This document shows, one piece after another, positions 1 to 64,000 of a DNA stretch of 64,000 nt (the stretch's first letter is position 1; each line of letters opens with the position of its first letter). A program made the position numbers and the translations under genes. The stretch is from contig NZ_LMUO01000009.1 in NCBI RefSeq assembly GCF_009765905.1, positions 473,941 to 537,940 of the forward strand. The letters are read 5' to 3'. The stretch comes from Mucilaginibacter sp. L196. GTDB lineage: Bacteria; Bacteroidota; Bacteroidia; Sphingobacteriales; Sphingobacteriaceae. Below the pieces are notes generated by a model. The model made no database searches, was not told the origin of the DNA, and was given only the letters and a program-made list of their open reading frames with translations.

Positions 1-2
1 GT

Positions 3-467
3 GCTCCAAGAGACGGACGTTTTATTGAGCGTTTAGGTTCATACAACCCTAACACTAACCCAGCAACTATCGACATCAATTTCGACAAAACTCTTGATTG
101 GGTTAATAACGGTGCACAACCAACTGACACCTGTCGCGCAATACTTTCATACAAAGGCGTATTGTACAAAAAACACTTAGAAGGTGGTTTAAAGAAAGGT
201 GCTTTAACTGAAGAACAAGTTGCTACTAAGTTCCAGGAATGGTTAGATCACAAAGAAGGTAAGATTACCGGTAAAAAAACAAGTTTAGTTTCAGCAAAAG
301 ACGAAGCCCGCAAAGCAGCGTTAGCAGCAGAAGCTATTAAGAAAGAAGAAAAAGCAGCAGCAATTGCAGCTAAAAATGCTCCTGTAGTTGAAGAAACTCC
401 AGAAGAAGAAGCTCCGGTAGCAGAAGCAACTGAAGAAACTTCAGCAGAAGCAGAAAGCGCTGAATAA
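3..467 (+). CDS. rpsP: 30S ribosomal protein S16 (5' truncated by window edge)
   Basis: The reading frame is open from base 3 and runs to the stop at 465-467, giving 154 residues. The first visible residues, [16 protein letters not shown], are the conserved core of S16, so roughly two dozen N-terminal residues lie outside the window. S16 is a primary binder of 16S rRNA in the 30S subunit. After the S16 fold the protein has a long Lys/Ala-rich stretch and then an acidic Glu/Ala/Pro tail, a C-terminal extension that E. coli S16 lacks and that I associate with Bacteroidota S16. It heads the rpsP-rimM-trmD-rplS block and is followed by a strong terminator hairpin, so at least part of its transcription stops before rimM. 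Confidence 0.96.
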
Positions 468-486
468 TTTTTTTAATTTTTTATAC

Positions 487-528
487 AAAAGGCGAAGATC
501 TGTTTAAGGTTCTTCGCCTTTTGCTTTT
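487..528 (+). terminator. Rho-independent terminator after rpsP
   Basis: A 12-bp perfect stem (AAAAGGCGAAGA at 487-498 with TCTTCGCCTTTT at 511-522) encloses a 12-nt loop and runs into a T-rich tail. It begins 20 nt after the S16 stop codon. Confidence 0.88.
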
Positions 529-529
529 A

Positions 530-592
530 CCCCCTCCCGGCCTCCCCCTGATATCAGGGGGAGGTGTCGACTAAAAGGAGACGGAGGGGATA
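530..592. repeat. GC-rich palindromic intergenic element
   Basis: Bases 541-564 form a 24-bp perfect palindrome (CCTCCCCCTGAT and its complement). Outside it, CCCCTCC on the left and GGAGGGG on the right extend the symmetry imperfectly. It lies between the rpsP terminator and rimM. The C-run/G-run arms resemble those of the element at 1145-1217, so the two may belong to one repeat family. Confidence 0.6.
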
Positions 593-621
593 AAAACGCG
601 AGCATTTAAATTTGCATTTTT

Positions 622-1146
622 ATGAAAATCGAAGATTGTTTCAGGGTAGGTACCATATTAAAAAGCAGAGGCCTGAAAGGCGAACTGCAATTGTATATCG
701 ACTTTGAAAACCTGCACGATATAAATATCGAAGCCATTTTTATTGATATGGCAGGTAAGCTGGTTCCCTATTTTGTTGAATCGATAAAATATCCACAAAA
801 AGGCATCGCCTATATTTATGTAGAGGATATTGATACCATTGAAAAAGCCACGCCGTTGGTAAAAAAAGATGTCTATCTGCCCAACAAACTAAAACCTAAA
901 AAGAAAAAGAGTGAGTTCACTTTAAAAGATCTGTTAGGCTTTACAGCGATTGATGAAAACGAAGGCGAATTAGGCGTTATTACAGAGATAAACGAATTCC
1001 CGCAGCAATTAATCGCTACGGTGAATTATAAGGATTGTGATGTACTTTTTCCGCTAAATGAAAGCATCATCAAGGCTATCGATGTGGTGAAGAATGAAGT
1101 ATTCATTGATTTGCCGGATGGTTTGCTGGATATTTATTTAGAGTAA
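622..1146 (+). CDS. rimM: Ribosome maturation factor RimM
   Basis: This 174-residue protein has the usual RimM length. The N-terminal part (about residues 8-90) holds the GTILKSRGLKGELQL motif typical of the RimM beta-barrel, and residues about 100-172 form the PRC-barrel-like second domain that contacts S19. RimM helps assemble the head of the 30S subunit and supports 16S rRNA processing. The ATG at 622 gives the expected N-terminus. It sits between rpsP and trmD as in many bacteria, but palindromic repeats separate it from both neighbours, so the operon may be loosely coupled here. Confidence 0.95.
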   Translation: MKIEDCFRVGTILKSRGLKGELQLYIDFENLHDINIEAIFIDMAGKLVPYFVESIKYPQKGIAYIYVEDIDTIEKATPLVKKDVYLPNKLKPKKKKSEFTLKDLLGFTAIDENEGELGVITEINEFPQQLIATVNYKDCDVLFPLNESIIKAIDVVKNEVFIDLPDGLLDIYLE

Positions 1147-1217
1147 CCCCTCGCCCCCTAAAGGGGGAATAATTGCAAAATTTTTTAATTGCTCCCCCTT
1201 TAGGGGGTTGGGGGGTT
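1145..1217. repeat. Inverted-repeat element with CCCCCTTTAGGGGG arms
   Basis: Two self-complementary blocks, CCCCCTAAAGGGGG (about 1154-1167) and CCCCCTTTAGGGGG (about 1193-1206), are also complementary to each other as arms of a larger hairpin. AACCCC on the left and GGGGTT on the right bound the structure. It overlaps the last bases of the rimM stop codon and fills most of the rimM-trmD gap. It looks like a REP-type or miniature palindromic element. Confidence 0.65.
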
Positions 1218-1221
1218 TACC

Positions 1222-1229
1222 TATCTTTG
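1222..1229 (+). promoter_or_regulatory. Candidate -7 box (TATCTTTG) before trmD
   Basis: TATCTTTG fits the Bacteroidota -7 consensus TAnnTTTG and lies 4 nt before the trmD ATG at 1234. If used, it would give an almost leaderless trmD transcript. No convincing -33 TTTG was found because the upstream repeat is G-rich. Confidence 0.4.
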
Positions 1230-1233
1230 CCCC

Positions 1234-1914
1234 ATGCGTTTCGATATCATTACTGTATTGCCCGGTTTATTAGAAAGTCCTTTTGCTCACTCCATTTTAC
1301 AGCGTGCGCAAAAAAAAGGCATTGCCGAAATTCATGTGCATAACCTGCGGGATTACTCCACCAGCAAGCAAAAAAGTGTAGACGACTATCCTTACGGCGG
1401 CGGCAGCGGCATGGTAATGACTATTGAGCCCTTTGCGGCCTGCATTGAAAAGCTAAAATCGGAACGTGAGTATGACGAGGTCATCTTCATGTCGCCGGAT
1501 GGGGAAACGCTTAACCAGGCAATGGCTAACCAACTATCCATCAAACAGAATTTTATCATTCTTTGCGGCCACTACAAAGGTATCGATCAGCGCATACGGG
1601 ATCTGTTTGTAACTAAGGAAATTTCTGTTGGCGATTATGTATTATCAGGGGGCGAGTTGCCCGCGGCTATTGTGGTAGATGCGGTGGTACGATTGATCCC
1701 GGGAGTATTATCGGATGAAACATCAGCATTATCTGATTCTTTCCAGGATGGCCTGCTTGATGCCCCGGTTTACACCCGCCCAGCAGATTGGAAGGGGCAT
1801 ACAGTGCCCGCGATACTATTAAGCGGCAACACACCCGAAATAGAAAAATGGCGCTTTGAGCAGGCTATAGAGCGTACTAAACAACGCAGGCCTGATTTGT
1901 TAGAGGGAGATTAA
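1234..1914 (+). CDS. trmD: tRNA (guanine(37)-N1)-methyltransferase TrmD
   Basis: The 226-residue protein carries the full set of TrmD landmarks: an N-terminal [12 protein letters not shown] strand, the [13 protein letters not shown] loop (51-62), the SAM-binding trefoil-knot segment [14 protein letters not shown] (110-123), [11 protein letters not shown] (131-141), and the catalytic-region segment with SDSF (167-170). The C-terminal domain, with [15 protein letters not shown] (186-200), binds the tRNA anticodon arm. TrmD makes m1G37 in tRNAs and prevents +1 frameshifting. Length and start match the family. The gene follows an inverted-repeat element and possibly its own promoter. Confidence 0.97.
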
Positions 1915-1961
1915 TTCGCTGGCAATATTTTGTTATATTAGCCTGATTAAATCCTGAACTG

Positions 1962-2990
1962 ATGCGCCCGATCTTAAAAAACACGCTAATTTTTTTTTCA
2001 TTTTTATTCATACTGTCATCCTGCAAAAAAAGCGAAATAACAGGCAAGGTATCGCCTGTTGCCAATGTATATATTTCCGGTTTAGACAATAAGGATGCTG
2101 TTTATTGGAAGAACGGTACGGAAGTACACTTAACTAATAATGGACAGGGCGCATCTACCAGCTCAATTTTTGTAACACCTAATAATGACGTATATGTAGC
2201 CGGTTCGGAAGCAACGTCGGGTAATTCTTTAGCTACTTACTGGAAAAACGGGCAAGCTAATTTTTTGACGGATAGTGGCGCGTATGTAGTAGCTAACTTC
2301 ATATCGGTTTCCGGTAGCGACGTATATATTGCAGGCTTAATTGAAAAAGGAAATGATGACCCGCATGCTGTTTACTGGAAGAACGGACAGCAAAATGGTT
2401 ATGTAAATGCTGGCAGTGTGGCCATTACCGGGTTTGTTTCAGGAACCGATGTTTACCTTGCTGGTTATACGATGAATAGCAATTATAACGGCAGTAACGC
2501 TATTTCGGATGCTATGTATGAAAAGAATAACTCGGTTGTAGATATCAGTACCGGCAATGTTGGTGGTGTTATACTATCGCTATATGTTGCAGGTGCTAAT
2601 GTTTACGCGGCAGGCTACGGTTATGATAGCCAGGGAATATTTAACTACGCCACCCTATGGGTAAATGGCACAGTTACTATGCTAAGTAAGCAAGTTGGCA
2701 GTTTTGCACAGGGTGTTTTTGTTTATCAAAACGATGTGTATGTATCCGGGTTTGAATCATTGACCGCCGGAGGTAATGGTGTAGCAACAGTTTGGAAAAA
2801 CGGAGTAGCCACCCATTTATCAACACAAACATCAGCGGCCAATTCGATATTTGTATATAATGGAGATGTTTATGTGGCTGGTACTTTAACTGATGCCAAT
2901 GGGGCAGAAAGCGCCGTTTACTGGAAAAACGGAACAATTACAAACCTTGGGCCTGCCGGCAGTAACGCCAGTTGTATATTTGTTAAATAA
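1962..2990 (+). CDS. Repeat-containing lipoprotein, probable beta-propeller, function unknown
   Basis: This 342-residue protein starts with a lipoprotein signal (ILSSC, lipidated Cys21). The rest consists of about seven degenerate repeats of 40-50 residues built on the pattern VYVAGxxxxxxxAxYWKNGxxxxLxxxxxxAxSIFV, for example around residues 33-85, 85-135 and 270-340. Regular short repeats of this type suggest a beta-propeller. No catalytic motif is visible. It sits between trmD and rplS on the same strand, breaking the classical ribosomal operon order. I do not recognise a named family. Confidence 0.8.
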   Translation: MRPILKNTLIFFSFLFILSSCKKSEITGKVSPVANVYISGLDNKDAVYWKNGTEVHLTNNGQGASTSSIFVTPNNDVYVAGSEATSGNSLATYWKNGQANFLTDSGAYVVANFISVSGSDVYIAGLIEKGNDDPHAVYWKNGQQNGYVNAGSVAITGFVSGTDVYLAGYTMNSNYNGSNAISDAMYEKNNSVVDISTGNVGGVILSLYVAGANVYAAGYGYDSQGIFNYATLWVNGTVTMLSKQVGSFAQGVFVYQNDVYVSGFESLTAGGNGVATVWKNGVATHLSTQTSAANSIFVYNGDVYVAGTLTDANGAESAVYWKNGTITNLGPAGSNASCIFVK

Positions 2991-3119
2991 CGGAGGTGGT
3001 TATTTTCCAATCGCATGGAATAAATATTATTTTAAAATCCATTTTTAATTCTAAAATAAAATCCCTATAATTGCAATCCGATTTTTACGGGTTAAAAATC
3101 GCTTTAAGAGCTTAAAATC

Positions 3120-3467
3120 ATGGATTTAGTAAAATTTGTAGAAGAGCAATCAGTAGTAGCAACACAATTTCCTTCATTTAAGGCAGGTGATACTGTGAGC
3201 GTTCATTATAAAATCAGAGAAGGAAACAAAGAACGTATCCAACTTTATCAAGGTGTTGTTATACAACGTAACAGTACTGGTAATAACGAAACATTCACTG
3301 TTCGTAAAGTTTCAAACGGAATAGGCGTTGAGCGTATTTTCCCTGTAAACTCTCCTAACATTGATAAAGTAGAAGTTAACAGCCACGGTAAAGTGCGTCG
3401 TGCTAAACTTTACTACCTGCGTGCCCTTACAGGTAAAGCCGCTCGTATTAAATCAAAAAGAGTTTAA
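3120..3467 (+). CDS. rplS: 50S ribosomal protein L19
   Basis: The 115-residue protein has the L19 length and the conserved segments [54 protein letters not shown] and [17 protein letters not shown]19 sits at the 30S-50S interface. The gene is separated from trmD by a lipoprotein gene and a 129-bp AT-rich gap that could hold its own promoter. A strong terminator follows. Confidence 0.97.
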
Positions 3468-3510
3468 TTATATCTGTTGTTCCCTGTTATGGGGAATGCC
3501 TATAAAATAT

Positions 3511-3545
3511 AAAAGCCTTTACAGATTTTCTGTAAAGGCTTTTTC
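3511..3545 (+). terminator. Rho-independent terminator after rplS
   Basis: A perfect 14-bp stem (AAAAGCCTTTACAG at 3511-3524, CTGTAAAGGCTTTT at 3530-3543) has a 5-nt loop and a T-run. It ends the ribosomal protein block. Confidence 0.93.
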
Positions 3546-3669
3546 GTGCGTTTGATTTTTTATTGTCGGGCCGGAAAGTGGGGCAGCGATTTAAAAATCG
3601 TCATTGCGGAGCATGGCAATCCCCGATTTGGAGGTCGGCTTTGTTAGATTCTTTACCGTTGTGGAGTGA

Positions 3670-3743
3670 CTGTCATCCTGAGCGTAGTCGAAGGACGCGC
3701 GCAAAGGCCTGCCCACATACTTCGACTACGCTCAGTATGACAG
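3670..3743. repeat. Dispersed-type inverted repeat (CTGTCATCCTGAGCGTAG arms)
   Basis: The arms at 3670-3693 and 3720-3743 are complementary over 24 nt with one or two mismatches and enclose a 26-nt loop. The arm sequence is of the kind I recall as scattered through Sphingobacteriaceae intergenic DNA. Just upstream, GTCATTGCGGAGCATGGCAAT (about 3599-3620) resembles the arms of the 55528-55637 repeat. Together they fill the gap between rplS and psd. A possible 84-codon frame across the region is composed of repeat sequence and is not credible as a gene. Confidence 0.7.
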
Positions 3744-3796
3744 CCTTTACGCACAATAATACTCACCAAGCGGTTTTATTATTTTTAAACAGGCGC

Positions 3797-3831
3797 AAAA
3801 AAAATCCCATCCTTTAATAAGATGGGATTTT
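3797..3831 (-). terminator. Rho-independent terminator after psd
   Basis: An 11-bp perfect stem (AAAATCCCATC at 3801-3811, GATGGGATTTT at 3821-3831) is followed on the minus strand by eight T residues. It lies 23 nt beyond the psd stop codon. Confidence 0.92.
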
Positions 3832-3853
3832 CTATATAAAATGTATTTCGCTA

Positions 3854-4660
3854 TTAAGAAATATCTTTTTTCGCTTTCCTGGCAGGGGCTTTCTTATCAG
3901 TCTCAACTACCACAACCGGTTTAACGGGTACATCTGTGGCGATAAAAGCTTGATCCACCTCAACCGCGGTTTCAACTTTAATTTTCTTGGTGGGCACTTC
4001 CTTGGCCAGTTCAGCCAAAACGGTTCTGCCGCCCTTTACAACATCGCCAATGGCAACTTTAACTTCGGTGCCCAGCGGTAGATAAACATCAACCCTCGAT
4101 CCAAATTTAATAAAGCCAAACTGGTCTCCTTGCTCTACTTTATCACCTTCTTTCACATACCAAACAATCCTGCGGGCCAAAGCACCAGCAATCTGGCGGA
4201 ACAAGATTTGCGTGCCCACGCTGTTTTCGGTTACCACAGTTGTGCGCTCGTTTTCGGTAGAGGATTTTGGATGCCATGCCACCAAGTATTTGCCCGGGTG
4301 ATATTTGAAGTACTTAACCACACCACTTATAGGGTTGCGGTTAATGTGCACATTAATCGGCGACATAAATACCGATACCTGTATGCGTTTATCTTTTAAG
4401 TATTCAGTTTCGGTAGTTTCCTCAATTACTACAACCTTACCATCAGCAGGGCAAAGTACATGTGTTTCATTTTGGGCGATGCTGATTGATGGACTGCGGA
4501 AAAACTGCAGTATGATAACAAAAAGCAGGAACGATAAAACGTATACAAACCATTTTAACGAATGTGCTTCGGGATAATAAAACTGTATTACCGCATTCAA
4601 TACAAATATGAACAGGATGCAGATGGCTAGGGAAGTGTATCCTTCTTTATGGATGGTCAT
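3854..4660 (-). CDS. psd: Phosphatidylserine decarboxylase proenzyme
   Basis: The enzyme converts phosphatidylserine to phosphatidylethanolamine at the inner membrane. Two hydrophobic segments (about residues 11-28 and 36-54) anchor the N-terminus. PADGKVVVI (71-79), VHINRNPISG (104-113) and the self-cleavage site KFGSR are typical of the short bacterial/archaeal-type PSD. Cleavage between Gly187 and Ser188 would create the pyruvoyl group. After the catalytic core (to about 220) there is a Lys/Val-rich tail of about 45 residues not needed for the fold. It is the last gene of the minus-strand run CPBP protease, DUF2007, cdsA, psd, 56 bp behind cdsA, so the two phospholipid enzymes are probably co-transcribed. 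Confidence 0.94.
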   Translation of the reverse strand: MTIHKEGYTSLAICILFIFVLNAVIQFYYPEAHSLKWFVYVLSFLLFVIILQFFRSPSISIAQNETHVLCPADGKVVVIEETTETEYLKDKRIQVSVFMSPINVHINRNPISGVVKYFKYHPGKYLVAWHPKSSTENERTTVVTENSVGTQILFRQIAGALARRIVWYVKEGDKVEQGDQFGFIKFGSRVDVYLPLGTEVKVAIGDVVKGGRTVLAELAKEVPTKKIKVETAVEVDQAFIATDVPVKPVVVVETDKKAPARKAKKDIS

Positions 4661-4716
4661 TAGTCAGTTTTTTTGTTTTAAAGATAAGTTATGAGAGCAA
4701 TAATTATGCAAAATTA

Positions 4717-5529
4717 CTATTTTGAAATTAAGTATAGGTAACTATATACAATTGGGGCCGCTAAAAATAGCCCATCGAATCGGTCAAGTAAACCACCATG
4801 GCCGGGCAGTATACCACCGCTATCCTTTACGTTAATGCTGCGTTTAAACATGGATTCCACTAAATCGCCCATAGTACCTACGGTGCCAATTAAAATTGCC
4901 ATGATTACCCATTGCTGCCATTGCAGTTCAATAAAAAACCTGCTGATGATAAAAGCTACACCGGCGCTAATGGCTACGCCGCCAATAAAGCCTTCCCATG
5001 TTTTTTTAGGTGAATGACGCTCGAATAGTTTGTGCTTGCCGATGGCCATACCGCTAAGGTAAGCGCCGGTATCGTTAGCCCAAAGCATCAGCAAAAAGGC
5101 TAACGGGAAATGGAAATTAAAACCAAGCTGGATGTAAGCCAATGCATGGAAAAAAGTGAACGGGACAACAGTTAATATCAAACCTAAAAAAGTATAAGCC
5201 AAGTTGGTGAACGGAGCAGGCGTTTTTTTGAAAAGTTCCTGTGCAAACACGGCTGTTATCGCGATCACTATTAAAAAGATTAATTTTTGGTATAGCAGGT
5301 TATAACTGTCGGAGCTAAAAAGCGCGAATACCGTATAAATAACAAGGCCACTAAGCATCCCGGTTGCTTGGTTTGGGCTGATGCCTGTTTGTTTAATAAG
5401 CGAGTAAAACTCATTTAAGCAAAACAGGCTTAGTAGTAAAAAAAAGCCACCGAACACCCAATGCCCTAACAGCACTGATGCCAGCATAACAATAATAAAA
5501 AAGAAGCCTGTTATAGCACGTGTTTTCAT
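4717..5529 (-). CDS. cdsA: Phosphatidate cytidylyltransferase
   Basis: CdsA makes CDP-diacylglycerol from phosphatidate and CTP, the precursor for phosphatidylserine and hence for the downstream psd product. The 270-residue protein has about seven to eight membrane segments and the family signature near the C-terminus: FKRSINVKDSGGILPGHGG followed by LLDRFDG (about 228-253), including the conserved Lys, Asp and GHGG...DRxD residues. Its start overlaps the stop of the upstream DUF2007 gene by 4 bp, which indicates translational coupling. Confidence 0.95.
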   Translation of the reverse strand: MKTRAITGFFFIIVMLASVLLGHWVFGGFFLLLSLFCLNEFYSLIKQTGISPNQATGMLSGLVIYTVFALFSSDSYNLLYQKLIFLIVIAITAVFAQELFKKTPAPFTNLAYTFLGLILTVVPFTFFHALAYIQLGFNFHFPLAFLLMLWANDTGAYLSGMAIGKHKLFERHSPKKTWEGFIGGVAISAGVAFIISRFFIELQWQQWVIMAILIGTVGTMGDLVESMFKRSINVKDSGGILPGHGGLLDRFDGLFLAAPIVYSYLYLISK

Positions 5530-5738
5530 AATTCGATTTGATTGAGGATAAGCAGCTCAATAGCATGGTCAAAATCCTCCTGGTGAACGTAAACCTCCAC
5601 ATTGCCGAAGCTGCGGTACGATGAATCCTGCTTGTTAAGCAAAACGGCTGTTATATTATGCTGTAAAAGCATCTGTTTCACAATCTCCGACTGATAAAAA
5701 TTTGTTGACTTGTAAATTTTGACCCAGTTTTTTTCCAT
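5526..5738 (-). CDS. DUF2007-family small protein
   Basis: This 70-residue protein fits the DUF2007 pattern: a short beta-alpha-beta unit with WVKIYKSTNFYQSEIVKQML at the start, an ALLNKQDSSY-like central strand, and VYVHQEDFDHAIELL at the end. It is a soluble ferredoxin-like domain sometimes labelled a putative signal-transducing protein; its real role is not known. It starts immediately after the stop of the CPBP gene and overlaps cdsA by 4 bp, so it is embedded in a tightly coupled operon and may influence membrane lipid synthesis or membrane protein turnover (inference). Confidence 0.85.
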   Translation of the reverse strand: MEKNWVKIYKSTNFYQSEIVKQMLLQHNITAVLLNKQDSSYRSFGNVEVYVHQEDFDHAIELLILNQIEL

Positions 5739-6683
5739 CTATAGCAGCACCTGCTTTTTGCCTAATGCAATGTTGCGGTATACCCAAAACAAAAATAATA
5801 TAATTATAAGGCTAATGATATAGCCCGCGTAATTAAATACATGCTGGTCGTCAGGGTTGATGTTTATTTTTTTGTGTTGCGATAGATAAGTTATCACCAC
5901 ATCGGTGCCATTATTTACAAAATGACCTACAACTGCAGGCCAAATGCTACCGCTATATACCACAAAGTAACCGAATAATACGCCCAGCATCATCCTTGGT
6001 AAAAATCCAAAAAATTCAAAATGGAAAGCGCTAAATAAAAACGCAGTAATCCATACGGCCGCATGTTGGTTTTTTGTCCATTTTACGAAGATCGTCTGCA
6101 AGCATCCCCTGAACATAAATTCCTCGGCAATGGCGGTCAAAAAAGCTACAACTGCCAATACAAAAAACATATCGCCAAGGGTATTCATTTTCAGCATAGC
6201 GTCCTGTGCTTTTTGTGCTGAGGCTTCGGTACTGCGCATCCAGTCTTCAACTGCCTTTAAAAAATGAGGGAACACCATGGATTGGTTGATATTGCTTAAC
6301 AGCTCTATCAACGGCATAGAAAAGAACATAATGATAAATGCGATGCCCAGTAAAACGAGCGGAAACTTTGGGGTATCCCTTAAATATTCATGCGGTTCGC
6401 GAACAATTACCCATGCAAAAAATATAGGTGTAATAAACAAGGGAATGGTTGTGCTTACTATTTGCAATATCCACAAGCCATTTAATGCATGAGCGTTACT
6501 AATGTTGTAAGCCATTACATCGGTCATCGTATTAGCGCCGTATTTCGCGGTGATTATAGCACTTGCCACGAAGAAGCCAACCATAACCAAGCCTATCAGC
6601 AAAGAAAAAAGTATGAGCATTTGAAAGAACGGGTGTATGCCTACATTCTGCTTAATGTCATGTTTATCAGGCGTATTTATCAT
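5739..6683 (-). CDS. CPBP-family intramembrane metalloprotease
   Basis: The 314-residue polytopic protein has about eight hydrophobic segments. It carries the CPBP (Abi/CAAX protease-like) motifs: Glu187-Glu188 within AIAEEFMFRG, a His at 221 in the next helix (SAFHFEFFGFLPR), and His254 within VVGHFVNNG. These residues form the presumed metal site of the family. Substrates of bacterial CPBP proteins are mostly unknown; some process peptides or give bacteriocin immunity. It is the first gene of the run with DUF2007, cdsA and psd, with no spacing to DUF2007. Confidence 0.9.
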   Translation of the reverse strand: MINTPDKHDIKQNVGIHPFFQMLILFSLLIGLVMVGFFVASAIITAKYGANTMTDVMAYNISNAHALNGLWILQIVSTTIPLFITPIFFAWVIVREPHEYLRDTPKFPLVLLGIAFIIMFFSMPLIELLSNINQSMVFPHFLKAVEDWMRSTEASAQKAQDAMLKMNTLGDMFFVLAVVAFLTAIAEEFMFRGCLQTIFVKWTKNQHAAVWITAFLFSAFHFEFFGFLPRMMLGVLFGYFVVYSGSIWPAVVGHFVNNGTDVVITYLSQHKKININPDDQHVFNYAGYIISLIIILFLFWVYRNIALGKKQVLL

Positions 6684-6698
6684 CCGGTGTAAATTTTG

Positions 6699-6706
6699 TA
6701 TTTTTG
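6699..6706 (+). promoter_or_regulatory. Candidate -7 box (TATTTTTG) of dusB
   Basis: TATTTTTG matches TAnnTTTG and lies 15 nt before the dusB ATG in the short gap to the divergent CPBP gene. The -33 element is not clear. Confidence 0.45.
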
Positions 6707-6721
6707 CAACGAATATAAGGC

Positions 6722-7714
6722 ATGAGTGTACAAATAGGAAATATTGATTTAGGCGAATTCCCGCTGTTGTTAGCGCCGATGGAGGATGTGAGCGATCCGC
6801 CGTTCCGTTATGTGTGCAAGCAACATGGGGCCGATATGATGTATACCGAATTTATCAGCAGCGAAGGCTTAATTCGCGATGCCGCCAAAAGCCGTCAGAA
6901 ACTAGATATTTTTGAATACGAGCGCCCTATAGGAATCCAGATTTTTGGTAGCGATATTGACCACATGCGTGAGGCTACTGAAATTGCCTCATTAGCTGGT
7001 CCGGATCTGATGGATATTAACTACGGCTGTCCGGTTAAACAGGTGGCCTGCCGTGGCGCTGGTGCCAGTTTATTACAGGACATTGATAAGATGGTAGCCA
7101 TGACAAAAGCCGTTGTTGAGGCCACGCATTTGCCTGTTACTGTTAAAACCCGCTTAGGCTGGGATGATAATACCAAAAACGTTTACGAAGTTGCCGAGCG
7201 CTTACAGGATGTAGGTATAAAAGCCTTAACGATACACGGCCGTACCCGTGCACAAATGTATAAAGGCGTTGCCGATTGGGCATTGATACGTGACATTAAA
7301 AAAAATCCGCGGATTAAAATCCCCATTTTTGGGAATGGCGACATCGACTCGCCCGAAAAGGCTGCCGACTGGCGCATGGAGTTTGGTGTGGATGGTATGA
7401 TGATAGGCAGGGCAGCAATTGGTTACCCCTGGATTTTTCGCGAGATAAAACACTACTTTAAAACCGGCGAACATTTAGATAAACCTACTATCGCCGAAAG
7501 AATTGATGCCTGCAAAACCCATTTAGGTAAATCTATTGAATGGAAAGGCCCTAAAACAGGTGTTTTTGAAATGCGCAGGCATTACTCCAATTACTTTAAA
7601 GGGATAGAGAATTTTAAAGAATACCGCATGAATTTGGTTAAAGCGGGCACACAAGAAGAATTATATGATATTTTATCGCAAATAAATGAAAATTATGCGT
7701 TTACAATGGCGTAA
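6722..7714 (+). CDS. dusB: tRNA-dihydrouridine synthase (DusB type)
   Basis: Dus enzymes are FMN proteins that reduce specific uridines in tRNA to dihydrouridine. The 330-residue protein has the TIM-barrel start LLLAPMEDVSDPPFR (15-29), the catalytic Cys103 in DINYGCPVKQV, the GAGASLL segment (113-118), VTVKTRLGWD and LTIHGRTRAQMYKG in the barrel, and the FMN-phosphate loop GNGDIDS followed by GVDGMMIGRAAIGYPWIF. The C-terminal helical domain binds tRNA. Length is normal for DusB. It is divergent from the CPBP gene and 45 bp upstream of apaG. Confidence 0.95.
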   Translation: MSVQIGNIDLGEFPLLLAPMEDVSDPPFRYVCKQHGADMMYTEFISSEGLIRDAAKSRQKLDIFEYERPIGIQIFGSDIDHMREATEIASLAGPDLMDINYGCPVKQVACRGAGASLLQDIDKMVAMTKAVVEATHLPVTVKTRLGWDDNTKNVYEVAERLQDVGIKALTIHGRTRAQMYKGVADWALIRDIKKNPRIKIPIFGNGDIDSPEKAADWRMEFGVDGMMIGRAAIGYPWIFREIKHYFKTGEHLDKPTIAERIDACKTHLGKSIEWKGPKTGVFEMRRHYSNYFKGIENFKEYRMNLVKAGTQEELYDILSQINENYAFTMA

Positions 7715-7759
7715 AATTTGCTATATGTATTTATATTTGATTTATAACAACAGTCCTCA

Positions 7760-8146
7760 ATGGTTACAACGATTACCGATGGTGTAAAAGTTTCAGTAGA
7801 AACGATCTATCAACCCGAATACTCCAATCCGGGTAATGATCATTTTATGTTTGCATACCGGGTAAAAATTGAAAACATGGGAGATTATGCTGTACAGCTT
7901 TTAGCGCGACACTGGTATATTTTTGATTCTAACGGTGCCAAACGTGAAGTAGAAGGCGAGGGTGTAGTTGGTCAGCAGCCGATGATAGAGCCCGGCCAGT
8001 CGCATGAATATGTGTCAGGTTGTAACCTGAAAACTGACATGGGCAGCATGAAAGGCGAATACCAAATGATGCGCCTGATGGATAATTCCATCTTCAACGT
8101 AAAAATCCCCGAATTTTATTTGATCACTCCGTACAGGATGAATTAG
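7760..8146 (+). CDS. apaG: ApaG-family protein
   Basis: The 128-residue protein is a single ApaG domain, an immunoglobulin-like fold of the fibronectin-III type. Diagnostic segments are HFMFAYRVKIENMGDYAVQL, RHWYIFDSNGAKREVEGEGVVGQQPMIEPG and the YVSGCNLKTDMGSMKGEYQM stretch. ApaG has been linked to divalent cation efflux and diadenosine tetraphosphate levels in enterobacteria, but its molecular role in Bacteroidota is not settled. A TATATTTG -7-like box lies at 7732-7739, so it may have its own promoter despite following dusB. Confidence 0.92.
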   Translation: MVTTITDGVKVSVETIYQPEYSNPGNDHFMFAYRVKIENMGDYAVQLLARHWYIFDSNGAKREVEGEGVVGQQPMIEPGQSHEYVSGCNLKTDMGSMKGEYQMMRLMDNSIFNVKIPEFYLITPYRMN

Positions 8147-8305
8147 GGAATCGCACGAGGCCGTTGCTTTATCTGACCACAATTGTTTAAATTTTCAAAG
8201 AACTGATTTTCACTCTTTCACAAGAGTATTACCGGTACATTCAAATTTCGGAAATTGAATTGGAATAAGTGCTGACACTGTTTTGTCAGCAGGAACCGTA
8301 ATAAT

Positions 8306-8529
8306 AAAAAAGCCCCACCTGATTTTCGAGGGCACTGAAAAAGTCCTTTAAAGTTAAAGAGGTGGTTTTTCAAAGAAAATAGAGGCGCTGAGAATCGTCT
8401 GTACGAAGGTGCTCTCCACCACCTATCCGAATATATCAAAGAAAAAGGGGCTGTTTTCAATATTGAAAACAGCCCCTTTTAATAAATAGCCACTTTTTCA
8501 GTGCCCTCTGATTTTCAGGCGGGGCTTTT
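8306..8529 (-). terminator. Terminator hairpin split by a mobile element
   Basis: The outer arms AAAAGCCCC-A-CCTGA (8308-8322) and TCAGG-C-GGGGCTTTT (8515-8529) pair to make a terminator of about 14 bp. On the minus strand the distal arm runs into CTTTTTTATTATT. It lies 18 nt beyond the stop of the minus-strand gene at 8547-9521. A 181-bp element now occupies its loop. Removing the element and one copy of the 8-bp duplication restores a compact hairpin with a TTT loop. Confidence 0.8.
8328..8508. mobile_element. 181-bp MITE-like element with 17-bp TIRs and 8-bp target duplication
   Basis: The ends are perfect 17-bp terminal inverted repeats, GAGGGCACTGAAAAAGT at 8328-8344 and its complement at 8492-8508. 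They are flanked by the direct repeat TGATTTTC at 8320-8327 and 8509-8516, the mark of transposition. Near the right end lies a 38-bp perfect palindrome (8443-8480). A second short inverted pair (AGGTGG / CCACCT) lies inside. There is no credible transposase fragment, so it is non-autonomous. The mobilising family cannot be named from this window. Confidence 0.85.
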
Positions 8530-8546
8530 GCTTTATAGATCAACTC

Positions 8547-9521
8547 TTACCTCTCGTGTTCTTGCTTTTGAGGGTGAGGTTTTGGCGCTGCTTTGTGCTG
8601 TGGCTGCCTTTGCTGCTGATGTTGTTGTTTAGGCTGCTGGGCATTATGCTGTTGTGGCTGTGCTGCATTATGTTGTTGCGGCTGTGCCTGGGCATCGTTG
8701 TGCGCATTGTCATTAGCTTGCTGCGTATGCTGCTGTTGGTTTGGCTGGCCGTTTGTGTTTGGCCTGTTTGCGTTTGCATTATTAGCACGTGGCGCTCTTT
8801 GTCCCTGTGGATTAAAATGGGCACCACCAACTTTATTCATAGCTACATTGGTAGGTTTGCCATGGTTAGCTGAGGCAAACGAGGTTTTATCCATATGTGC
8901 ATTTTGCTGGTGCGACATTTGCTGGCTGGTTGGTGCTACGTGTTGATCATGCATTGCCGCCAATTCTTGCGGGCGTGGCTGTGCAGTTACACCACCCGGC
9001 CCATTAAAGCTGGTATGGTTATTTACGGTAACGTTATTATTGATAACACTACGATCAACGTAGGTGTTATGGATTACAGTAGTGTTAACATTAACAACTG
9101 CTGTATTGTAACGGAATGAACCGCCAGACCATGCACCACCGCCAAAGCCAACACCACCATAACCGCCACCATAATTAATACCACCGTAAAAACCTACGTG
9201 CGGGCCCCAATAACCTGTGTGGAAGCCATAAACGCCACCATCATATCCCCAATAAGCGGGTGTCCATAATAGGCCGGGATTTGGTGGGGCAACCCATACA
9301 CCCGGTACCCAATAGTAGTCTTCGGCGTCGTTATCATAGGCCCAATAGCCGGGAACCCATAAATACCCATCTGTTGGGCAGGCAGGTTGTACGTATACCG
9401 GCAACGCGGGTGGCGCAATATGCGCCGAAATAGAAATTCCAATACTGATTTGTGCATGAGCTCCGGGCGCCATAAAAAAGGCGGCCATCATAAGTAAGCA
9501 TGCTTTTGCGAAGTTTTTCAT
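8547..9521 (-). CDS. Secreted Tyr/Trp/Gly-rich protein with YxWxPGxW repeats
   Basis: The 324-residue protein has a signal peptide ending near AHA (about residue 24). Residues about 45-115 contain the aromatic repeats GYLWVPGYWAY, YYWVPGVWV, LLWTPAYWGY and FHTGYWGPHVGFYGG, which match the YXWxPGxW-type repeat proteins of bacterial envelopes. A Gly-rich stretch and a Val/Asn-rich segment follow. The last third is Gln/His/Asn/Pro-rich low-complexity sequence (about 215-324). It is probably an extracellular or outer-membrane-associated structural protein; no enzymatic motif is visible. The low-complexity tail makes open frames on the opposite strand that I do not consider genes. Confidence 0.82.
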   Translation of the reverse strand: MKNFAKACLLMMAAFFMAPGAHAQISIGISISAHIAPPALPVYVQPACPTDGYLWVPGYWAYDNDAEDYYWVPGVWVAPPNPGLLWTPAYWGYDGGVYGFHTGYWGPHVGFYGGINYGGGYGGVGFGGGAWSGGSFRYNTAVVNVNTTVIHNTYVDRSVINNNVTVNNHTSFNGPGGVTAQPRPQELAAMHDQHVAPTSQQMSHQQNAHMDKTSFASANHGKPTNVAMNKVGGAHFNPQGQRAPRANNANANRPNTNGQPNQQQHTQQANDNAHNDAQAQPQQHNAAQPQQHNAQQPKQQHQQQRQPQHKAAPKPHPQKQEHER

Positions 9522-9611
9522 TGTGATTATTTTGTTTTTATGTAACTACAATGTGACAGGATTTAAGTTCGAAGGTTTAGATTAGAATTGCATTAGAAAA
9601 TCAAGTAGTTT

Positions 9612-10778
9612 TTGAAATCCTATTATTTACATTTGAGTTTGGAACCACAATTTTCATACTGGGAGCGCAGCTCATTTATTGATAATGCTGATGTGATCAT
9701 CATCGGTAGCGGTTTAGTTGGCTTAAGCGCGGCGCTGTACTTAAAGAAAAATGAACCCTCGTTAAAGGTATTGGTGTTAGAACGCGGCTTTCTGCCATCG
9801 GGGGCAAGCACTAAAAATGCTGGCTTTGCTTGTTTTGGTACGGTATCAGAACAATTGGAATTACTACAACATTCATCCGAAGAAGATGTTGCCCGCCTTG
9901 TAAATTACAAATGGCGAGGTTTGCAGCGTTTAAGACAAAACTTGGGCGATAGCAATATCGATTACCAGCAGCATGGCGGATATGAGCTATTTATGGCTGA
10001 TGAAAAACCTCATGCCGATAGGCAAATCGAAAAAATATCTTACCTGAACAATTTGCTAAAGCAAGCCATTGGCACAGATAATATTTACTCGGTTGCTAAT
10101 AACAAAATTGCTGATTTTGGTTTTGATAAAGTCAGCAGGATGATCTATAACCCTTTTGAAGGACAGATAGACACCGGCAAAATGATGCGGGCTTTGCTGA
10201 ATAGAGTTTATGACGCCGGTATTTTGGTTCTGAATTCTTGCGCTGTAACCAGTATCGAGCAACACGATACCGGGATTCAACTAATAACCTCTCAGGGCAA
10301 CTTTAAAGCGACTAAAGTAATTTTAGCAACGAATGCCTTTGCCAATCAATTATTTCCGGAGCTGAAAGTAATCCCCGGCCGTGGGCAAGTATTGGTAACC
10401 AAACCAATTGATGGGTTAAAACTTAAAGGCACTTATCATTTTAACCAGGGCTATTATTATTTCAGGAACATCAATAACCGCATCCTCTTCGGCGGTGGGC
10501 GCAACATTGATTTTGATGCCGAGGCCACCTGGGAGTTTGGTCATACCGAAAAAGTAAAGCAGCAATTAACCACTTACCTAAATGAAGTAATTTTACCCGA
10601 TCAAAATGCTGAAATTGATTACTGGTGGAGCGGCATCATGGGCTTTGGCGAGGATATTAGCCCCATAGTTAGACAAGTAGAACCGAATGTGTTTTGCGCG
10701 GTAAGGTGTAATGGCATGGGCGTAGCAATGGGGAGTTTGGTAGGCGAGGAGGTTGCGAAATTAACGTTAAACGGTTGA
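9612..10778 (+). CDS. FAD-dependent oxidoreductase (DAO family)
   Basis: The protein has a Rossmann dinucleotide motif, DVIIIGSGLVGLSAALYL, about 28 residues from the N-terminus, followed by VLVLERGFLPSGASTKNAGFACFG, a pattern of the D-amino-acid oxidase / glycine oxidase superfamily. Further DAO features are the ATNAFANQLFPEL strand, PGRGQVLVTKP, and the closing GxGxxAVRCNGMGVAMGSLVGEEVA segment that contacts FAD. The substrate cannot be told from sequence. The frame has no ATG near its start: TTG codons occur at 9612, 9633 and 9639, and the start near 9633 would fit homologues better, so the first seven codons are doubtful. It stands alone, 60 bp upstream of a membrane-protein gene. Confidence 0.88.
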   Translation: MKSYYLHLSLEPQFSYWERSSFIDNADVIIIGSGLVGLSAALYLKKNEPSLKVLVLERGFLPSGASTKNAGFACFGTVSEQLELLQHSSEEDVARLVNYKWRGLQRLRQNLGDSNIDYQQHGGYELFMADEKPHADRQIEKISYLNNLLKQAIGTDNIYSVANNKIADFGFDKVSRMIYNPFEGQIDTGKMMRALLNRVYDAGILVLNSCAVTSIEQHDTGIQLITSQGNFKATKVILATNAFANQLFPELKVIPGRGQVLVTKPIDGLKLKGTYHFNQGYYYFRNINNRILFGGGRNIDFDAEATWEFGHTEKVKQQLTTYLNEVILPDQNAEIDYWWSGIMGFGEDISPIVRQVEPNVFCAVRCNGMGVAMGSLVGEEVAKLTLNG

Positions 10779-10804
10779 TTGATAATTTAAATATTTCATA
10801 TATT

Positions 10805-10832
10805 AGATTTATAAACCGTTGATTATAAATCT
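10805..10832. promoter_or_regulatory. Perfect inverted repeat immediately before a start codon
   Basis: AGATTTATAA (10805-10814) and TTATAAATCT (10823-10832) are perfectly complementary around an 8-nt loop, ending 5 nt before the ATG at 10838. It could be an operator or an mRNA hairpin controlling translation. It lacks a T-run, so it is not a normal terminator for the preceding gene. Confidence 0.45.
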
Positions 10833-10837
10833 TTATC

Positions 10838-11593
10838 ATGAACAATAATACTTACTTAGCTGTTGGGAAGCTGTTTTTTGCCGTGGCTATTCTGACTATC
10901 GGAATCATCCATTTAGTTACCGGGCATTTTCCTTCAGGGCTGTTATTTGTTGATCCGAAATTCCCTGCAGCAAGTATCCTTGCTTATATAAACGGAGTGT
11001 TACTTGTCATTATCGGTTTATTGATCTTCTCTAAAAAGTATCAATATACGGGCGCGTATATAGCTTCGGTTATATGGTTCATATTATTGTTGATAGTACA
11101 TCTGCCTAAGCTCATCACTACCTACAACTCACCCAGTGAGTGGACACCAACATTTGAAGTTGCAGGTATATTTGCAGGTTCATTAATACTAATAGGCAAT
11201 AGCAGCGTTAAAACAAACAGTAGCAGGTTAATACTTATTGGCAGTTATATTTTCGCGGTATCCATATTCGTATTTGCGGTACTGCATCTAAAATATCTCG
11301 ATTTTATAGTGACACTTATACCGGCATGGCTACCATTCAGATTGTTTTGGGCTTATGTAGTTATGGTCGCTTTCTTTGCGGCTTCCATCAGCCTGTTCTT
11401 CAGGGTGCTGGTGAGGCTATCAACATCGTTATTGGCACTTATGTTTTTTATATGGTTCTGCATACTGCATATCCCACGGGTAATTGCCAGCCCGCATACC
11501 GAAACGGAGTGGACAAGCATGTTTGTTGTATTAATATTTTCAGGAATAGCGTTGTTAATTGCAGGCTCGCAACCCAATAACGTAAAGGTTTAA
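10838..11593 (+). CDS. Eight-helix membrane protein with internal duplication, function unknown
   Basis: The 251-residue protein has about eight hydrophobic segments arranged as two similar four-helix halves. HLPKLITTYNSPSEWTPTFE in the first half matches HIPRVIASPHTETEWTSMFV in the second, each followed by a Gly/Ser/Leu-rich helix ending in LILIG or LLIAG. The layout recalls DoxX-like small membrane proteins fused in tandem, but I cannot assign a family with confidence. It converges with the ABC ATPase gene, the stop codons overlapping by 4 bp. Confidence 0.75.
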   Translation: MNNNTYLAVGKLFFAVAILTIGIIHLVTGHFPSGLLFVDPKFPAASILAYINGVLLVIIGLLIFSKKYQYTGAYIASVIWFILLLIVHLPKLITTYNSPSEWTPTFEVAGIFAGSLILIGNSSVKTNSSRLILIGSYIFAVSIFVFAVLHLKYLDFIVTLIPAWLPFRLFWAYVVMVAFFAASISLFFRVLVRLSTSLLALMFFIWFCILHIPRVIASPHTETEWTSMFVVLIFSGIALLIAGSQPNNVKV

Positions 11594-12261
11594 TCCAGGC
11601 TGTTCACTGTTAAATATTGCCATCTAACTAAATCATTTTTGCTTTCAATATGCTTAATACCGCCATCATAAACCAGGCAATACTTGTTGGCAACATCCAT
11701 CACATTATTATAGTCGTGGTCGGTTAGTATAATGCCTTTGGTTACCGAATGCTGGACGATCATGGTTTTAAGTTGTTCTATCATTACCGGCGCCACACCA
11801 TTAAAAGGTTCATCAAGCAAAACAAATTTTGATGGCATATTGAGTAATAACTTAATTTCAAGATACCGCGATTCACCACCAGATAGGGAATTTATTTTAT
11901 TGTCCCGAAGCTTGCCAAGGAGTTCATCATCCAAAAAAGCATCAACCCCTACGCCATCTAAATACATATTTACCGTAGCTGTAACAGTTAAATGCCCTAA
12001 TAAAAAGCTGTGTTGTGGCAGGTAACAAACCAGGCCGGGAGTTTTAAAAGGTTTATTATAAATTTTTCCATCAATCCTGATGAATTTATGATCTCCTTTC
12101 ATAGCGCCGAACAATATTTTTAACAGCGTTGATTTTCCGCTGCCATTGCGGCCCAGCATGCCTAAAATATCGCCGGTTTCGCATTTCAGGTAGATGTCTG
12201 ATAGTATTTTTCGCCCATCAAACGATTGCATTACGCTGTCAATCTCAAGAATGCTTTGCAT
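11590..12261 (-). CDS. ABC transporter ATP-binding protein
   Basis: This is a single nucleotide-binding domain of 223 residues if the ATG at 12261 is used; a TTG three codons upstream would extend it. Walker A is GRNGSGKST (37-45), the signature is LSGGE (126-130), Walker B is FVLLDEP (146-152) and the switch His is in LTDHD (182). The Q-loop is in YLPQHS. No permease domain is fused, so a partner is needed. The start overlaps the end of an upstream 104-residue three-helix membrane protein by 17 bp, the obvious candidate partner. The substrate is unknown. Confidence 0.9.
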   Translation of the reverse strand: MQSILEIDSVMQSFDGRKILSDIYLKCETGDILGMLGRNGSGKSTLLKILFGAMKGDHKFIRIDGKIYNKPFKTPGLVCYLPQHSFLLGHLTVTATVNMYLDGVGVDAFLDDELLGKLRDNKINSLSGGESRYLEIKLLLNMPSKFVLLDEPFNGVAPVMIEQLKTMIVQHSVTKGIILTDHDYNNVMDVANKYCLVYDGGIKHIESKNDLVRWQYLTVNSLD

Positions 12262-12559
12262 AGCTGCCAATTATGATGAGCAACATCCCAATAACCAAAT
12301 TGGTAAGGATGCAGGTTAAAATCAAGGTTTGTTTAGTTATGCCCTTGTTGTAGTAAAAATAGTATTCGTGCTGCTTTGAGATTTCTTTATATAGCAGGGT
12401 AATTACCGTACCGGCGGATAAAAAGCCAAAACCAAATGCCACAAAAAATAGCGGAAAATTAAGCGCACCTAACATTACCCCGCAGGCTATGCTAAAAAGT
12501 AACGTGCTTTTATAAAATACTAAAACTAGTTTAAGCTGACTTTTACCGGGAATTGTCAT
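12245..12559 (-). CDS. Small three-helix membrane protein, possible ABC partner
   Basis: The 104-residue protein has hydrophobic segments at about 12-30, 34-53 and 78-99 with a charged, Tyr-rich cytoplasmic-type loop (KEISKQHEYYFYYNKG) between helices two and three. The gene overlaps the ABC ATPase start by 17 bp on the same strand, so translation is coupled. It is smaller than a usual ABC permease and I do not recognise the family. A role as membrane anchor or subunit for the ATPase is an inference from position only. Confidence 0.72.
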   Translation of the reverse strand: MTIPGKSQLKLVLVFYKSTLLFSIACGVMLGALNFPLFFVAFGFGFLSAGTVITLLYKEISKQHEYYFYYNKGITKQTLILTCILTNLVIGMLLIIIGSYAKHS

Positions 12560-12630
12560 TAGACTGGGTTGAATCTGTATAACTGATAACTTTAATCAAA
12601 TATTGTGTAATAACCTGATATTTAATGCTG

Positions 12631-15600
12631 CTATCTTAATATTAACACATATCCACTTACTTTAGGGTTTTTGTTGCCCGGGTCGATGATGTAATAATAC
12701 GTTGATGACGGTAATGGTGCTCCGTTGTAATTGCCATCCCATGATTTTGAATAACCTTTCGATTTGTAAACTAATGATCCGTAACGGTTATAAACAGTTA
12801 CTTCGCAATTTGGATAAAAAGCCAGGCCAGGAATCTCCCACAAATCATTTATCCCATCGCCATTGGGTGTAAATGTATTTGGAATTGTAAGCACCAAAGG
12901 CGGTAGTAACTCAATCACAACTGTATTGCTAGTTATTAATGTATTACAGTTGTTTTGAGAGGTAATCATACAAGTTACCTTATCGCCATTATGGAATGTT
13001 GAGCTACTAAATATAGAGCTATTATTGCCATTGTCTTTACCATTTACTTGCCATTGATAGTTTATTACATTGGTATTTGTTACCGTGGCTGTCAAAGTTA
13101 TAGGCGTGCCTGCATAAACATTATTTACTGATGGTGTAATAGTAACTGTTGCGGGGTTTGTTGCAGCTGTTATTGCTATTGTAATATTATTGGACTGTAC
13201 AGATGGTGTTATAACACAAGTTGCATCATTATTGGTTAAAGTGCAATCAACTATATCGCCATCATTTAAACAGGTATTGGTATAAGTTTGGTTGTTGGCA
13301 CCTGCTATTGCTATGCCATTTATCATCCATTGGTATGAAGGGGAGGAACCGCCATTGACAGGTGTTGCGGTAAAGGTTATGGGGGTATTCGGCGGGACAG
13401 ATCCTACAGCGGAAGATTGAATAGTTACTGATGGTGTGACGGTTGGTTTAAACATTACGGTTAGGCTGTTGGATGTCGCCGGTCCGGTTGTGCAAATGGC
13501 GGCATCAGTTACTATGCAAGTAATAATGTCACCGTTTTTAACTGTGTTAGTGCTAAATGTAGAGGTATTTCCACCCGCATTTTGATTATTTACCTGCCAT
13601 TGAAAATTTGTGGGGGTTATGCCATTGGTATAATTTACCATGTAGGTATTTGGTTCACCTGGGCAGTTAGCAATATTAGTTTGGACAATATTAGCCGTTA
13701 TTGTTAAAGCCCCGACAACGGTTAATGACTGTGTTAATGTGTTAACACCATCGGTTACGGTTATATTAGTAACGCCGGAGCCGGTTATATGTATTTTGTT
13801 GTTTATGATGGTTGCTACCGCAGTATTACTGCTACTATAAGTGTAAGTACCGGTTCCGCCTGTAGCTCCCGGGTCGAAATCCGAAGAACATTCGGTTTCA
13901 TTAGGCAAAGGCCCAAAAATAAGGGGCGGGGCAGCTAAAATTACTTTGATATTTGCAATAGTGCTACTGCTTCCGCCAGTATTATAAGCGGTTACGGTAT
14001 AGTTGGTGGCAGGAGATGCCGCTGTCGGCGTGCCACTAATTATACCCGTTGTAGGGTCGAATGATAAACCAGCGGGTAGTGGTTTATTAATGGTATAACC
14101 GGTAATTATTACTTTTCTTATAATATTGTTGCCGTAATCATCCACGTATAAAAAACCATTCGGATCAACTTGTACATCATTAGGCCTGTTAAAACTTGCC
14201 GCTAAACCCACGCCATCAACTGCTGCCGGGTTGCCTGAACCAGCAAGCGTGCTTACGATACCTGTCGGGTCAATTTTACGTATTAAGTTATTGCTTAAGT
14301 CGGCCACATAAATATTACCCGGGATGTCTTTTGCAACGCCACACGGGCCGGAAAAAGTAGCTACAGCAACAGGGCCATTTAATGATCCGCCAACGGGAGT
14401 TCCTGCAACTGTGCTTACCACACCGGCAGGGGTTACCACTCTTATATCATTATTTCCAGGATCGCTTACGTATATATTATTTGATGCATCTAACGAAACA
14501 CAGTTAGGCGCATTAAAACTCGCCACATTGCCTGCGCCATTGGTACTCCCTCCTGCACCGCTGCCGGCAAGTGTTGAAACCACACCCGCCGTACTTATTT
14601 TACGTATTTGGTGATCTCCTCCGTCAGCAACATATAAGTTTCCAGAGGCATCTATTGTAACGTCATAAGGAGAATTAAAGCCTGATGCAAAATTAGTAAT
14701 TACACCTGCCGGGCTTGTCTTTTCTATAGAATTGCTTCCTGCATCGGCAACAAACACATTTCCGGCCGGGTCAACACATAAGCCATTGGGTTGGCTATAG
14801 CCTTGGGCAAACGTAGTTACCGTACCGCTTGGTGTAATTTTTCTTACAGATCCATTATCCCTGTCAGCAACAAATACGTTGCCGGTTGCATCTTCTGCAA
14901 CGCGTGTGGGGTTGTTAAAAGTAGCCGCTATGCCGTTACCATCTGCACTGCCGTGGGTAGCACTGCCGGCAAAGTTTATTACCTGCCCGTAAATTGTAGC
15001 GGGCACTGCACCGCCTGTATTAACTGGCGGTAAGGGGTTAATGGTGGTATTTACAGTATAGGTTTGTGGCGTTTGGTATTTTATATTTGGTGGGTTTGGA
15101 GGCAACGCTACGGCAGCTTTAATAACTGTAATATTCACAACAGCACTACTGCTGCCACCTGAATTAGTGGCAGTTATGGTGTAGTTTGTACTTGGCCATA
15201 CCTGGGTAGGTATACCGCTAATAATTCCTGTTGCTGTATCAAATACTAATCCTGGTGGCAACGGTTTGTCAATAGAATAGGTAATAGCGGCAATCTTTTC
15301 TATCTCATTGTCACTAGTGACATATAAATTACCAGTATTGTCCATAATAATCCCCGTTGGTGAATCAATATAGGTTTGAATAGAATTTGGATCATTGTAT
15401 AACTGAAGGGTTGATACTATGCCATTACTTATTTTTCTGATACGGTTCCCGTTAGGTGGAACATATCCCTCATCAGATACATAAATGTCACCATTATTAG
15501 TAACGGTAAGGCCAATGGCTCCATAAAAACTTGCAGAAGCAACCGGGCCATCTACATCCTTTTGTGATCCATTCCCGGCAAATGTAGTAACGGTGCCTGT

Positions 15601-16383
15601 CGGCGTTATTTTTCTTATTAAAGTTTGATCGGCAATGTATAAGTTATTGGCTGCATCAATGGCAATGCCGTAGGGTGAATTAAAAGTTGCCACGTTAGCT
15701 GGCCCATTGTTTTGGCCTCGTGTACCATTCCCTGCAAATGTTGTTACGTTGCCATCAGGGGTTATCTTTCTTATAGTATAATTATAAAAATCACATACAT
15801 AAATATTATCGGATGCATCAATAACAATATCATTTACACTATTAAATCTTGCGGTTGTTCCCAATCCGTCTACGTAACCGGTTGCTGATAAATCGCCTGC
15901 AAAAAGCGTTTGTTTACCAGTAGGGTCTATTTTGTCAATAAGGGTGTATTCACTGGCATATATATTACCATGAGAATCTACAGCAACCCCGCTCGGTCTT
16001 TGTGTGGTAATTGCGATAGTACTAACAATGCCATCCGGAGTTATTTTACGGATGGCATTATTAACCTCGTCCGCAATTATAAAATTGCCATTATTATCAA
16101 ATGTTATGGCGGATGGCTCATAGAATTCAGCAGTTAATGCCGGGCCATTAATAAGCCCCTGCTCACCAGTGCCTGCAAATGTTGTAACTTGTGAATTGGT
16201 TGCATTTGCTGGGATTAATGGTGAAATAGCAGTATTAACAGTATAAACCTGGGGAGTAGTGTAACTAATATTTGGCGTTTGGGCATATGTTAGTTTAGCA
16301 TTAAATATTAACGCGAATAATAAAATAACGCTATAGCCCTTAATAAGTATTTGGTAATGATTAGTGGGTTTAGCGTTGAACAT
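12631..16383 (-). CDS. Large secreted NHL-repeat protein with type IX (CHU_C-type) C-terminal signal
   Basis: The 1250-residue protein has a signal peptide (to about 35). Two tandem modules follow, each an NHL-repeat propeller (repeats such as FNSPYGIAIDAANNLYIADQ...IRKITPTGTVTTFAG) closed by a putative immunoglobulin domain with LPPGLVFDTATGIISGIPT or LPAGLSFDPTTGIISGTPT. The modules span about 45-425 and 430-825. Several Ig/PKD-like domains follow to about 1160. The last 90 residues, with IPNTFTPNGDGINDLWEIPG and VTVYNRYGSLVYKS, are the gliding-motility-associated CHU_C domain that directs type IX secretion. It is probably displayed at or released from the cell surface; the binding target is unknown. 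Confidence 0.88.
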   Translation of the reverse strand: MFNAKPTNHYQILIKGYSVILLFALIFNAKLTYAQTPNISYTTPQVYTVNTAISPLIPANATNSQVTTFAGTGEQGLINGPALTAEFYEPSAITFDNNGNFIIADEVNNAIRKITPDGIVSTIAITTQRPSGVAVDSHGNIYASEYTLIDKIDPTGKQTLFAGDLSATGYVDGLGTTARFNSVNDIVIDASDNIYVCDFYNYTIRKITPDGNVTTFAGNGTRGQNNGPANVATFNSPYGIAIDAANNLYIADQTLIRKITPTGTVTTFAGNGSQKDVDGPVASASFYGAIGLTVTNNGDIYVSDEGYVPPNGNRIRKISNGIVSTLQLYNDPNSIQTYIDSPTGIIMDNTGNLYVTSDNEIEKIAAITYSIDKPLPPGLVFDTATGIISGIPTQVWPSTNYTITATNSGGSSSAVVNITVIKAAVALPPNPPNIKYQTPQTYTVNTTINPLPPVNTGGAVPATIYGQVINFAGSATHGSADGNGIAATFNNPTRVAEDATGNVFVADRDNGSVRKITPSGTVTTFAQGYSQPNGLCVDPAGNVFVADAGSNSIEKTSPAGVITNFASGFNSPYDVTIDASGNLYVADGGDHQIRKISTAGVVSTLAGSGAGGSTNGAGNVASFNAPNCVSLDASNNIYVSDPGNNDIRVVTPAGVVSTVAGTPVGGSLNGPVAVATFSGPCGVAKDIPGNIYVADLSNNLIRKIDPTGIVSTLAGSGNPAAVDGVGLAASFNRPNDVQVDPNGFLYVDDYGNNIIRKVIITGYTINKPLPAGLSFDPTTGIISGTPTAASPATNYTVTAYNTGGSSSTIANIKVILAAPPLIFGPLPNETECSSDFDPGATGGTGTYTYSSSNTAVATIINNKIHITGSGVTNITVTDGVNTLTQSLTVVGALTITANIVQTNIANCPGEPNTYMVNYTNGITPTNFQWQVNNQNAGGNTSTFSTNTVKNGDIITCIVTDAAICTTGPATSNSLTVMFKPTVTPSVTIQSSAVGSVPPNTPITFTATPVNGGSSPSYQWMINGIAIAGANNQTYTNTCLNDGDIVDCTLTNNDATCVITPSVQSNNITIAITAATNPATVTITPSVNNVYAGTPITLTATVTNTNVINYQWQVNGKDNGNNSSIFSSSTFHNGDKVTCMITSQNNCNTLITSNTVVIELLPPLVLTIPNTFTPNGDGINDLWEIPGLAFYPNCEVTVYNRYGSLVYKSKGYSKSWDGNYNGAPLPSSTYYYIIDPGNKNPKVSGYVLILR

Positions 16384-16515
16384 CAGGGTTTAATAGTAAC
16401 CAAAAATAAACTAATTTGCTGAATAAAATATAGCTGTGTATCAGGCAAAATAATCTTGAATAGTATAACTATCTAAATCCTTAAACAAATAATTATTTTA
16501 GCAAAAAACCTATTC

Positions 16516-16974
16516 ATGAAATTTAAACTTATCATCGCGGTGCTGGCTACTGGTTTACTACTATCATTTACATTGGTGAAAACTCGCCAGCGTTCTACCA
16601 CTAATCTAAATGGTACGTGGGTGTTAATATCGGGTACAACCATAACAAAAGAGGTAAGCACCATCACTAATTATACCCAAGGCCAACAAATGATAAAAAT
16701 TATAAATGACACCCATTTTGCCTTTTTAAAACATGATATAAATAGCAAAAAGGATTCAACCAATCATTTTGATGCAGGTGGTGGTCGTTATACTTTAAAA
16801 GGCGATCAATACACCGAGTATTTAGATTTTTACGCTGATAAGAATTGGGAAAACAAAGCGTTTAACTTTACCGTGCAAATTAAAGGCGATACCCTGATTC
16901 AAAAAGGAGCGGAGAAGGTTGAGAATGAAAACATCGATAGGGTGATAATTGAAAAATACATCAGACTAAAATAA
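16516..16974 (+). CDS. Lipocalin-like secreted protein
   Basis: The 152-residue protein has an N-terminal signal or anchor (about 1-20). The mature part opens with LNGTWVLIS and continues with alternating beta-strand segments including GGGRYTLKGDQYTEYLDFY and FNFTVQIKGDTLIQKG, the pattern of small lipocalin-like domain proteins common in Bacteroidota. No ligand can be inferred. It is 17 bp upstream of a polysaccharide deacetylase gene and likely co-transcribed with it. It is divergent from the large NHL-repeat gene across a 132-bp AT-rich gap that must hold promoters for both. Confidence 0.78.
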   Translation: MKFKLIIAVLATGLLLSFTLVKTRQRSTTNLNGTWVLISGTTITKEVSTITNYTQGQQMIKIINDTHFAFLKHDINSKKDSTNHFDAGGGRYTLKGDQYTEYLDFYADKNWENKAFNFTVQIKGDTLIQKGAEKVENENIDRVIIEKYIRLK

Positions 16975-16991
16975 AAAAGCGAATATTAATA

Positions 16992-17804
16992 ATGAATGTC
17001 CCTATGAAATACCTTGCCATTCTCCTTTTCTTAATTTCAGGTTTTACCGCCCAGGCACAGCAAAAAATTATCTGGCCGCACCATAAAAAAGCGGTTATAG
17101 TATTAACCTATGATGATGCGCTCGAATCACAACTAGATAATGCAGTTCCTCAATTAGAGGCGGCCCATTTTCCTGCTACGTTTTTTTTAACCGGCGATAT
17201 TAATAGCGAAACTATCCCAAGATGGCGCGCGTTGAGTAAAAAGGGTTTCGAATTAGGTAACCATACCATATTCCATCCCTGTTTAAGCACCGATGATAAT
17301 CCTACACATTCTGATGATTATACCCCATATGGCATAATTAAGGAAATAGATGTAATGAACCATTTTTTATTCGCCGTTGATGGTAAAAATACCCGTACCT
17401 ACGCGTATCCATGTACCGAAACTACCGTGGGCAATGGTAAAGATTATGTAGATACGCTTAGAAAATATGGCCTTGTTAAATATGCCCGTGTTGGTGGTGA
17501 TGTGGATGCCGTGGTAACCGATTTTAAAAATCTTGATCCGTTGCAAATACCATCTTATGGTTTGGATGATAATACCCCGGGCGATAAACTGATAGCCTTT
17601 GTAAAACTGGCCGAGAAAACCGGAGGGATGGGTGTTATTATGTTTCATGGGATTGGTGGCGATTACATTACCACCTCTGTTAAAGCACACCAGGAGCTAA
17701 TAAACTACCTTAAAAAACATCGCAAAGAGATTTGGGTGGCTACTTTTCAGCAGGCAATGGATTATGCAATAGCAGCTAGTAAAAACCCTCAGATAAAACA
17801 TTAA
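16992..17804 (+). CDS. Polysaccharide deacetylase family protein (NodB domain)
   Basis: The 270-residue protein has a signal peptide ending near AQAQQ. The NodB-type metal and catalytic motifs are present: VLTYDDA with Asp41-Asp42 (motif 1) and NHTIFHP with His91 and His95 (motif 2). A later MFHGIGGD segment supplies the His of the last motif. Such enzymes remove N- or O-acetyl groups from polysaccharides in the periplasm or outside; the substrate here could be chitin-like, xylan-like or peptidoglycan. Met5 at 17004 is an alternative start that gives a more typical signal peptide. Confidence 0.88.
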   Translation: MNVPMKYLAILLFLISGFTAQAQQKIIWPHHKKAVIVLTYDDALESQLDNAVPQLEAAHFPATFFLTGDINSETIPRWRALSKKGFELGNHTIFHPCLSTDDNPTHSDDYTPYGIIKEIDVMNHFLFAVDGKNTRTYAYPCTETTVGNGKDYVDTLRKYGLVKYARVGGDVDAVVTDFKNLDPLQIPSYGLDDNTPGDKLIAFVKLAEKTGGMGVIMFHGIGGDYITTSVKAHQELINYLKKHRKEIWVATFQQAMDYAIAASKNPQIKH

Positions 17805-17874
17805 TAGGATAACTGCAGAAGTTTATGTCTATGATTCTTTAATCATTTGCTTTATTTGACGAATGCCTCCTTTT

Positions 17875-17906
17875 AGCCCGCTTTTATACAAAAGGCGGGC
17901 TTTTTT
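17875..17906 (+). terminator. Rho-independent terminator after the deacetylase gene
   Basis: AGCCCGCTTTT (17875-17885) pairs with AAAAGGCGGGCT (17890-17901) with one bulged base and a 4-nt loop, followed by a run of six T residues. Confidence 0.88.
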
Positions 17907-17908
17907 AT

Positions 17909-18240
17909 GGTAAAAATTGGCGTTTCTTTCAATCAGTAATCAAATTGTCTGCAAGTGCCAAATGAATTTGAATAATATTTTCAACATTTTTTTTGCCTTT
18001 TATCATCAAATATCAACTCGGGGCTAATTTGGGGTTTCGGCCATAAATCAAGTATAAAAAGTGCAGAAAGGGGTATATATGGAGGCTGTGTTTTGAGTAT
18101 TTATAGGATTATAAAAAAATACTATTCAAGTTAAATAATTATCGTGGGAAACTTTTGGGTTGTGATACACGTAAAAAATGGACTAATTAATACCTGGTAG
18201 ATAAATCAGGTAAATAATTGTGATCAACCAAAACATTAAC
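17909..18240. other. Gene-free upstream region of the OmpA-like gene
   Basis: This AT-rich stretch holds no credible frame. It has a small inverted repeat (TACCTG at 18191-18196, CAGGTA at 18207-18212) 28 nt before the ATG at 18241. I see no recognisable riboswitch or clear TAnnTTTG box. It presumably holds the promoter and a long untranslated leader. Confidence 0.5.
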
Positions 18241-20217
18241 ATGAAAAAAATTTACTTATTAGCGATTTTATTATTAACGATTTCTTTAACTATTTGCAAG
18301 GCAGATAGTTATCAGCCCGGTTTCGTTATTCTTAAAAGCGGTAAACGCGTTAGCGGTCAGATAAAGCTATATAAAAATGCTCCGTGGAAAAATCAACGGT
18401 TCATTTGGTTAAAAGATTCAGCAGCCCTGGCAGCAAATCCTAATGTAAGCGCAAAAAAGATTTACGCGTCTGGTATGAAATTTTATCAGGTAGGCACACG
18501 CCAATTTGTTAAAGTAACCTACGTTGATCAGGCTGATTTGAAGCTAAGAAATCTTTATACAAATTCATGGATGCTGGAAAGAGTAGCAAACGGCCGTTTT
18601 GTTGCCTATATGTACTATTCATATCCTCCTGAATTTTTCGATTATTTCTTTGCCGATCCTAAAGGTGATCAAACAGAACCTGCCGGAAACGACAACGCGA
18701 TGATAAAATACAGGATCATCTTTAAAAAGAATAATGCCAAGCATTTTGTTAATGCATATAGCTATGGTTTAGCATCGTATTTTCAAGATACCCCTCAGAT
18801 ATTACAAAAATATTCAACCGGCGCTTACGGTAATCAACCAGACGTTGATGGTTCAATGTTTACAAGGCTATCAGAAATTTGCAACAGGACAATATTCACC
18901 TCACGTGCAGAAACAAAGGGTATTATAGCGGCATTTAATGATTACAACCAAATATATGCTCCAAAAATTGAAGCACCGGAACCAACCCCAACTCCGGCTC
19001 AAAGCACTGCAGATTTGTTTAAACCATATTTATTTAAAGGTACTATAATTGATAACGACACCCATAAAGGTGTAGTTGGCGCCACTGTAAGTTATGTTGA
19101 CTCAGCAAGCCAGCAAGTTGTTAAACAAACATTAACAAGTACAACTGGTAGTTATGAGTTTAATGTGCTTGATAGGCGCCCGTTTGGTATAAAAGTTGAA
19201 AAGAATGGTTTCTTTACACAAAACTTAACAGGCGAAGCAGCATCAGCCGGAAAACTATTTGCTGATAATTCATCATCTGCAAATAGCGGGTCATCAAACG
19301 TAGGTTTAACAACAGGCAGCTCTGCTAATGGTAATGGTGCAAATGGCTCTGCAAATAATGGAGCAACAACCGGAGCAGCAGCAACTGGTTCATTGGCTGT
19401 CACAGATGGCGCAATAACTGGTATAGGTGCAACAGGTAATCATTTATCAGCCAGATATATGAGATACATACACTCGAGCCGTTACAAGCATTCAATATAT
19501 TATAAACTGCATCTGCAGCATGAGCGTGAATTGGCTAAACAAAAAGCGGCTTCAGATGCAGCAGCTAAATCAGGATTGTTAGCAGGTAGCCCGGCAACAG
19601 ATTCATCAGCATCAGGAAACACAACTGGCGGTTCAGCAACAAGGTCATTTGCTGGTGGTTCATCATCAGGTTTTGCACCATCCGCATCAAATGTTTCTTC
19701 ATCAAACGGTGATTCTGGTAATGCATCGGCTAATGGCCCTACATCACAGGAATTAGCAAAAAGCGGCAAAATAGCAAATGGTGCATTTGTTAGCCCTGCT
19801 ATACGCTTACAAGCTTATGCTGTTAATAAACCAATAGTAATTAATAACATATTATATGATTATGGTTATGCAACATTAAGGCCCGAATCAATCACGGTGC
19901 TTGATGGCTTGGTTAAAACAATGATAGATAACCCGAAAGTTGTTATTGAATTAAGCGCGCACACAGATTCGGTAGGTAGCGATGCTTATAACCTGAAATT
20001 ATCACAAGACAGAGCACAATCATGCGTTGATTACATGATAAGCAAAGGAATCAACGCGACAAGGATTTCAGCGGTAGGTTACGGCAAAAGCAGGCCAATT
20101 GCACCTAACTCTTTACCTGGCGGGCAAGACAATCCCGATGGAAGGCAGTTAAACAGGCGTATTGAGTTTGTTGTAAAAGGAAACGATAAACGAATGACGG
20201 ACTTAACGCACAGATAA
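18241..20217 (+). CDS. OmpA-family outer membrane/peptidoglycan-binding protein with a CarboxypepD_reg-like domain
   Basis: The ATG at 18241 gives a clean signal peptide (MKKIYLLAILLLTISL...), so I prefer it to the in-frame GTG at 18220. The protein has 658 residues. The N-terminal 250 residues are a Tyr/Lys-rich region without a known motif. A carboxypeptidase-regulatory-like beta-sandwich (about 265-330, GTIIDNDTHKGVVGATVSY) follows, then a long Ser/Gly/Ala/Asn low-complexity linker. The C-terminal OmpA domain (about 535-650) contains VVIELSAHTDSVGSDAYNLK, LSQDRAQSCVDYM and GQDNPDGRQLNRRIEF, which bind peptidoglycan. It probably ties an envelope structure to the cell wall. Confidence 0.85.
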   Translation: MKKIYLLAILLLTISLTICKADSYQPGFVILKSGKRVSGQIKLYKNAPWKNQRFIWLKDSAALAANPNVSAKKIYASGMKFYQVGTRQFVKVTYVDQADLKLRNLYTNSWMLERVANGRFVAYMYYSYPPEFFDYFFADPKGDQTEPAGNDNAMIKYRIIFKKNNAKHFVNAYSYGLASYFQDTPQILQKYSTGAYGNQPDVDGSMFTRLSEICNRTIFTSRAETKGIIAAFNDYNQIYAPKIEAPEPTPTPAQSTADLFKPYLFKGTIIDNDTHKGVVGATVSYVDSASQQVVKQTLTSTTGSYEFNVLDRRPFGIKVEKNGFFTQNLTGEAASAGKLFADNSSSANSGSSNVGLTTGSSANGNGANGSANNGATTGAAATGSLAVTDGAITGIGATGNHLSARYMRYIHSSRYKHSIYYKLHLQHERELAKQKAASDAAAKSGLLAGSPATDSSASGNTTGGSATRSFAGGSSSGFAPSASNVSSSNGDSGNASANGPTSQELAKSGKIANGAFVSPAIRLQAYAVNKPIVINNILYDYGYATLRPESITVLDGLVKTMIDNPKVVIELSAHTDSVGSDAYNLKLSQDRAQSCVDYMISKGINATRISAVGYGKSRPIAPNSLPGGQDNPDGRQLNRRIEFVVKGNDKRMTDLTHR

Positions 20218-20239
20218 TAAATTAATAAAGCTTTTTTTA

Positions 20240-20270
20240 AACTCCCGGTATTATTGCCGGGAGTTTTTTG
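20240..20270 (+). terminator. Rho-independent terminator after the OmpA-like gene
   Basis: AACTCCCGG (20240-20248) pairs with CCGGGAGTT (20257-20265) around an 8-nt loop and is followed by a T-run. Confidence 0.9.
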
Positions 20271-20382
20271 TACAACCAAGTGCAACTTTTGTGTTACATT
20301 TGGTTAAGCCGCTGATTTGTTAGCACATTTGCATGGTTATTGCGTTATGTATTATTATAAATAGCATATATTATTTATTGTG

Positions 20383-20769
20383 ATGAATCCCAACAGTATA
20401 AAAAAAATAAAATGGAATATAATATTAGTCCTGTTTGTTTATGCTTTTATAACTGTAACACACATTACGCTGCTGCCATCTTATAGCAGCCAAAATTTTT
20501 CCATCAACCAATCACACAATTCTATTTTTAAACGTAAGGAACTTGCACCAGCATCAAGCAGTTTGATACTTCAGCGCATGGATAAGGTTATTATCAATGA
20601 TAAAACGATAAGCTTTTATTCAGTATTCTTTCCATTATGCATCTCCTTTCTTTTCTTAATCTCCTTTTTTGAAGCCTTAAGAAGAAAACGGAAATTAGTT
20701 TTCACTGATTCCTATTCTTTTTTTAGCCACCAATACGCGTATTTAACGCTTTGCACCTTCCGGATCTGA
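20383..20769 (+). CDS. Small membrane protein upstream of RND efflux genes, function unknown
   Basis: From the ATG at 20383 this is a 128-residue protein with a hydrophobic segment near the N-terminus (about 11-30) and another at about 83-100, separated by a Ser/Asn-rich, probably periplasmic stretch. It ends with an aromatic tail (HQYAYLTLCTFRI). It lies 150 bp upstream of the RND efflux operon on the same strand. I do not recognise a family. The codon pattern and two clear membrane segments make it a plausible gene, possibly a regulator or accessory of the efflux system (inference from position). Confidence 0.55.
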   Translation: MNPNSIKKIKWNIILVLFVYAFITVTHITLLPSYSSQNFSINQSHNSIFKRKELAPASSSLILQRMDKVIINDKTISFYSVFFPLCISFLFLISFFEALRRKRKLVFTDSYSFFSHQYAYLTLCTFRI

Positions 20770-20921
20770 TCAAAGTTCATTTGCCCTAGCTGTTTTACAG
20801 CAGGCTCAATCATCATTATGTTAATTCACTAATTAAGTGCAATTAATTTATTGAACTTTTTTCTTTCAAATGGGTTATCTCTATGTGGGTAACTGATTGT
20901 AAATGAACTTATAAAATCATT

Positions 20922-22304
20922 ATGTATATTTTAAAACGATGCTTTAGTGCTGTTTTATTGTTAGGGTTTGCAATAACAGCAAATGCGCAACAATCTGCTA
21001 TTACACTTAAGCAATTATTAAATAACGTTGATCAGAAAGCGCCGCAATTGCTTACTGATTCATCCATCATCAAAATTAAACAGGATCAGGCTGCCGAGGT
21101 AAGAAGTAACTGGCTGCCCGATCTGAATTTAAACTATCAAGCCGATATTGGTACCAGCAACAATACTACTGGCCCGTATTTCGGGTTCGGGATTATCCCA
21201 TCAAGTTCAGGTGGCATCCATACAACCAGTGTAACCAGCGCGGTGTCAGACAATCTGGGTATTGCGGCCCTTAATTGGGAGGTTTATAACTTTGGTAAAT
21301 ACCACGCTGAAAATAAAGTAGCCAATTCAGACATTACGGTTCAGCAAAACCAATATGCCCAATCAAAATATGATTTGCGGGCATATACCATCAGTAATTA
21401 TCTGCAATTACTGCGTTTGCAGGATCTGTTGGGTATTCAATACCGCAATATTACCCGCACGCAGCAAATTTTGACTTCCATTATGTCGCTGGCTAAAAGT
21501 GGAGTACGGGCAGGGGTAGATACCAGCATAGCCGAAGCCGAGCTATCAAAAGCAAGGTTAAACTACATCGAAGTCGGCAATCAGCTTAAGCAGGTGCAAT
21601 TGCAGCTGTCGGCGGTTAGCGGGTTCCCATATCAGTCAATAGTGCCCGATACTACAGTGGAAATGACCTTAATCGATCAGCCGACTGCTTATTTATTTCC
21701 TGCTGATACTACGAATCACCCGTTGATAAATTATTACCGCTCTGTTTATCAAAATAGTTTACAACGGGAAGATTTGGTGAAAAAGCAATATAATCCTAAA
21801 ATATCATTGGAGGCTGCAGCTTGGGATCGCGGCTCAAGTATCGATGGCGCGGGGCAGTATAACAGCCTTTCAACAGGATATGGTTTTCAACGCGCTAATT
21901 ATTTGGTGGGTATAGGGATATCCTATAATCTATTTGATTTGCGCAGAAAGCAATTAAAACTCCGCACACAAAAAGCCAGTACTGATTATTCGTTGAAAAA
22001 ACTGCAGGAGCAACAACAATTGCTTGATATAAGCGCCAGCCAGGCCAATGTGGAAATGGAGACGGCTATAAACCGGCTAAAGGAAATTCCAAAACAGCTT
22101 AAAGCGGCAAACGACGGTTACAGGCAGAACCTGTCATTATATAAAAATGGTTTATCGGATATTATTACGCTGGATGCTTCCTTAAACATCCTTTATCGTG
22201 CCGAAACAGATTATATGCAGGCCAAATACGATTACTCGAATGCGCTTTTCCAGAAAGCGATTACCGAGAACCAGGTAAATACAGTTTTAAACTTATTAAA
22301 ATAA
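20922..22304 (+). CDS. TolC-family outer membrane efflux protein
   Basis: The 460-residue protein has a signal peptide (to about 22) and the repeated long helical layout of TolC-type outer membrane factors. Typical elements are LKQLLNNVDQKAPQL at the start, AEAELSKARLNYIEVGNQLKQVQ in the first coiled-coil pair, and ASQANVEMETAINRLKEI in the second. It forms the outer-membrane channel of the tripartite pump encoded with the next two genes, 6 bp upstream of the RND permease gene. The substrate cannot be told from sequence. Confidence 0.9.
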   Translation: MYILKRCFSAVLLLGFAITANAQQSAITLKQLLNNVDQKAPQLLTDSSIIKIKQDQAAEVRSNWLPDLNLNYQADIGTSNNTTGPYFGFGIIPSSSGGIHTTSVTSAVSDNLGIAALNWEVYNFGKYHAENKVANSDITVQQNQYAQSKYDLRAYTISNYLQLLRLQDLLGIQYRNITRTQQILTSIMSLAKSGVRAGVDTSIAEAELSKARLNYIEVGNQLKQVQLQLSAVSGFPYQSIVPDTTVEMTLIDQPTAYLFPADTTNHPLINYYRSVYQNSLQREDLVKKQYNPKISLEAAAWDRGSSIDGAGQYNSLSTGYGFQRANYLVGIGISYNLFDLRRKQLKLRTQKASTDYSLKKLQEQQQLLDISASQANVEMETAINRLKEIPKQLKAANDGYRQNLSLYKNGLSDIITLDASLNILYRAETDYMQAKYDYSNALFQKAITENQVNTVLNLLK

Positions 22305-22310
22305 TTAATT

Positions 22311-25300
22311 ATGTCAATGGTCACATCCGCACTGAAAAGGCCTATCACCGTAGTGGTGATAACCATGAGCCTTTTGATTTTTGCAGTGCTCAGTGCAATC
22401 AATATACCGATAGATATTTTTCCGAAGCTTAATCTTCCTACAATTTATGTTATCGAATCCTACGGTGGTATGTCGCCGCAGCAAATGGAGGGCTTTTTTG
22501 CCACAGGTTTGCAAAATCAATTTTTATATGTTGATGGTGTAAAAAACATCAGCAGTAAAAGCATACAGGGCTTAACAATTGTTAAAATATCCTTTTACGA
22601 AAGCACCAATATGGCTGAGGCCTCGGCCGAAGTGGCATTGCAGGTAAACAGGGCACAAAGTTTCTTCCCGCCGGGCGCGTTGCCTCCGCAGGTAATCCGT
22701 TATGATGCCTCATCATTACCTGTTGGTGAACTGGTGCTGGATAGTAAAACAGAAAACCTGAAAGATATTTATGATTTGGCGGCTACCCGCATCAGGCCAA
22801 TGTTTGCAACCATTCCGGGATTATCGGCTCCGCCACCGTTCGGTTCAAACGCGAGGTCAATCATCCTCAGCATCGACCCTGATAAATTGCGGAGCTTTAA
22901 TCTTACACCCGATCAGGTTGTAGATGCCCTGGCAAAATACAATGTAATGTCGCCGTCAGGTAATATCAGGATAGATAATACTATGTTTTTAACTACGCTT
23001 AATTCGCAGATTAAAAACTCAGCCAACTTTGGTAACATCCCGGTGCTAACCAAAAATGGTGTGCCTATCTACATAAAAGATATAGCCCGCGTTAGTGATG
23101 CCGCCGATATTACGGTGGATTACGCGCTTATAAATGGCAAACGCTCGGTTTATATCCCTGTGGTAAAAACTGCATCAGCCTCAACATGGTCGGTAGTAAA
23201 GGATTTAAAAAGCAAGCTGCCCGAGATGCAGAATTTATTACCCAATGATGTGAAAATATCATACGAGTTTGATCAATCGGTTGCCGTAATAAACGCGGTG
23301 AAAAGTTTGATGACAGAGGGTGGTTTAGGCGCATTGCTTACCGGTTTAATGGTATTGTTATTTCTGCGCGATTGGCGAAGCAGCTTAATTGTGGTGATCA
23401 CCATACCGGTATCTATATTAATTGGTGTTTTACTGCTGAGCTTGTTTGGGCAAACCATCAACATTATGACTTTGAGCGGGTTGGCGCTGGCTATCGGTAT
23501 CCTCGTGGATCAGGCTACGGTAACTATCGAGAATATCCACCAGCACTTGGAAATGGGCAAGCCCAAGCGGTTGGCCATCTATGATGCGTGTGAAGAGATC
23601 TCGTTCCCATTGTTGCTAATCTTGTTGTGTATACTGGCAGTATTCGCGCCATCGTTTATGATGAATGGCGTACCGAAAGCGATGTTTTTACCGCTTTCAA
23701 TGTCGATTGGTTTAACCATGATCGTGTCATACATCCTGGCGCAAACATTGGTGCCAATTTTAAGTAACTGGATGATAAAAGCCGAGCGTTACCAGTACCA
23801 CCACGGCAAACCACATGCCCATGCCGGCGAAGATTTTGATTTAGCGGAAGAGCAACAAGTAAACGAGCATCTGCAAAAAGAAGAAGCTGAGCCTGAAAAG
23901 AACGACTTTTTTGAAAGGGTTAAACTGCGCTTTATATTGATATTGGACAAATTGATGCCCAATAAAAAGCTGATTATTTTAGTATACCTGGTGGTGGTTG
24001 TAGGTTTAGCGGGTGTTGGATTTGTGGTTATTGGTAAGGATATGATGCCAAAACTAAATAACGGGCAGTTCCAGATGAGGATTGATGAACCGCAGGGTAC
24101 CCGGCTTGAGGTTACCGAAGATAAGTTTAAACAGGTATTGCAAATCATCGATAAAACGGTAAATCATCACGTAGAGATCACTTCGGGCTATATTGGTTTG
24201 GTGCCAAGTAGTTTTGGTAGTAGTAACTTGTATGTGTTTAACACGGGTACACATGAAGCCGTTTTACAGGTGAACCTTGATGAGAACTACCATGTTAATA
24301 TGGATGATTTAAAGGATGCGCTGCGAAAAAATATCGCAGCCGAAATTCCGGAAATGAGCATCAGCTTCGAGCCTATTGACATGACGGAAAAGATCATGAG
24401 CCAAGGTGCTAATACGCCAATTGAGGTTCAGGTTGCAGGTAAAGATCTGCAACAAATAAAAACCTATGGCGATAAGGTATTAGCCAAGCTGAAGCAAATT
24501 CCATACTTGCGGGATGTGCAGATCAACCAGCCATTGGATTACCCGGTAATTGCCATCACGCTGGATCGTTTAAAAGTTTCACAGTTGGGGCTAAACGTGA
24601 GCGATGTCGCGAGATCTGTTACCGCGAGTACCTCATCAAGCCGTTTTACAACGAAGAACTTGTGGCTGGATGAAAACAACTCCTATACCTACCAGGTACA
24701 GGCAGAAATACCGGAATATGTAATGAACTCGATGAGTGCGTTAAAGGAGATCCCGTTGGTAAAAGGTCAAAGCAGCCCAACCCTTGCGGATGTAGCTACC
24801 TTTAAACAAAGCTATACCCCTGCCGAGTATGACCGCACCGGCCCTCGCCGATTTATAACGATAAGTGCCAATATCAGTAAAATGGATTTGGGTACAGCAA
24901 CCGCAGCTGTGCAAAAGGCTGTAAAATCATTAGGTACACCGCCAAAAGGATTGGTAGCAACTATTGAGGGTATGTCGAATTTGTTAACAGATACGTTAAC
25001 CAGTTTGCAAAATGGCTTGGGCTTCGCGATTCTGGTTATCTTCTTGTTGCTGGCGGCCAATTATCAGTCGTTTAAACTATCGCTTACGGTTTTGGTAACT
25101 ATACCGGCAGTAATTTTGGGCTCAATTACAGCCTTGTTGCTTACAGGTTCAACGCTTAACCTGCAATCCTATATGGGGATGATCATGTCAACAGGTGTAT
25201 CTGTTGCTAACGCGATATTAATTGTGACCAATGGCGAAAGCCTCAGGTTGGAGTTTAAAGATTCCACCCGTGCGGCTATCACCAGTGCATCCATCAGGTT

Positions 25301-25556
25301 AAGGCCAATACTCATGACAAGCTTTGCCATGATAGCCGGTATGATCCCGATGGCATCAGGCATGGGCGAGGCCGGAGAGCAATCTGCACCATTAGGCCGT
25401 GCGGTTATTGGTGGTTTAGCAGCCTCAACGCTGGCCGCCTTGTTTATTTTACCATTAATGTTTGCCTGGATACAGGAAAAAACCACTTACCTCGAGCCTT
25501 CACTAATGCCTGGGGCAGCTAACGATACTGAAAACTTAAATACAACTATATCATGA
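22311..25556 (+). CDS. RND-family efflux transporter permease
   Basis: The 1081-residue protein has the full RND architecture: the first helix after ALKRPITVVV, two large periplasmic loops, and twelve membrane segments. The proton-relay helix contains GLALAIGILVDQATVTIEN (helix 4). It is closest in pattern to AcrB/HAE1-like transporters rather than the metal-specific CusA type, but the substrate is open. The cytoplasmic loop between the two halves (about residues 490-530) contains a His-rich stretch, YQYHHGKPHAHAGED, followed by a very Glu-rich run. The gene overlaps the adaptor gene by 4 bp (ATGA). Confidence 0.93.
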   Translation: MSMVTSALKRPITVVVITMSLLIFAVLSAINIPIDIFPKLNLPTIYVIESYGGMSPQQMEGFFATGLQNQFLYVDGVKNISSKSIQGLTIVKISFYESTNMAEASAEVALQVNRAQSFFPPGALPPQVIRYDASSLPVGELVLDSKTENLKDIYDLAATRIRPMFATIPGLSAPPPFGSNARSIILSIDPDKLRSFNLTPDQVVDALAKYNVMSPSGNIRIDNTMFLTTLNSQIKNSANFGNIPVLTKNGVPIYIKDIARVSDAADITVDYALINGKRSVYIPVVKTASASTWSVVKDLKSKLPEMQNLLPNDVKISYEFDQSVAVINAVKSLMTEGGLGALLTGLMVLLFLRDWRSSLIVVITIPVSILIGVLLLSLFGQTINIMTLSGLALAIGILVDQATVTIENIHQHLEMGKPKRLAIYDACEEISFPLLLILLCILAVFAPSFMMNGVPKAMFLPLSMSIGLTMIVSYILAQTLVPILSNWMIKAERYQYHHGKPHAHAGEDFDLAEEQQVNEHLQKEEAEPEKNDFFERVKLRFILILDKLMPNKKLIILVYLVVVVGLAGVGFVVIGKDMMPKLNNGQFQMRIDEPQGTRLEVTEDKFKQVLQIIDKTVNHHVEITSGYIGLVPSSFGSSNLYVFNTGTHEAVLQVNLDENYHVNMDDLKDALRKNIAAEIPEMSISFEPIDMTEKIMSQGANTPIEVQVAGKDLQQIKTYGDKVLAKLKQIPYLRDVQINQPLDYPVIAITLDRLKVSQLGLNVSDVARSVTASTSSSRFTTKNLWLDENNSYTYQVQAEIPEYVMNSMSALKEIPLVKGQSSPTLADVATFKQSYTPAEYDRTGPRRFITISANISKMDLGTATAAVQKAVKSLGTPPKGLVATIEGMSNLLTDTLTSLQNGLGFAILVIFLLLAANYQSFKLSLTVLVTIPAVILGSITALLLTGSTLNLQSYMGMIMSTGVSVANAILIVTNGESLRLEFKDSTRAAITSASIRLRPILMTSFAMIAGMIPMASGMGEAGEQSAPLGRAVIGGLAASTLAALFILPLMFAWIQEKTTYLEPSLMPGAANDTENLNTTIS

Positions 25557-26632
25557 AATACCTAATTTGTTTAATAACCATATGCTTGTTTTTTGCAGCC
25601 TGTAGCGGCAACCAAAAACCGGTTGATCTTACAGCACAATCGGTTAAACAAGCCAATAAATATCAATATGCAACAGTATCCGAAAAGGTGCTGTCAACCT
25701 CGGCGCAATTACCGGGGCAGTTAATACCGTTTAATGAGGTGAATATATTCCCAAAAGTTAACGGGTTTGTGAAACAACTATTTGTCGATCGCGGTTCGGT
25801 AGTAAAAAAAGGCCAGCTATTGGTGATTTTGGAAGCACCCGAAATGGAATCCGAATTGGCTGCTGCTACTTCCCAATACGATCAGGCTAAGGAAAACGCG
25901 GAGGCAAGCAAGGAAAAATATGAACGCTTAAAAGAAGCCGCTAAAGAACCTGGGTCAGTTTCACCATTGGATTTAGATGATGCTCAATCCAAAATGAAAG
26001 CCGACCAAGCTATGGTGCAGGCACAAGGATCAAACGTGCAATCTGTTCAAACAATGAACTCTTACTTACGAATTTCAGCTCCTTTTGATGGCATGATCAT
26101 CGATCGTAATGTTTCACCGGGCGCTTTGGTTGCACCGGGAAAAGCAACCGATCAACCTATGTTAGTTTTGCAGGATATTCATAAAATGAGGCTTACTGTA
26201 AATATTCCTGAAGATTATGTTGACAAGGTTGATCTTTCAGAACCGGTATCGTTTGTATTTAATGCTATGCCGGGTCAAACACAAACCGCTAAGATCAGCC
26301 GCTCGGCAAATTCATTAGGCAGCATGCAGCAGGAAGCAATAGAAATTGACGTAGAAAACAAAAACGGCCAATTAAAGCCGGGTATGTATGCCGAGGTAAA
26401 TATACCATTGCTTTCAGGCGCGAAATCTATGCTTGTGCCTAACGCGGCTATCATCCGTTCAACAGAACATGAGTATGTGATTCAGGATAGTTTAGGTAAA
26501 GCCAACCTGGTGAACATTAAAGAAGGATTGGTAGGTAATGATTCTACCGAAGTGTTCGGTGACCTAAAACCGAATGATAAAATATTGGTACACGCGTCTG
26601 ATGAAATTAAGCAGGGTGACGCTGTTGAATAA
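25553..26632 (+). CDS. RND efflux periplasmic adaptor (membrane fusion) lipoprotein
   Basis: The 359-residue protein is a lipoprotein (FAACSGN, Cys17). It has the adaptor order: a biotinyl-lipoyl-like half (EVNIFPKVNGFVKQLFVDRGSVVKKGQLL), a helical hairpin (about 95-155), the second lipoyl half (SAPFDGMIIDRNVSPGALV), a beta-barrel domain and a membrane-proximal domain (PNAAIIRSTEHEYVIQ). It links the RND permease to the TolC-family channel. The gene order channel, permease, adaptor is unusual compared with the frequent adaptor-first order, but is complete. Confidence 0.92.
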   Translation: MKYLICLITICLFFAACSGNQKPVDLTAQSVKQANKYQYATVSEKVLSTSAQLPGQLIPFNEVNIFPKVNGFVKQLFVDRGSVVKKGQLLVILEAPEMESELAAATSQYDQAKENAEASKEKYERLKEAAKEPGSVSPLDLDDAQSKMKADQAMVQAQGSNVQSVQTMNSYLRISAPFDGMIIDRNVSPGALVAPGKATDQPMLVLQDIHKMRLTVNIPEDYVDKVDLSEPVSFVFNAMPGQTQTAKISRSANSLGSMQQEAIEIDVENKNGQLKPGMYAEVNIPLLSGAKSMLVPNAAIIRSTEHEYVIQDSLGKANLVNIKEGLVGNDSTEVFGDLKPNDKILVHASDEIKQGDAVE

Positions 26633-26659
26633 TCTTAGTTTTTTGTTGTTTTTACCGAG

Positions 26660-26680
26660 CGGCCCTTTATGGGCCGTTTT
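26660..26680 (+). terminator. Terminator of the RND operon
   Basis: CGGCCC (26660-26665) pairs with GGGCCG (26671-26676) around a 5-nt loop and runs into TTTT. It lies about 28 nt past the adaptor stop codon. Confidence 0.8.
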
Positions 26681-26799
26681 GGTTTTTAATTGGTTTTTTG
26701 GATTGAATTAATGCAAATCAATTAGGATATTAGATGGCTGGTTTTTAATAAACCGGCAATTGTATTTTATTACTTTTCGTCTACCTAAAAAAATAATAT

Positions 26800-27762
26800 A
26801 TGATCCGTTGGGGGATAATAGGTTGCGGCCGTATTGCACACCGGTTTATGCAGGGTTTAAACGCATTGCCTGATTGTGTGCTGGTAGCCTCGTGGTCGAG
26901 GCGGCCGGAAACTGTGATCGCTTTTGTTGAGCAATATGGTGGCATAGCTTGTAAAAGTGTTGAGGAATTGCTTGCTGGCGATATTGATGCCGTTTATATA
27001 GCTACTTTGCCTGATAGCCACGCCGAATACAGTATTGCCGCATTAAATGCCGGTAAGCATGTGTTATGCGAGAAGCCCGCTGCTATCAACCTGCATATTT
27101 TGGAAACTATACTTAAAGTAGCCAAAGCAAAGAAACTATTATTTATGGAAGGCATGAAACCGCCATTCTTTCCTTTATATAGACGCTTAAAAGAATATCT
27201 TCTTACTGATTCTATCGGCAATGTGGGTTATGTGCGGGCAGGATCATCAGTTGCGGACATCAGTCCGGATCATCCTAATTTTAGTTATGAGTTGGTAGGT
27301 GGCGCAACTATGGGCATCGGCATATACGAAGCATATCTGGCGGTTGAGTGGCTTGGCGACACTAAAAAAGTACAGGCAATGGGGCGGTTTGGCTATAATA
27401 AGATCGATATGTTCTCCATCTTTCAAACTGAGCATGAACAAGGTTACGGACAGTTTTATTGCGGATTTGATTTACATGGTAAAGGGGATGCGTTGATTTG
27501 TGGTACATTGGGCCATATCACCATACACAAAAACTGGTGGAACCCGGCCCGCGCTACCATCAATTATTTAGATGGGCGAATTGTTGAGCTTGATGAGCCA
27601 TTTACAGCAGGCGGACTTAACTATGAAACCGAACATTTTTGTGAATTGATAAAAGCAGGTTTAATAGAAAGCCCAATTATTACACATCAAATTTCAAGGC
27701 AAATGATAGCCATGTTGGATGATGTAAGAGAAACCATCGGCCTAAAATTTAAAGGAGAATAA
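26800..27762 (+). CDS. Gfo/Idh/MocA-family oxidoreductase
   Basis: The 320-residue protein has an N-terminal NAD(P) Rossmann fold with IIGCGRIAHRF (6-16) and the family EKP motif at 91-93 (VLCEKPAAIN). The C-terminal domain has the open-sheet pattern of trans-dihydrodiol dehydrogenase-like members (GVGGATMGIGIYEAY-type segment near residue 166). Such enzymes oxidise or reduce sugars, inositols or diols with a nicotinamide cofactor; the exact substrate is unknown. It stands between the RND operon terminator and xth, 44 bp ahead of xth, and may be co-transcribed with it. Confidence 0.9.
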   Translation: MIRWGIIGCGRIAHRFMQGLNALPDCVLVASWSRRPETVIAFVEQYGGIACKSVEELLAGDIDAVYIATLPDSHAEYSIAALNAGKHVLCEKPAAINLHILETILKVAKAKKLLFMEGMKPPFFPLYRRLKEYLLTDSIGNVGYVRAGSSVADISPDHPNFSYELVGGATMGIGIYEAYLAVEWLGDTKKVQAMGRFGYNKIDMFSIFQTEHEQGYGQFYCGFDLHGKGDALICGTLGHITIHKNWWNPARATINYLDGRIVELDEPFTAGGLNYETEHFCELIKAGLIESPIITHQISRQMIAMLDDVRETIGLKFKGE

Positions 27763-27806
27763 CATATATTGTAATAACGATTTATCCATAAAAGCATTTA
27801 ATATAT

Positions 27807-28583
27807 ATGAAAATAGCTACCTACAATGTAAACAGCATTAATGCCCGGCTGCCGGTATTGCTGCGCTGGTTGGAAGAAACCCAGCCCGACGTGGCGTGCC
27901 TACAAGAACTTAAAGCACCGCAGGAAAAATTCCCCGAACAGGCTATTAAGGATGCTGGCTATAATGCTATATGGCATGGACAAAAAAGCTGGAATGGCGT
28001 GGCTATATTGGCCCGCAATGCAGAGATTGAGGAAGTAAGGCATGTTCTGCCCGGCGACCCTGAGGATGAGCATAGCCGTTATATTGAGGCGGTGATTAAT
28101 GGTATTACTGTTGCCTGCCTGTATCTGCCAAATGGCAATCCCGCACCGGGCCCAAAGTTTGATTATAAAATGCGTTGGCTTGAACGATTGAAATTGCATG
28201 CTATTGATCTGCTCGCATCAGGAAAGCCCGTTGTAATTACCGGGGATTATAATGTAATACCAACCGATCTGGATGTTTACAAACCGGAGCGTTGGCTTGA
28301 GGATGCACTATTCCGCCCGGAAACACGTGAGGCATTTCACTCCTTAGTTGGGCAGGGATGGACGGATGCTATCCGAAAACTTTACCCCGATCAGAAAATA
28401 TATACTTTTTATGATTACTTCCGCAATGCCTATGGCCGAGATGCAGGTTTACGAATAGATCATTTTTTGCTAAGCCCACAATTGGACAAGCGATTAATGG
28501 CAGGTGGTGTAGATAAAAATGTTAGAGGTTGGGAAAAAACCAGCGACCATGCGCCGGTATGGATAGAATTGACGGAAGTATGA
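27807..28583 (+). CDS. xth: Exodeoxyribonuclease III
   Basis: The 258-residue protein is a full-length XthA-type AP endonuclease. It starts with MKIATYNVNSINARLP, has the metal-binding Glu34 in CLQELKAP, the GDYNVIP motif with Asp147 and Asn149, RIDHFLLS, and the catalytic SDHAPVW with His248 near the C-terminus. It acts on abasic sites and 3' blocked ends in base-excision repair. The hairpin just beyond its stop codon has its T-run on the minus strand, so it serves a convergent transcript rather than xth. Confidence 0.95.
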   Translation: MKIATYNVNSINARLPVLLRWLEETQPDVACLQELKAPQEKFPEQAIKDAGYNAIWHGQKSWNGVAILARNAEIEEVRHVLPGDPEDEHSRYIEAVINGITVACLYLPNGNPAPGPKFDYKMRWLERLKLHAIDLLASGKPVVITGDYNVIPTDLDVYKPERWLEDALFRPETREAFHSLVGQGWTDAIRKLYPDQKIYTFYDYFRNAYGRDAGLRIDHFLLSPQLDKRLMAGGVDKNVRGWEKTSDHAPVWIELTEV

Positions 28584-28587
28584 AATC

Positions 28588-28632
28588 CTTTAAAAAAAAC
28601 AAGACCCCCTCACACTCGCTGTTTGGGGGCCT
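28588..28632 (-). terminator. Rho-independent terminator on the minus strand
   Basis: Read on the minus strand, GGCCCCC pairs with GGGGGTC (7 bp with one G-U), with an inner ACA/TGT pairing in the loop, and is followed by TCTTGTTTTTTTT. No protein-coding gene precedes it on that strand, which is why a small RNA is proposed. Confidence 0.82.
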
Positions 28633-28681
28633 AAACCTAAACCTTATCACAATAAGCAGATAAGAACATCTGCTGTATGAA
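28590..28681 (-). ncRNA. Candidate small non-coding RNA
   Basis: The minus strand has a perfect -7 box TAGATTTG (28686-28693), then a predicted start near 28681. A 7-bp hairpin follows (AGCAGAT / ATCTGCT at 28655-28674), then a single-stranded GGTTTAGGTTTAGG-like tract, and a strong terminator (28588-28632). The transcript would be about 90 nt with no reading frame worth noting. No -33 TTTG is obvious. It converges on the 3' end of xth. The class is unknown to me. Confidence 0.55.
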
Positions 28682-28693
28682 GCGACAAATCTA

Positions 28694-29410
28694 CGTGATA
28701 TTTTTGAAAAATGAAATTAGAAAATCATTAGATTTGTCATTTTGGTGTTTGTAATTAATTGTAAAAGAGAATGTTGTATTTTACCTATAAAGAAAATCTG
28801 CAAATTTTTACAATAATTTTTTCGCCCAGCTTGGATAATCAGCCTATATTTAAAAAAAATCGTAGTTTAATTTTCGTTTCTTTCTTTTAAATATTAAAAT
28901 ATACCATTTTGATAAGATTTTGTGGTGAAAAAGCATTTAAAATATCCATTTAGGTGCTTTTTGAGGCCTGGATAGGATAGAAATCCAATAAAAACAGACC
29001 AATTTTGGCCGGTTTTTGTGATTTTTAGCGCATTTATGACCGACTAATTTGGTATGCTTTTATTTATGAATGTCCTTTTCCGATTGGCTAATCTGGCATA
29101 AATTTGCAACTCTTTTGCATTATTATCTTTATTACTTTTAGTATATTTAAACAACAGAAGCTGCATTCTAATGGACTTGGTCGATGTCCTGATTAAAGGA
29201 AATGCTTTATTTTATGGGGTAATTTAATTGATTTTTCATTACATTCACATAATATATCTTTTTTAAAAATCTTTTTGGAGTAAAATTTCGATATATACCT
29301 ACCTGTTTGAAATATGCTTAGCAGCAATATAAAAACAGGATAGTAGTATTTACTGCTATTAACCTTATTATCATGAAAACTATATTTGTGAGTTTTCGTA
29401 AAAGCATATA
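28694..29410. other. Long gene-free AT-rich region upstream of a histidine kinase
   Basis: About 700 bases carry no credible gene on either strand. A -7 box TATATTTG (29381-29388) lies 22 nt before the GTG start of the kinase gene. A weak hairpin with AAAAC/GTTTT ends lies near 28990-29018. A 12-codon frame (ATG at 29373) ends by overlapping the kinase start codon by one base; it could be a leader peptide but the -7 box lies inside it. I see nothing else. Confidence 0.5.
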
Positions 29411-31150
29411 GTGATTAACCACGAAACAACTAATAACGAATCATTTAAGTTTAAAGGTATTGCCAGAAGGACAAGCCAGTTAAGCCTTATTGTGTTGATG
29501 CTAAGCCTTGGCATATCAGTATATTATTTTGCATTGGGGCTAAAAGTATCGGCCTTAATGGTTGGCTGCTTTAGCTTTTGCGTGCTCATAATTCTTTTAT
29601 TGCAGTTATATCGCGTAATGGAAAACGTTCAGCCACTATTGCTGGCATCCATATGTGTCCTACTTGTTATTAGTTCATTTGTTGAGGGTTCGGTAACTGG
29701 GCAGTACTTCTATTTTTTTCCAGTAATTGTGGTTATACCGATAGTGGTGAATTACAAAGAATCTTCTTTTATTGAACTAGGGGCCTACTTTTTAATGGGA
29801 ATAGTGACGTTTTTTGTCAACTTTTATGTGGGCCATAATATACCTCCTGTCGAAAATATACCAGCGGATGTTGCTAACCGAATGATGTTTACCAATGCAA
29901 GCTGTGCTATTTTGTTAACGCTATATTTTGCCCTGGCTTATATTTATTATGAAAGGAAATACATCAGGGCATTAGTTGAAGAAAAAAACCGCGCTATTGC
30001 TGAGCGTACTAAGTTCCTTTCAACAATGGGGCATGAGTTAAGGACACCATTAAACGGCATTATAGGAGCATTGAATATTTTCACCGATGAGCAGCCTCAA
30101 TTTGCAACAAACGAGTATTTTCAGATACTTAAATACTGCTCAAACCATATGCAGCAGTTGGTTAATGATATACTTGATTTTAATAAGATAGAAGCAGGTA
30201 AATTAAATATCCATTTAGTCGAAGTGAATTTAAAAGAGTTGTTATCAAACTCTACGCTGCCTTTTTATAATAATATCGAAGAAAAGAATTTACAATTAAA
30301 GGTTGAGCTCGACCCGCAGCTTGATGCCATTGTTTTGGCTGATGATGTAAGGATAATCCAGATTATTAATAATCTGCTTTCAAACGCGTTAAAGTTTACC
30401 GAGGAAGGATATATCCGCTTAAATGTTACCTGCGAAAATGTTACCGCAACGTCAGTTAAAGCCAATTTTATTGTAGAGGATACCGGCATGGGTATTGACA
30501 AAGAAGATCAGGGACGCATATTTGCCGGATTTGAACAGGTATATAGCGAAAGCACCCGTAAACATACCGGTACCGGTTTAGGATTAAATATTTGTTTAAG
30601 GTTATTAAACCTGATGGATAGTACATTGACATTAACCAGCGAAAAAGGAAAGGGGACTACTTTTGCATTTTCACTAACCTTTAACAAGGCTGAAAAACGT
30701 ACCCATAAAGTTGAACGCAGTTATAATGAAAACGAAGGTTTAGTAGGTTTAAATATATTGATTGTTGAGGATAACCAAATCAACATGACCATTGCGCGTA
30801 AAATGCTCACAGGCTATAAAGCCACCTGTACACCCGCTTATAATGGTAAAGAGGCGTTAGAGATACTCGAGAAAAATAAGAACTTCAACATTATACTGCT
30901 CGACCTTGAAATGCCCATTATGAACGGGTATGAGGTTGTAACAGAAATGAAAAAACTATACCCTCATATTCCGGTAGTGGCATTTACCGCTTCATTAATA
31001 GACGGACAGATGCTGGCCAGGTTAATTGAGGTTGGTTTCGAGGATTGTGTCTCCAAACCATTTCATCCCAAACAACTGTTTTCGCAGGTTAAAAAATATG
31101 CCATACAATCGCCCGGGATTAAAAAGTCTTCGCCAACAATCTTACTGTAA
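29411..31150 (+). CDS. Hybrid sensor histidine kinase with receiver domain
   Basis: The 579-residue protein starts at a GTG and has about six membrane segments between residues 22 and 180. The HisKA domain follows with the phosphorylated His208 in FLSTMGHELRTPLNG. The ATPase domain has the N box IINNLLSNALKFT (318-330), DTGMGID (357-363) and GTGLGLNI. A fused C-terminal receiver (about 447-565) has the acidic pair in ILIVEDN, the phosphoacceptor Asp498 in ILLDLEMPIMNGYEV, a Thr in FTAS and the Lys in CVSKPF. There is no DNA-binding output domain, so it must pass the signal to another protein. The next gene encodes a membrane-anchored AraC-type regulator. Confidence 0.93.
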   Translation: MINHETTNNESFKFKGIARRTSQLSLIVLMLSLGISVYYFALGLKVSALMVGCFSFCVLIILLLQLYRVMENVQPLLLASICVLLVISSFVEGSVTGQYFYFFPVIVVIPIVVNYKESSFIELGAYFLMGIVTFFVNFYVGHNIPPVENIPADVANRMMFTNASCAILLTLYFALAYIYYERKYIRALVEEKNRAIAERTKFLSTMGHELRTPLNGIIGALNIFTDEQPQFATNEYFQILKYCSNHMQQLVNDILDFNKIEAGKLNIHLVEVNLKELLSNSTLPFYNNIEEKNLQLKVELDPQLDAIVLADDVRIIQIINNLLSNALKFTEEGYIRLNVTCENVTATSVKANFIVEDTGMGIDKEDQGRIFAGFEQVYSESTRKHTGTGLGLNICLRLLNLMDSTLTLTSEKGKGTTFAFSLTFNKAEKRTHKVERSYNENEGLVGLNILIVEDNQINMTIARKMLTGYKATCTPAYNGKEALEILEKNKNFNIILLDLEMPIMNGYEVVTEMKKLYPHIPVVAFTASLIDGQMLARLIEVGFEDCVSKPFHPKQLFSQVKKYAIQSPGIKKSSPTILL

Positions 31151-31252
31151 ACAGTATTATATTTCTAGTACAGTTTTTCCTTGTTTTTAATTATTAAATT
31201 AGGGCAGCCATATACGTTATCTAATCAATTCAGCTATAATCAAATTTCATAC

Positions 31253-32428
31253 ATGAAGATTTCATTAGGCCTCGCCGACTTTTTTATACTTGCCCTGGTG
31301 TTACAGGGATTGGTATTGGCGGCCTTGTTATTATATACATCAAAAAAGATAAGCAGTAACCGATGGATCGCCTACTTTATTTTGGTTGTAGCAGAAACTA
31401 CATTGTTTATGGAGTTTCAATACTCCGGGTTATCGCAAAAACATTCGGAGCTAATTCCATTAATGTTGGTTTTAAGACTAGCTATAGGGCCGCTGCTTTA
31501 TTTTTATACACGTAGCCTTACCTACGGCGATAGGAAATTAGGTTTTAAGGATTACATCCAATTTTTGCCGGTGTTGCTGGATATGCAACCACAGATAATT
31601 TACTTGCTATATATTACAGGCATTCTTTCAATCCCGGCGGTAACTGATTTTTATTTCCTTCCGCAAACGCAAAACTTTTTATTTAACCATACTATATTTG
31701 ATAACCTGCCAACTTTTTTATCATTGGTCATTTATTCTACATTAAGTTATCGCATGGTTAACAAGGCAATTGCTGGTGGCGGCTTATCAAAATACAAACT
31801 TGCCGATTTAAAATGGGTGAAAAACCTATTATATGGCTTTTTTGCCCTGGTAGTAATCTATACATTTAATACTGTTTTAATAGCCACAATAGGCTGGAAT
31901 GGTTATATAGCGTATTTCTTGTACATACCAGTAACGCTGTTTATTTATTGGGTCGGCATGTCAACCTATTTTAGGCAGACCAAAATGTACGGCGACGATG
32001 TTTTGCAATATAATGCCATCCCGGCAAAAGTTTATTATTCAGATAATGAGGCGGTAAAATACCATCAGTTACTGGTTGCGCTGATGGAAAAAGACAGACT
32101 TTATTTAGATCCGCAACTAAAGCTGGACGTACTGGTTGCCAAATTGAATATACCTGAAAAATTAATATCCAATTTGTTAAATCAGCATATCGGCAAAAAC
32201 TTTAATGATTTTGTGAATGAGTATCGCATAGCAGAAGCTAAAATCAAACTAATGGACCCAGCCTTCAATAAATTTACCATAGCCGCTATTGCCTACGAAT
32301 GTGGTTTTAACTCGCTGGCTACATTTCAACGCTGTTTTAAACAGTTTACAGGTACTACACCCAGTAAATACCAAAATGGATTTTCTTCAGTCGACTTGCA
32401 GGTAAATACTACTCAAATCCCGATTTGA
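31253..32428 (+). CDS. AraC-family regulator with N-terminal membrane domain
   Basis: I take the ATG at 31253 as start (391 residues), since the 24 codons upstream in frame show no conserved features. Residues 1-240 hold about seven to eight membrane helices. The C-terminal 100 residues are an AraC-type double helix-turn-helix: LKLDVLVAKLNIPEKLISNLLN for the first motif and FTIAAIAYECGFNSLATFQR plus CFKQFTGTTPSKYQ for the second. Such membrane-bound AraC proteins are common in Bacteroidota and probably sense a signal at the membrane. It lies 102 bp after the hybrid kinase gene and 83 bp before the acylase gene, whose expression it may control. Confidence 0.88.
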   Translation: MKISLGLADFFILALVLQGLVLAALLLYTSKKISSNRWIAYFILVVAETTLFMEFQYSGLSQKHSELIPLMLVLRLAIGPLLYFYTRSLTYGDRKLGFKDYIQFLPVLLDMQPQIIYLLYITGILSIPAVTDFYFLPQTQNFLFNHTIFDNLPTFLSLVIYSTLSYRMVNKAIAGGGLSKYKLADLKWVKNLLYGFFALVVIYTFNTVLIATIGWNGYIAYFLYIPVTLFIYWVGMSTYFRQTKMYGDDVLQYNAIPAKVYYSDNEAVKYHQLLVALMEKDRLYLDPQLKLDVLVAKLNIPEKLISNLLNQHIGKNFNDFVNEYRIAEAKIKLMDPAFNKFTIAAIAYECGFNSLATFQRCFKQFTGTTPSKYQNGFSSVDLQVNTTQIPI

Positions 32429-32511
32429 GTAGGCAAGTAGTATTGTAAAAGGCTCTTTTGTACAAAAAAACCAGTGCCAATTATTTGTACAAATCATTAA
32501 ACTAAACCCGA

Positions 32512-34587
32512 ATGAAACGCCTTTTATCACTGCTTTTACTTTTTGCCGTATTTTACTGTCAGGAGGCTCATGCGCAATCAGCCAAAATTGATTGGGATGA
32601 ATGGGGCGTACCCCACATAATGGCCAATAATGAAAAAGACCTGTTCTTTGCCCAGGGCTGGGCCGAGATGCAGGCGCATGCTAATTTAGTACTTCAACTA
32701 TATGGCGCGGCGCGAGGCAAGGCCGCCGCTTATTGGGGCGATAAATATGAACAGTCGGATATGCTGGTGCATAGCATGAACTTTTCGCACATCGCGCATT
32801 TACAAAGTAAAACTCAAAATCAAGAACTAAGACAAATTATAAGCTCATTTATAGCAGGTATGAATGCTTACGCCAAAGCCCATCCCGAAGCTATCGACAG
32901 CGATAAAAAAATAGTTTTGCCCATTACGCCCAATGATGTAAACCTGCAATGTCTGTTTGTATTTGTACTACGCTTTACGGGTGGTAAAGAATTTGGCATT
33001 ATTCCTGATTGGCAGGATATGGGATCAAATGCCTATGCTATCGGTGCTAAAAGATCAGCATCACACAACGCGATGCTTGTTGCCAACCCGCATTTGCCCT
33101 GGGGCGGTGAATTTACTTTTTTTGAATCAGAGCTTACTTTAAATGGCAATGCGGTTTACGGTGCGGATTTGGTGGGTTTCCCGGGAGTAGCTATTGGTTT
33201 TAATCAACATCTCGGCTGGACACATACTGACAATACTTTAGATAATGCCGATAGCTTTGAATTAACCCTAAAGGATGGTGGTTATTTGATGGATGGCCAA
33301 AAGCATGAGTTTACTACCCGAAACGACACGGTATGGGTAAAGCAAGCCGATGGAAAGATTTTAGCTAAACCAGTTAAATTTTATAATTCTGCATTTGGTA
33401 ATGTGATGAAAATGGGCAAAAGCAAAGCGCTGGCATTAAAAGTAGCCGGTACAGACAGCCCTAACGCTTTGCTCGAATGGTGGAAAATGGCTACCAGCCG
33501 GAATTTTAATGAGTTTGAATCAGCATTAAAAATGCAGCAACTCCCGTTTTGGAATGTTTTATATGCTGATGATGCCCATAATATATTTTATTTATTTAAC
33601 GGCCTCGTGCCCAAAAGGCCACATGGTCCTTACGAATACTGGGACACTATTATCGATGGCGACTCATCCAAAAAAATATGGAGCAGCTATTTAAAATATG
33701 ATGAATTACCAAAGTTAAAAAATCCGGCTTCGGGTTGGCTGCAAAATGCTAATGACCCGCCTTGGACAGTGACTTTGCCAAGGGAGTTGAATCAAAAAGA
33801 TTATCCAGACTATATAGCACCGGATAGAATGGAATTACGCCCGCAACGTGCTGCGAATATGATTTTGGCTGATAGCTCAATTACTTTTGAACACCTTATT
33901 GACTATAAACTATCAACCCACGTTGAACTTGCTGACCGGGTATTAGGTGATTTGCTTGGCGGAATTGATAGAACATCATCGCCCATATTGCAGGAGGCAA
34001 AACAGGTGCTAAGTAAATGGGATCGGAATGCTGAGAACGACAGCAAAGGAATGGTACTGTTTTATGCCTGGGCAATGGCGTTCCATCCTTTTAATGACTA
34101 TAATTACAGGGTTATGTGGAATCACGATCAACCTAATACAACCCCTATGGGTTTACGGGACGTGAAATGTTGTGAGGGATTGCTTGAACATGCAGCCTTG
34201 CAGGTTAAAAGTGTTTATGGCGATCTTGCCGTTCCGTGGGGAACATTCAGTAGATTAAACAGAAATGGTATTGATTTGCCCGCGAACGGGACTGAGAGTG
34301 CGCTCGGCGTATTCAGGGTAGCTAATCCACAGGTTTTAGGAAAAACGGCTAATGTTGTTTCGGGGGATTCGTGGGTAACTATAGTCGAGTTCGGTAAGCG
34401 GGTTAAAGCTAAAGTGTTATTAGGCTATGGTAATTCATCGCAGGCAAATTCGCCGCATAATGGCGATCAGCTAAAACTATTTTCGGAGAAAAAACTCCGT
34501 GATGCCTGGTTTTATCCCGAACAACTCAAGGGGCACATAGCTTATACCGAAATTAAACAGGGGCAAACCTTTATCAGTAGTAAATAA
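32512..34587 (+). CDS. Penicillin acylase family hydrolase (Ntn hydrolase)
   Basis: The 691-residue precursor has a signal peptide ending near AHAQS (about residue 22). The alpha part (about 24-150) opens with IDWDEWGVPHIMANNEKDLFFAQGWAEMQ-type sequence seen in this family. Autocleavage would expose Ser172 in DMGSNAYAIGAKRS as the N-terminal nucleophile. Further beta-chain motifs include NPHLPW and GWTHTDNTLDNADSFEL. The family includes penicillin G acylases, cephalosporin acylases and acyl-homoserine-lactone acylases, so side-chain preference is open. The protein is periplasmic. A small secreted protein gene follows 24 bp downstream. Confidence 0.92.
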   Translation: MKRLLSLLLLFAVFYCQEAHAQSAKIDWDEWGVPHIMANNEKDLFFAQGWAEMQAHANLVLQLYGAARGKAAAYWGDKYEQSDMLVHSMNFSHIAHLQSKTQNQELRQIISSFIAGMNAYAKAHPEAIDSDKKIVLPITPNDVNLQCLFVFVLRFTGGKEFGIIPDWQDMGSNAYAIGAKRSASHNAMLVANPHLPWGGEFTFFESELTLNGNAVYGADLVGFPGVAIGFNQHLGWTHTDNTLDNADSFELTLKDGGYLMDGQKHEFTTRNDTVWVKQADGKILAKPVKFYNSAFGNVMKMGKSKALALKVAGTDSPNALLEWWKMATSRNFNEFESALKMQQLPFWNVLYADDAHNIFYLFNGLVPKRPHGPYEYWDTIIDGDSSKKIWSSYLKYDELPKLKNPASGWLQNANDPPWTVTLPRELNQKDYPDYIAPDRMELRPQRAANMILADSSITFEHLIDYKLSTHVELADRVLGDLLGGIDRTSSPILQEAKQVLSKWDRNAENDSKGMVLFYAWAMAFHPFNDYNYRVMWNHDQPNTTPMGLRDVKCCEGLLEHAALQVKSVYGDLAVPWGTFSRLNRNGIDLPANGTESALGVFRVANPQVLGKTANVVSGDSWVTIVEFGKRVKAKVLLGYGNSSQANSPHNGDQLKLFSEKKLRDAWFYPEQLKGHIAYTEIKQGQTFISSK

Positions 34588-34611
34588 CAAACTCAATTAA
34601 TATCAATAAAT

Positions 34612-34971
34612 ATGAAAAGATACTTAATCGCATTTACCCTGATTGTTTTAACACAATCACTATGCAACGCTGCAAACATAAAATTAGCCAATAACAAATA
34701 TTGTTTAACCCAAAATGATTCATTGGCTAACTACATAGGAAAGTATAAATTTAGCGACCGTGAGGTTTATATTCATATTGACGTTGTTAATGGCGATTTG
34801 GTGGGAACACAGTTATGGGATGGAAACAAAGTACAGTTTAAACGTTTACACGACGATGATTTCATCGTCATTGGCTATGACTGGTCGGTAAAGTTTCTTC
34901 GGGACACGGATAAAAAGGTAACTGGTATATTGGTTAGGGGCACAGACAGACTAATAAAAATTAGCCAGTAA
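34612..34971 (+). CDS. Small secreted protein with a DUF3471-like domain
   Basis: The 119-residue protein has a signal peptide ending near CNAA (about residue 20). The mature part, with LANYIGKYKFSDREVYIHIDV and GDLVGTQLWDGNKVQF followed by a hydrophobic-aromatic ending, resembles the small beta-rich DUF3471-type domain found at the ends of beta-lactamase-related proteins. It follows the acylase by 24 bp and is probably co-transcribed with it. Function is unknown. Confidence 0.7.
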   Translation: MKRYLIAFTLIVLTQSLCNAANIKLANNKYCLTQNDSLANYIGKYKFSDREVYIHIDVVNGDLVGTQLWDGNKVQFKRLHDDDFIVIGYDWSVKFLRDTDKKVTGILVRGTDRLIKISQ

Positions 34972-35069
34972 AGGCCAATCTTTAAGAGCCTGCTGGTGTA
35001 TATACATTAGCAGGCAAACATTTAGCTAGTCTGTGAGTTTAACAAATGATTTATTACAGCTAATATCAT

Positions 35070-36434
35070 TTGAATTTGAACATTTATACCAAAGCAGTAC
35101 AGCACAGGCTGTCTTGTAAAAGATTTCCTTTATTGAAATTTACTTTTTTCGTGCTGTTTGTCAGTATGCAGGGCTTGGCTTATGGCCAGATTCAGGAAAC
35201 AAGGGATTCGATCAAGGCCGACTCGGCACATGCTAAGAGCATCAAAAAAATGCAAATAGCCAACAATATTAATAAACAGTATGATTTTGGCGATCTTACC
35301 CGGAATGTCATTCATCCGCACAAAAAAGCTGATACCCTTAAAAAAAGTTCGGGTATTATAGTAGTGCCTAATGTTGCTGCTAATCCTACCATTGGCGAAC
35401 AGCTTGGCATTAAAGCCGTAGCAGGCCGAAGATTAGGTAATGACCCTAATACCTATTTATCGGTTGCTGCTACATCAGCTTCGATTACCAGTAAAGGGAT
35501 CATTTATTTTTACGTAAATCATAACATATTTACCCCCGGCAATAAATGGAATTTTCAGGGTAACCTTGTCATTGCAAAAACGGTAATACCTGATTATGGC
35601 TTAGGGATAGGCCGTGGTATTACAGGAGGTAGTGCAGCAGATGATATACTTGCCGATCCGGAACACAAAGCTTACTCCGTACACTCCATGTATTACGATA
35701 TTAGAGAAAAAGTATACAAGAATGTGGCGAAAAATTTATTTTTAGGCGCGGGACTTGATTTTGCTATCAGGCGTAATATCACAAATAAGGATACCGTGAA
35801 TAATGCTACGCCATCCAGCGTATATAATAACCAGCATGGGTTCCCTCAAGATCATTATTCATCAAATGGATTTTTATTTGATGCAGAATATATCTCTCGT
35901 GATAACCCTAATCGTGCCTACAAAGGTATTTACGCCGATTTGGGCCTGCGCATTAACCAAACCTGGATAGGCAGTACCAAAAACGAGGTACAATTAAACT
36001 CTGATTTCAGGAAATACTTTAGTCTTTCTGATAGCAACCCTGAAGAAGTGCTGGCTTTTTGGAACTGGGGTTCATATCTTATAAGCGGTAATATTCCTTA
36101 CCTGGAATTGCCCGGCACCGCAAGGGATATAACTTTTAGGAGCGGAAGAGGATATACTACCCAATACTTTAAAGGCACACAGTTTAATGATACCGAATTA
36201 GAATATCGCTTCCCTATTTTAGCGAACAAATTTATAAGCGGCGTTACCTTTGTTAGCGCGCAAACCGGTAACGATGAGCAAGGCACAAAAATTTTCCAGG
36301 TATTTCAACCGGGTTATGGTGCCGGTTTAAGGGTGTTGTTTAACAAAGCAACCAGAACTAACCTGGCTCTTGATTATGCTTTCGGCAGATTTGGCAATAG
36401 AGGCTTCTTCCTGAATTTGAATGAGGCGTTTTAA
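35070..36434 (+). CDS. BamA/TamA-like outer membrane beta-barrel protein
   Basis: The 454-residue frame begins with a TTG; no ATG precedes the signal-peptide-like stretch (about 24-40, ending AYGQ). The mature protein has no POTRA repeats. It begins with a charged region and goes into alternating beta-strands (GIKAVAGRRLGNDPNTYLSVAATSASI, GIIYFYVNHNIFTPGNKWNF), ending with the barrel-closing strand ALDYAFGRFGNRGFFLNLNEAF with a terminal Phe. These are features of Omp85-like surface-antigen barrels. It is probably an outer-membrane protein of unknown client. The start codon is uncertain. Confidence 0.72.
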   Translation: MNLNIYTKAVQHRLSCKRFPLLKFTFFVLFVSMQGLAYGQIQETRDSIKADSAHAKSIKKMQIANNINKQYDFGDLTRNVIHPHKKADTLKKSSGIIVVPNVAANPTIGEQLGIKAVAGRRLGNDPNTYLSVAATSASITSKGIIYFYVNHNIFTPGNKWNFQGNLVIAKTVIPDYGLGIGRGITGGSAADDILADPEHKAYSVHSMYYDIREKVYKNVAKNLFLGAGLDFAIRRNITNKDTVNNATPSSVYNNQHGFPQDHYSSNGFLFDAEYISRDNPNRAYKGIYADLGLRINQTWIGSTKNEVQLNSDFRKYFSLSDSNPEEVLAFWNWGSYLISGNIPYLELPGTARDITFRSGRGYTTQYFKGTQFNDTELEYRFPILANKFISGVTFVSAQTGNDEQGTKIFQVFQPGYGAGLRVLFNKATRTNLALDYAFGRFGNRGFFLNLNEAF

Positions 36435-36461
36435 TTGATCCAATCAATACTGCCTTCAATA

Positions 36462-36493
36462 AGATGCCTTTAATTGAAAGATTAAAGGCATCT
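36462..36493. terminator. Hairpin between two convergent genes
   Basis: AGATGCCTTTAAT (36462-36474) and ATTAAAGGCATCT (36481-36493) form a 13-bp perfect stem with a 6-nt loop. It lies between the barrel gene (+) and the secreted-protein gene (-) and can end both transcripts, although neither side has a long T-run. Confidence 0.7.
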
Positions 36494-36525
36494 ATTACTT
36501 AAGCGGCTTTACTTTGTTATTAAAC

Positions 36526-37047
36526 TTAGTTGAAGATCAGACCGCATGAATCGTAGCCATTATTTAGCGGCACGTCTGAAAATGTAATAGTGCTGCCACT
36601 AACTACCCCCTGTATTGCCGCGAATGGTCCTTCCAGCACAATAGGTTGTCCCGGCATTGCTCCGCCTGTTACATCTACCACTACTGTTGAGCCATTTGAA
36701 ACAGGGTTAAAGTCGTATACATAAACAGGGGAGCCTGATATCACACTTTCAGTACCCGAAATACTTACACCATTTACGGATATGGTAAACAGGGTTGTAA
36801 CCCAATGTTCAGCCGAAACCTCAAAAGTATAAGTAATGGTGGGGTTAGTGAATGGGATATACCACAAAGGATTGTACGCAGATGCATTGGGTAACTTAGC
36901 GGAAGCGAGTACTGTTTTACTGTCGATGCTATTGATTTTGCCTGATTTTAGACTATTGTTTGCTGAACTAATATTAAATATCAATACAAACAAGGTAACT
37001 AATAAAACGATGAATTTAATCTGGATTACTTTTTTGTTAGTTTTCAT
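36526..37047 (-). CDS. Secreted protein of unknown function
   Basis: The 173-residue protein has an N-terminal signal (about 1-30, ending in SSA). The mature part has alternating hydrophobic and polar residues typical of a beta-sandwich (ITYTFEVSAEHWVTTLFTISVNG, SPVYVYDFNPVSNGSTVVVDV, GSTITFSDVPLNNG). It has one late Cys in GYDSCGLIFN. I recognise no family. The upstream region (37048-37311) is AT-rich and shared with a divergent small gene. Confidence 0.65.
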   Translation of the reverse strand: MKTNKKVIQIKFIVLLVTLFVLIFNISSANNSLKSGKINSIDSKTVLASAKLPNASAYNPLWYIPFTNPTITYTFEVSAEHWVTTLFTISVNGVSISGTESVISGSPVYVYDFNPVSNGSTVVVDVTGGAMPGQPIVLEGPFAAIQGVVSGSTITFSDVPLNNGYDSCGLIFN

Positions 37048-37311
37048 AATGAATTAATTTTAGGTTATGGTTTAATTGGTAGTAGCCGCTGGCTAATGAT
37101 TAGTTTAGGTTGTTAATGTCAAATTAGGCATCTTAATATTGTTAATTGTCAAAATGATAAAAATCAATAAGTAAATGAAAATATAGTATAGATTAAATAT
37201 TTGCTATACTGAAATATTTTAAGGCAGTTAAACGAAATAAGTAGAATATATTTTCAATACTCCATTGTCATAAGCTTTGAACTTATATCTTTACGGCGGA
37301 GGATTACGCGA

Positions 37312-37545
37312 ATGGGATTACCGTTAAGAATAACTTTTAAAGACAATGATTACGTTTACCAAATAATTGATAGTAAACATATAAATCATAATACTACTGA
37401 AATTGAGCTATTACTCAACGGTGAAAAAATCGGTATTGTAAGAGATATAAAACTGGTTTGGAAACAGAAAGAAGGCGCTCAGGAATTGGATTCGGAGTTG
37501 ATACAGGCTTTAGGCCGGTCAGTTTCCTTGCGTTTAAGGATGTAG
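37312..37545 (+). CDS. Small hypothetical protein
   Basis: The 77-residue protein starts at an ATG and has a plausible composition: MGLPLRITFKDNDYVYQI, two Ile/Glu-rich strands (TEIELLLNGEKIGIV) and a helix with a Leu/Arg-rich end. It has no signal peptide or membrane segment, so it should be cytoplasmic. I do not recognise it. The clean coding pattern is the only support. Confidence 0.5.
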   Translation: MGLPLRITFKDNDYVYQIIDSKHINHNTTEIELLLNGEKIGIVRDIKLVWKQKEGAQELDSELIQALGRSVSLRLRM

Positions 37546-37621
37546 CAAAAAGCAGCTAATCTTTCGATTAAAGGCTTTCTATGTATTGATAAAACAATAC
37601 TCATGGTAGATTTTACTTAAT

Positions 37622-37830
37622 CTATTACCTCAATTTTACTTTTTGTGAGCCGACCATTAAATAACAGTCGCCGCTATCCAATATCTGTTTTCCGTTTGTT
37701 CGGGATAACTCAAATCTCTTTCCGTCCAGGTCAAAAGTATACACTACCTTTCGCCTTGTTTAATCAGCTTCTTTTCAAAAAACAAGTTCTTATCGACTGC
37801 TGGGGGATGCTTGAAAAAGCATTAGAATAA
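37622..37830 (-). pseudogene. Possible degenerate gene fragment
   Basis: On the minus strand two adjacent frames can be joined by one frameshift near 37744. The first reads AVDKNLFFEKKLIKQGER and then stops; the second continues KVVYTFDLDGKRFELSRTNG and ends with GDCYLMVGSQKVKLR and a stop at 37622. The joined pattern (Phe, then Leu-Lys-x-Gly-Glu, then a strand, then Gly-Asp-x-x-x-x-Val-Gly) vaguely recalls the last fibronectin-like domain of GH3 glycosidases. No intact gene is present. Confidence 0.25.
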
Positions 37831-37943
37831 CGAGAGCGGCTTGAGATATAAAATAAAAAACCCAAAAGCCAATTCACGATTTTAAAAAAATAATGATTGA
37901 CCTTTGAGCCTTTTAAAAACTAAAAATCACTAAAAAAAATTAA

Positions 37944-38156
37944 TTATTTCTTCTTAGTGGTATCTTTCTTTGCAGTATCAACTTTAGCGCTGTCAACTTT
38001 AGTGCTATCAGTTTTAAGTTTAGCTGAATCAGCAGATTTAGCTGAGTCAGCAGCTTTTAAAGAATCTGCAGCAGCAGTTGATGATTTGCTTTTGCAAGCT
38101 GCAAATGAACAAGCGATAGCGATAGCTAAAACGCTAACTTTGATTGAATTTTTCAT
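37944..38156 (-). CDS. Small lipoprotein with ADSAK-type repeats
   Basis: The 70-residue protein has a lipoprotein signal (CSFAACKSK, lipid Cys21). The mature part is a string of short charged repeats: ADSLKAADSAKSADSAKLK then TDSTKVDSAKVDTAKKDTTK. Only Ala, Asp, Ser, Lys, Thr and Val are used. Such tails are usually extended or helical, so a spacer or wall-contact role is possible, but function is unknown. The AT-rich gap upstream separates it from the SAM riboswitch. Confidence 0.72.
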   Translation of the reverse strand: MKNSIKVSVLAIAIACSFAACKSKSSTAAADSLKAADSAKSADSAKLKTDSTKVDSAKVDTAKKDTTKKK

Positions 38157-38355
38157 GTTTTTTTGTTTTTTGTGTATATAAATTGTGATTAATTATTTCT
38201 TATTTATCGTTGTTGGCTTTAAAAAAACGTCCCCTGCACAGCCTGTATTCCCATTTTTAATTGCCCTGTTTTAGTAGTTAATACTTCAAAATTAAAAAGG
38301 TAACCCATGTTTTCAAAAAATAAATATAATTTCTATGGAACTAGTAGTTTATTGA

Positions 38356-38363
38356 TATATTTG
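38356..38363 (+). promoter_or_regulatory. Candidate -7 box (TATATTTG) for the riboswitch transcript
   Basis: TATATTTG matches TAnnTTTG and lies 21 nt before the first base of the S-box aptamer, so transcription would begin near 38370, a few bases ahead of helix P1. No clear -33 TTTG. Confidence 0.5.
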
Positions 38364-38384
38364 CATCATAATAGTTCTTTAATA

Positions 38385-38481
38385 CTTATCCAGAAAGACA
38401 GAGGGAAAGGCCCGATGACGTCTTAGCAACCTGTAACCTTACAAGGTGCTAAATCCTGCTTCGCTTGCGAAGAAAGATAAG
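38385..38481 (+). promoter_or_regulatory. SAM-I (S-box) riboswitch
   Basis: The sequence follows the S-box consensus. Helix P1 is CTTATC (38385-38390) with GATAAG (38476-38481). The conserved AGAGGGAAAGGCCCGATGA block spans about 38399-38418, followed by the TTAGCAACC segment, GGTGCTAAATCCTGC (38445-38459) and GAAAGATAAG at the end. S-adenosylmethionine binding normally turns expression off. The downstream gene is a cysteine desulfurase. No terminator is seen after it, so control may act on translation. An 11-nt copy of the aptamer arm (CCTGCTTCGCT) recurs at 38520-38530 and could compete for pairing. Confidence 0.92.
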
Positions 38482-38566
38482 ATGATGATAGATTTAATAT
38501 CCTAATAATGGGTATTTCTCCTGCTTCGCTGTGGTAAGTATTTTATTTAATTTAAAGCACAGCAAC

Positions 38567-39682
38567 ATGAAAATCTATCTCGACAACGCAGCAACTACAC
38601 AACTCGACTCTGAAGTATTTAGCGCAATGACTCCATATTTATTAGAGCATTACGGCAATGCCTCTTCGCATCATGCTCATGGCCGCGAGGCTAAACGGGC
38701 TATTGAACAAGCAAGAAATACTATAGCAAGCCTGATTAATGCTGATCCATCCGAAATTATTTTTACCGGAGGAGGTACCGAAGCCGATAATACCGCTTTA
38801 ATATCAGCCGAAGGCAGAAGGATTATCACAACACCTTTAGAACACCATGCGGTATTGCATGCATTAAACAAACCACATTATCTATCTGTAAACAATAAAG
38901 GCGAAATCAACCTGACAGAACTGAAACTTTTACTTAGTGATGGTGTGCCGTCTTTCGTGTCCATCATGCATGCCAATAATGAAATTGGGGTTGTTAATGA
39001 TATTGAGGCTATCGGCAGGTTGTGTGAAAGCTACGGTGCGATTTTTCACAGCGATACGGTACAAACCATTGCACACTATCGCCACGATCTGCAAAAATTA
39101 AAGGCTCATTATATTACCTGTTCGGCCCATAAATTTCATGGTCCAAAGGGAGTGGGATTTTTGTATTGTCGTAAGGGCACAAATTTATCACAGTTATTAC
39201 ATGGCGGTTCGCAGGAGCGAAAATTGCGTGCCGGGACGGAAAATATTGCCGGTATCATCGGCCTTGCTAAAGCTTTTGAGATTGCCTGTCGGGGTATAGA
39301 TGAACATAAGCAACATATCCAAGGCTTAAAAAGTCGGCTTGTTGAAAGGTTGAAAAATCTACCTGGTATCACATTTAACAGTACGTCGGCTACTGAAGAT
39401 AGCCTTTACACGGTGTTGAGTGTGAATTTTCCTTCAACCGGTATTGATCTTTTGGCTTTGCTTGATCAAAATAATATTTCCGTATCAGGCGGCAGCGCAT
39501 GTTCAACTGGGTCTGCATCGCATGTGCTTCAGGCTATAAAAAGTGATAGATTAAAAGATACCGTCCGCTTTTCGTTCAGTAAGTTTAATACTGCGGAAGA
39601 AATAGATTACACCGCTGATATATTGTATAAGTTATTTAAGGTGACTAATAATAAAATCAGAGAAGTTGAATATTCGATCTAA
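38567..39682 (+). CDS. Cysteine desulfurase (IscS/NifS-type)
   Basis: The ATG at 38567 starts the family-typical MKIYLDNAATTQLD; an in-frame GTG at 38531 would only add a non-conserved tail. The protein is 371 residues, a fold-type I PLP enzyme. It has FTGGGTEADNTAL (66-78), HANNEIG (135-141), the PLP lysine Lys189 in CSAHKFHGPKGVG, and the active-site Cys312 in SVSGGSACSTGSASHVL on the class-I-type loop. It takes sulfur from cysteine for iron-sulfur clusters or thiolated tRNA. It stands alone under a SAM riboswitch, without iscU or other cluster genes in the window. Its 3' end overlaps the convergent MgtC/DUF4010 gene by 51 bp. Confidence 0.93.
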   Translation: MKIYLDNAATTQLDSEVFSAMTPYLLEHYGNASSHHAHGREAKRAIEQARNTIASLINADPSEIIFTGGGTEADNTALISAEGRRIITTPLEHHAVLHALNKPHYLSVNNKGEINLTELKLLLSDGVPSFVSIMHANNEIGVVNDIEAIGRLCESYGAIFHSDTVQTIAHYRHDLQKLKAHYITCSAHKFHGPKGVGFLYCRKGTNLSQLLHGGSQERKLRAGTENIAGIIGLAKAFEIACRGIDEHKQHIQGLKSRLVERLKNLPGITFNSTSATEDSLYTVLSVNFPSTGIDLLALLDQNNISVSGGSACSTGSASHVLQAIKSDRLKDTVRFSFSKFNTAEEIDYTADILYKLFKVTNNKIREVEYSI

Positions 39683-40918
39683 AACAACACAAGCAATGCC
39701 AATTCCGATAACTACCGATAGTTCTATCGTTAGTTTTCTGATCACGGCTTTATCCTTAATGTTTCTCCAAACAAGAGGTAGATTAATGACCGCGCTTGCC
39801 AAAGACGAAATAATAGCAACATTTCCGGCAAGGGAAGCCGTGATCTTTCCGTGCATGGCCATAGTTGCCGCGGCTGCTGTAGTACTGGCGCTACTTACCA
39901 ACCCGCCAAATAAGCCGGTTGCCAGCAATCCATAACTGCCAAAAAAACGGTTGAGCAAAGTGCCGCCGATGGCTATTAAAATAAATAAGCTACCGAAGCC
40001 TAAAACCTTCTTGATAGATATGGGTGAATCTAAAGCTAAAGGGGCGTCATTGCTGGTTAGCTTACCTTCCAAAACCTTATCTCTAATAATAAAAAAGAAT
40101 GCAACCAATGACATGGCAGCGAGTGGGATTAGCGTAGCGCTTAATGATGCCGGTACAAAAATTGTAGCAATAATCAGGTTCCGTGCAAACATGGCTATTG
40201 TGGTAAGCAGGCAAAGGGATGTCATTTTTGATGACAAATTTGACGATTGCGCCCTTGAACTAACCTCCGCAACGGTAGCGCTGCTATTCACCAATCCACC
40301 GAAAATAGCACCCAGATAAAGTCCACTGGTACTAAATATCCGTAGGCAAACGTAGTTAACAAAGCCAATTCCAGCTATCGCGATGATGCTGATCCAGGCG
40401 TCACTTGGGTTAAATAATTGCCAGGGATCAATATACCTGTTCGGTAAAATGGGATAAATTACAAAGCCAATCAATCCCAATAAAATAGCGCTTCGGATCT
40501 CTGAGGGTTGAAGCCCGCCTGCGAAACGATTAAGCTCCGTTTTCCAGGCTAATAGCATGGTCATGATGATGGCTCCGGCCACAGGAGTGAACATGTGCCC
40601 AAGCCCTACTAAAGCACCTAATATAAAGTTTACAATTAATGCCGCTGATGTTGTGATCTCAAGTGTTTCTTCGACAATTAAACTGCGGGTATTCATGCCT
40701 ATTACCAGCAGAAAAACACCTACCATCGCAGTAATAATAAACTCAGTACCAATTAAGGCTGATAATGTGCCTAACAAAGCAACAATAGCAAACGTACGGA
40801 TGCCGGCTTCTTTGTGCGACCATTTTCGCTCCATCCCAACAAGCATGCCTATACCAACCGATACAGCCATCTTTAACGCAACAGGAGCTGCCGGATAATG
40901 AAGAAAATCAGGGCTCAT
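39632..40918 (-). CDS. MgtC/SapB-DUF4010 membrane protein
   Basis: The 428-residue protein has about twelve membrane segments. The N-terminal part, with VGIGMLVGMERKWSHKEAGIRTFA, is the MgtC/SapB-type signature; the rest, with FGGLVNSSATVAEVSSRA and GGLVSSASTTAAAATMA, is the DUF4010 domain and shows a repeated GGLVxSSxT motif. MgtC proteins are linked to survival at low magnesium and inside hosts, but the DUF4010 fusion type is not characterised to my knowledge. It converges with the cysteine desulfurase gene and overlaps its last 51 bp. The tRNA genes lie just upstream on the same strand. Confidence 0.85.
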   Translation of the reverse strand: MSPDFLHYPAAPVALKMAVSVGIGMLVGMERKWSHKEAGIRTFAIVALLGTLSALIGTEFIITAMVGVFLLVIGMNTRSLIVEETLEITTSAALIVNFILGALVGLGHMFTPVAGAIIMTMLLAWKTELNRFAGGLQPSEIRSAILLGLIGFVIYPILPNRYIDPWQLFNPSDAWISIIAIAGIGFVNYVCLRIFSTSGLYLGAIFGGLVNSSATVAEVSSRAQSSNLSSKMTSLCLLTTIAMFARNLIIATIFVPASLSATLIPLAAMSLVAFFFIIRDKVLEGKLTSNDAPLALDSPISIKKVLGFGSLFILIAIGGTLLNRFFGSYGLLATGLFGGLVSSASTTAAAATMAMHGKITASLAGNVAIISSLASAVINLPLVWRNIKDKAVIRKLTIELSVVIGIGIACVVLDRIFNFSDFIISHLK

Positions 40919-40948
40919 TTACAAATTTAAGCATTTTCAACTTAAATG

Positions 40949-41020
40949 AGGCGTGAGAACGGGTTCGAACCGTTGTAAGAAGTTTTGCAGACTCCCGCCT
41001 AACCACTCGGCCACTCCGCC
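40949..41020 (-). tRNA. tRNA-Cys (GCA), divergent, with a bulged acceptor stem
   Basis: Read on the minus strand, GGCGGAG (5' acceptor), a GCC/GGC D stem, a GGAGT-CTGCAAA-ACTTC anticodon arm with anticodon GCA, and an AACGG-TTCGAAC-CCGTT T arm are all present. The 3' acceptor strand is CTCACGCC: it pairs with GGCGGAG only if one A is bulged out. The length is 72 nt. It is 165 nt downstream of a normal tRNA-Cys on the same strand. It may be a drifting second copy. Confidence 0.8.
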
Positions 41021-41185
41021 TTATTGTTTAAAAGTTTAGGGTTTTTATTAAAAAATAATTCAGAAAAACAGGGGAGGAGCTGTAAATGGCAGCAGCAATT
41101 TATGCTCCTTCCACTGTTCTTGCTGAATAACCAAACTAAAAAAAACTATAAATCAACTAATTATCTATTTCCACTTAGATAATTG

Positions 41186-41256
41186 AGGTCAGAAGCGGAT
41201 TTGAACCGCTGTATCAGGTTTTGCAGACCTGTGCCTAACCGCTCGGCCATCTGACC
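41186..41256 (-). tRNA. tRNA-Cys (GCA)
   Basis: On the minus strand the cloverleaf is regular: acceptor GGTCAGA / TCTGACC, D stem GCC/GGC, anticodon arm CAGGT-CTGCAAA-ACCTG with anticodon GCA, variable loop ATAC and T arm AGCGG-TTCAAAT-CCGCT. The length is 71 nt including the discriminator T. CCA is not encoded. Confidence 0.93.
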
Positions 41257-41399
41257 TAATAAAATACTACTTATAGCAATAAGCTAATTAATTATGCAGG
41301 TAAAATTTAACAACAACAACAGCTATACATACCCTTCGGACTAAAGGATATTCGGATTGAGATCGCGGTGTTTATTTTGCTGTGTTGGATCATTTAATT

Positions 41400-41456
41400 A
41401 ATGTCTACCAATTTTATAGACATTGCAAATGTAGAGATTAAATTATTAACTCAAAA
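41400..41456 (-). promoter_or_regulatory. Promoter of the tRNA-Cys pair
   Basis: On the minus strand TTTTG (41452-41456), 18 nt, then TACATTTG (41426-41433) is a good match to the Bacteroidota pattern of a -33 TTTG and a -7 TAnnTTTG. Just downstream AATGTCTA (41400-41407) and TAGACATT (41417-41424) form an 8-bp perfect inverted repeat at the predicted start. The leader to the first tRNA would be about 160 nt. Confidence 0.5.
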
Positions 41457-41554
41457 TTTATTTTACTTTTTATTTTTTGATGGGATGGCCAATAGAAATT
41501 CTATAATGGCAGGTTAATAATTCAAGTGATTCATTGATAGCCCAGGTTAAATAA

Positions 41555-41914
41555 TTATCCTCTCAACCTTATATTTTCATTCACCGCTTGTTCCACAATT
41601 CTGCTTAGTGTTTCTTTATTGCCGGGGATGCTTACATCAACAGCACCGTAGTTATTTAGCACATCTGCTGCTTCCTGTGCTTCCCGAATGGATAGAGCAT
41701 GAACAGTAAGAATAGTGCCATTTTGTGCAGCAACAACGTGTGCTTTGGCTTCTGCTTTATCTTCAAAAAGATGTTTGAAAAAATCCGCCACTTTTTCGTC
41801 TTTACCAACTAAATGCAGATCTATATTCGCATTTTCAAAATCGTTGGCTAGGAGGTACAAACTCGCATCTTCGGCCAAATTGAAATCTTTAAATATTCCG
41901 ATCACTGTTATCAT
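41555..41914 (-). CDS. General-stress-protein-like small protein
   Basis: The 119-residue soluble protein begins MITVIGIFKDFNLAEDASLYLLANDF, the pattern of the YflT/GSP17M-type stress domain: a beta-alpha-beta unit followed by a helix, VADFFKHLF, and a second unit with HVVAAQNGTILTVHALSIREAQEAADVL. It ends with a basic NENIRLRG tail. Proteins of this type are induced by heat or other stress in Bacillus; the biochemical role is unknown. It is monocistronic in this window. Confidence 0.72.
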   Translation of the reverse strand: MITVIGIFKDFNLAEDASLYLLANDFENANIDLHLVGKDEKVADFFKHLFEDKAEAKAHVVAAQNGTILTVHALSIREAQEAADVLNNYGAVDVSIPGNKETLSRIVEQAVNENIRLRG

Positions 41915-42094
41915 TCCTAATCAATAGATATTGACGTTTAATTGTTTTTAAATAAATCGTTATGAGAGTTTTTAACCAATATTATTTTGCTATTAAACGC
42001 AGGCAAGCCCTCAATTTTTAAATCGAAGGCTTGCTAATTTTTCTATTCGTTCGAATGTAATAGCATAGCCTTGATATAGGCTGAACTATTAAAA

Positions 42095-43276
42095 TTAATA
42101 TATACCGTTTTTATGGTTGATAAGCGAATTTGCCTGCTCGAGCGTCATTCCAAAATGATCAGCTATTAATTGAGGTGGATTTGAAGTCATCCAGTCGTTC
42201 AACGATAGTTCCTGATAAATAGGACTGTTAAATAGTACGATCAATTTTAAAGTTTCTGTCCCGGTGTTTTCAATATAATGGCCATAGCCCTGCTTTATAA
42301 AGGCAACCATCCCTTTACTGTAAGGCATTGTTTTTACACGCCCGTGCGAACCAAAAATGCTTACCTCTCCTTTTCCTTCCATTACATATTGCCACTCGTC
42401 GGCATTAGGGTGCCAGTGCAGCTCCCGCATTGCTCCCGGTTCAATTTCCATTAACATAGAAGTTATGGTTTGCTGTATAGGGAATTCCAAAGAAGAAACT
42501 AGTTTTACCGATCCACCTTTGAATTGTTGGTAAACCCCGTCTTTAGCCATGCGGAACTTATGCGAAGAATTACTGTAAGGAATAGCCGGGTTAATGTTTT
42601 TTGGCCTTGGTTCTACAGCAATTTTGCCAACACCAATATACAATTCCTTTTTAGGCAGATTAGCAAAAAGGCTGGCCGGTAATCCGGTGTTGCGGGCCAT
42701 AATATCCGGAGAAATATGACTCACCCAATCCGTAATACTAAAGGTACCGAATTCAGAGAAGTGACCATTGTCAAAACCTAATAAAAAATGACATGGTTTA
42801 TCTCCAAGGCATTGTAGCATATGCCCATGTCCTTTTGGGAAATACCAGATATCACCTTTTTCAAAATCATCGGTTGAGGTGGTGCCGTCGGGGATAATGA
42901 CGGTCGTGCGTACTTGGCCGTCCAAAATATAAGCCCATTCAGCAGCGATAGAATGCCAGTGCATCTCACGAAACGCGCCCGGTTGTAAATACATCGATAC
43001 ACCCGCTATGCTCTGAGAAACTGGAAACTCTTCAACAGTAGCCTCTTTTGCTGAACCGCCCTCACTTTTATAGCCAGTGCTTCCATTCTCAATATCATAA
43101 ACAAAATCTTCCAGTGGTTCCTGCACTTTCGCGATTGTTTTTTTAGCCAGAGCAGGAGATAAGCCCTTTGCTTTTAGATTTTCGGGTATGAAGGTGCCAA
43201 TGCTGGCTGCTGCTGCAACCAAGCCTATTGAGGATAAGGATGCTGTTGTGAGAAACTTGCGTCTTGAGTTTTCCAT
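42095..43276 (-). CDS. Bicupin protein, oxalate-decarboxylase-like, Tat-exported
   Basis: The 393-residue protein starts with a Tat signal (SRRKFLTTASL, then a hydrophobic stretch to about 30). It has two cupin domains. The first has HWHSIAAEWAYILDG with the metal ligands His-x-His and Glu, closed by GHGHMLQ. The second has HWHPNADEWQYVMEGKGEVS, closed by GYGHYIEN. The pair and spacing match bacterial oxalate decarboxylase/oxidase bicupins, which bind manganese. Without the lid-loop check I cannot say whether it decarboxylates oxalate. It is divergent from a GntR-family regulator gene. Confidence 0.9.
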   Translation of the reverse strand: MENSRRKFLTTASLSSIGLVAAAASIGTFIPENLKAKGLSPALAKKTIAKVQEPLEDFVYDIENGSTGYKSEGGSAKEATVEEFPVSQSIAGVSMYLQPGAFREMHWHSIAAEWAYILDGQVRTTVIIPDGTTSTDDFEKGDIWYFPKGHGHMLQCLGDKPCHFLLGFDNGHFSEFGTFSITDWVSHISPDIMARNTGLPASLFANLPKKELYIGVGKIAVEPRPKNINPAIPYSNSSHKFRMAKDGVYQQFKGGSVKLVSSLEFPIQQTITSMLMEIEPGAMRELHWHPNADEWQYVMEGKGEVSIFGSHGRVKTMPYSKGMVAFIKQGYGHYIENTGTETLKLIVLFNSPIYQELSLNDWMTSNPPQLIADHFGMTLEQANSLINHKNGIY

Positions 43277-43334
43277 GATTTTTTGATTTAATATAAAGCA
43301 AACGTAGAGAACAAAGTTTGAAAATAAAAATTAA

Positions 43335-43364
43335 ACATCATATGTTTTATTAAATCATATGATG
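43335..43364. promoter_or_regulatory. Candidate GntR operator near the bicupin gene
   Basis: CATCATATG (43336-43344) and CATATGATG (43356-43364) are an inverted pair with an 11-bp spacer, about 60 bp upstream of the bicupin start. The left half is within ACATCATATGT, which nearly recurs next to the regulator gene (43532-43542). Confidence 0.5.
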
Positions 43365-43531
43365 AAATTGTAAATTCTAATCTTGCTTTAATCTGAATGT
43401 TAAAATAGAGTTAATAATAGGATTTTAGGATTGAAATGACAGAATCAGTGTAGTTTTATTATGGGATGAATTCAAAAAGTATTATAGATGTAGAAATGTT
43501 TTTGAATTGAGTTTTTGTGCCTGAACATAAA

Positions 43532-43542
43532 ACATCGTATGT
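43532..43542. promoter_or_regulatory. Second copy of the ACATCRTATGT motif near gntR
   Basis: ACATCGTATGT differs by one base from ACATCATATGT at 43335-43345. It lies 28 bp before the regulator ATG at 43571, a good position for autoregulation. Confidence 0.42.
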
Positions 43543-43570
43543 TTGGTATTGCATACATATAAGGCAGCTT

Positions 43571-44212
43571 ATGAAACTTTACGATAAAATAGTCAGCCGG
43601 ATAAAGGAGGATATCAATACAGGGAAATTTAAAGCAGGTGAAAAAATACCTGCCGAGCCTGAACTGATGAAATTATATACCGTTGGCCGCTCAACCATAA
43701 GGGAGGCCGTAAAAACATTGGCTATGTCGGGTATTCTTCAGGTGCAGCAAGGCTCCGGCACATTTGTTAACACCAATATTCAGGATGTCAGCATTGAACA
43801 GCGTTTACGCCGGGCTGACTTTGATGAAATAAATTCAGTGCGGGCTTTGCTGGAGAAAGAAATTGTGAAGCTGGCTACGCTAAACCACACCCAAGCTCAA
43901 ATAATTGAGATTGAAGAGGCGCTGGAGCAACGTAAAGTCGCTATACATGCGGAAAATCCCCAGGAAACCGCGGATGCTGATATTAAATTTCACATGGCTA
44001 TTGCCCATGCTGCAGGCAACACGGTGTTGTCTGAGTTATATTATAGTTTTACGCTTATTCTTCGTAGCTTTTTTTCTGCGAGAGAGGTACAGGGTATTAG
44101 TCACTTCGCGATGAACCACCATCTTCACGAGCAATTGTATAAAGCAATCAAAAGCGGAAAGGTTAACCAGTCGCAGGCCGTGCTCCAAAAGATTTTGGAT
44201 AATAATTACTAA
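43571..44212 (+). CDS. GntR-family (FadR-type) transcriptional regulator
   Basis: From the ATG at 43571 the protein has 213 residues; 18 further codons upstream in frame are not conserved. The N-terminal winged helix-turn-helix has FKAGEKIPAEPELMKLYTVGRSTIREAVKTL and GILQVQQGSGTFV. The C-terminal FCD domain (about 85-205) is helical and has the metal-ligand type residues (DADIKFHMAIAHAAGN, then His in NHHLHEQLYKAI). FCD regulators usually bind carboxylic acids or sugar acids. It is divergent from the bicupin gene, suggesting control by oxalate or a related acid (inference). Confidence 0.88.
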   Translation: MKLYDKIVSRIKEDINTGKFKAGEKIPAEPELMKLYTVGRSTIREAVKTLAMSGILQVQQGSGTFVNTNIQDVSIEQRLRRADFDEINSVRALLEKEIVKLATLNHTQAQIIEIEEALEQRKVAIHAENPQETADADIKFHMAIAHAAGNTVLSELYYSFTLILRSFFSAREVQGISHFAMNHHLHEQLYKAIKSGKVNQSQAVLQKILDNNY

Positions 44213-44306
44213 GTTGTGTAAGCGATCTAATAATTTGAAATAGTTATCTCCCAGTTTCCGGAACTTGTACAAATCGTAAAATAATTATCACCTATTTGTA
44301 ATTTAC

Positions 44307-44320
44307 TGCAATCGATTGCA
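44307..44320. promoter_or_regulatory. LacI-type operator TGCAATCGATTGCA
   Basis: A 14-bp perfect palindrome with the central CG usual for LacI-family sites. It lies 75 bp upstream of the esterase ATG at 44396. The same word recurs at 62308 and, with one to three changes, at 47442, 54140 and 62605. Confidence 0.75.
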
Positions 44321-44395
44321 TTTCTAATATTTTTATTGATATTTGCCGGGTATACCATTATAACCACAGTAGGTAACCGTCATAAATTACTCTGA

Positions 44396-46354
44396 ATGAA
44401 AATCGATGTTAAACAACTGTTTTTAATAGGCATAGTTTTATGCATTAACCAATTATCACTGGCGCAGGTGCGCTTGCCGCAATTGGTTAGTGATGGCATG
44501 GTTTTGCAGCGGGATACCAAACTAAACATCTGGGGATGGGCATCACCGGGCGAAAAGGTCAACATTAAATTCCATCAAAAAAACTATAAGACCACCACGT
44601 TACCCAATGGCAAATGGTCGGTATTTATTGGCGCGATGAAAAGTGGGGGGCCTTATACCATGGACATCAGCGCATCTAATCATATCATCATTCATGATAT
44701 TCTGGTTGGGGATGTATGGTTTTGCAGCGGACAATCGAACATGGTGTTGCCGATAGAACGGGTTAAAGAGAAATATCCGCAGGAAATAGCGAAAGCGAAT
44801 TATCCCGAGATCAGGAACTTTTTTATTCCCACAATATCCAATGTAAGTCAGGTTGCTGAGGATCTTCCTAAAAGCAAATGGATCGCTTGTGATTCTAATA
44901 CTGTGCTTCAATTTGGTGCCGCGAGTTATTTTTTCGCAAAGCGATTGTTTGATAAATACCACATCCCAATCGGCATCATCAATTCCAGTGTTGGTGGCAC
45001 ACCGATACAGGCATGGATAAGCGCCAACGGATTGAACGATTTGCCAACTTACCACACCCGGGTTATCCAATTACAGGATGCTGCTTATCTGCATCAGCTT
45101 CAGCAGCAACCTCGAGTAAATGATGTAGAAGTGAACAGGCAAATAAACCTGCGCGATAAAGGGCTAAACGGCGAAAAGCCTTGGTTTGATACTACCTATA
45201 AAGCTTTAAACTGGCATCATTTCTGGCTGCCAGGCTACTGGGCAGATCAGGGCATAAAAGGTCTGAACGGTATTGTGTGGTTCCGCAAGGAAATTAACCT
45301 GCCTGCATCCATGGCCGGTAAGCCGGCAAAGCTTTTTATGGGACGTATTGTTGATGCGGATGATGCTTATGTAAATGGTGTATTAGTGGGTTCAACAACA
45401 TACCAATACCCTCCCCGCAGATACATCTTACCTGCAGGCCTTTTAAAAGCAGGCAAAAACATCATCGTCACAAAAATAAGTAATACCGCTGGCAAAGGTG
45501 GTTTTGTGCCGGATAAGCCCTATTTTTTAAGCGTTGGAAAAGATACCATTGATCTTCGTGGCGATTGGCAATACCAGGTGGGTGAGGTGTTTGAGCTACC
45601 TAAAAACCCATCAGCTCATGAGCCTTTTGTAGCGCAAAATGAGCCTGCGGGACTTTATAACACCATGGTTGCACCGGTTATTCCTTATAAAATAAAAGGC
45701 ATAGTATGGTACCAGGGTGAATCAAATACCGACAAGCCTAATGATTACAAGAAATTATTACTTGCACTTATCGCCGACTGGCGCAAAAAATGGAATGAAG
45801 GTAATATTCCATTCATTTACGTGCAGCTGCCTAATTTTATGGAAGTGCAATACTCACCGTCGGAAAGTCATTGGGCCGAATTAAGGCAAGCTCAACTACA
45901 CGCGTTATCAATGCCCAATACGGCAATGACAGTTAACATCGGGCTTGGCGAATGGAACGATATACATCCTTTAGATAAAAAAGATGTAGGCGATAGACTG
46001 GCATTAGCTGCGGAGCATTTAGCCTACGGCGATACGGCTATAGTGAGCTCTGGGCCCATTTATAAATCCGCTAAAATAGAGGACAATAAAATCATCATCA
46101 GTTTTACCAGTGTGGGTCACGGGTTAAAAATAAATAACGGCAATGAGTTAACGCAATTTGCCATTGCGGGGGCCGACAAAAAATATGTTTGGGCGCACGC
46201 CATCATTAAAAACAACCAGGTAATTGTTTGGGGCGATGCCGTTAGTCACCCTTTGTATGTACGATACGCCTGGGCCGATAATCCCGAAGGCGCCAACTTA
46301 TACAATGTTGATGGATTGCCAGCATCACCATTTTCTACAGACCCAGATCAATAA
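44396..46354 (+). CDS. Sialate O-acetylesterase-like SGNH carbohydrate esterase
   Basis: The 652-residue protein has a signal peptide (to about 23). It begins with LPQLVSDGMVLQRD (27-40), typical of this group. The catalytic nucleophile is Ser114 in WFCSGQSNM, followed by GIVWYQGESNTDKPNDY and by NDIHPLDKKDVGDRLA, which holds the catalytic Asp/His. A beta-galactosidase-like jelly-roll (about 275-370) is inserted between. In xylan loci these enzymes remove acetyl groups from xylo-oligosaccharides. A LacI-type operator lies 75 bp upstream, which ties it to the cluster. Confidence 0.88.
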   Translation: MKIDVKQLFLIGIVLCINQLSLAQVRLPQLVSDGMVLQRDTKLNIWGWASPGEKVNIKFHQKNYKTTTLPNGKWSVFIGAMKSGGPYTMDISASNHIIIHDILVGDVWFCSGQSNMVLPIERVKEKYPQEIAKANYPEIRNFFIPTISNVSQVAEDLPKSKWIACDSNTVLQFGAASYFFAKRLFDKYHIPIGIINSSVGGTPIQAWISANGLNDLPTYHTRVIQLQDAAYLHQLQQQPRVNDVEVNRQINLRDKGLNGEKPWFDTTYKALNWHHFWLPGYWADQGIKGLNGIVWFRKEINLPASMAGKPAKLFMGRIVDADDAYVNGVLVGSTTYQYPPRRYILPAGLLKAGKNIIVTKISNTAGKGGFVPDKPYFLSVGKDTIDLRGDWQYQVGEVFELPKNPSAHEPFVAQNEPAGLYNTMVAPVIPYKIKGIVWYQGESNTDKPNDYKKLLLALIADWRKKWNEGNIPFIYVQLPNFMEVQYSPSESHWAELRQAQLHALSMPNTAMTVNIGLGEWNDIHPLDKKDVGDRLALAAEHLAYGDTAIVSSGPIYKSAKIEDNKIIISFTSVGHGLKINNGNELTQFAIAGADKKYVWAHAIIKNNQVIVWGDAVSHPLYVRYAWADNPEGANLYNVDGLPASPFSTDPDQ

Positions 46355-46374
46355 GATAACCGGTATTAAGCAAA

Positions 46375-47412
46375 TTAGTCGCCGTTCTTTTTTGTTGAGG
46401 AACGTATGATCAGTTTTGGTTTAATGCTGATGATCTTAGGCACAACCTCAATCTCCTCTTTGTTTTCCATCTCCTGAAAATAAAGATTGGCGATGGTTTT
46501 ACCCATATAGCTACTGAATTGGTCGATGGTAGTGATGGATGGGCTGGTTAACTCCGTAAATGCCTCGTTCGAGTAGCCGCAAATGCCTAATTGACTGGGT
46601 ACTTTAAATCCCATTGCTGTAGCTACCTCCAAAACACCCAGCGCTGAGAAATCTGATGTTGACGCAAATATGGCATCCGGTGGTTCACTTATACTTAATA
46701 CTTTTCTTGTTGCTTCAGCGCCCAATTCTTTGGTCCATGCATTTTCAACAATAAGTTCGTCAATTATTGGCAGATCATATTTTTTCAAAGCATTTAGATA
46801 ACCGGTTTTACGTTGCCTGAAAATTTGCAGGTTTTGCGGCCCCTCCAACAAACTAATCCTTTTATAACCCTGCTCAATCATGTGCGAAACCGCCTCAAAG
46901 GATGCTTGCTCATTATCATTAATAACTTTCAGGGTTTCCAGTTCATCCGCTACACGGTCAAATTGTATCAACTGAATACCATGGTCCAGCACATTTTGCA
47001 AATGCTGATAATCAGTTCCGTCAACCGATACCGATATTACAATGCAATCCACATGTTGGTTAATCAGCGTGTTTACGCATTTAATTTCTTTACTCTGCGA
47101 TTCGCTGGATTGGCAGATGATTAAATTGTAATCCTTTTGATATGTCGCTTCCTCAATCCCGGCTATTACATTCGAAAAGAAATTCTGGTTAATGCGTGGT
47201 ACTACAATGCCAATAGTTTTTGAATGCCCCTTGCGCAAATTGGAGGCAAGTGTATTACGTTTATAATTTAGTTCTTCAGCTGTTTTTAGGATGAGCTTTT
47301 TGGTGTTTTCATTTACATAATTGCTGTTATTCAGCGCTCTTGAAACGGATGAGGCAGTAATATTCAGCTTTTCAGCTATGTCATAGATAGTGGTTCTCTT
47401 CTTGTTTTTCAT
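46375..47412 (-). CDS. LacI-family transcriptional regulator (LacI-1)
   Basis: I start the protein at the ATG at 47412 (345 residues): MKNKKRTTIYDIAEKLNITASSVSRALNN is the canonical LacI helix-turn-helix, and the 11 codons upstream are not conserved. The hinge helix is NTLASNLRKGH. Residues about 62-340 form the sugar-binding-protein-like effector domain (IGIVVPRINQNFFSNVIAGIE, GICGYSNEAFTELTSPSITTIDQ). It is divergent from xylB, with an operator at 47442-47455 covering its own promoter region. It is a close paralogue in layout of LacI-2 at 52979. The effector is probably a xylan sugar or sugar phosphate (inference). Confidence 0.92.
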   Translation of the reverse strand: MKNKKRTTIYDIAEKLNITASSVSRALNNSNYVNENTKKLILKTAEELNYKRNTLASNLRKGHSKTIGIVVPRINQNFFSNVIAGIEEATYQKDYNLIICQSSESQSKEIKCVNTLINQHVDCIVISVSVDGTDYQHLQNVLDHGIQLIQFDRVADELETLKVINDNEQASFEAVSHMIEQGYKRISLLEGPQNLQIFRQRKTGYLNALKKYDLPIIDELIVENAWTKELGAEATRKVLSISEPPDAIFASTSDFSALGVLEVATAMGFKVPSQLGICGYSNEAFTELTSPSITTIDQFSSYMGKTIANLYFQEMENKEEIEVVPKIISIKPKLIIRSSTKKNGD

Positions 47413-47441
47413 CTTTAGGTAAGATAATAAAAATAATTTCG

Positions 47442-47455
47442 ACAATCGATTGCAG
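47442..47455. promoter_or_regulatory. LacI-type operator between lacI-1 and xylB
   Basis: The core CAATCGATTGCA is shared with the TGCAATCGATTGCA sites; the first two bases of the left half differ. It is 92 bp before the xylB ATG and 29 bp before the regulator start, so it could control both divergent genes. Confidence 0.65.
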
Positions 47456-47547
47456 AATACAAAATTTTATATAATTTCGTTTTAGAAATCTTCACCAAGA
47501 TATAAACTAAATTATTCATTTAATATAAACCGTTATATACAGCGTAT

Positions 47548-49032
47548 ATGTTATTATTAGGCATAGATATAGGCACGTCGTCAACAAAAGTAAGCGTTAT
47601 TGACGCAACTACGCAAAAAACCGTAGCCTCCGCGCAATATCCCGATATTGAAGCGCCTATACTGGCCCTTAAATCCGGCTGGGCAGAACAGTCGCCCGAG
47701 ACGTGGTGGGATCAGGCTCAGCAGGCCCTGGCTATCTGCAATAACACAGGTAAATACAATCCCGCTAATATCGGTGCAATAGGTATTGCCTACCAAATGC
47801 ACGGCTTGGTTTTAGTTGATAAAAATCAGAAAGCCCTAAGAAACAGCATTATTTGGTGCGACAGCCGCGCGGTTGAAATTGGCGAAAAAGCTTTTCATTC
47901 CATCGGCGAGGAAAATTGCCTTAGTCACCTTTTAAACTCCCCTGGTAATTTTACCGCCTCAAAATTGGCATGGGTTAAAGAGAATGAGCCGGAAATATAT
48001 GCGCAAATAAATAAGATAATGCTTCCGGGCGACTTCATCGCGATGAAACTCACCGGCGAAATCACTACATCTGTATCTGCCTTATCCGAGGGCATTTTTT
48101 TTGACTTTATCGGCAATCGATTGTCTAAAGAAATTGTCGAGTATTTTGGCTTTGATGAATCCTTTTTTCCCACAATAAAACCGGTATTTTCTGTTCACGG
48201 AAATTTACAGGCTTCTATAGCCCAAAAACTAAACTTAAAACCCGGTATCCCGGTAAGTTATAAAGCTGGCGATCAGCCCAATAACGCGCTATCATTGAAC
48301 GTATTAAACCCGGGAGAAGTAGCCGCTACGGCAGGTACTTCAGGTGTTATTTATGGTGTGAGTGATCAGCTAGCTTATGATAAACAATCGCGGGTAAACA
48401 CCTTTGCACATGTTAATTATACAGAGGAACAAAAACGTTTAGGTGTTTTACTATGTATAAATGGCACCGGTAGTATGTATCGTTGGGCCAAAAATAGCTT
48501 TGGGGTAGGCTTAAGCTACATGCAAATGAATATCGATGCGGTTAATGCCCCTGTTGGCTCTGATGGTTTACAGGTATTACCCTTTGGTAATGGCGCCGAG
48601 CGTATGCTAAATAACAAACAAGTAGGCGCGCATTTGCATAATATCGATCTGAACCTACATACACAAGCTCACTTATTCAGGGCTGTGCAGGAGGGGATTG
48701 CCTTCGCATTCAGGTACGGGCTTGATATTATGCGCGAGAATGGAATGACGCCAACGGTCATCCGCGCAGGAAAAAATAACCTGTTTTTAAGCGAGCTCTT
48801 TACCGAAACATTTGTTAACGCGACAGGCGTACCCGTTGAGCTTTATAAAAATGATGGTAGTGTTGGCGCGGCGCTTGGCGCGGGTATTGGCGCGTCTGTT
48901 TTTTCATCTGCTGCCGAAGCATTTAAAAATATGCACCCTGTTCAGCTTATTGAACCATCAAAATCACAACACCTGGAACCTTTTTACCAGGAATGGCAGG
49001 CATTGCTTAAAACACAACTCTTAAATAATTAA
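47548..49032 (+). CDS. xylB: Xylulokinase (FGGY family)
   Basis: XylB phosphorylates D-xylulose with ATP. The 494-residue protein has the FGGY N-terminal phosphate motif LLGIDIGTSSTKVSVID (2-18), GWAEQSPETWW (about 50-60), the substrate-contact segment IAYQMHGLVLVD with the family MHG, and the C-terminal actin-like half with GEVAATAGTSGVIYG and GSVGAALGAGIGA. The order xylB, xylA, symporter on one strand, with gaps of 24 and 64 bp, is a xylose operon. The upstream operator suggests LacI control. An operator-like word lies inside the coding sequence at 48112-48125. Confidence 0.94.
   Translation: MLLLGIDIGTSSTKVSVIDATTQKTVASAQYPDIEAPILALKSGWAEQSPETWWDQAQQALAICNNTGKYNPANIGAIGIAYQMHGLVLVDKNQKALRNSIIWCDSRAVEIGEKAFHSIGEENCLSHLLNSPGNFTASKLAWVKENEPEIYAQINKIMLPGDFIAMKLTGEITTSVSALSEGIFFDFIGNRLSKEIVEYFGFDESFFPTIKPVFSVHGNLQASIAQKLNLKPGIPVSYKAGDQPNNALSLNVLNPGEVAATAGTSGVIYGVSDQLAYDKQSRVNTFAHVNYTEEQKRLGVLLCINGTGSMYRWAKNSFGVGLSYMQMNIDAVNAPVGSDGLQVLPFGNGAERMLNNKQVGAHLHNIDLNLHTQAHLFRAVQEGIAFAFRYGLDIMRENGMTPTVIRAGKNNLFLSELFTETFVNATGVPVELYKNDGSVGAALGAGIGASVFSSAAEAFKNMHPVQLIEPSKSQHLEPFYQEWQALLKTQLLNN
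48112..48125. promoter_or_regulatory. Operator-like word inside xylB
   Basis: GGCAATCGATTGTC shares the 11-base core GCAATCGATTG with the regulon palindrome but is coding sequence. It could be a chance match or an intragenic LacI site allowing loop formation with 47442-47455, about 670 bp away. Confidence 0.25.
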
Positions 49033-49056
49033 TAAATACAAATAAATATAATTGAA

Positions 49057-50388
49057 ATGGCAAGTATAGTAACAGGTGACAAAGAGTTTTTTAAACAGAT
49101 CGGACAGATCAAATACGAAGGGTTACAATCTGACAATCCTTTAGCGTTCAGGTGGTATGACGCAAATAAAATCGTTGGTGGCAAATCAATGAAAGATCAT
49201 TTGCGCTTTGCCTGCGCTTATTGGCATTCATTTGTAGGTAACGGTGCCGATCCTTTTGGCGAACCTACTCACATTCATCCGTGGGATGCAAAGGCTGATG
49301 CTGTTGAACGCGCCAAAGACAAAATGGATGCAGCATTTGAGTTCATCACCAAAATGGGGATGGAATACTACTGTTTCCATGATGTTGATGTGGTGGATTA
49401 TACCAATGACGTGAATGAAAACGACAGACGTTTACAGGCTTTAGTTGACTATGCTAAACAAAAACAAGCAGCTAGCGGTGTAAAATTACTGTGGGGTACT
49501 GCCAATTTGTTCAGCAACAAAAGATATATGAATGGTGCTTCAACCAATCCTGATTTTCATGTGTTAACCCATGCAGCTGCCCAGGTAAAAGCGGCGATAG
49601 ATGCTACCATAGCACTTGGCGGCGAAAATTATGTTTTTTGGGGTGGACGCGAAGGTTACATGACCTTGCTTAATACCGATATGAAACGCGAGCAAGAACA
49701 TTTTGCACGTTTTTTACATACTGCAAAAGATTACGCCCGCAAACAAGGCTTTAAAGGTAACTTCTTTATCGAACCAAAACCTTGTGAGCCAACTAAACAC
49801 CAGTACGACTATGATGCCGCAACAGTGCTTGGCTTTTTACAGAAATACGATTTGTTAAATGATTTTAAGTTAAACCTGGAAGTTAACCACGCTACATTAG
49901 CAGGCCATACTTTTCAGCATGAATTACAGGTGGCTGTTGACTCGGGTTTATTAGGGTCGATAGATGCAAATCGTGGCGATAACCAAAATGGATGGGATAC
50001 CGACCAATTCCCTAACGATATTAATGAGGTTACTGAAGCTATGCTGATTATACTAGAAGCAGGTGGCTTTGCAGGTGGAGGTATAAACTTTGATGCAAAG
50101 ATCCGCCGTAACTCAACAGACCCGGCAGATTTATTTTATGCCCACATTGGCGGTATGGATCTTTTCGCCCGCGCATTGATCTCCGCTGATAACATCCTGA
50201 AGAAATCTGATTACAAAAAAGTACGTACAGATCGTTACGCTTCATTTGATGCAGGTAAAGGAAAAGACTTTGAGAACGGCAAGCTAACGCTTGAAGAGCT
50301 AAAAGCCTACGCGATTGCCAATGGCGAACCAGCCACAATAAGTGGTAAACAGGAATATATAGAAAATTTGATAAATAGATTTATATAG
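49057..50388 (+). CDS. xylA: Xylose isomerase
   Basis: XylA interconverts D-xylose and D-xylulose. The 443-residue protein is a TIM barrel of the longer (class II) kind. It has [13 protein letters not shown] (56-68), catalytic His108 and Asp111 in [10 protein letters not shown], the metal-binding Glu in [30 protein letters not shown], and [17 protein letters not shown] with further metal ligands. The length is normal. It follows xylB by 24 bp. Confidence 0.97.
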
Positions 50389-50452
50389 TTTATTATTGCA
50401 TCTACCAATAATAACCGTCAAAATAACATCTTTTAATTATTAAACCCTGATT

Positions 50453-52141
50453 ATGACTAACAGATTAAGCAATGGTGACTACGCCGTATTTTTCATCTAC
50501 TTTATAATAGTATCCTTTTATGGTTGGTGGGTATACAAGCGTAAAAACAAAAGCGATGCCACATCCAAAGGCTATTTTTTAGCCGAAGGTTCATTAACAT
50601 GGTGGGCAATAGGTGCATCACTAATCGCTTCAAATATCTCTGCCGAACAAATGGTGGGTATGAGTGGTTCCGGCTTTAAAATGGGACTAGCCATATCAAC
50701 TTATGAGTGGATGGCATCGTTAACGCTGGTTATTGTAGCTATATTTTTCATTCCTGTTTATCTGAAAAATAAAATAGCCACTATGCCGCAGTTCCTGCAT
50801 CAGCGGTACAATGGTACTGTAGCTATGATAATGGCTATATTTTGGCTAATGCTTTACATTGTTGTAAACTTAATGTCGATACTTTACTTAGGTGGGGTTG
50901 CTATAGCGGGTATTTCAGGGCTAAGTCTAAAATTAGTAATTGTAATGTTGGCGGCTTTCTCCATAATTATTACCCTGGGTGGTATGAAGGTTATTGGTTA
51001 TACCGATGTTGTACAAGTATTCTTCCTGATATTAGGAGGGCTGGCAGCCAGCTACATAGCCTTGCATTTGATAAGTGAAAAATCGGGTACTACGGGGCTT
51101 TGGAACGGCTTTAAGCTGCTAAGGGCAGATGCCGGGGATCACTTCCATATGATATTTAAAAAGGATAATGCCAATTACCTGGATCTGCCGGGCCTTAGCG
51201 TACTTATTGGCGGTATGTGGATCACTAATCTTAACTATTGGGGCTGTAATCAATACATTACCCAAAGGGCGCTTGGTGCCGATTTGCCAACCGCCCGTGG
51301 TGGTTTGTTATTCGCTGCTTTCCTGAAGTTGCTGATGCCTGTGATTGTAGTACTACCCGGAATAGCCGCGTACGTGCTTTATCAAAAGGGTATGTTCCAC
51401 CAGGAAATGATGAGTTCTAAAGGTGTTTTAGATGTTAATAAGGCTTATCCTTCGGTACTTAATTTATTGCCAAATTATCTTAAAGGGCTTTCATTCGCGG
51501 CTTTAACAGCGGCTATTGTAGCATCGCTGGCGGGTAAAGCCAATAGTATAGCTACCATATTTACATTGGATATATACAAAAAGGCGATAAAGGTAGATGC
51601 AACAGAAAAAAACCTGGTAAATACAGGTAAGGTGGCCGTAGTGGTTGCCATGGTATTGGGCGTTTTGTTATCTTTTGTTATTGGCGATATGCTGATGGGC
51701 GAAGGCAAACAGGGTTTCCAATATATCCAGGAATATACAGGCTTTGTATCACCGGGTATATTTGCCATGTTTATTCTGGGTTTCTTCTGGAAAAAGGCAA
51801 CTTCAAATGCTGCATTATTCGCTACTATAGGCGGGTTGGCATTCGCTATTGTATTCAAGTTTTTGCCTTATTGGACCAACCTTTCCTTTATGTCGCCTTA
51901 CGGTTTTTCAAAATTGAATGCCGATGGTGTATATGAAATCCCTTTCCTGGATAGAATGGGCTTTGTATTTATAATATGTATTGTTGGGATGTATATCATC
52001 TCCATGATTGAAAACTCAAAAGGCCTACGTACAAACGGATTGGAAGTGGATGCATCCATGTTCAAAACCAATAAAAGTTTTACAATTGGCGCTATCGTAA
52101 TTTGCGTTATTCTGACAGCACTTTACACTATCTTCTGGTAG
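50453..52141 (+). CDS. Sodium:solute symporter (SSS family), probable xylose transporter
   Basis: The 562-residue protein has about fourteen membrane segments. The SSS pattern is visible in WWAIGASLIASNISAEQMVGMSGSGF (about 46-72), the first sodium-binding helix region, and in WITNLNYWGCNQYITQRALGA (about 255-278), which is shared by sodium/glucose-type members (SGLT group). It sits behind xylA in the xylose operon, so xylose or a short xylo-oligosaccharide is the likely substrate. A strong terminator follows. Confidence 0.9.
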   Translation: MTNRLSNGDYAVFFIYFIIVSFYGWWVYKRKNKSDATSKGYFLAEGSLTWWAIGASLIASNISAEQMVGMSGSGFKMGLAISTYEWMASLTLVIVAIFFIPVYLKNKIATMPQFLHQRYNGTVAMIMAIFWLMLYIVVNLMSILYLGGVAIAGISGLSLKLVIVMLAAFSIIITLGGMKVIGYTDVVQVFFLILGGLAASYIALHLISEKSGTTGLWNGFKLLRADAGDHFHMIFKKDNANYLDLPGLSVLIGGMWITNLNYWGCNQYITQRALGADLPTARGGLLFAAFLKLLMPVIVVLPGIAAYVLYQKGMFHQEMMSSKGVLDVNKAYPSVLNLLPNYLKGLSFAALTAAIVASLAGKANSIATIFTLDIYKKAIKVDATEKNLVNTGKVAVVVAMVLGVLLSFVIGDMLMGEGKQGFQYIQEYTGFVSPGIFAMFILGFFWKKATSNAALFATIGGLAFAIVFKFLPYWTNLSFMSPYGFSKLNADGVYEIPFLDRMGFVFIICIVGMYIISMIENSKGLRTNGLEVDASMFKTNKSFTIGAIVICVILTALYTIFW

Positions 52142-52160
52142 TATAAATAACGTCTAAATA

Positions 52161-52197
52161 AAAAAAGCGATGGGTTTTTATAACTCATCGCTTTTTT
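52161..52197. terminator. Bidirectional terminator between the symporter and SDR genes
   Basis: AAAAAAGCGATGGGT (52161-52175) pairs with ACTCATCGCTTTTTT (52183-52197), with one G-U pair, and has A-runs and T-runs on both sides, so it can serve both convergent genes. Confidence 0.9.
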
Positions 52198-52215
52198 ACT
52201 TAGACCGAAATGCAA

Positions 52216-52962
52216 TTAAAAACCGATAGAGTTCCCTCCGTCAATCGGTAAAATAACACCGGTTACATATTTAGCAGCATCTGATGATAGGTAAACAATA
52301 GCTTCGGCAACATCCTCTGGCAATCCTAATTTGCCCATCGGTGTTCTTGATAAAACTTTTTGTTTACGCTGCGGGTCACTGTCCAATGCTTTTGCCGACA
52401 TGTTGGTGGCAATAAATCCCGGTGCCACGCAGTTTACCCGTATGCCTTCCGGCGATAATTCAACAGCCATGGCTTTTGTCATCCCCTCAATCCCGGTTTT
52501 AGCGGCGGTATAAGCAATTACATAAGGTATACCATATTGCGCCGCCATGGAGCTTATATTTATTATGCTCCCCGATTTCTCCTTCAACATAGCCTTGGCT
52601 ACCTCTCTGCTTAAAGCAAAAACCGAGGTTAAGTTAGTTTTAATGACTAATTCAAATTCTTCATCAGTTACTTCGGTAAAGGCTTTTTTAAGGTTGATAC
52701 CTGCATTGTTTACCAGTATATCAATCTTACCGTATTCATTTACGATGTTTGCTATTAGTTCAGGTATAGCTTTTAGGTTACTTAAGTCGCAAACTTTATA
52801 GTGGCATAGCTCGCCCAGATTTGCGGTAACCTCTTTTAAATTCTGTTCATTCCTTCCTATAATAATCGTTTTGATATTATTTTCAACCAATTTAGTGGCA
52901 GTCGCCAACCCCAACCCCGATGCACCACCGGTTACGATGGCTATTTTTAATTCAGTATCCAT
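52216..52962 (-). CDS. SDR-family oxidoreductase, probable mannonate/fructuronate-type
   Basis: The 248-residue protein is a classical short-chain dehydrogenase. It has the cofactor motif TGGASGLG (11-18), NNAG (85-88), catalytic Ser138 in INISSM, and Tyr151/Lys155 in YTAAK. The C-terminal VTGVILPIDGG is also typical. It lies next to a LacI regulator and across from uxuA. In Bacteroidota an SDR often takes the place of UxuB, interconverting fructuronate and mannonate; that is inferred from position, and a gluconate or KduD-like dehydrogenase is possible. Confidence 0.85.
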   Translation of the reverse strand: MDTELKIAIVTGGASGLGLATATKLVENNIKTIIIGRNEQNLKEVTANLGELCHYKVCDLSNLKAIPELIANIVNEYGKIDILVNNAGINLKKAFTEVTDEEFELVIKTNLTSVFALSREVAKAMLKEKSGSIINISSMAAQYGIPYVIAYTAAKTGIEGMTKAMAVELSPEGIRVNCVAPGFIATNMSAKALDSDPQRKQKVLSRTPMGKLGLPEDVAEAIVYLSSDAAKYVTGVILPIDGGNSIGF

Positions 52963-52978
52963 TTAAATATTTAATATA

Positions 52979-54010
52979 CTATCCTTTTTTCCTTGATGAA
53001 TCACGCACGATCAATTCCGAACGTAATATCAGGCTATGCGTTTGTTGTAGGTCGTTATTATGATCGAGGTGGCCAATTAATACTTTGGCGGCCACTTCGC
53101 CCATTTCATATCCTTTGTAATCTATGGTAGTCAAATTGGGTTCAATTACACAAGAGGTAGGATCATTATTAAAGCCCGCGAAGGCAATATCCTCCGGTAT
53201 TTTTATTCCTTTCGATTTTAAAACCTGCATACAGCTGATCGCGCAAAGATCATTCGAAGCAAACACCCCGTCAGGCCTTACCGCCATTTGTACTATTTGT
53301 TGGGCTGCTTGTATACCTGCATGTGCACTGAGGTCATTAACAATAAGCAGGTCATCGTCAAAAGCGATCTGATGATCTTCCAATGCTTTTTTATAACCAT
53401 TAAACCGGTCCCGGTAAACATTGCGCAGTTGGTTGCCGCTAATATGCACAATGCGCTTACAACCCTGTTCAATTAAATGTGTGGTGATGTTATAGGCCGC
53501 CTTATAATTATCAATAAAAATACTTGGGCAATGCTCATGCTCTACCACACGGTCAAAAAATATTACCGGGATACCCCTTTTAATAAATGCCTCAAAATGA
53601 TCAATGTTATTGGTATCGTAAGCCAGCGAAACAAGTAATCCGTCAACACGGTTATTAAACATGGCTTTGGCATTGCTCACCTCTTTTTCCATGGTCTCCA
53701 GCGATTGACTGATGAATAGATTATACCCCGATTCATTAACTACCTTTTCAATCCCCGCAATCACATCCGACATAAAATTACTGTTCAGCCGCGGTACAAT
53801 AACACCAATGACATTACCACGTTTGGTACGCAGGCTGCTGGCGAATGAATTGGAACGATAGCCCATTTCATCTGCCGCTGCTAGTATTTTCTTTTTGGTG
53901 TTCTTGTTTATTCCAGGATGATCCTTTAGCCCCCTGCTCACCGTCGCGGCGGATATATTCAGCTTTTGGGCAATATCATATATGGTAACTTCTTTTTCGG
54001 GGTTACTCAT
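52979..54010 (-). CDS. LacI-family transcriptional regulator (LacI-2)
   Basis: The 343-residue protein has the helix-turn-helix VTIYDIAQKLNISAATVSRGLK (8-29), hinge NSFASSLRTKRG, and an effector domain with VIGVIVPRLNSNFMSDVIAGIE and AFAGFNNDPTSCVIEPNLTTID. It is very similar in layout to LacI-1 (46375-47412), with a nearly matching recognition helix, so the two may bind related operators. It lies 16 bp upstream of the SDR gene on the same strand and is divergent from uxuA, and operator-like words lie in the 301-bp gap. Confidence 0.92.
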   Translation of the reverse strand: MSNPEKEVTIYDIAQKLNISAATVSRGLKDHPGINKNTKKKILAAADEMGYRSNSFASSLRTKRGNVIGVIVPRLNSNFMSDVIAGIEKVVNESGYNLFISQSLETMEKEVSNAKAMFNNRVDGLLVSLAYDTNNIDHFEAFIKRGIPVIFFDRVVEHEHCPSIFIDNYKAAYNITTHLIEQGCKRIVHISGNQLRNVYRDRFNGYKKALEDHQIAFDDDLLIVNDLSAHAGIQAAQQIVQMAVRPDGVFASNDLCAISCMQVLKSKGIKIPEDIAFAGFNNDPTSCVIEPNLTTIDYKGYEMGEVAAKVLIGHLDHNNDLQQTHSLILRSELIVRDSSRKKG

Positions 54011-54031
54011 TATTACAGTTGATTTAAATAA

Positions 54032-54047
54032 TTACAATCGGTTACAG
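54032..54047. promoter_or_regulatory. Variant LacI-type site near lacI-2
   Basis: TTACAATCGGTTACAG is a near-palindrome with the CG centre of the regulon motif (ACAATCGGTTAC against GCAATCGATTGC). It lies 22 bp upstream of the LacI-2 start, suggesting autoregulation. Confidence 0.45.
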
Positions 54048-54139
54048 CGCATATAATGCTAAATATTAAGTATTATATGTTAAAAAACTATTAAAATTAA
54101 CATTAATAATTAGACTGGATAAGTTTATTTTTAAATTTA

Positions 54140-54153
54140 TGCAATCGATTGCT
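54140..54153. promoter_or_regulatory. LacI-type operator TGCAATCGATTGCT upstream of uxuA
   Basis: It differs from TGCAATCGATTGCA only in the last base and is 158 bp before the uxuA ATG and 129 bp from the LacI-2 start, in the shared divergent region. Confidence 0.7.
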
Positions 54154-54311
54154 AAAGATATATTTTTTATCTCTATCTTCAATCAAGTAAAATGTTAAAA
54201 ATTTAAATAAGCACGAAAAAGATCTTAGACTGATGAGCTAACAGGAATATTCCCGATGCTGGAAACGGTGTTTATTTTATCAACCTAAAAAGAATATAAT
54301 TTATAAAGTAT

Positions 54312-55502
54312 ATGTTTAATAATTTAGAACAAACCTTCCGTTGGTTTGGCCCGAATGACCCGGTAACCTTAGCCGCCATAAAACAAGCAGGCGCAACTGG
54401 TATTGTAAACGCCCTGCATCATATCCCTTGCGGCGAGGTATGGTGCGTAGATGAAATTAAACAACGTGATGCCATTATTAAAGCGGCAGGTTTTAACTGG
54501 TCGGTAGTGGAGAGTGTTAATATTCATGAAAGTATTAAAACAGCCGGTAGTTTAAGAGATCATTATATAGAAAACTATATAACCACCATTAACAACTTAG
54601 CCGCCGTAGGTATTAAGGTAATTTGCTACAATTTTATGCCCGTGCTCGACTGGACACGTACCAATCTTGATTTTCGGCTGCCAAATGATGCGTCTGCGTT
54701 GAGGTATGATGCACCGGCAGTAACAGCCTTTGATTTGTATATTTTGGAGCGTGAAGGAGCTTATGCTGATTTTAGTGAACAACAGCAACAAGCCGCGAAA
54801 GCTTTTCTGGATGGTATCAGCGCAGCAGAAAAAGAACTGTTAACTAATACCATAATGGCTGGTTTACCCGGTACCGATGAGGTGTTTACGATTAATGAAT
54901 TTAAAGAGCATCTTAAAAAATATCAAGATACCGATGCGAATAAACTAAAAGAAAACCTTGCTTACTTTTTAAAGGCGATCATCCCTCACGCAGAAAAAGC
55001 AGGCATAAAAATGTGTATCCACCCGGATGATCCGCCATTTCCGATACTGGGTTTGCCAAGGGTGGTTAGTACGGAAAAAGATTTGACCGATGTTGTCGCG
55101 TCTTGCCCATCGCCGAATAATGGTATCACTTTTTGTACAGGGTCGTTAGGCGCAAGGCCCGATAATGATTTGCCGGGTATAGTAAGCCGGTTGGGTGAGC
55201 ATATCCATTTTCTACATTTGCGAAATGTGCAAAGGGAAGCCGATGGCAGTTTTTACGAAGCTGATCATTTAGGTGGTAGCAATGATATGTACGCCATTAT
55301 GAAAAACGTGATTTTGGAACAACAAAAGCGGGTTGCAAGCGGTCGTGGAGATATTGCTATCCCGATGCGCCCGGATCACGGGCATAAGATATTAGATGAT
55401 TTTAGTTACGATACTTATCCGGGCTACTCAGTAGCGGGGCGATTAAAAGGCCTAGCCGAATTGAGGGGATTGGAGATGGGGATTAAAAGGAGTATTGTCT
55501 GA
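54312..55502 (+). CDS. uxuA: Mannonate dehydratase
   Basis: UxuA converts D-mannonate to 2-keto-3-deoxygluconate in glucuronate catabolism. The 396-residue protein has the family start LEQTFRWFGPNDPVTLAAIKQAGATGIV, HHIPCGEVW, WSVVESVNIHESIK, VICYNFMPVLDWTRT, MCIHPDDPPFPILGLPR with metal ligands, and the end MRPDHGHKILDDF. The length is normal. It would process glucuronate released from glucuronoxylan by the GH115-type enzyme at the right edge. The inverted repeat at 55528 follows. Confidence 0.96.
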   Translation: MFNNLEQTFRWFGPNDPVTLAAIKQAGATGIVNALHHIPCGEVWCVDEIKQRDAIIKAAGFNWSVVESVNIHESIKTAGSLRDHYIENYITTINNLAAVGIKVICYNFMPVLDWTRTNLDFRLPNDASALRYDAPAVTAFDLYILEREGAYADFSEQQQQAAKAFLDGISAAEKELLTNTIMAGLPGTDEVFTINEFKEHLKKYQDTDANKLKENLAYFLKAIIPHAEKAGIKMCIHPDDPPFPILGLPRVVSTEKDLTDVVASCPSPNNGITFCTGSLGARPDNDLPGIVSRLGEHIHFLHLRNVQREADGSFYEADHLGGSNDMYAIMKNVILEQQKRVASGRGDIAIPMRPDHGHKILDDFSYDTYPGYSVAGRLKGLAELRGLEMGIKRSIV

Positions 55503-55527
55503 GTTCTAAGAAAATGTTTAAAATAAG

Positions 55528-55637
55528 CGTCATTGCGAGGAACGAAGCAATCTCTACATAGGCAGGGCGATTAGAAGGGTTGAACCTGTAGAGCAACTCT
55601 GTAAAGTATAGAGATTGCTTTGTTCCTCGCAATGACG
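55528..55637. repeat. Long dispersed inverted repeat (CGTCATTGCGAGGAAC arms)
   Basis: The arms at 55528-55555 and 55610-55637 are complementary at 27 of 28 positions. The loop is 54 nt. The arm start CGTCATTGCGAGG is a word I associate with dispersed repeats in Sphingobacteriaceae, and a related sequence lies near 3599. It fills the space between the convergent uxuA and CE15 genes and could act as a transcription barrier. Confidence 0.8.
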
Positions 55638-55646
55638 ACAGTTGTA

Positions 55647-57005
55647 TCACTTAAAATACCTGCTTGCGAAATCAATAAAGAAAGGCCAGTTAGGTACATC
55701 GGTATGCCCGCTGCTGTGCTGGCGAAAAGCAAGATCGCCGTTGGTAAGCGAAGTTTCAACAGGTGGAAAATCGGTTGTGCCTAAATCTTTTTTACCCAAC
55801 AGTTTGTAAACTGGCCCTGCGGCAACGGCTGCCATAAACATTCCCCTGGCATCAACCCAGCCATCACCTTTCTGTCCTCCGCTAATGAATACCGGCCTTG
55901 GCGCGCAAAGCGCAATTAATTCGTGCGCATCAACCGGCATATCGTTCCAATGCAAAGGCCCTGCGTATTTTAGAAAATTGCCTGCCATCCAATGATATTC
56001 ACCTGCGCCTGCTACATTTTCTACTAACTCCCCGGCATTACGGCGCGACAGTTTAGCACCGCCTTCGCCCGAAGAACTTACATAAGCAATAGCAAATCGC
56101 TGATCATAAGCCATTGTAACCAAAGTCGCCTTGCCAAAGCGCGAATGCCCTTCAAGTCCTACTTCCTTTGCATTTACCGCCTTATCGCTTTCAAAATAAT
56201 CCAGGGCACGGCTGGCGCCCCATGCCCATGCTCTTAACGCGCCCCAATCATCCGGCTTGCGCGGCTGTCCCTTATTCATTAAGCCGATAATGCCTTTGGT
56301 TAATCCTGCTCCGTTATCGGCCTGCACACTGGTTGGATAAATAATGGCGCACCCCCATCCTTTAGCCAAAACCTGTTGTTGCCAGCTTGGCCCCGCAGGC
56401 ATAGCCGGTGCTTTTACATTAGGTTGCTTTGGAAAATGGAATCCCGGAGGAAATACAAAACCAAACTGCATAATTACGGGTACCGGGCCAGTGGCGTTAG
56501 TTGGTGTTGATAGCGTTAACTGTATATTAATCGTATCCAAAGGATAGGACGAATTATCTACATGCCCAACCAGTTTTTTAGTAATAACGGGGATATCACC
56601 AATTTTTTCATGGGTGATGCTAATCACCTCCCAGTTAACTTTAGGGGTGTTTGCGGGCATCCTGCCATATATCTCCCGGTCAAAATCTTCCACAATTTCA
56701 GGTCGGCGTTTGTTCCACCATTGTTTAGCGGTGTTTACCGGTTTGCCATTGTTCATAACCAGCGGGTTAGGAAGGTTGGGATATGGGTTTGCTTTAGCTT
56801 CATCATAATTGGCCGCATTTGGAGCCGTTGGATTGTTGCCGTCTGCACCCGGGCGTAGTGATTTAATATGCAATTGATCCATCATGTTTTGATGATCTTG
56901 CTCTGCTGTAAAGTTTACTGGCGGCGCATAAGTGGGGGTATTATTTTGACCAAAAACATTTGTAAAAGAAAACACTATCAGGAAAAATGAAATTAAGTTT
57001 TTCAT
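55647..57005 (-). CDS. Glucuronoyl esterase (CE15)
   Basis: CE15 enzymes cut ester links between lignin alcohols and 4-O-methyl-glucuronic acid on xylan. The 452-residue protein has a signal peptide ending at VFGQ (about residue 20). The serine hydrolase motif is GHSRFGKAT with Ser288. SSSGEGGAKLSR (310-321) has the conserved Glu314, and the catalytic His is in HSSGHTDVPNW (430 or 434). WDWGALRAWAWGASRALDY-type sequence precedes the nucleophile as in the family. It follows susC-susD on the same strand, 81 bp beyond susD, with a hairpin in the gap. Confidence 0.92.
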   Translation of the reverse strand: MKNLISFFLIVFSFTNVFGQNNTPTYAPPVNFTAEQDHQNMMDQLHIKSLRPGADGNNPTAPNAANYDEAKANPYPNLPNPLVMNNGKPVNTAKQWWNKRRPEIVEDFDREIYGRMPANTPKVNWEVISITHEKIGDIPVITKKLVGHVDNSSYPLDTINIQLTLSTPTNATGPVPVIMQFGFVFPPGFHFPKQPNVKAPAMPAGPSWQQQVLAKGWGCAIIYPTSVQADNGAGLTKGIIGLMNKGQPRKPDDWGALRAWAWGASRALDYFESDKAVNAKEVGLEGHSRFGKATLVTMAYDQRFAIAYVSSSGEGGAKLSRRNAGELVENVAGAGEYHWMAGNFLKYAGPLHWNDMPVDAHELIALCAPRPVFISGGQKGDGWVDARGMFMAAVAAGPVYKLLGKKDLGTTDFPPVETSLTNGDLAFRQHSSGHTDVPNWPFFIDFASRYFK

Positions 57006-57028
57006 ACTGTTTTAAATTAATCAAAATA

Positions 57029-57056
57029 GCAAAGGGCCGCTATTACGACCCTTTGC
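57029..57056 (-). terminator. Possible attenuator hairpin between susD and CE15
   Basis: GCAAAGGG (57029-57036) pairs with CCCTTTGC (57049-57056). On the minus strand the hairpin is followed only by ATTTTG, a weak T-run, so read-through into the CE15 gene is likely. It may reduce downstream expression or mark an RNA-processing site. Confidence 0.5.
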
Positions 57057-57086
57057 CAAAGTAAAACAATTACTGGTTAACCATTA

Positions 57087-58865
57087 TTAATAACCCGGGT
57101 TTTGCGGGAATTTTGGCCCTGTTGTTACCAAATCAATTTCTGTTTGTGGTATAGGCCTCAAATCTTCAAAAGATTGGATATTTGGTCCACCCTCAGCATT
57201 ATATTTCTGTGTTCTGCTTACTATTGTTTGTGTACGCACCAAATCATACCAGCGCTGGCACTCGCCATAAAATTCTCTGCTGCGCTCGTCTAATATAAAG
57301 TCAAGCGTAACTTGTGCCGGGGTTATCTGCATGGCGGCTACAGCAGCTGTGTTTTGCGTCGGTGTGTTGGTCGAGCGATAAGCAGCTCTGCTCCTAATCA
57401 CGTTAATCATGGCAGCAGCTGTTGTTAAGTCACCAGTTTTAAATGCTGCTTCTGCGGCAACCATATAAACATCCGCATATCTGAACAATATAAATGGCCT
57501 GGTCGATGGATCATTAACACCAGTTCTGTTAGGATCATCATATTTTTTCATAGATGGGAAAAATACAGTGGTATACGGGTTTGGCGCGTTATCTTCAGGT
57601 GGCGTTAATATTATGCCTTTAAAGGTAGCCCTTTTAGTGGCTCCAGGATCATAAGGAGGCATCCAGATTGCTGTGTCAGCACCAACGGTAAGTGTTCCTC
57701 TTGGAGTGGTTACACCTGCAGTGTTAGCGATCCATGTAGTTTGAAACGTTTTATAATAACGTGAATCATTTACCTTCTCAGCAAAAGCCTGTTCAATTAC
57801 ATAAGCAGGGTTTGGCCTGATACGGATGAAAGGGCGCCCGTTTGCAATGTCCCTCGTCATTACGCTTGATCCCCCGGATGCAGGATAATTGGCATTCACT
57901 GTAGGGTAGTTGGGCCTGAATAGGTTGCTGGTGATGTTATACGATCCACCTGCACCACCTGCAACATAGTTACCATATTTGGTGCTATTGCTTTCATCAA
58001 CTACAAAAAGTGTTTCCTGTCCATATTCATTGCCCGGTGCGTTAGCTGATGCAAAATCGGGCCATAAACCCAGCTTGTAAGCAGATGCATTACTAATTAA
58101 GGCTTGAGCAGTACTAAGTGCCATGGCAAAATCAGTAGGCTGGGCAGCAGTTGACCATCCCCGTGTTAAATAAACTTTTGCCAGCAGGTATTGTGCAGTT
58201 GCTTTGGTAGCTGCTTTCCCTGCAAATGGAGAAGCTGCACCGGTTGATGATATGGTTTCGCCGGGTATAGTTTGTAATTCAGTTGATGCCTGTGTTAAAT
58301 CGGTGATGATCTGTGTATATACATCTGCGATTGCGGCGCGGGAATCAGACGTTGTTGGCGTGGTGATAAATGCAGTATGCAAAGGTACCGGCCCAAAGGT
58401 TTGAACGAGGTAGAAGTAATACAAGGCGCGTAAAAACTTGGCCTGGGCCAGGTACTCTGTGCGGGTTGCTGCATCCGGGAAAGCAGACGGCCCATACTGT
58501 AATACACCGTTTAATGTATTAATATCCTGGTAGGCAACACCAAAAATAGACACCGCGTTATACGCGGTTATGTTGCCAACTAAATTGGTATAGGTGAAAA
58601 ATGGTACAGTAGATGACGTTGCGCTACCACCGGCAAGATATTCATCGGTACCGGCAAGCGTAATGTTGGTAAAACCTTCGGTTCCCCATAAATTACGCAT
58701 ATCACCGTATACACCAATTATTTCTCCCAAAACACCACCCGGAGTTGTGGAAAATTGCGGGGTTATATTTGCCCTGGGATTTTCAACCAGTAGCTTTTTA
58801 CAACTTACAGCACTAATTGATATAAGTGATATAGTTAAAATCGATATTTTCTTAAATAGTTTCAT
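57087..58865 (-). CDS. SusD/RagB-family glycan-binding lipoprotein
   Basis: The 592-residue protein has a lipoprotein signal (SAVSCKK, Cys22). SusD features are the N-terminal LVENPRANITPQFS, helical repeats in FLRALYYFYLVQTFGPVPL and AKATAQYLLAKVYLTRGW, and the C-terminal PFILFRYADVYMVAAEAAF, LDFILDERSREFYGECQRWYDLVR and LRPIPQTEIDL. SusD proteins cap the SusC channel and bind the oligosaccharide. It begins 18 bp after the susC stop, making a standard pair. Xylan oligosaccharides are the likely ligand from context. Confidence 0.95.
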   Translation of the reverse strand: MKLFKKISILTISLISISAVSCKKLLVENPRANITPQFSTTPGGVLGEIIGVYGDMRNLWGTEGFTNITLAGTDEYLAGGSATSSTVPFFTYTNLVGNITAYNAVSIFGVAYQDINTLNGVLQYGPSAFPDAATRTEYLAQAKFLRALYYFYLVQTFGPVPLHTAFITTPTTSDSRAAIADVYTQIITDLTQASTELQTIPGETISSTGAASPFAGKAATKATAQYLLAKVYLTRGWSTAAQPTDFAMALSTAQALISNASAYKLGLWPDFASANAPGNEYGQETLFVVDESNSTKYGNYVAGGAGGSYNITSNLFRPNYPTVNANYPASGGSSVMTRDIANGRPFIRIRPNPAYVIEQAFAEKVNDSRYYKTFQTTWIANTAGVTTPRGTLTVGADTAIWMPPYDPGATKRATFKGIILTPPEDNAPNPYTTVFFPSMKKYDDPNRTGVNDPSTRPFILFRYADVYMVAAEAAFKTGDLTTAAAMINVIRSRAAYRSTNTPTQNTAAVAAMQITPAQVTLDFILDERSREFYGECQRWYDLVRTQTIVSRTQKYNAEGGPNIQSFEDLRPIPQTEIDLVTTGPKFPQNPGY

Positions 58866-58883
58866 GTCAATTTCTTTAAAAAT

Positions 58884-61800
58884 TTAAAACTTTACGTTTA
58901 CGCCCAACAGGAATGCACGGGTTAGCGGGTCATTTAAACCAACAGTAACGGCCCGGCCAAGTGCGTTAGAAGAATAACCGGATGCACCTGTAAGTGTGCC
59001 ACCGTAACCGTTTCCTTCCGGATCAATACCTAAACCACTCTTTGTAAGCGGAGACCAGATAATAAATGGATTAGAGCAGGTTGCAAATACCCTTATAGAA
59101 GAGATCCCTGAGTTCTTAAGCGCATTGGAAGGAATGGTATAACCTAAGTTGATGCTACGCATTTTGATGAATGAACCATCGCGATATTGAAGTGTTGACG
59201 CATAAGGGAACGTGCCGCTTGCATCCGGACGAGGGAATGCATTGGTTGGGTTGGTTGGTGTCCAGTAATCAACCTTAATTTGGTTAACACGGCCGGTGTT
59301 GAAAAACGGATAACCTGATGCGCCGCTATCGCTGCCTAAATAAGGTACTGCTACCATTTGACCTATGCGTGCGAATGCTACAAATGTAACATCAATACCC
59401 ATGTAGGAGAAACGGTTAGTTATGCCACTTTCAAATTTTGGTTGATAGGTTCCTATTATCTGCCTGTCACTTGCATTTATTACACCATCATGGTTTACAT
59501 CCTCAACTTCAATCTGACCCGGTTTTTCGCCATACTTTGCTGCCTCTGTGGCTTGGCTTGTTTGCCAGATGCCTATTTTTTTATAATCGTAAATAACGTC
59601 AAATGGTTGCCCAACAAACCATCCATTCAAAGGGTCTTGCTGTAAACCATTGTGTAAAGCAACAATCGCATCACGATAAAAACTGATGTTAAAATCAGTA
59701 TTCCAGGTAAAGCCGCTTGCTGTTTTAACGTTAATGCTGCTTAAGCTTATTTCTAAACCTGTTCCTTTGGTTTTACCCGCATTAATTAAGGTTGACCCGG
59801 CCCCGTTACTTGGCGGTAAGCTGATGGTTTGTAAAATGTTGTTAGTTCTTTGATCATACACATCAATACTACCGCTTATCCGGTTGTGCAGGAGCCCGAA
59901 ATCTAAACCAAGGTTGTAGTTTTGTGTCGTTTCAAATTTTAAATTATCAGGTAAGCTGGTAACCAGATAGCCATTATAACCAGTCGGGCCAAAATTGTAG
60001 GCATTATTGGTTAATGTACCCAAAGTTGAGTAAGGGGCTACCGATTGGTTAGAAGTTACGCCATAACCTGCTCTTAACTTTAAGTTTGATACCCATGAAA
60101 CATCTTTCAGGAATTCCTCTCTGTCAGCATTCCAGCCAAAAGCGAAAGCCGGGTAGGTTAAATATTGGTGACCTGCAGAAAGTACAGATGAGCCATCGCG
60201 CCTAACAGTGGCTGTTAACAGGTATTTATCATCAAATGAATAATTTGCACGGGCCATATAAGAGATCAACCCTTTTTCGGAATATGTTCCGTTGGTTGCG
60301 CTTACTGAATTCGCAAGGCCAAGGTTATAGCTTTGGATATAATCTGCAGGTAAACCAACACCATTAAAAGTCGATCCATCGTTATGATCTTTCTCAATAC
60401 TGTATAAGCCTGTTAATGTTAAATGGTTTTTACCATAAGTCTTATCATAGGTCAATAAGTTTTCAACCAAGTAGGTATAATTCTGTGAATTAGCTACTTG
60501 TTCGCTTGTTTGCGAAGTAGCAGTCGCGGTATTATAAAAATTACTTACGGGGGTATATTGATTTCCCTGTGTTTGGCCGTATGTTAAACCAACGTTAGCG
60601 CGGTATTTTAAACCATTAAGGATGTTAACTTCGCCATAAAGACTATTAAAGGTATTCAACCTTCTGCTCAAATCCTGTATGGCGGGGTTACGTATAGTTA
60701 AAGGGTTAACTTTGGCTTGATCAATTGATCCGGTTAGAGGCAATAAGTTTATAGATCCATCTGCATTGTATGGTGAAGTAAGCGGGCTAAGGCTGATAGT
60801 GTTATACAAAGGATATAAATCTCCGCCATTAGTGGTAGTTACGTTCTCAAGGCTATTTAATCCCACTCTTAAACGACTATTTATTTTGTGGTCGATGGTG
60901 GTTCGTAAGGTATATCTTTCAAAGTCCTGACCATAAACCGTACCCTGATCCTTGTGGTAACCGGCACTTATGCCATATTGTGTATCTTCCGATCCTCCGG
61001 AAATTCCCAATAATTGGTCGGTTGTATATCCAGGCCTAAAGATAAGGTTTTGCCAGTTGGTATTTGTTCCGTTAGCAAGTCCTGCCAGCTCGGCGGTGGT
61101 AGGTGCATAAGCAGATGTATTTGGATTAACTGTATTACCAGCGGATGCCTCTGCTTTAAACGCAGCATATTCTGTGCCATTGAATACAGGATATTCGCTG
61201 GTAATGTGGCTGATACCATAAGTAGCGTTATACGTAGTTACCGCTTTTCCTGCTTTTCCTCTTTTGGTGGTGATTAAAATTACACCTCCCGATGCTCTTG
61301 ATCCGTAGATCGCGGTTGCCGATGCATCCTTTAAAACATCAAGACTGGCAATGTCATCCGGGTTTAAATCGTTAATAGAGCCGCCAACAAATGGCACACC
61401 ATCCAAAATGATTAAAGGTTGATTTTGAGAATCATTTTGTGATTGTGATGCACCTAATGAACGGTTACCTCTAATCCTGATCTGATTGCTGGCGCCCGGT
61501 TGGGTGCTGTTACTCACAATATCAACACCGGCCATGCGGCCCTTTAATTGGTCAACAACGTTATCAGACGGTACCACCGCTAAGGATTCTTCGCTAATGG
61601 TTGAAATTGCACCGGTAACATCCCGCTTGCGTTGCGTGCCGTAGCCCACTACCACAACTTCGTTTAAGTTATTGTTATTTACCGTAAGTGCGATTCTAAT
61701 GTTGATGCTTTTTGCAGTTACATGCACTTCTTGTTTGTTGTATCCAACAAAAGATATAACAATTGTATTTTCGTTTTCAGGCACATTTATACTGAATTTG

Positions 61801-61994
61801 CCCTTTATATCGGTTGATGTAGCACCCTCATGCGACTTTAATTTTACGGTCGCGCCAGGAATCGGTTCGCCTTTTTCATCAAGCACTCTACCGGTAACGG
61901 TTGAGCTTTGCGCGAAAGCCGATACGGAAAGTATGCTTATGCTCAATAGTAAAAGCATGGTTTTCCAATATTTAATAGGTTTAAGTATTTCCAT
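58884..61994 (-). CDS. SusC/RagA-family TonB-dependent transporter
   Basis: The 1036-residue protein has a signal peptide (to about 28), an N-terminal carboxypeptidase-regulatory-like domain (TVTGRVLDEKGEPIPGATV, about 33-110), the SusC box region VVVGYGTQRKRDVTGAIS (about 114-131), the plug (QIRIRGNRSLG, PLIILDGVPFVGG, LKDASATAIYGSRASGGV), and a large beta-barrel ending in AFLLGVNVKF. It pulls glycans across the outer membrane using TonB. It lies upstream of susD, with a LacI-type operator 314 bp before its start. Substrate assignment to glucuronoxylan is from context. Confidence 0.96.
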   Translation of the reverse strand: MEILKPIKYWKTMLLLLSISILSVSAFAQSSTVTGRVLDEKGEPIPGATVKLKSHEGATSTDIKGKFSINVPENENTIVISFVGYNKQEVHVTAKSINIRIALTVNNNNLNEVVVVGYGTQRKRDVTGAISTISEESLAVVPSDNVVDQLKGRMAGVDIVSNSTQPGASNQIRIRGNRSLGASQSQNDSQNQPLIILDGVPFVGGSINDLNPDDIASLDVLKDASATAIYGSRASGGVILITTKRGKAGKAVTTYNATYGISHITSEYPVFNGTEYAAFKAEASAGNTVNPNTSAYAPTTAELAGLANGTNTNWQNLIFRPGYTTDQLLGISGGSEDTQYGISAGYHKDQGTVYGQDFERYTLRTTIDHKINSRLRVGLNSLENVTTTNGGDLYPLYNTISLSPLTSPYNADGSINLLPLTGSIDQAKVNPLTIRNPAIQDLSRRLNTFNSLYGEVNILNGLKYRANVGLTYGQTQGNQYTPVSNFYNTATATSQTSEQVANSQNYTYLVENLLTYDKTYGKNHLTLTGLYSIEKDHNDGSTFNGVGLPADYIQSYNLGLANSVSATNGTYSEKGLISYMARANYSFDDKYLLTATVRRDGSSVLSAGHQYLTYPAFAFGWNADREEFLKDVSWVSNLKLRAGYGVTSNQSVAPYSTLGTLTNNAYNFGPTGYNGYLVTSLPDNLKFETTQNYNLGLDFGLLHNRISGSIDVYDQRTNNILQTISLPPSNGAGSTLINAGKTKGTGLEISLSSINVKTASGFTWNTDFNISFYRDAIVALHNGLQQDPLNGWFVGQPFDVIYDYKKIGIWQTSQATEAAKYGEKPGQIEVEDVNHDGVINASDRQIIGTYQPKFESGITNRFSYMGIDVTFVAFARIGQMVAVPYLGSDSGASGYPFFNTGRVNQIKVDYWTPTNPTNAFPRPDASGTFPYASTLQYRDGSFIKMRSINLGYTIPSNALKNSGISSIRVFATCSNPFIIWSPLTKSGLGIDPEGNGYGGTLTGASGYSSNALGRAVTVGLNDPLTRAFLLGVNVKF

Positions 61995-62307
61995 AATTTA
62001 ATTAATTGGTGTAATGGTTTGTTTAATTGATGTTATTGCAATGGTTAGCTTATGCTAGTTTGATAAGCTATTTTGGCCCGATAGAAATACAGGCAGGTAG
62101 TTAAGTTGAATTTTCATCATGATTTTTCATTTAAGTTTGATTGGTTTTATGGGTTATAAATTGATTGTAAGTTTTTTGCACTCAAAAAAAATCGTCCGAA
62201 AGTATTGGCAAGCACCAGTACGGCCAGGTAATTAATTTATTGGGCAGTTTATTGAAGTTATAATTGGTTATTAACTTGGAATAAAAGTAGAAACAAAAAA
62301 TTAAAAA

Positions 62308-62321
62308 TGCAATCGATTGCA
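62308..62321. promoter_or_regulatory. LacI-type operator TGCAATCGATTGCA upstream of susC
   Basis: This is an exact copy of the 14-bp palindrome at 44307. It lies in the shared control region of susC (minus) and GH10 (plus), 314 bp before the susC start. Confidence 0.75.
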
Positions 62322-62604
62322 ATGATTTTTTACTTTTTTCCAAAAAAACATTTTAACCTATTTAGTGGTTTACATATTTTTTATTTATAGCAATGTTTTG
62401 ATGTCTTATTTTTTAAAAAAGTGTACAAATGTTTGATAATATTGTATTTATAGCTATTGGTGGAATAGCTACATTTTTATAAAATATAAATAATTTGTAG
62501 ATAGTTTGAGCAAATATTAGCGATTTTGTTGATCTGGTAGAATAGTAAAATCACTGCTACATATCAATTTAATCAAAATATTTCAAAAAATATTCTCATA
62601 TATT

Positions 62605-62618
62605 TGTAATCGATTGCT
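62605..62618. promoter_or_regulatory. LacI-type operator TGTAATCGATTGCT upstream of GH10
   Basis: It differs from the palindrome at two positions and is 68 bp before the GH10 ATG at 62687, similar to the spacing at the esterase (75 bp) and xylB (92 bp). Confidence 0.65.
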
Positions 62619-62686
62619 GAAATCGCGTTGTTCGATTTTAGCTGCCATTATAACACCGCTTGTTGTCAATTTATTTAAGCATTAAT

Positions 62687-63775
62687 ATGTTAAAGAAACA
62701 ATTATGTTTTCTTTTAATACTGCAGTTATGCAGTGTGATCCAGCTAAAGGCGCAATCAAAGTCGGCCCAGGGCTTGAAAGATTATTATAAAAACTATTTC
62801 CCTATTGGTGTAGCGGTTTCGGCGCATGATATTAAGGATACCGCGGAAGCTAACCTTATATTACATGAGTTTAATAGCCTTACACCTGAAAATGCCATGA
62901 AGATGGGGCCTATACATCCTGAAGAAAACAGGTATTACTGGAAAGATGCCGATGCCATTGTGGCGTTTGCACAGACAAACGGTTTACGGGTAAGGGGGCA
63001 TAACCTTTGCTGGCATGAACAAACACCGCCCTGGTTATTTAAAGGCACAGACGGTAAACTGGTTACTAAAGATGTTTTGTTGAAAAGATTGAAAGATCAT
63101 ATTACTACAGTAGTTAATAGGTATAAAGGAAAAATATATGCCTGGGATGTAGTAAACGAAGCCATTGACGATGACAGTACCAAGTTTTTACGTAACTCGT
63201 TATGGTACCAGATATGCGGGGAGGATTTTATTGCCAAGGCATTTGAATACGCGCACGAGGCCGACCCTAAAGCTGTTTTATTTTACAACGACTATAACAC
63301 CGAGCGAACGGAAAAGCGGGAGCGTGTTTATCGTTTATTGAAAAAACTGGTTGATGCCGGGGTGCCTATAAACGGGGTGGGCATCCAGGCGCATTGGTCA
63401 ATAGATGAACCATCGCAACAGGATCTGATCGCTACGATAAAGAAATTTTCATCATTGGGTTTAAAGGTGCAAGTTACCGAACTGGATATATCTATCTACC
63501 CATGGGAAAAAAACAAAAGAGCTTTAAGGCCGGGAGAGAAAGATGCATATACACCTGAACTGGAGAAAAAGCAAGATGAAAGATACGCGGAGGTATTTAA
63601 AATTTTCAGAGAGTATAAAAATGTAATATCGGGTGTTACTTTTTGGAATATATCCGACAAACGTACATGGCTTGATGATTACCCGGTTGCGGGCCGCAAA
63701 AACTATCCGTTATTATTCGATCAGCAACTACAGCGTAAGAAAGCTTATTGGAGTGTTGTCGACTTTAAACAATAA
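62687..63775 (+). CDS. Endo-1,4-beta-xylanase (GH10)
   Basis: The ATG at 62687 starts a typical signal peptide (LKKQLCFLLILQLCS... to about 23); an in-frame TTG at 62660 adds only extra residues. The 362-residue protein is a single GH10 barrel: HDIKDTAEANLILHEFNSLTPENAMK, GHNLCWHEQTPPW, the acid/base Glu158 in AWDVVNEAID, and the nucleophile Glu265 in VQVTELDISIY, plus GVTFWNISDKRTWL at the end. No carbohydrate-binding module is attached. It cuts xylan backbone to oligosaccharides for the SusC/SusD pair. The next gene starts 13 bp later on the same strand. Confidence 0.96.
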   Translation: MLKKQLCFLLILQLCSVIQLKAQSKSAQGLKDYYKNYFPIGVAVSAHDIKDTAEANLILHEFNSLTPENAMKMGPIHPEENRYYWKDADAIVAFAQTNGLRVRGHNLCWHEQTPPWLFKGTDGKLVTKDVLLKRLKDHITTVVNRYKGKIYAWDVVNEAIDDDSTKFLRNSLWYQICGEDFIAKAFEYAHEADPKAVLFYNDYNTERTEKRERVYRLLKKLVDAGVPINGVGIQAHWSIDEPSQQDLIATIKKFSSLGLKVQVTELDISIYPWEKNKRALRPGEKDAYTPELEKKQDERYAEVFKIFREYKNVISGVTFWNISDKRTWLDDYPVAGRKNYPLLFDQQLQRKKAYWSVVDFKQ

Positions 63776-63788
63776 TATACAACTATAT

Positions 63789-64000
63789 ATGAATCGCAGT
63801 AATATAAAAGTTTCTTTCTGCCTGCTTGTGGCAACATTAGGTTTATTAATAACACCCCGTATGGTTTTTGCCCAGGCGCCGGGCGATAAAGCTTATATAT
63901 CTTCAAATAATGGTAGAGGGTATTTTCCGTTAGCGGTAAAAGGTAAAGTTGTACCCATATATACTGCCGATACCGATTATCCCGGCGTGATGATCGCTTC
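63789..64000 (+). CDS. N-terminal part of a probable GH115 alpha-glucuronidase (3' truncated by window edge)
   Basis: The ATG at 63789 opens a frame that runs off the end of the window (70 codons). A signal peptide reaches about residue 33 (LLITPRMVFAQA). The mature start, GYFPLAVKGKVVPIYTADTDYPGV, resembles the entry sequence of GH115 enzymes, which remove glucuronic acid from glucuronoxylan. It is 13 bp after the GH10 gene, so the two are likely co-transcribed. With so little sequence, the family call is by N-terminal likeness and context only. Confidence 0.7.
   Translation, partial: MNRSNIKVSFCLLVATLGLLITPRMVFAQAPGDKAYISSNNGRGYFPLAVKGKVVPIYTADTDYPGVMIA

Follow-up and report, generated by a model that had tools for sequence, protein, structure and literature searches.

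A SAM-I riboswitch conserved in front of a cysteine desulfurase gene in Mucilaginibacter, and its wider association with tRNA-Cys genes

The DNA analysed here, a stretch of 64,000 nucleotides from Mucilaginibacter sp. L196 (referred to below as the window), comes from a genus of soil bacteria and carries an aptamer of the SAM-I class, which responds to the methyl donor SAM, directly ahead of a gene for a cysteine desulfurase. The desulfurase gene stands alone and faces an MgtC/DUF4010 gene, and two tRNA-Cys genes lie beyond it in the convergent orientation. The features of the locus, including those predicted from folding, are collected in Table 1.

Table 1. Features of the riboswitch-desulfurase locus and of the tRNA genes near it, in window coordinates
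Feature	Position	Strand	Basis and remarks
Bacteroidota-type -7 promoter motif TAnnTTTG (TATATTTG)	38356..38363	+	19 nt 5' of the aptamer
5' partner of the alternative anti-aptamer helix (P1 5' strand plus CAG)	38381..38393	+	duplex energy, forced folding
SAM-I riboswitch aptamer (P1-P4)	38383..38483	+	RF00162; same site in whole-genome search
Repeat copy 1, 5' arm of aptamer helix P4 plus flank	38455..38465	+	not a conserved switch element
Repeat copy 2	38520..38530	+	such a repeat beyond shuffles in 2/40 leaders
Candidate sequestor hairpin, GCUGUG (38528-38533)/CACAGC (38558-38563), adjoining the ATG	38528..38563	+	MFE and forced folding, single-sequence prediction
Anti-aptamer element, complementary to the aptamer 5' end	38529..38542	+	duplex energy, forced folding
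Cysteine desulfurase gene, riboswitch-linked paralogue, PLP-dependent, IscS/NifS-like	38567..39682	+	ORF (ATG 38567, stop 39680-39682, 371 aa), Pfam, PDB match
Second extra tRNA-Cys gene, in tandem	40950..41020	-	Rfam, tRNA-Cys model; not in ARAGORN window scan
Extra tRNA-Cys (GCA) gene, convergent with the desulfurase	41185..41256	-	ARAGORN, Rfam, tRNA-Cys model

A preliminary description of this DNA, made without database searches, had read the locus as a SAM-I riboswitch placed 86 nt ahead of an IscS/NifS-type gene with no terminator between them. A covariance scan with Rfam bears out the riboswitch: RF00162 matches the window with 86.5 bits (E 4.1e-19; gathering score 44.4) over its full length, 1-108. 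The aptamer aligns along the entire RF00162 consensus with only two end pairs non-standard, and it forms row 1 (L001) of a 25-sequence alignment with 36 invariant columns; the score above the gathering value and the conserved core place it within SAM-I. The adjacency and the missing terminator also stood, with none found by a terminator scan of 38200-38700, but the distance is 83 nt (38484-38566) rather than 86. The methionine gene that might have been overlooked between aptamer and desulfurase is absent, inspection of those 83 nt having revealed no ORF. Of 40 non-redundant desulfurase leaders (the 62 collected less copies, which leaves 58 distinct, and near-copies), 39 have a motif of the form TAnnTTTG, which we take to be the Bacteroidota -7 element, in the 60 nt that precede the aptamer; shuffled sequences gave a mean of 2.5 and a maximum of 7. 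This adjoining promoter motif suggests that the transcript would start shortly 5' of the aptamer.

The assignment of the next gene to the IscS/NifS type likewise proved sound. Its product carries the PF00266 Aminotran_5 domain (aminotransferase class V; Pfam, 267.4 bits), and its best match in the PDB is 1ecx (E 6.4e-73), which we take to be the NifS-like protein of T. maritima. Lys189, His93 and Cys312 of the window enzyme align with Lys203, His99 and Cys324 of 1ecx, presumably the catalytic residues, the PLP lysine and the catalytic cysteine among them. Domain, PLP lysine and catalytic cysteine together place the protein among the class V PLP desulfurases, and the catalytic cysteine is retained in all 61 riboswitch-linked proteins that were aligned. 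The enzyme nevertheless reaches no cut-off among the NCBIfam models listed, with scores against cut-offs (in bits) of 357/530.75 for NifS, 287.5/480 for DndA, 264.8/643.2 for IscS and 171.8/475.1 for SufS. The loop that bears the cysteine is two residues shorter in all 55 aligned linked Mucilaginibacter proteins (the partial linked protein L177 excluded) than in 97 unlinked proteins (from 101 unlinked loci, of which 4 yielded none), and in six linked proteins from other genera it is one residue shorter (L093) or has no deletion.

These enzymes also form a lineage of their own. Four further desulfurase-like matches, at E values up to 1e-10, are present in the same genome. A tree of 155 proteins unites 58 linked rows in one clade (SH-aLRT 100), whose nearest group consists of Hymenobacter-Pontibacter desulfurases; SAM-I is absent from the fetched flanks of that group. 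The paralogue L187, which we infer to be the housekeeping desulfurase of the genome, falls outside the linked clade, and the linked copies have no place in the other Sphingobacteriaceae desulfurase clade.

The order of riboswitch and gene is kept among relatives, another point that the preliminary description had proposed to check. A search on protein similarity alone across 149 Mucilaginibacter genomes returned 53 closest homologues in 51 genomes, and 51 of them, from 50 genomes, have a SAM-I aptamer just upstream on the same strand; the two copies that do not, L184 and L186, cluster in the tree with the other paralogue, which is presumably the housekeeping one. At the threshold used, 99 of the 149 genomes have no linked copy. 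Among 80 named loci listed in a protein search, SAM-I lies directly upstream in six, confirmed with Rfam (five Mucilaginibacter and Pedobacter sp. BAL39), and the fetched flanks of the remaining named loci among those 80 gave no SAM-I near desulfurases beyond the Sphingobacteriaceae. Five more pairs from three other genera of the family (L005, L009, L014, L016, L031) appear among the best riboswitch matches listed; because they were chosen by their riboswitch, they are not independent support.

Judged by this comparison of sequences, aptamer and desulfurase gene are kept together across the genus and their association is far beyond chance. We regard it as virtually certain that the two make up a conserved unit. 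To our knowledge a cysteine desulfurase is not a classical SAM-I target, which might speak for chance neighbours, the riboswitch belonging to another, lost or antisense gene and the desulfurase being uncontrolled. Against this stands the order kept in the 51 genus copies, in Pedobacter sp. BAL39 and in the five genomes of three other genera, with gaps between aptamer and gene of 53-109 nt across the 62 leaders, and the probability of such an accident seems close to nil.

How the aptamer might act on the gene is best approached through the leader. The preliminary description had located a possible switch in an 11-nt repeat (CCTGCTTCGCT), each copy of which can pair with GCGAAG at 38467-38472. 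The elements lie where it placed them, and dinucleotide shuffling of the window leader rarely reproduces such a repeat (p 0.005); GCGAAG is, by the RF00162 alignment, the 3' arm of aptamer helix P4. The arrangement is not conserved, however: repeats of the P4 5' arm go beyond shuffles in 2 of 40 leaders (the window and L185), being common to the nearest relatives and otherwise almost absent, and in 3 of the 40 the P4 3' arm finds a pairing partner farther downstream. A switch built on the P4 repeat was rejected on these two counts. What is conserved is an element that pairs with the 5' end of the aptamer.

This anti-aptamer element is found at p<0.05 in 36 of the 40 leaders, with a median duplex energy of -16.4 kcal/mol compared with -7.2 in shuffles. 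It stands before the start codon, and its partner is the P1 5' strand with the CAGAAAG that follows. The four leaders that fail the test (L093, L005, L016, L031) are all from other genera. In the window the duplex amounts to -14.6 kcal/mol against a shuffled mean of -8.4 (p 0.030). Leaders paired with their own element do better than with one swapped in from another leader (-16.4 versus -14.9; own better in 28/40, Wilcoxon p 0.005), a modest difference among rows that are related by descent.

Folding predictions, which treat leaders related by descent and place pseudoknots, ligand and kinetics outside the model, point to a consequence for the start region. Across the 40 leaders it is unpaired to 0.64 when the element is engaged, as opposed to 0.50; the gain of 0.144 compares with 0.070 when the intervening region is shuffled (p 2e-5) and is seen in 33 of the 40 leaders, the other seven showing none. 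In the window leader the two competing folds are predicted to be nearly equal in energy (-49.1 kcal/mol with P1, -49.4 with the anti-aptamer helix), and forcing them leaves the start region unpaired to 0.42 and 0.76, respectively; the accessibility change of this single leader, 0.19, is not above that of its own shuffles, 0.21. Here the candidate sequestor hairpin is predicted to overlap the anti-aptamer element in its bases.

The predictions are consistent with a switch of the following kind. With SAM plentiful, P1 would close and release the anti-aptamer element, which would then pair with the region of the start codon and keep translation low. With SAM scarce, the element would pair instead with the 5' strand of the aptamer, P1 would open, the start region would be free and the enzyme would be made. 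An OFF switch acting at translation is the probable design, its ON/OFF direction and its response to SAM both being what we infer. Transcription attenuation, Rho-dependent termination or an ON switch would explain the leader differently. These draw on nine SAM-I sites, described below, that directly precede a tRNA-Cys gene, where control of translation is impossible and where six of the nine have a run of at least seven T between the aptamer-like element and the tRNA. Yet no terminator was found in the window and a simple scan detected a terminator-like site in just one of the 40 desulfurase leaders; the accessibility of the start region differs between the folds as an OFF switch predicts. The anti-aptamer platform was also considered for the direct tRNA leaders and set aside there: the element goes beyond shuffles in only two of the nine, and therefore another platform possibly operates at those sites. 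For the desulfurase leaders, termination or an ON switch seems rather unlikely.

The distribution of the element among other leaders sets it apart from the genes of methionine synthesis. In a test by leader class, which omitted sites with a measured gap below 45 nt (the TlpA class comprised 7 of 9 sites), the element reached p<0.05 in 7 of 7 TlpA, 3 of 4 SusC and 2 of 8 peroxiredoxin leaders, and in 0 of 4 AhpC/TlpA, 0 of 29 metY and 1 of 30 metH leaders; 13 of the 15 desulfurase leaders were tested and 12 were significant. Among 22 further leaders of mixed kind from the family, nine gave p<0.05 and one 0.050. The metY and metH counts rule out a platform general to all SAM-I riboswitches, and the desulfurase would be governed through a platform other than the one used by the methionine genes in the same cell.

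SAM-I is nearly universal in the family, occurring in at least 148 of 151 sampled Sphingobacteriaceae genomes. A whole-genome search of the strain itself (5.33 Mb in 20 contigs) found three sites, ahead of the desulfurase, of metY-metX-hom and of metH. The MetY protein lies above the TIGR01326 cut-off and the homoserine dehydrogenase above its NCBIfam cut-off, MetX falls below the cut-offs, and MetH matches TIGR02082 with 1770.5 bits; the desulfurase thus shares its type of regulator with methionine-synthesis genes of the same genome. A survey took in all 111 SAM-I sites of 30 genomes, half of which have a linked desulfurase. SAM-I stood before metH in 30/30 and before metY in 29/30 (in G156 a metX-like gene follows one site), and before a desulfurase in 15/15 of the genomes that have the linked copy and 0/15 of the others. 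Further targets among the 111 were TlpA-like thioredoxins (9), peroxiredoxins (8), SusC-type receptors (4) and AhpC/TlpA proteins (4), gene classes that were defined by similarity clusters and N-terminal sequence, with Pfam applied to representatives only.

MetY, an O-acetylhomoserine sulfhydrylase, uses sulfide. The desulfurase may take sulfur from cysteine and pass it on, as sulfide or persulfide, to the synthesis of homocysteine by MetY, so that low SAM would call up MetY, MetX, Hom and MetH together with an enzyme that frees cysteine sulfur. That supplying sulfur for methionine synthesis is its main purpose is possible, our confidence in this part falling a little short of an even balance. 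For the explanation as a whole, namely a dedicated, non-housekeeping cysteine desulfurase placed under SAM-I by way of a translational OFF switch and working in the service of methionine synthesis, the balance tips slightly in favour. Two simple reasons for such an enzyme were discarded as unsupported: a substitute for missing sulfate assimilation, as PF01507 (CysH/CysD-type) is present in 141 of 149 genomes, and a substitute for missing transsulfuration, as the genome has transsulfuration-type PLP enzymes (four full-length Cys/Met-PLP enzymes, one of them MetY and one above the cystathionine gamma-synthase cut-off). With both widespread or present, no gap in sulfur supply forces the role of the desulfurase.

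Many linked loci adjoin redox genes and tRNA-Cys genes, not methionine genes, and this opens a second view of the enzyme's purpose. Instead of feeding methionine synthesis, the desulfurase could be a thiol-redox or H2S enzyme that forms the sulfur branch of a module repressed by SAM, whose other members would be peroxiredoxin, TlpA-type thioredoxin, a DsbD-like protein and SusC/SusD uptake. Of the 37 non-redundant linked loci whose flanks are long enough to judge, 14 have a gene for a thioredoxin-fold or DsbD_N protein immediately after the desulfurase, on its strand and no more than 120 nt away; the TlpA, peroxiredoxin, SusC and AhpC/TlpA genes counted above have SAM-I aptamers of their own elsewhere in the genus; and the orders desulfurase-SusC-SusD and desulfurase-TlpA-SusC-SusD occur (L307, L305). 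Against these neighbourhoods, the window gene is alone, the other 23 loci lack such a neighbour (their next gene is of a different kind, farther off or on the opposite strand), the constant members of the regulon are MetY and MetH, and uptake and reduction of organosulfur compounds would feed methionine equally well. We consider the redox role unlikely and retain sulfur supply for methionine as the preferred purpose.

SusC/SusD pairs 3' of SAM-I are found behind the desulfurase in L305 and L307, behind TlpA and before a tRNA-Cys gene in L309, and also in L300; all four are candidates for the uptake of sulfur nutrients. SAM-I sites also stand in a redox cluster (L302, L303, L301, L308) with genes for DsbD_N, two AhpC/TlpA proteins, YceI, a di-haem cytochrome c peroxidase, a TonB receptor and an Fe/Mn superoxide dismutase. 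The desulfurase heads this cluster in L302 and L303 and is absent as its head in L301 and L308. Its genes were assigned by Pfam in L302 and by similar N-termini in L303, L301 and L308, of which L301 is incomplete at its end.

The association of SAM-I with tRNA-Cys is a more surprising lead than the riboswitch-desulfurase unit. Five genes of the genome match the tRNA-Cys model, and no SAM-I in the window belongs to the tRNA-Cys at 41185-41256 itself. At 15 of 37 non-redundant loci a tRNA-Cys gene lies in the flanks fetched for the linked desulfurase (1.5 kb in most cases), where the only other tRNA is one tRNA-Arg. Across the 30 genomes of the survey the tRNA-Cys model returned 89 genes at 57 bits or more, that is 30 housekeeping genes, defined as the best-scoring one per genome, and 59 extra; rows at or below 51.9 bits, many of 81 nt, were dropped by score as other tRNAs. 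Within 8 kb of a SAM-I aptamer, whatever the strand, there are 38 of the 59 extra genes, and 30 of these, spread over 24 of the 30 genomes, are downstream of it and share its strand; none of the 30 housekeeping genes is found within that distance, and the expectation under random placement is about 0.16. ARAGORN identified 24 tRNAs at the 111 SAM-I loci, all of them tRNA-Cys, 23 downstream on the same strand and one on the opposite strand.

These tRNA genes are not always in the company of a desulfurase. At nine sites (L240, L242, L248, L249, L250, L256, L261, L265, L273) tRNA-Cys follows the aptamer directly, at a gap of 46-53 nt and with no protein gene between; the tRNAs there are of a variant type in which A1 stands opposite G72 or A72. 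C33 occupies the anticodon loop in L240, L242 and L256, and in L265 and L273 a long insertion in the P3 region stretches the aptamer matches to 183 and 200 nt. All eight peroxiredoxin SAM-I sites are also followed by tRNA-Cys, the match in G156 being weak (65 bits). At L298 (G161:C1:60708-62174) SAM-I is succeeded by a short, degenerate remnant of the start of a desulfurase gene and then by tRNA-Cys, as if a unit of riboswitch, desulfurase and tRNA had lost its desulfurase.

The variant type is frequent downstream of SAM-I. A count of positions 1 and 72, which left out one of the 89 tRNA rows (G161:C1:62634), found A1 opposite G72 (14) or A72 (4) in 18 of the 30 tRNAs downstream of SAM-I and G1-C72 in 30 of 30 housekeeping genes, and no A1 variant in the seven tRNAs retrieved that lie near SAM-I and not downstream of it. 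The variant is not confined to SAM-I operons, for A1 opposite G72 also occurs in 6 of the 21 retrieved extra tRNAs that are more than 8 kb from any SAM-I.

Whether SAM-I controls a cysteine-economy regulon, made up of the dedicated desulfurase and extra tRNA-Cys genes, many with A1 opposite G72 or A72, appears to us evenly poised. If it does, a riboswitch would govern tRNA genes, and the Cys-tRNA could possibly have a special role outside ordinary elongation; were the link to tRNA-Cys regulatory, the amount of a single tRNA species would be set by an RNA that senses a metabolite. A more particular proposal is that the desulfurase acts on or with tRNA-Cys, for instance in tRNA thiolation or another Cys-tRNA-dependent step, and that SAM-I co-regulates the two. 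In six of the 15 linked genomes a tRNA-Cys gene lies at most 1.9 kb 3' of the desulfurase SAM-I in the same orientation, and nine have one no farther than 3 kb away when both strands are counted; in L303 it is placed between the desulfurase and DsbD_N, and the cysteine loop is shorter than in the paralogue. But tRNA-Cys follows SAM-I at the nine direct and eight peroxiredoxin sites with no desulfurase present, and no tRNA-modification gene was noticed beside the desulfurase in the loci read through. The proposal is improbable on this evidence, and we continue to favour a SAM-I riboswitch that controls the desulfurase for the sake of sulfur metabolism.

Our search of the literature found no description of a riboswitch-desulfurase unit. 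The RNA is an ordinary member of the SAM-I/S-box class (RF00162), full-length with P1-P4 and scoring 86.5 bits, and it differs in what it precedes, a cysteine desulfurase, a target absent from the passages on SAM regulons that were consulted, and in its platform, an antisense copy of the aptamer 5' end near the start codon. SAM is the co-repressor of MetJ. MetJ is predicted to regulate the cysteine desulfurase csd in Vibrionales, according to PMC4239095, and in both cases control of a cysteine desulfurase would fall to a regulator of the methionine regulon; there it is a protein repressor with a DNA operator, and here an RNA switch in Bacteroidota. Translational platforms built from antisequestor and sequestor are described in PMC2258182, which names translation attenuation as the most common mode in groups other than Firmicutes. 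As in those platforms, mutually exclusive pairings are predicted to decide whether the start region is buried; the difference is that the partner of the antisequestor here is the aptamer's own 5' strand, and the element is missing from the metY leaders and from all but one of the metH leaders of these genomes. The enzyme shares with the IscS/NifS desulfurases (TIGR03402, TIGR02006; 1ecx) the fold family, the PLP lysine and the catalytic cysteine, and it differs from them in scoring below the NCBIfam cut-offs (NifS 357 versus 530.75), in its separate clade and, within the genus, in a cysteine loop two residues shorter; E. coli IscS is recorded as producing H2S in PMC6797615. Control of this kind would tie the removal of sulfur from cysteine to the level of SAM through an RNA, a link not found for this lineage in the literature searched, and would offer an explanation, open to test, of why the cell has a second desulfurase. 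Set beside these systems, the desulfurase is a new target within a known kind of regulator, the S-box.
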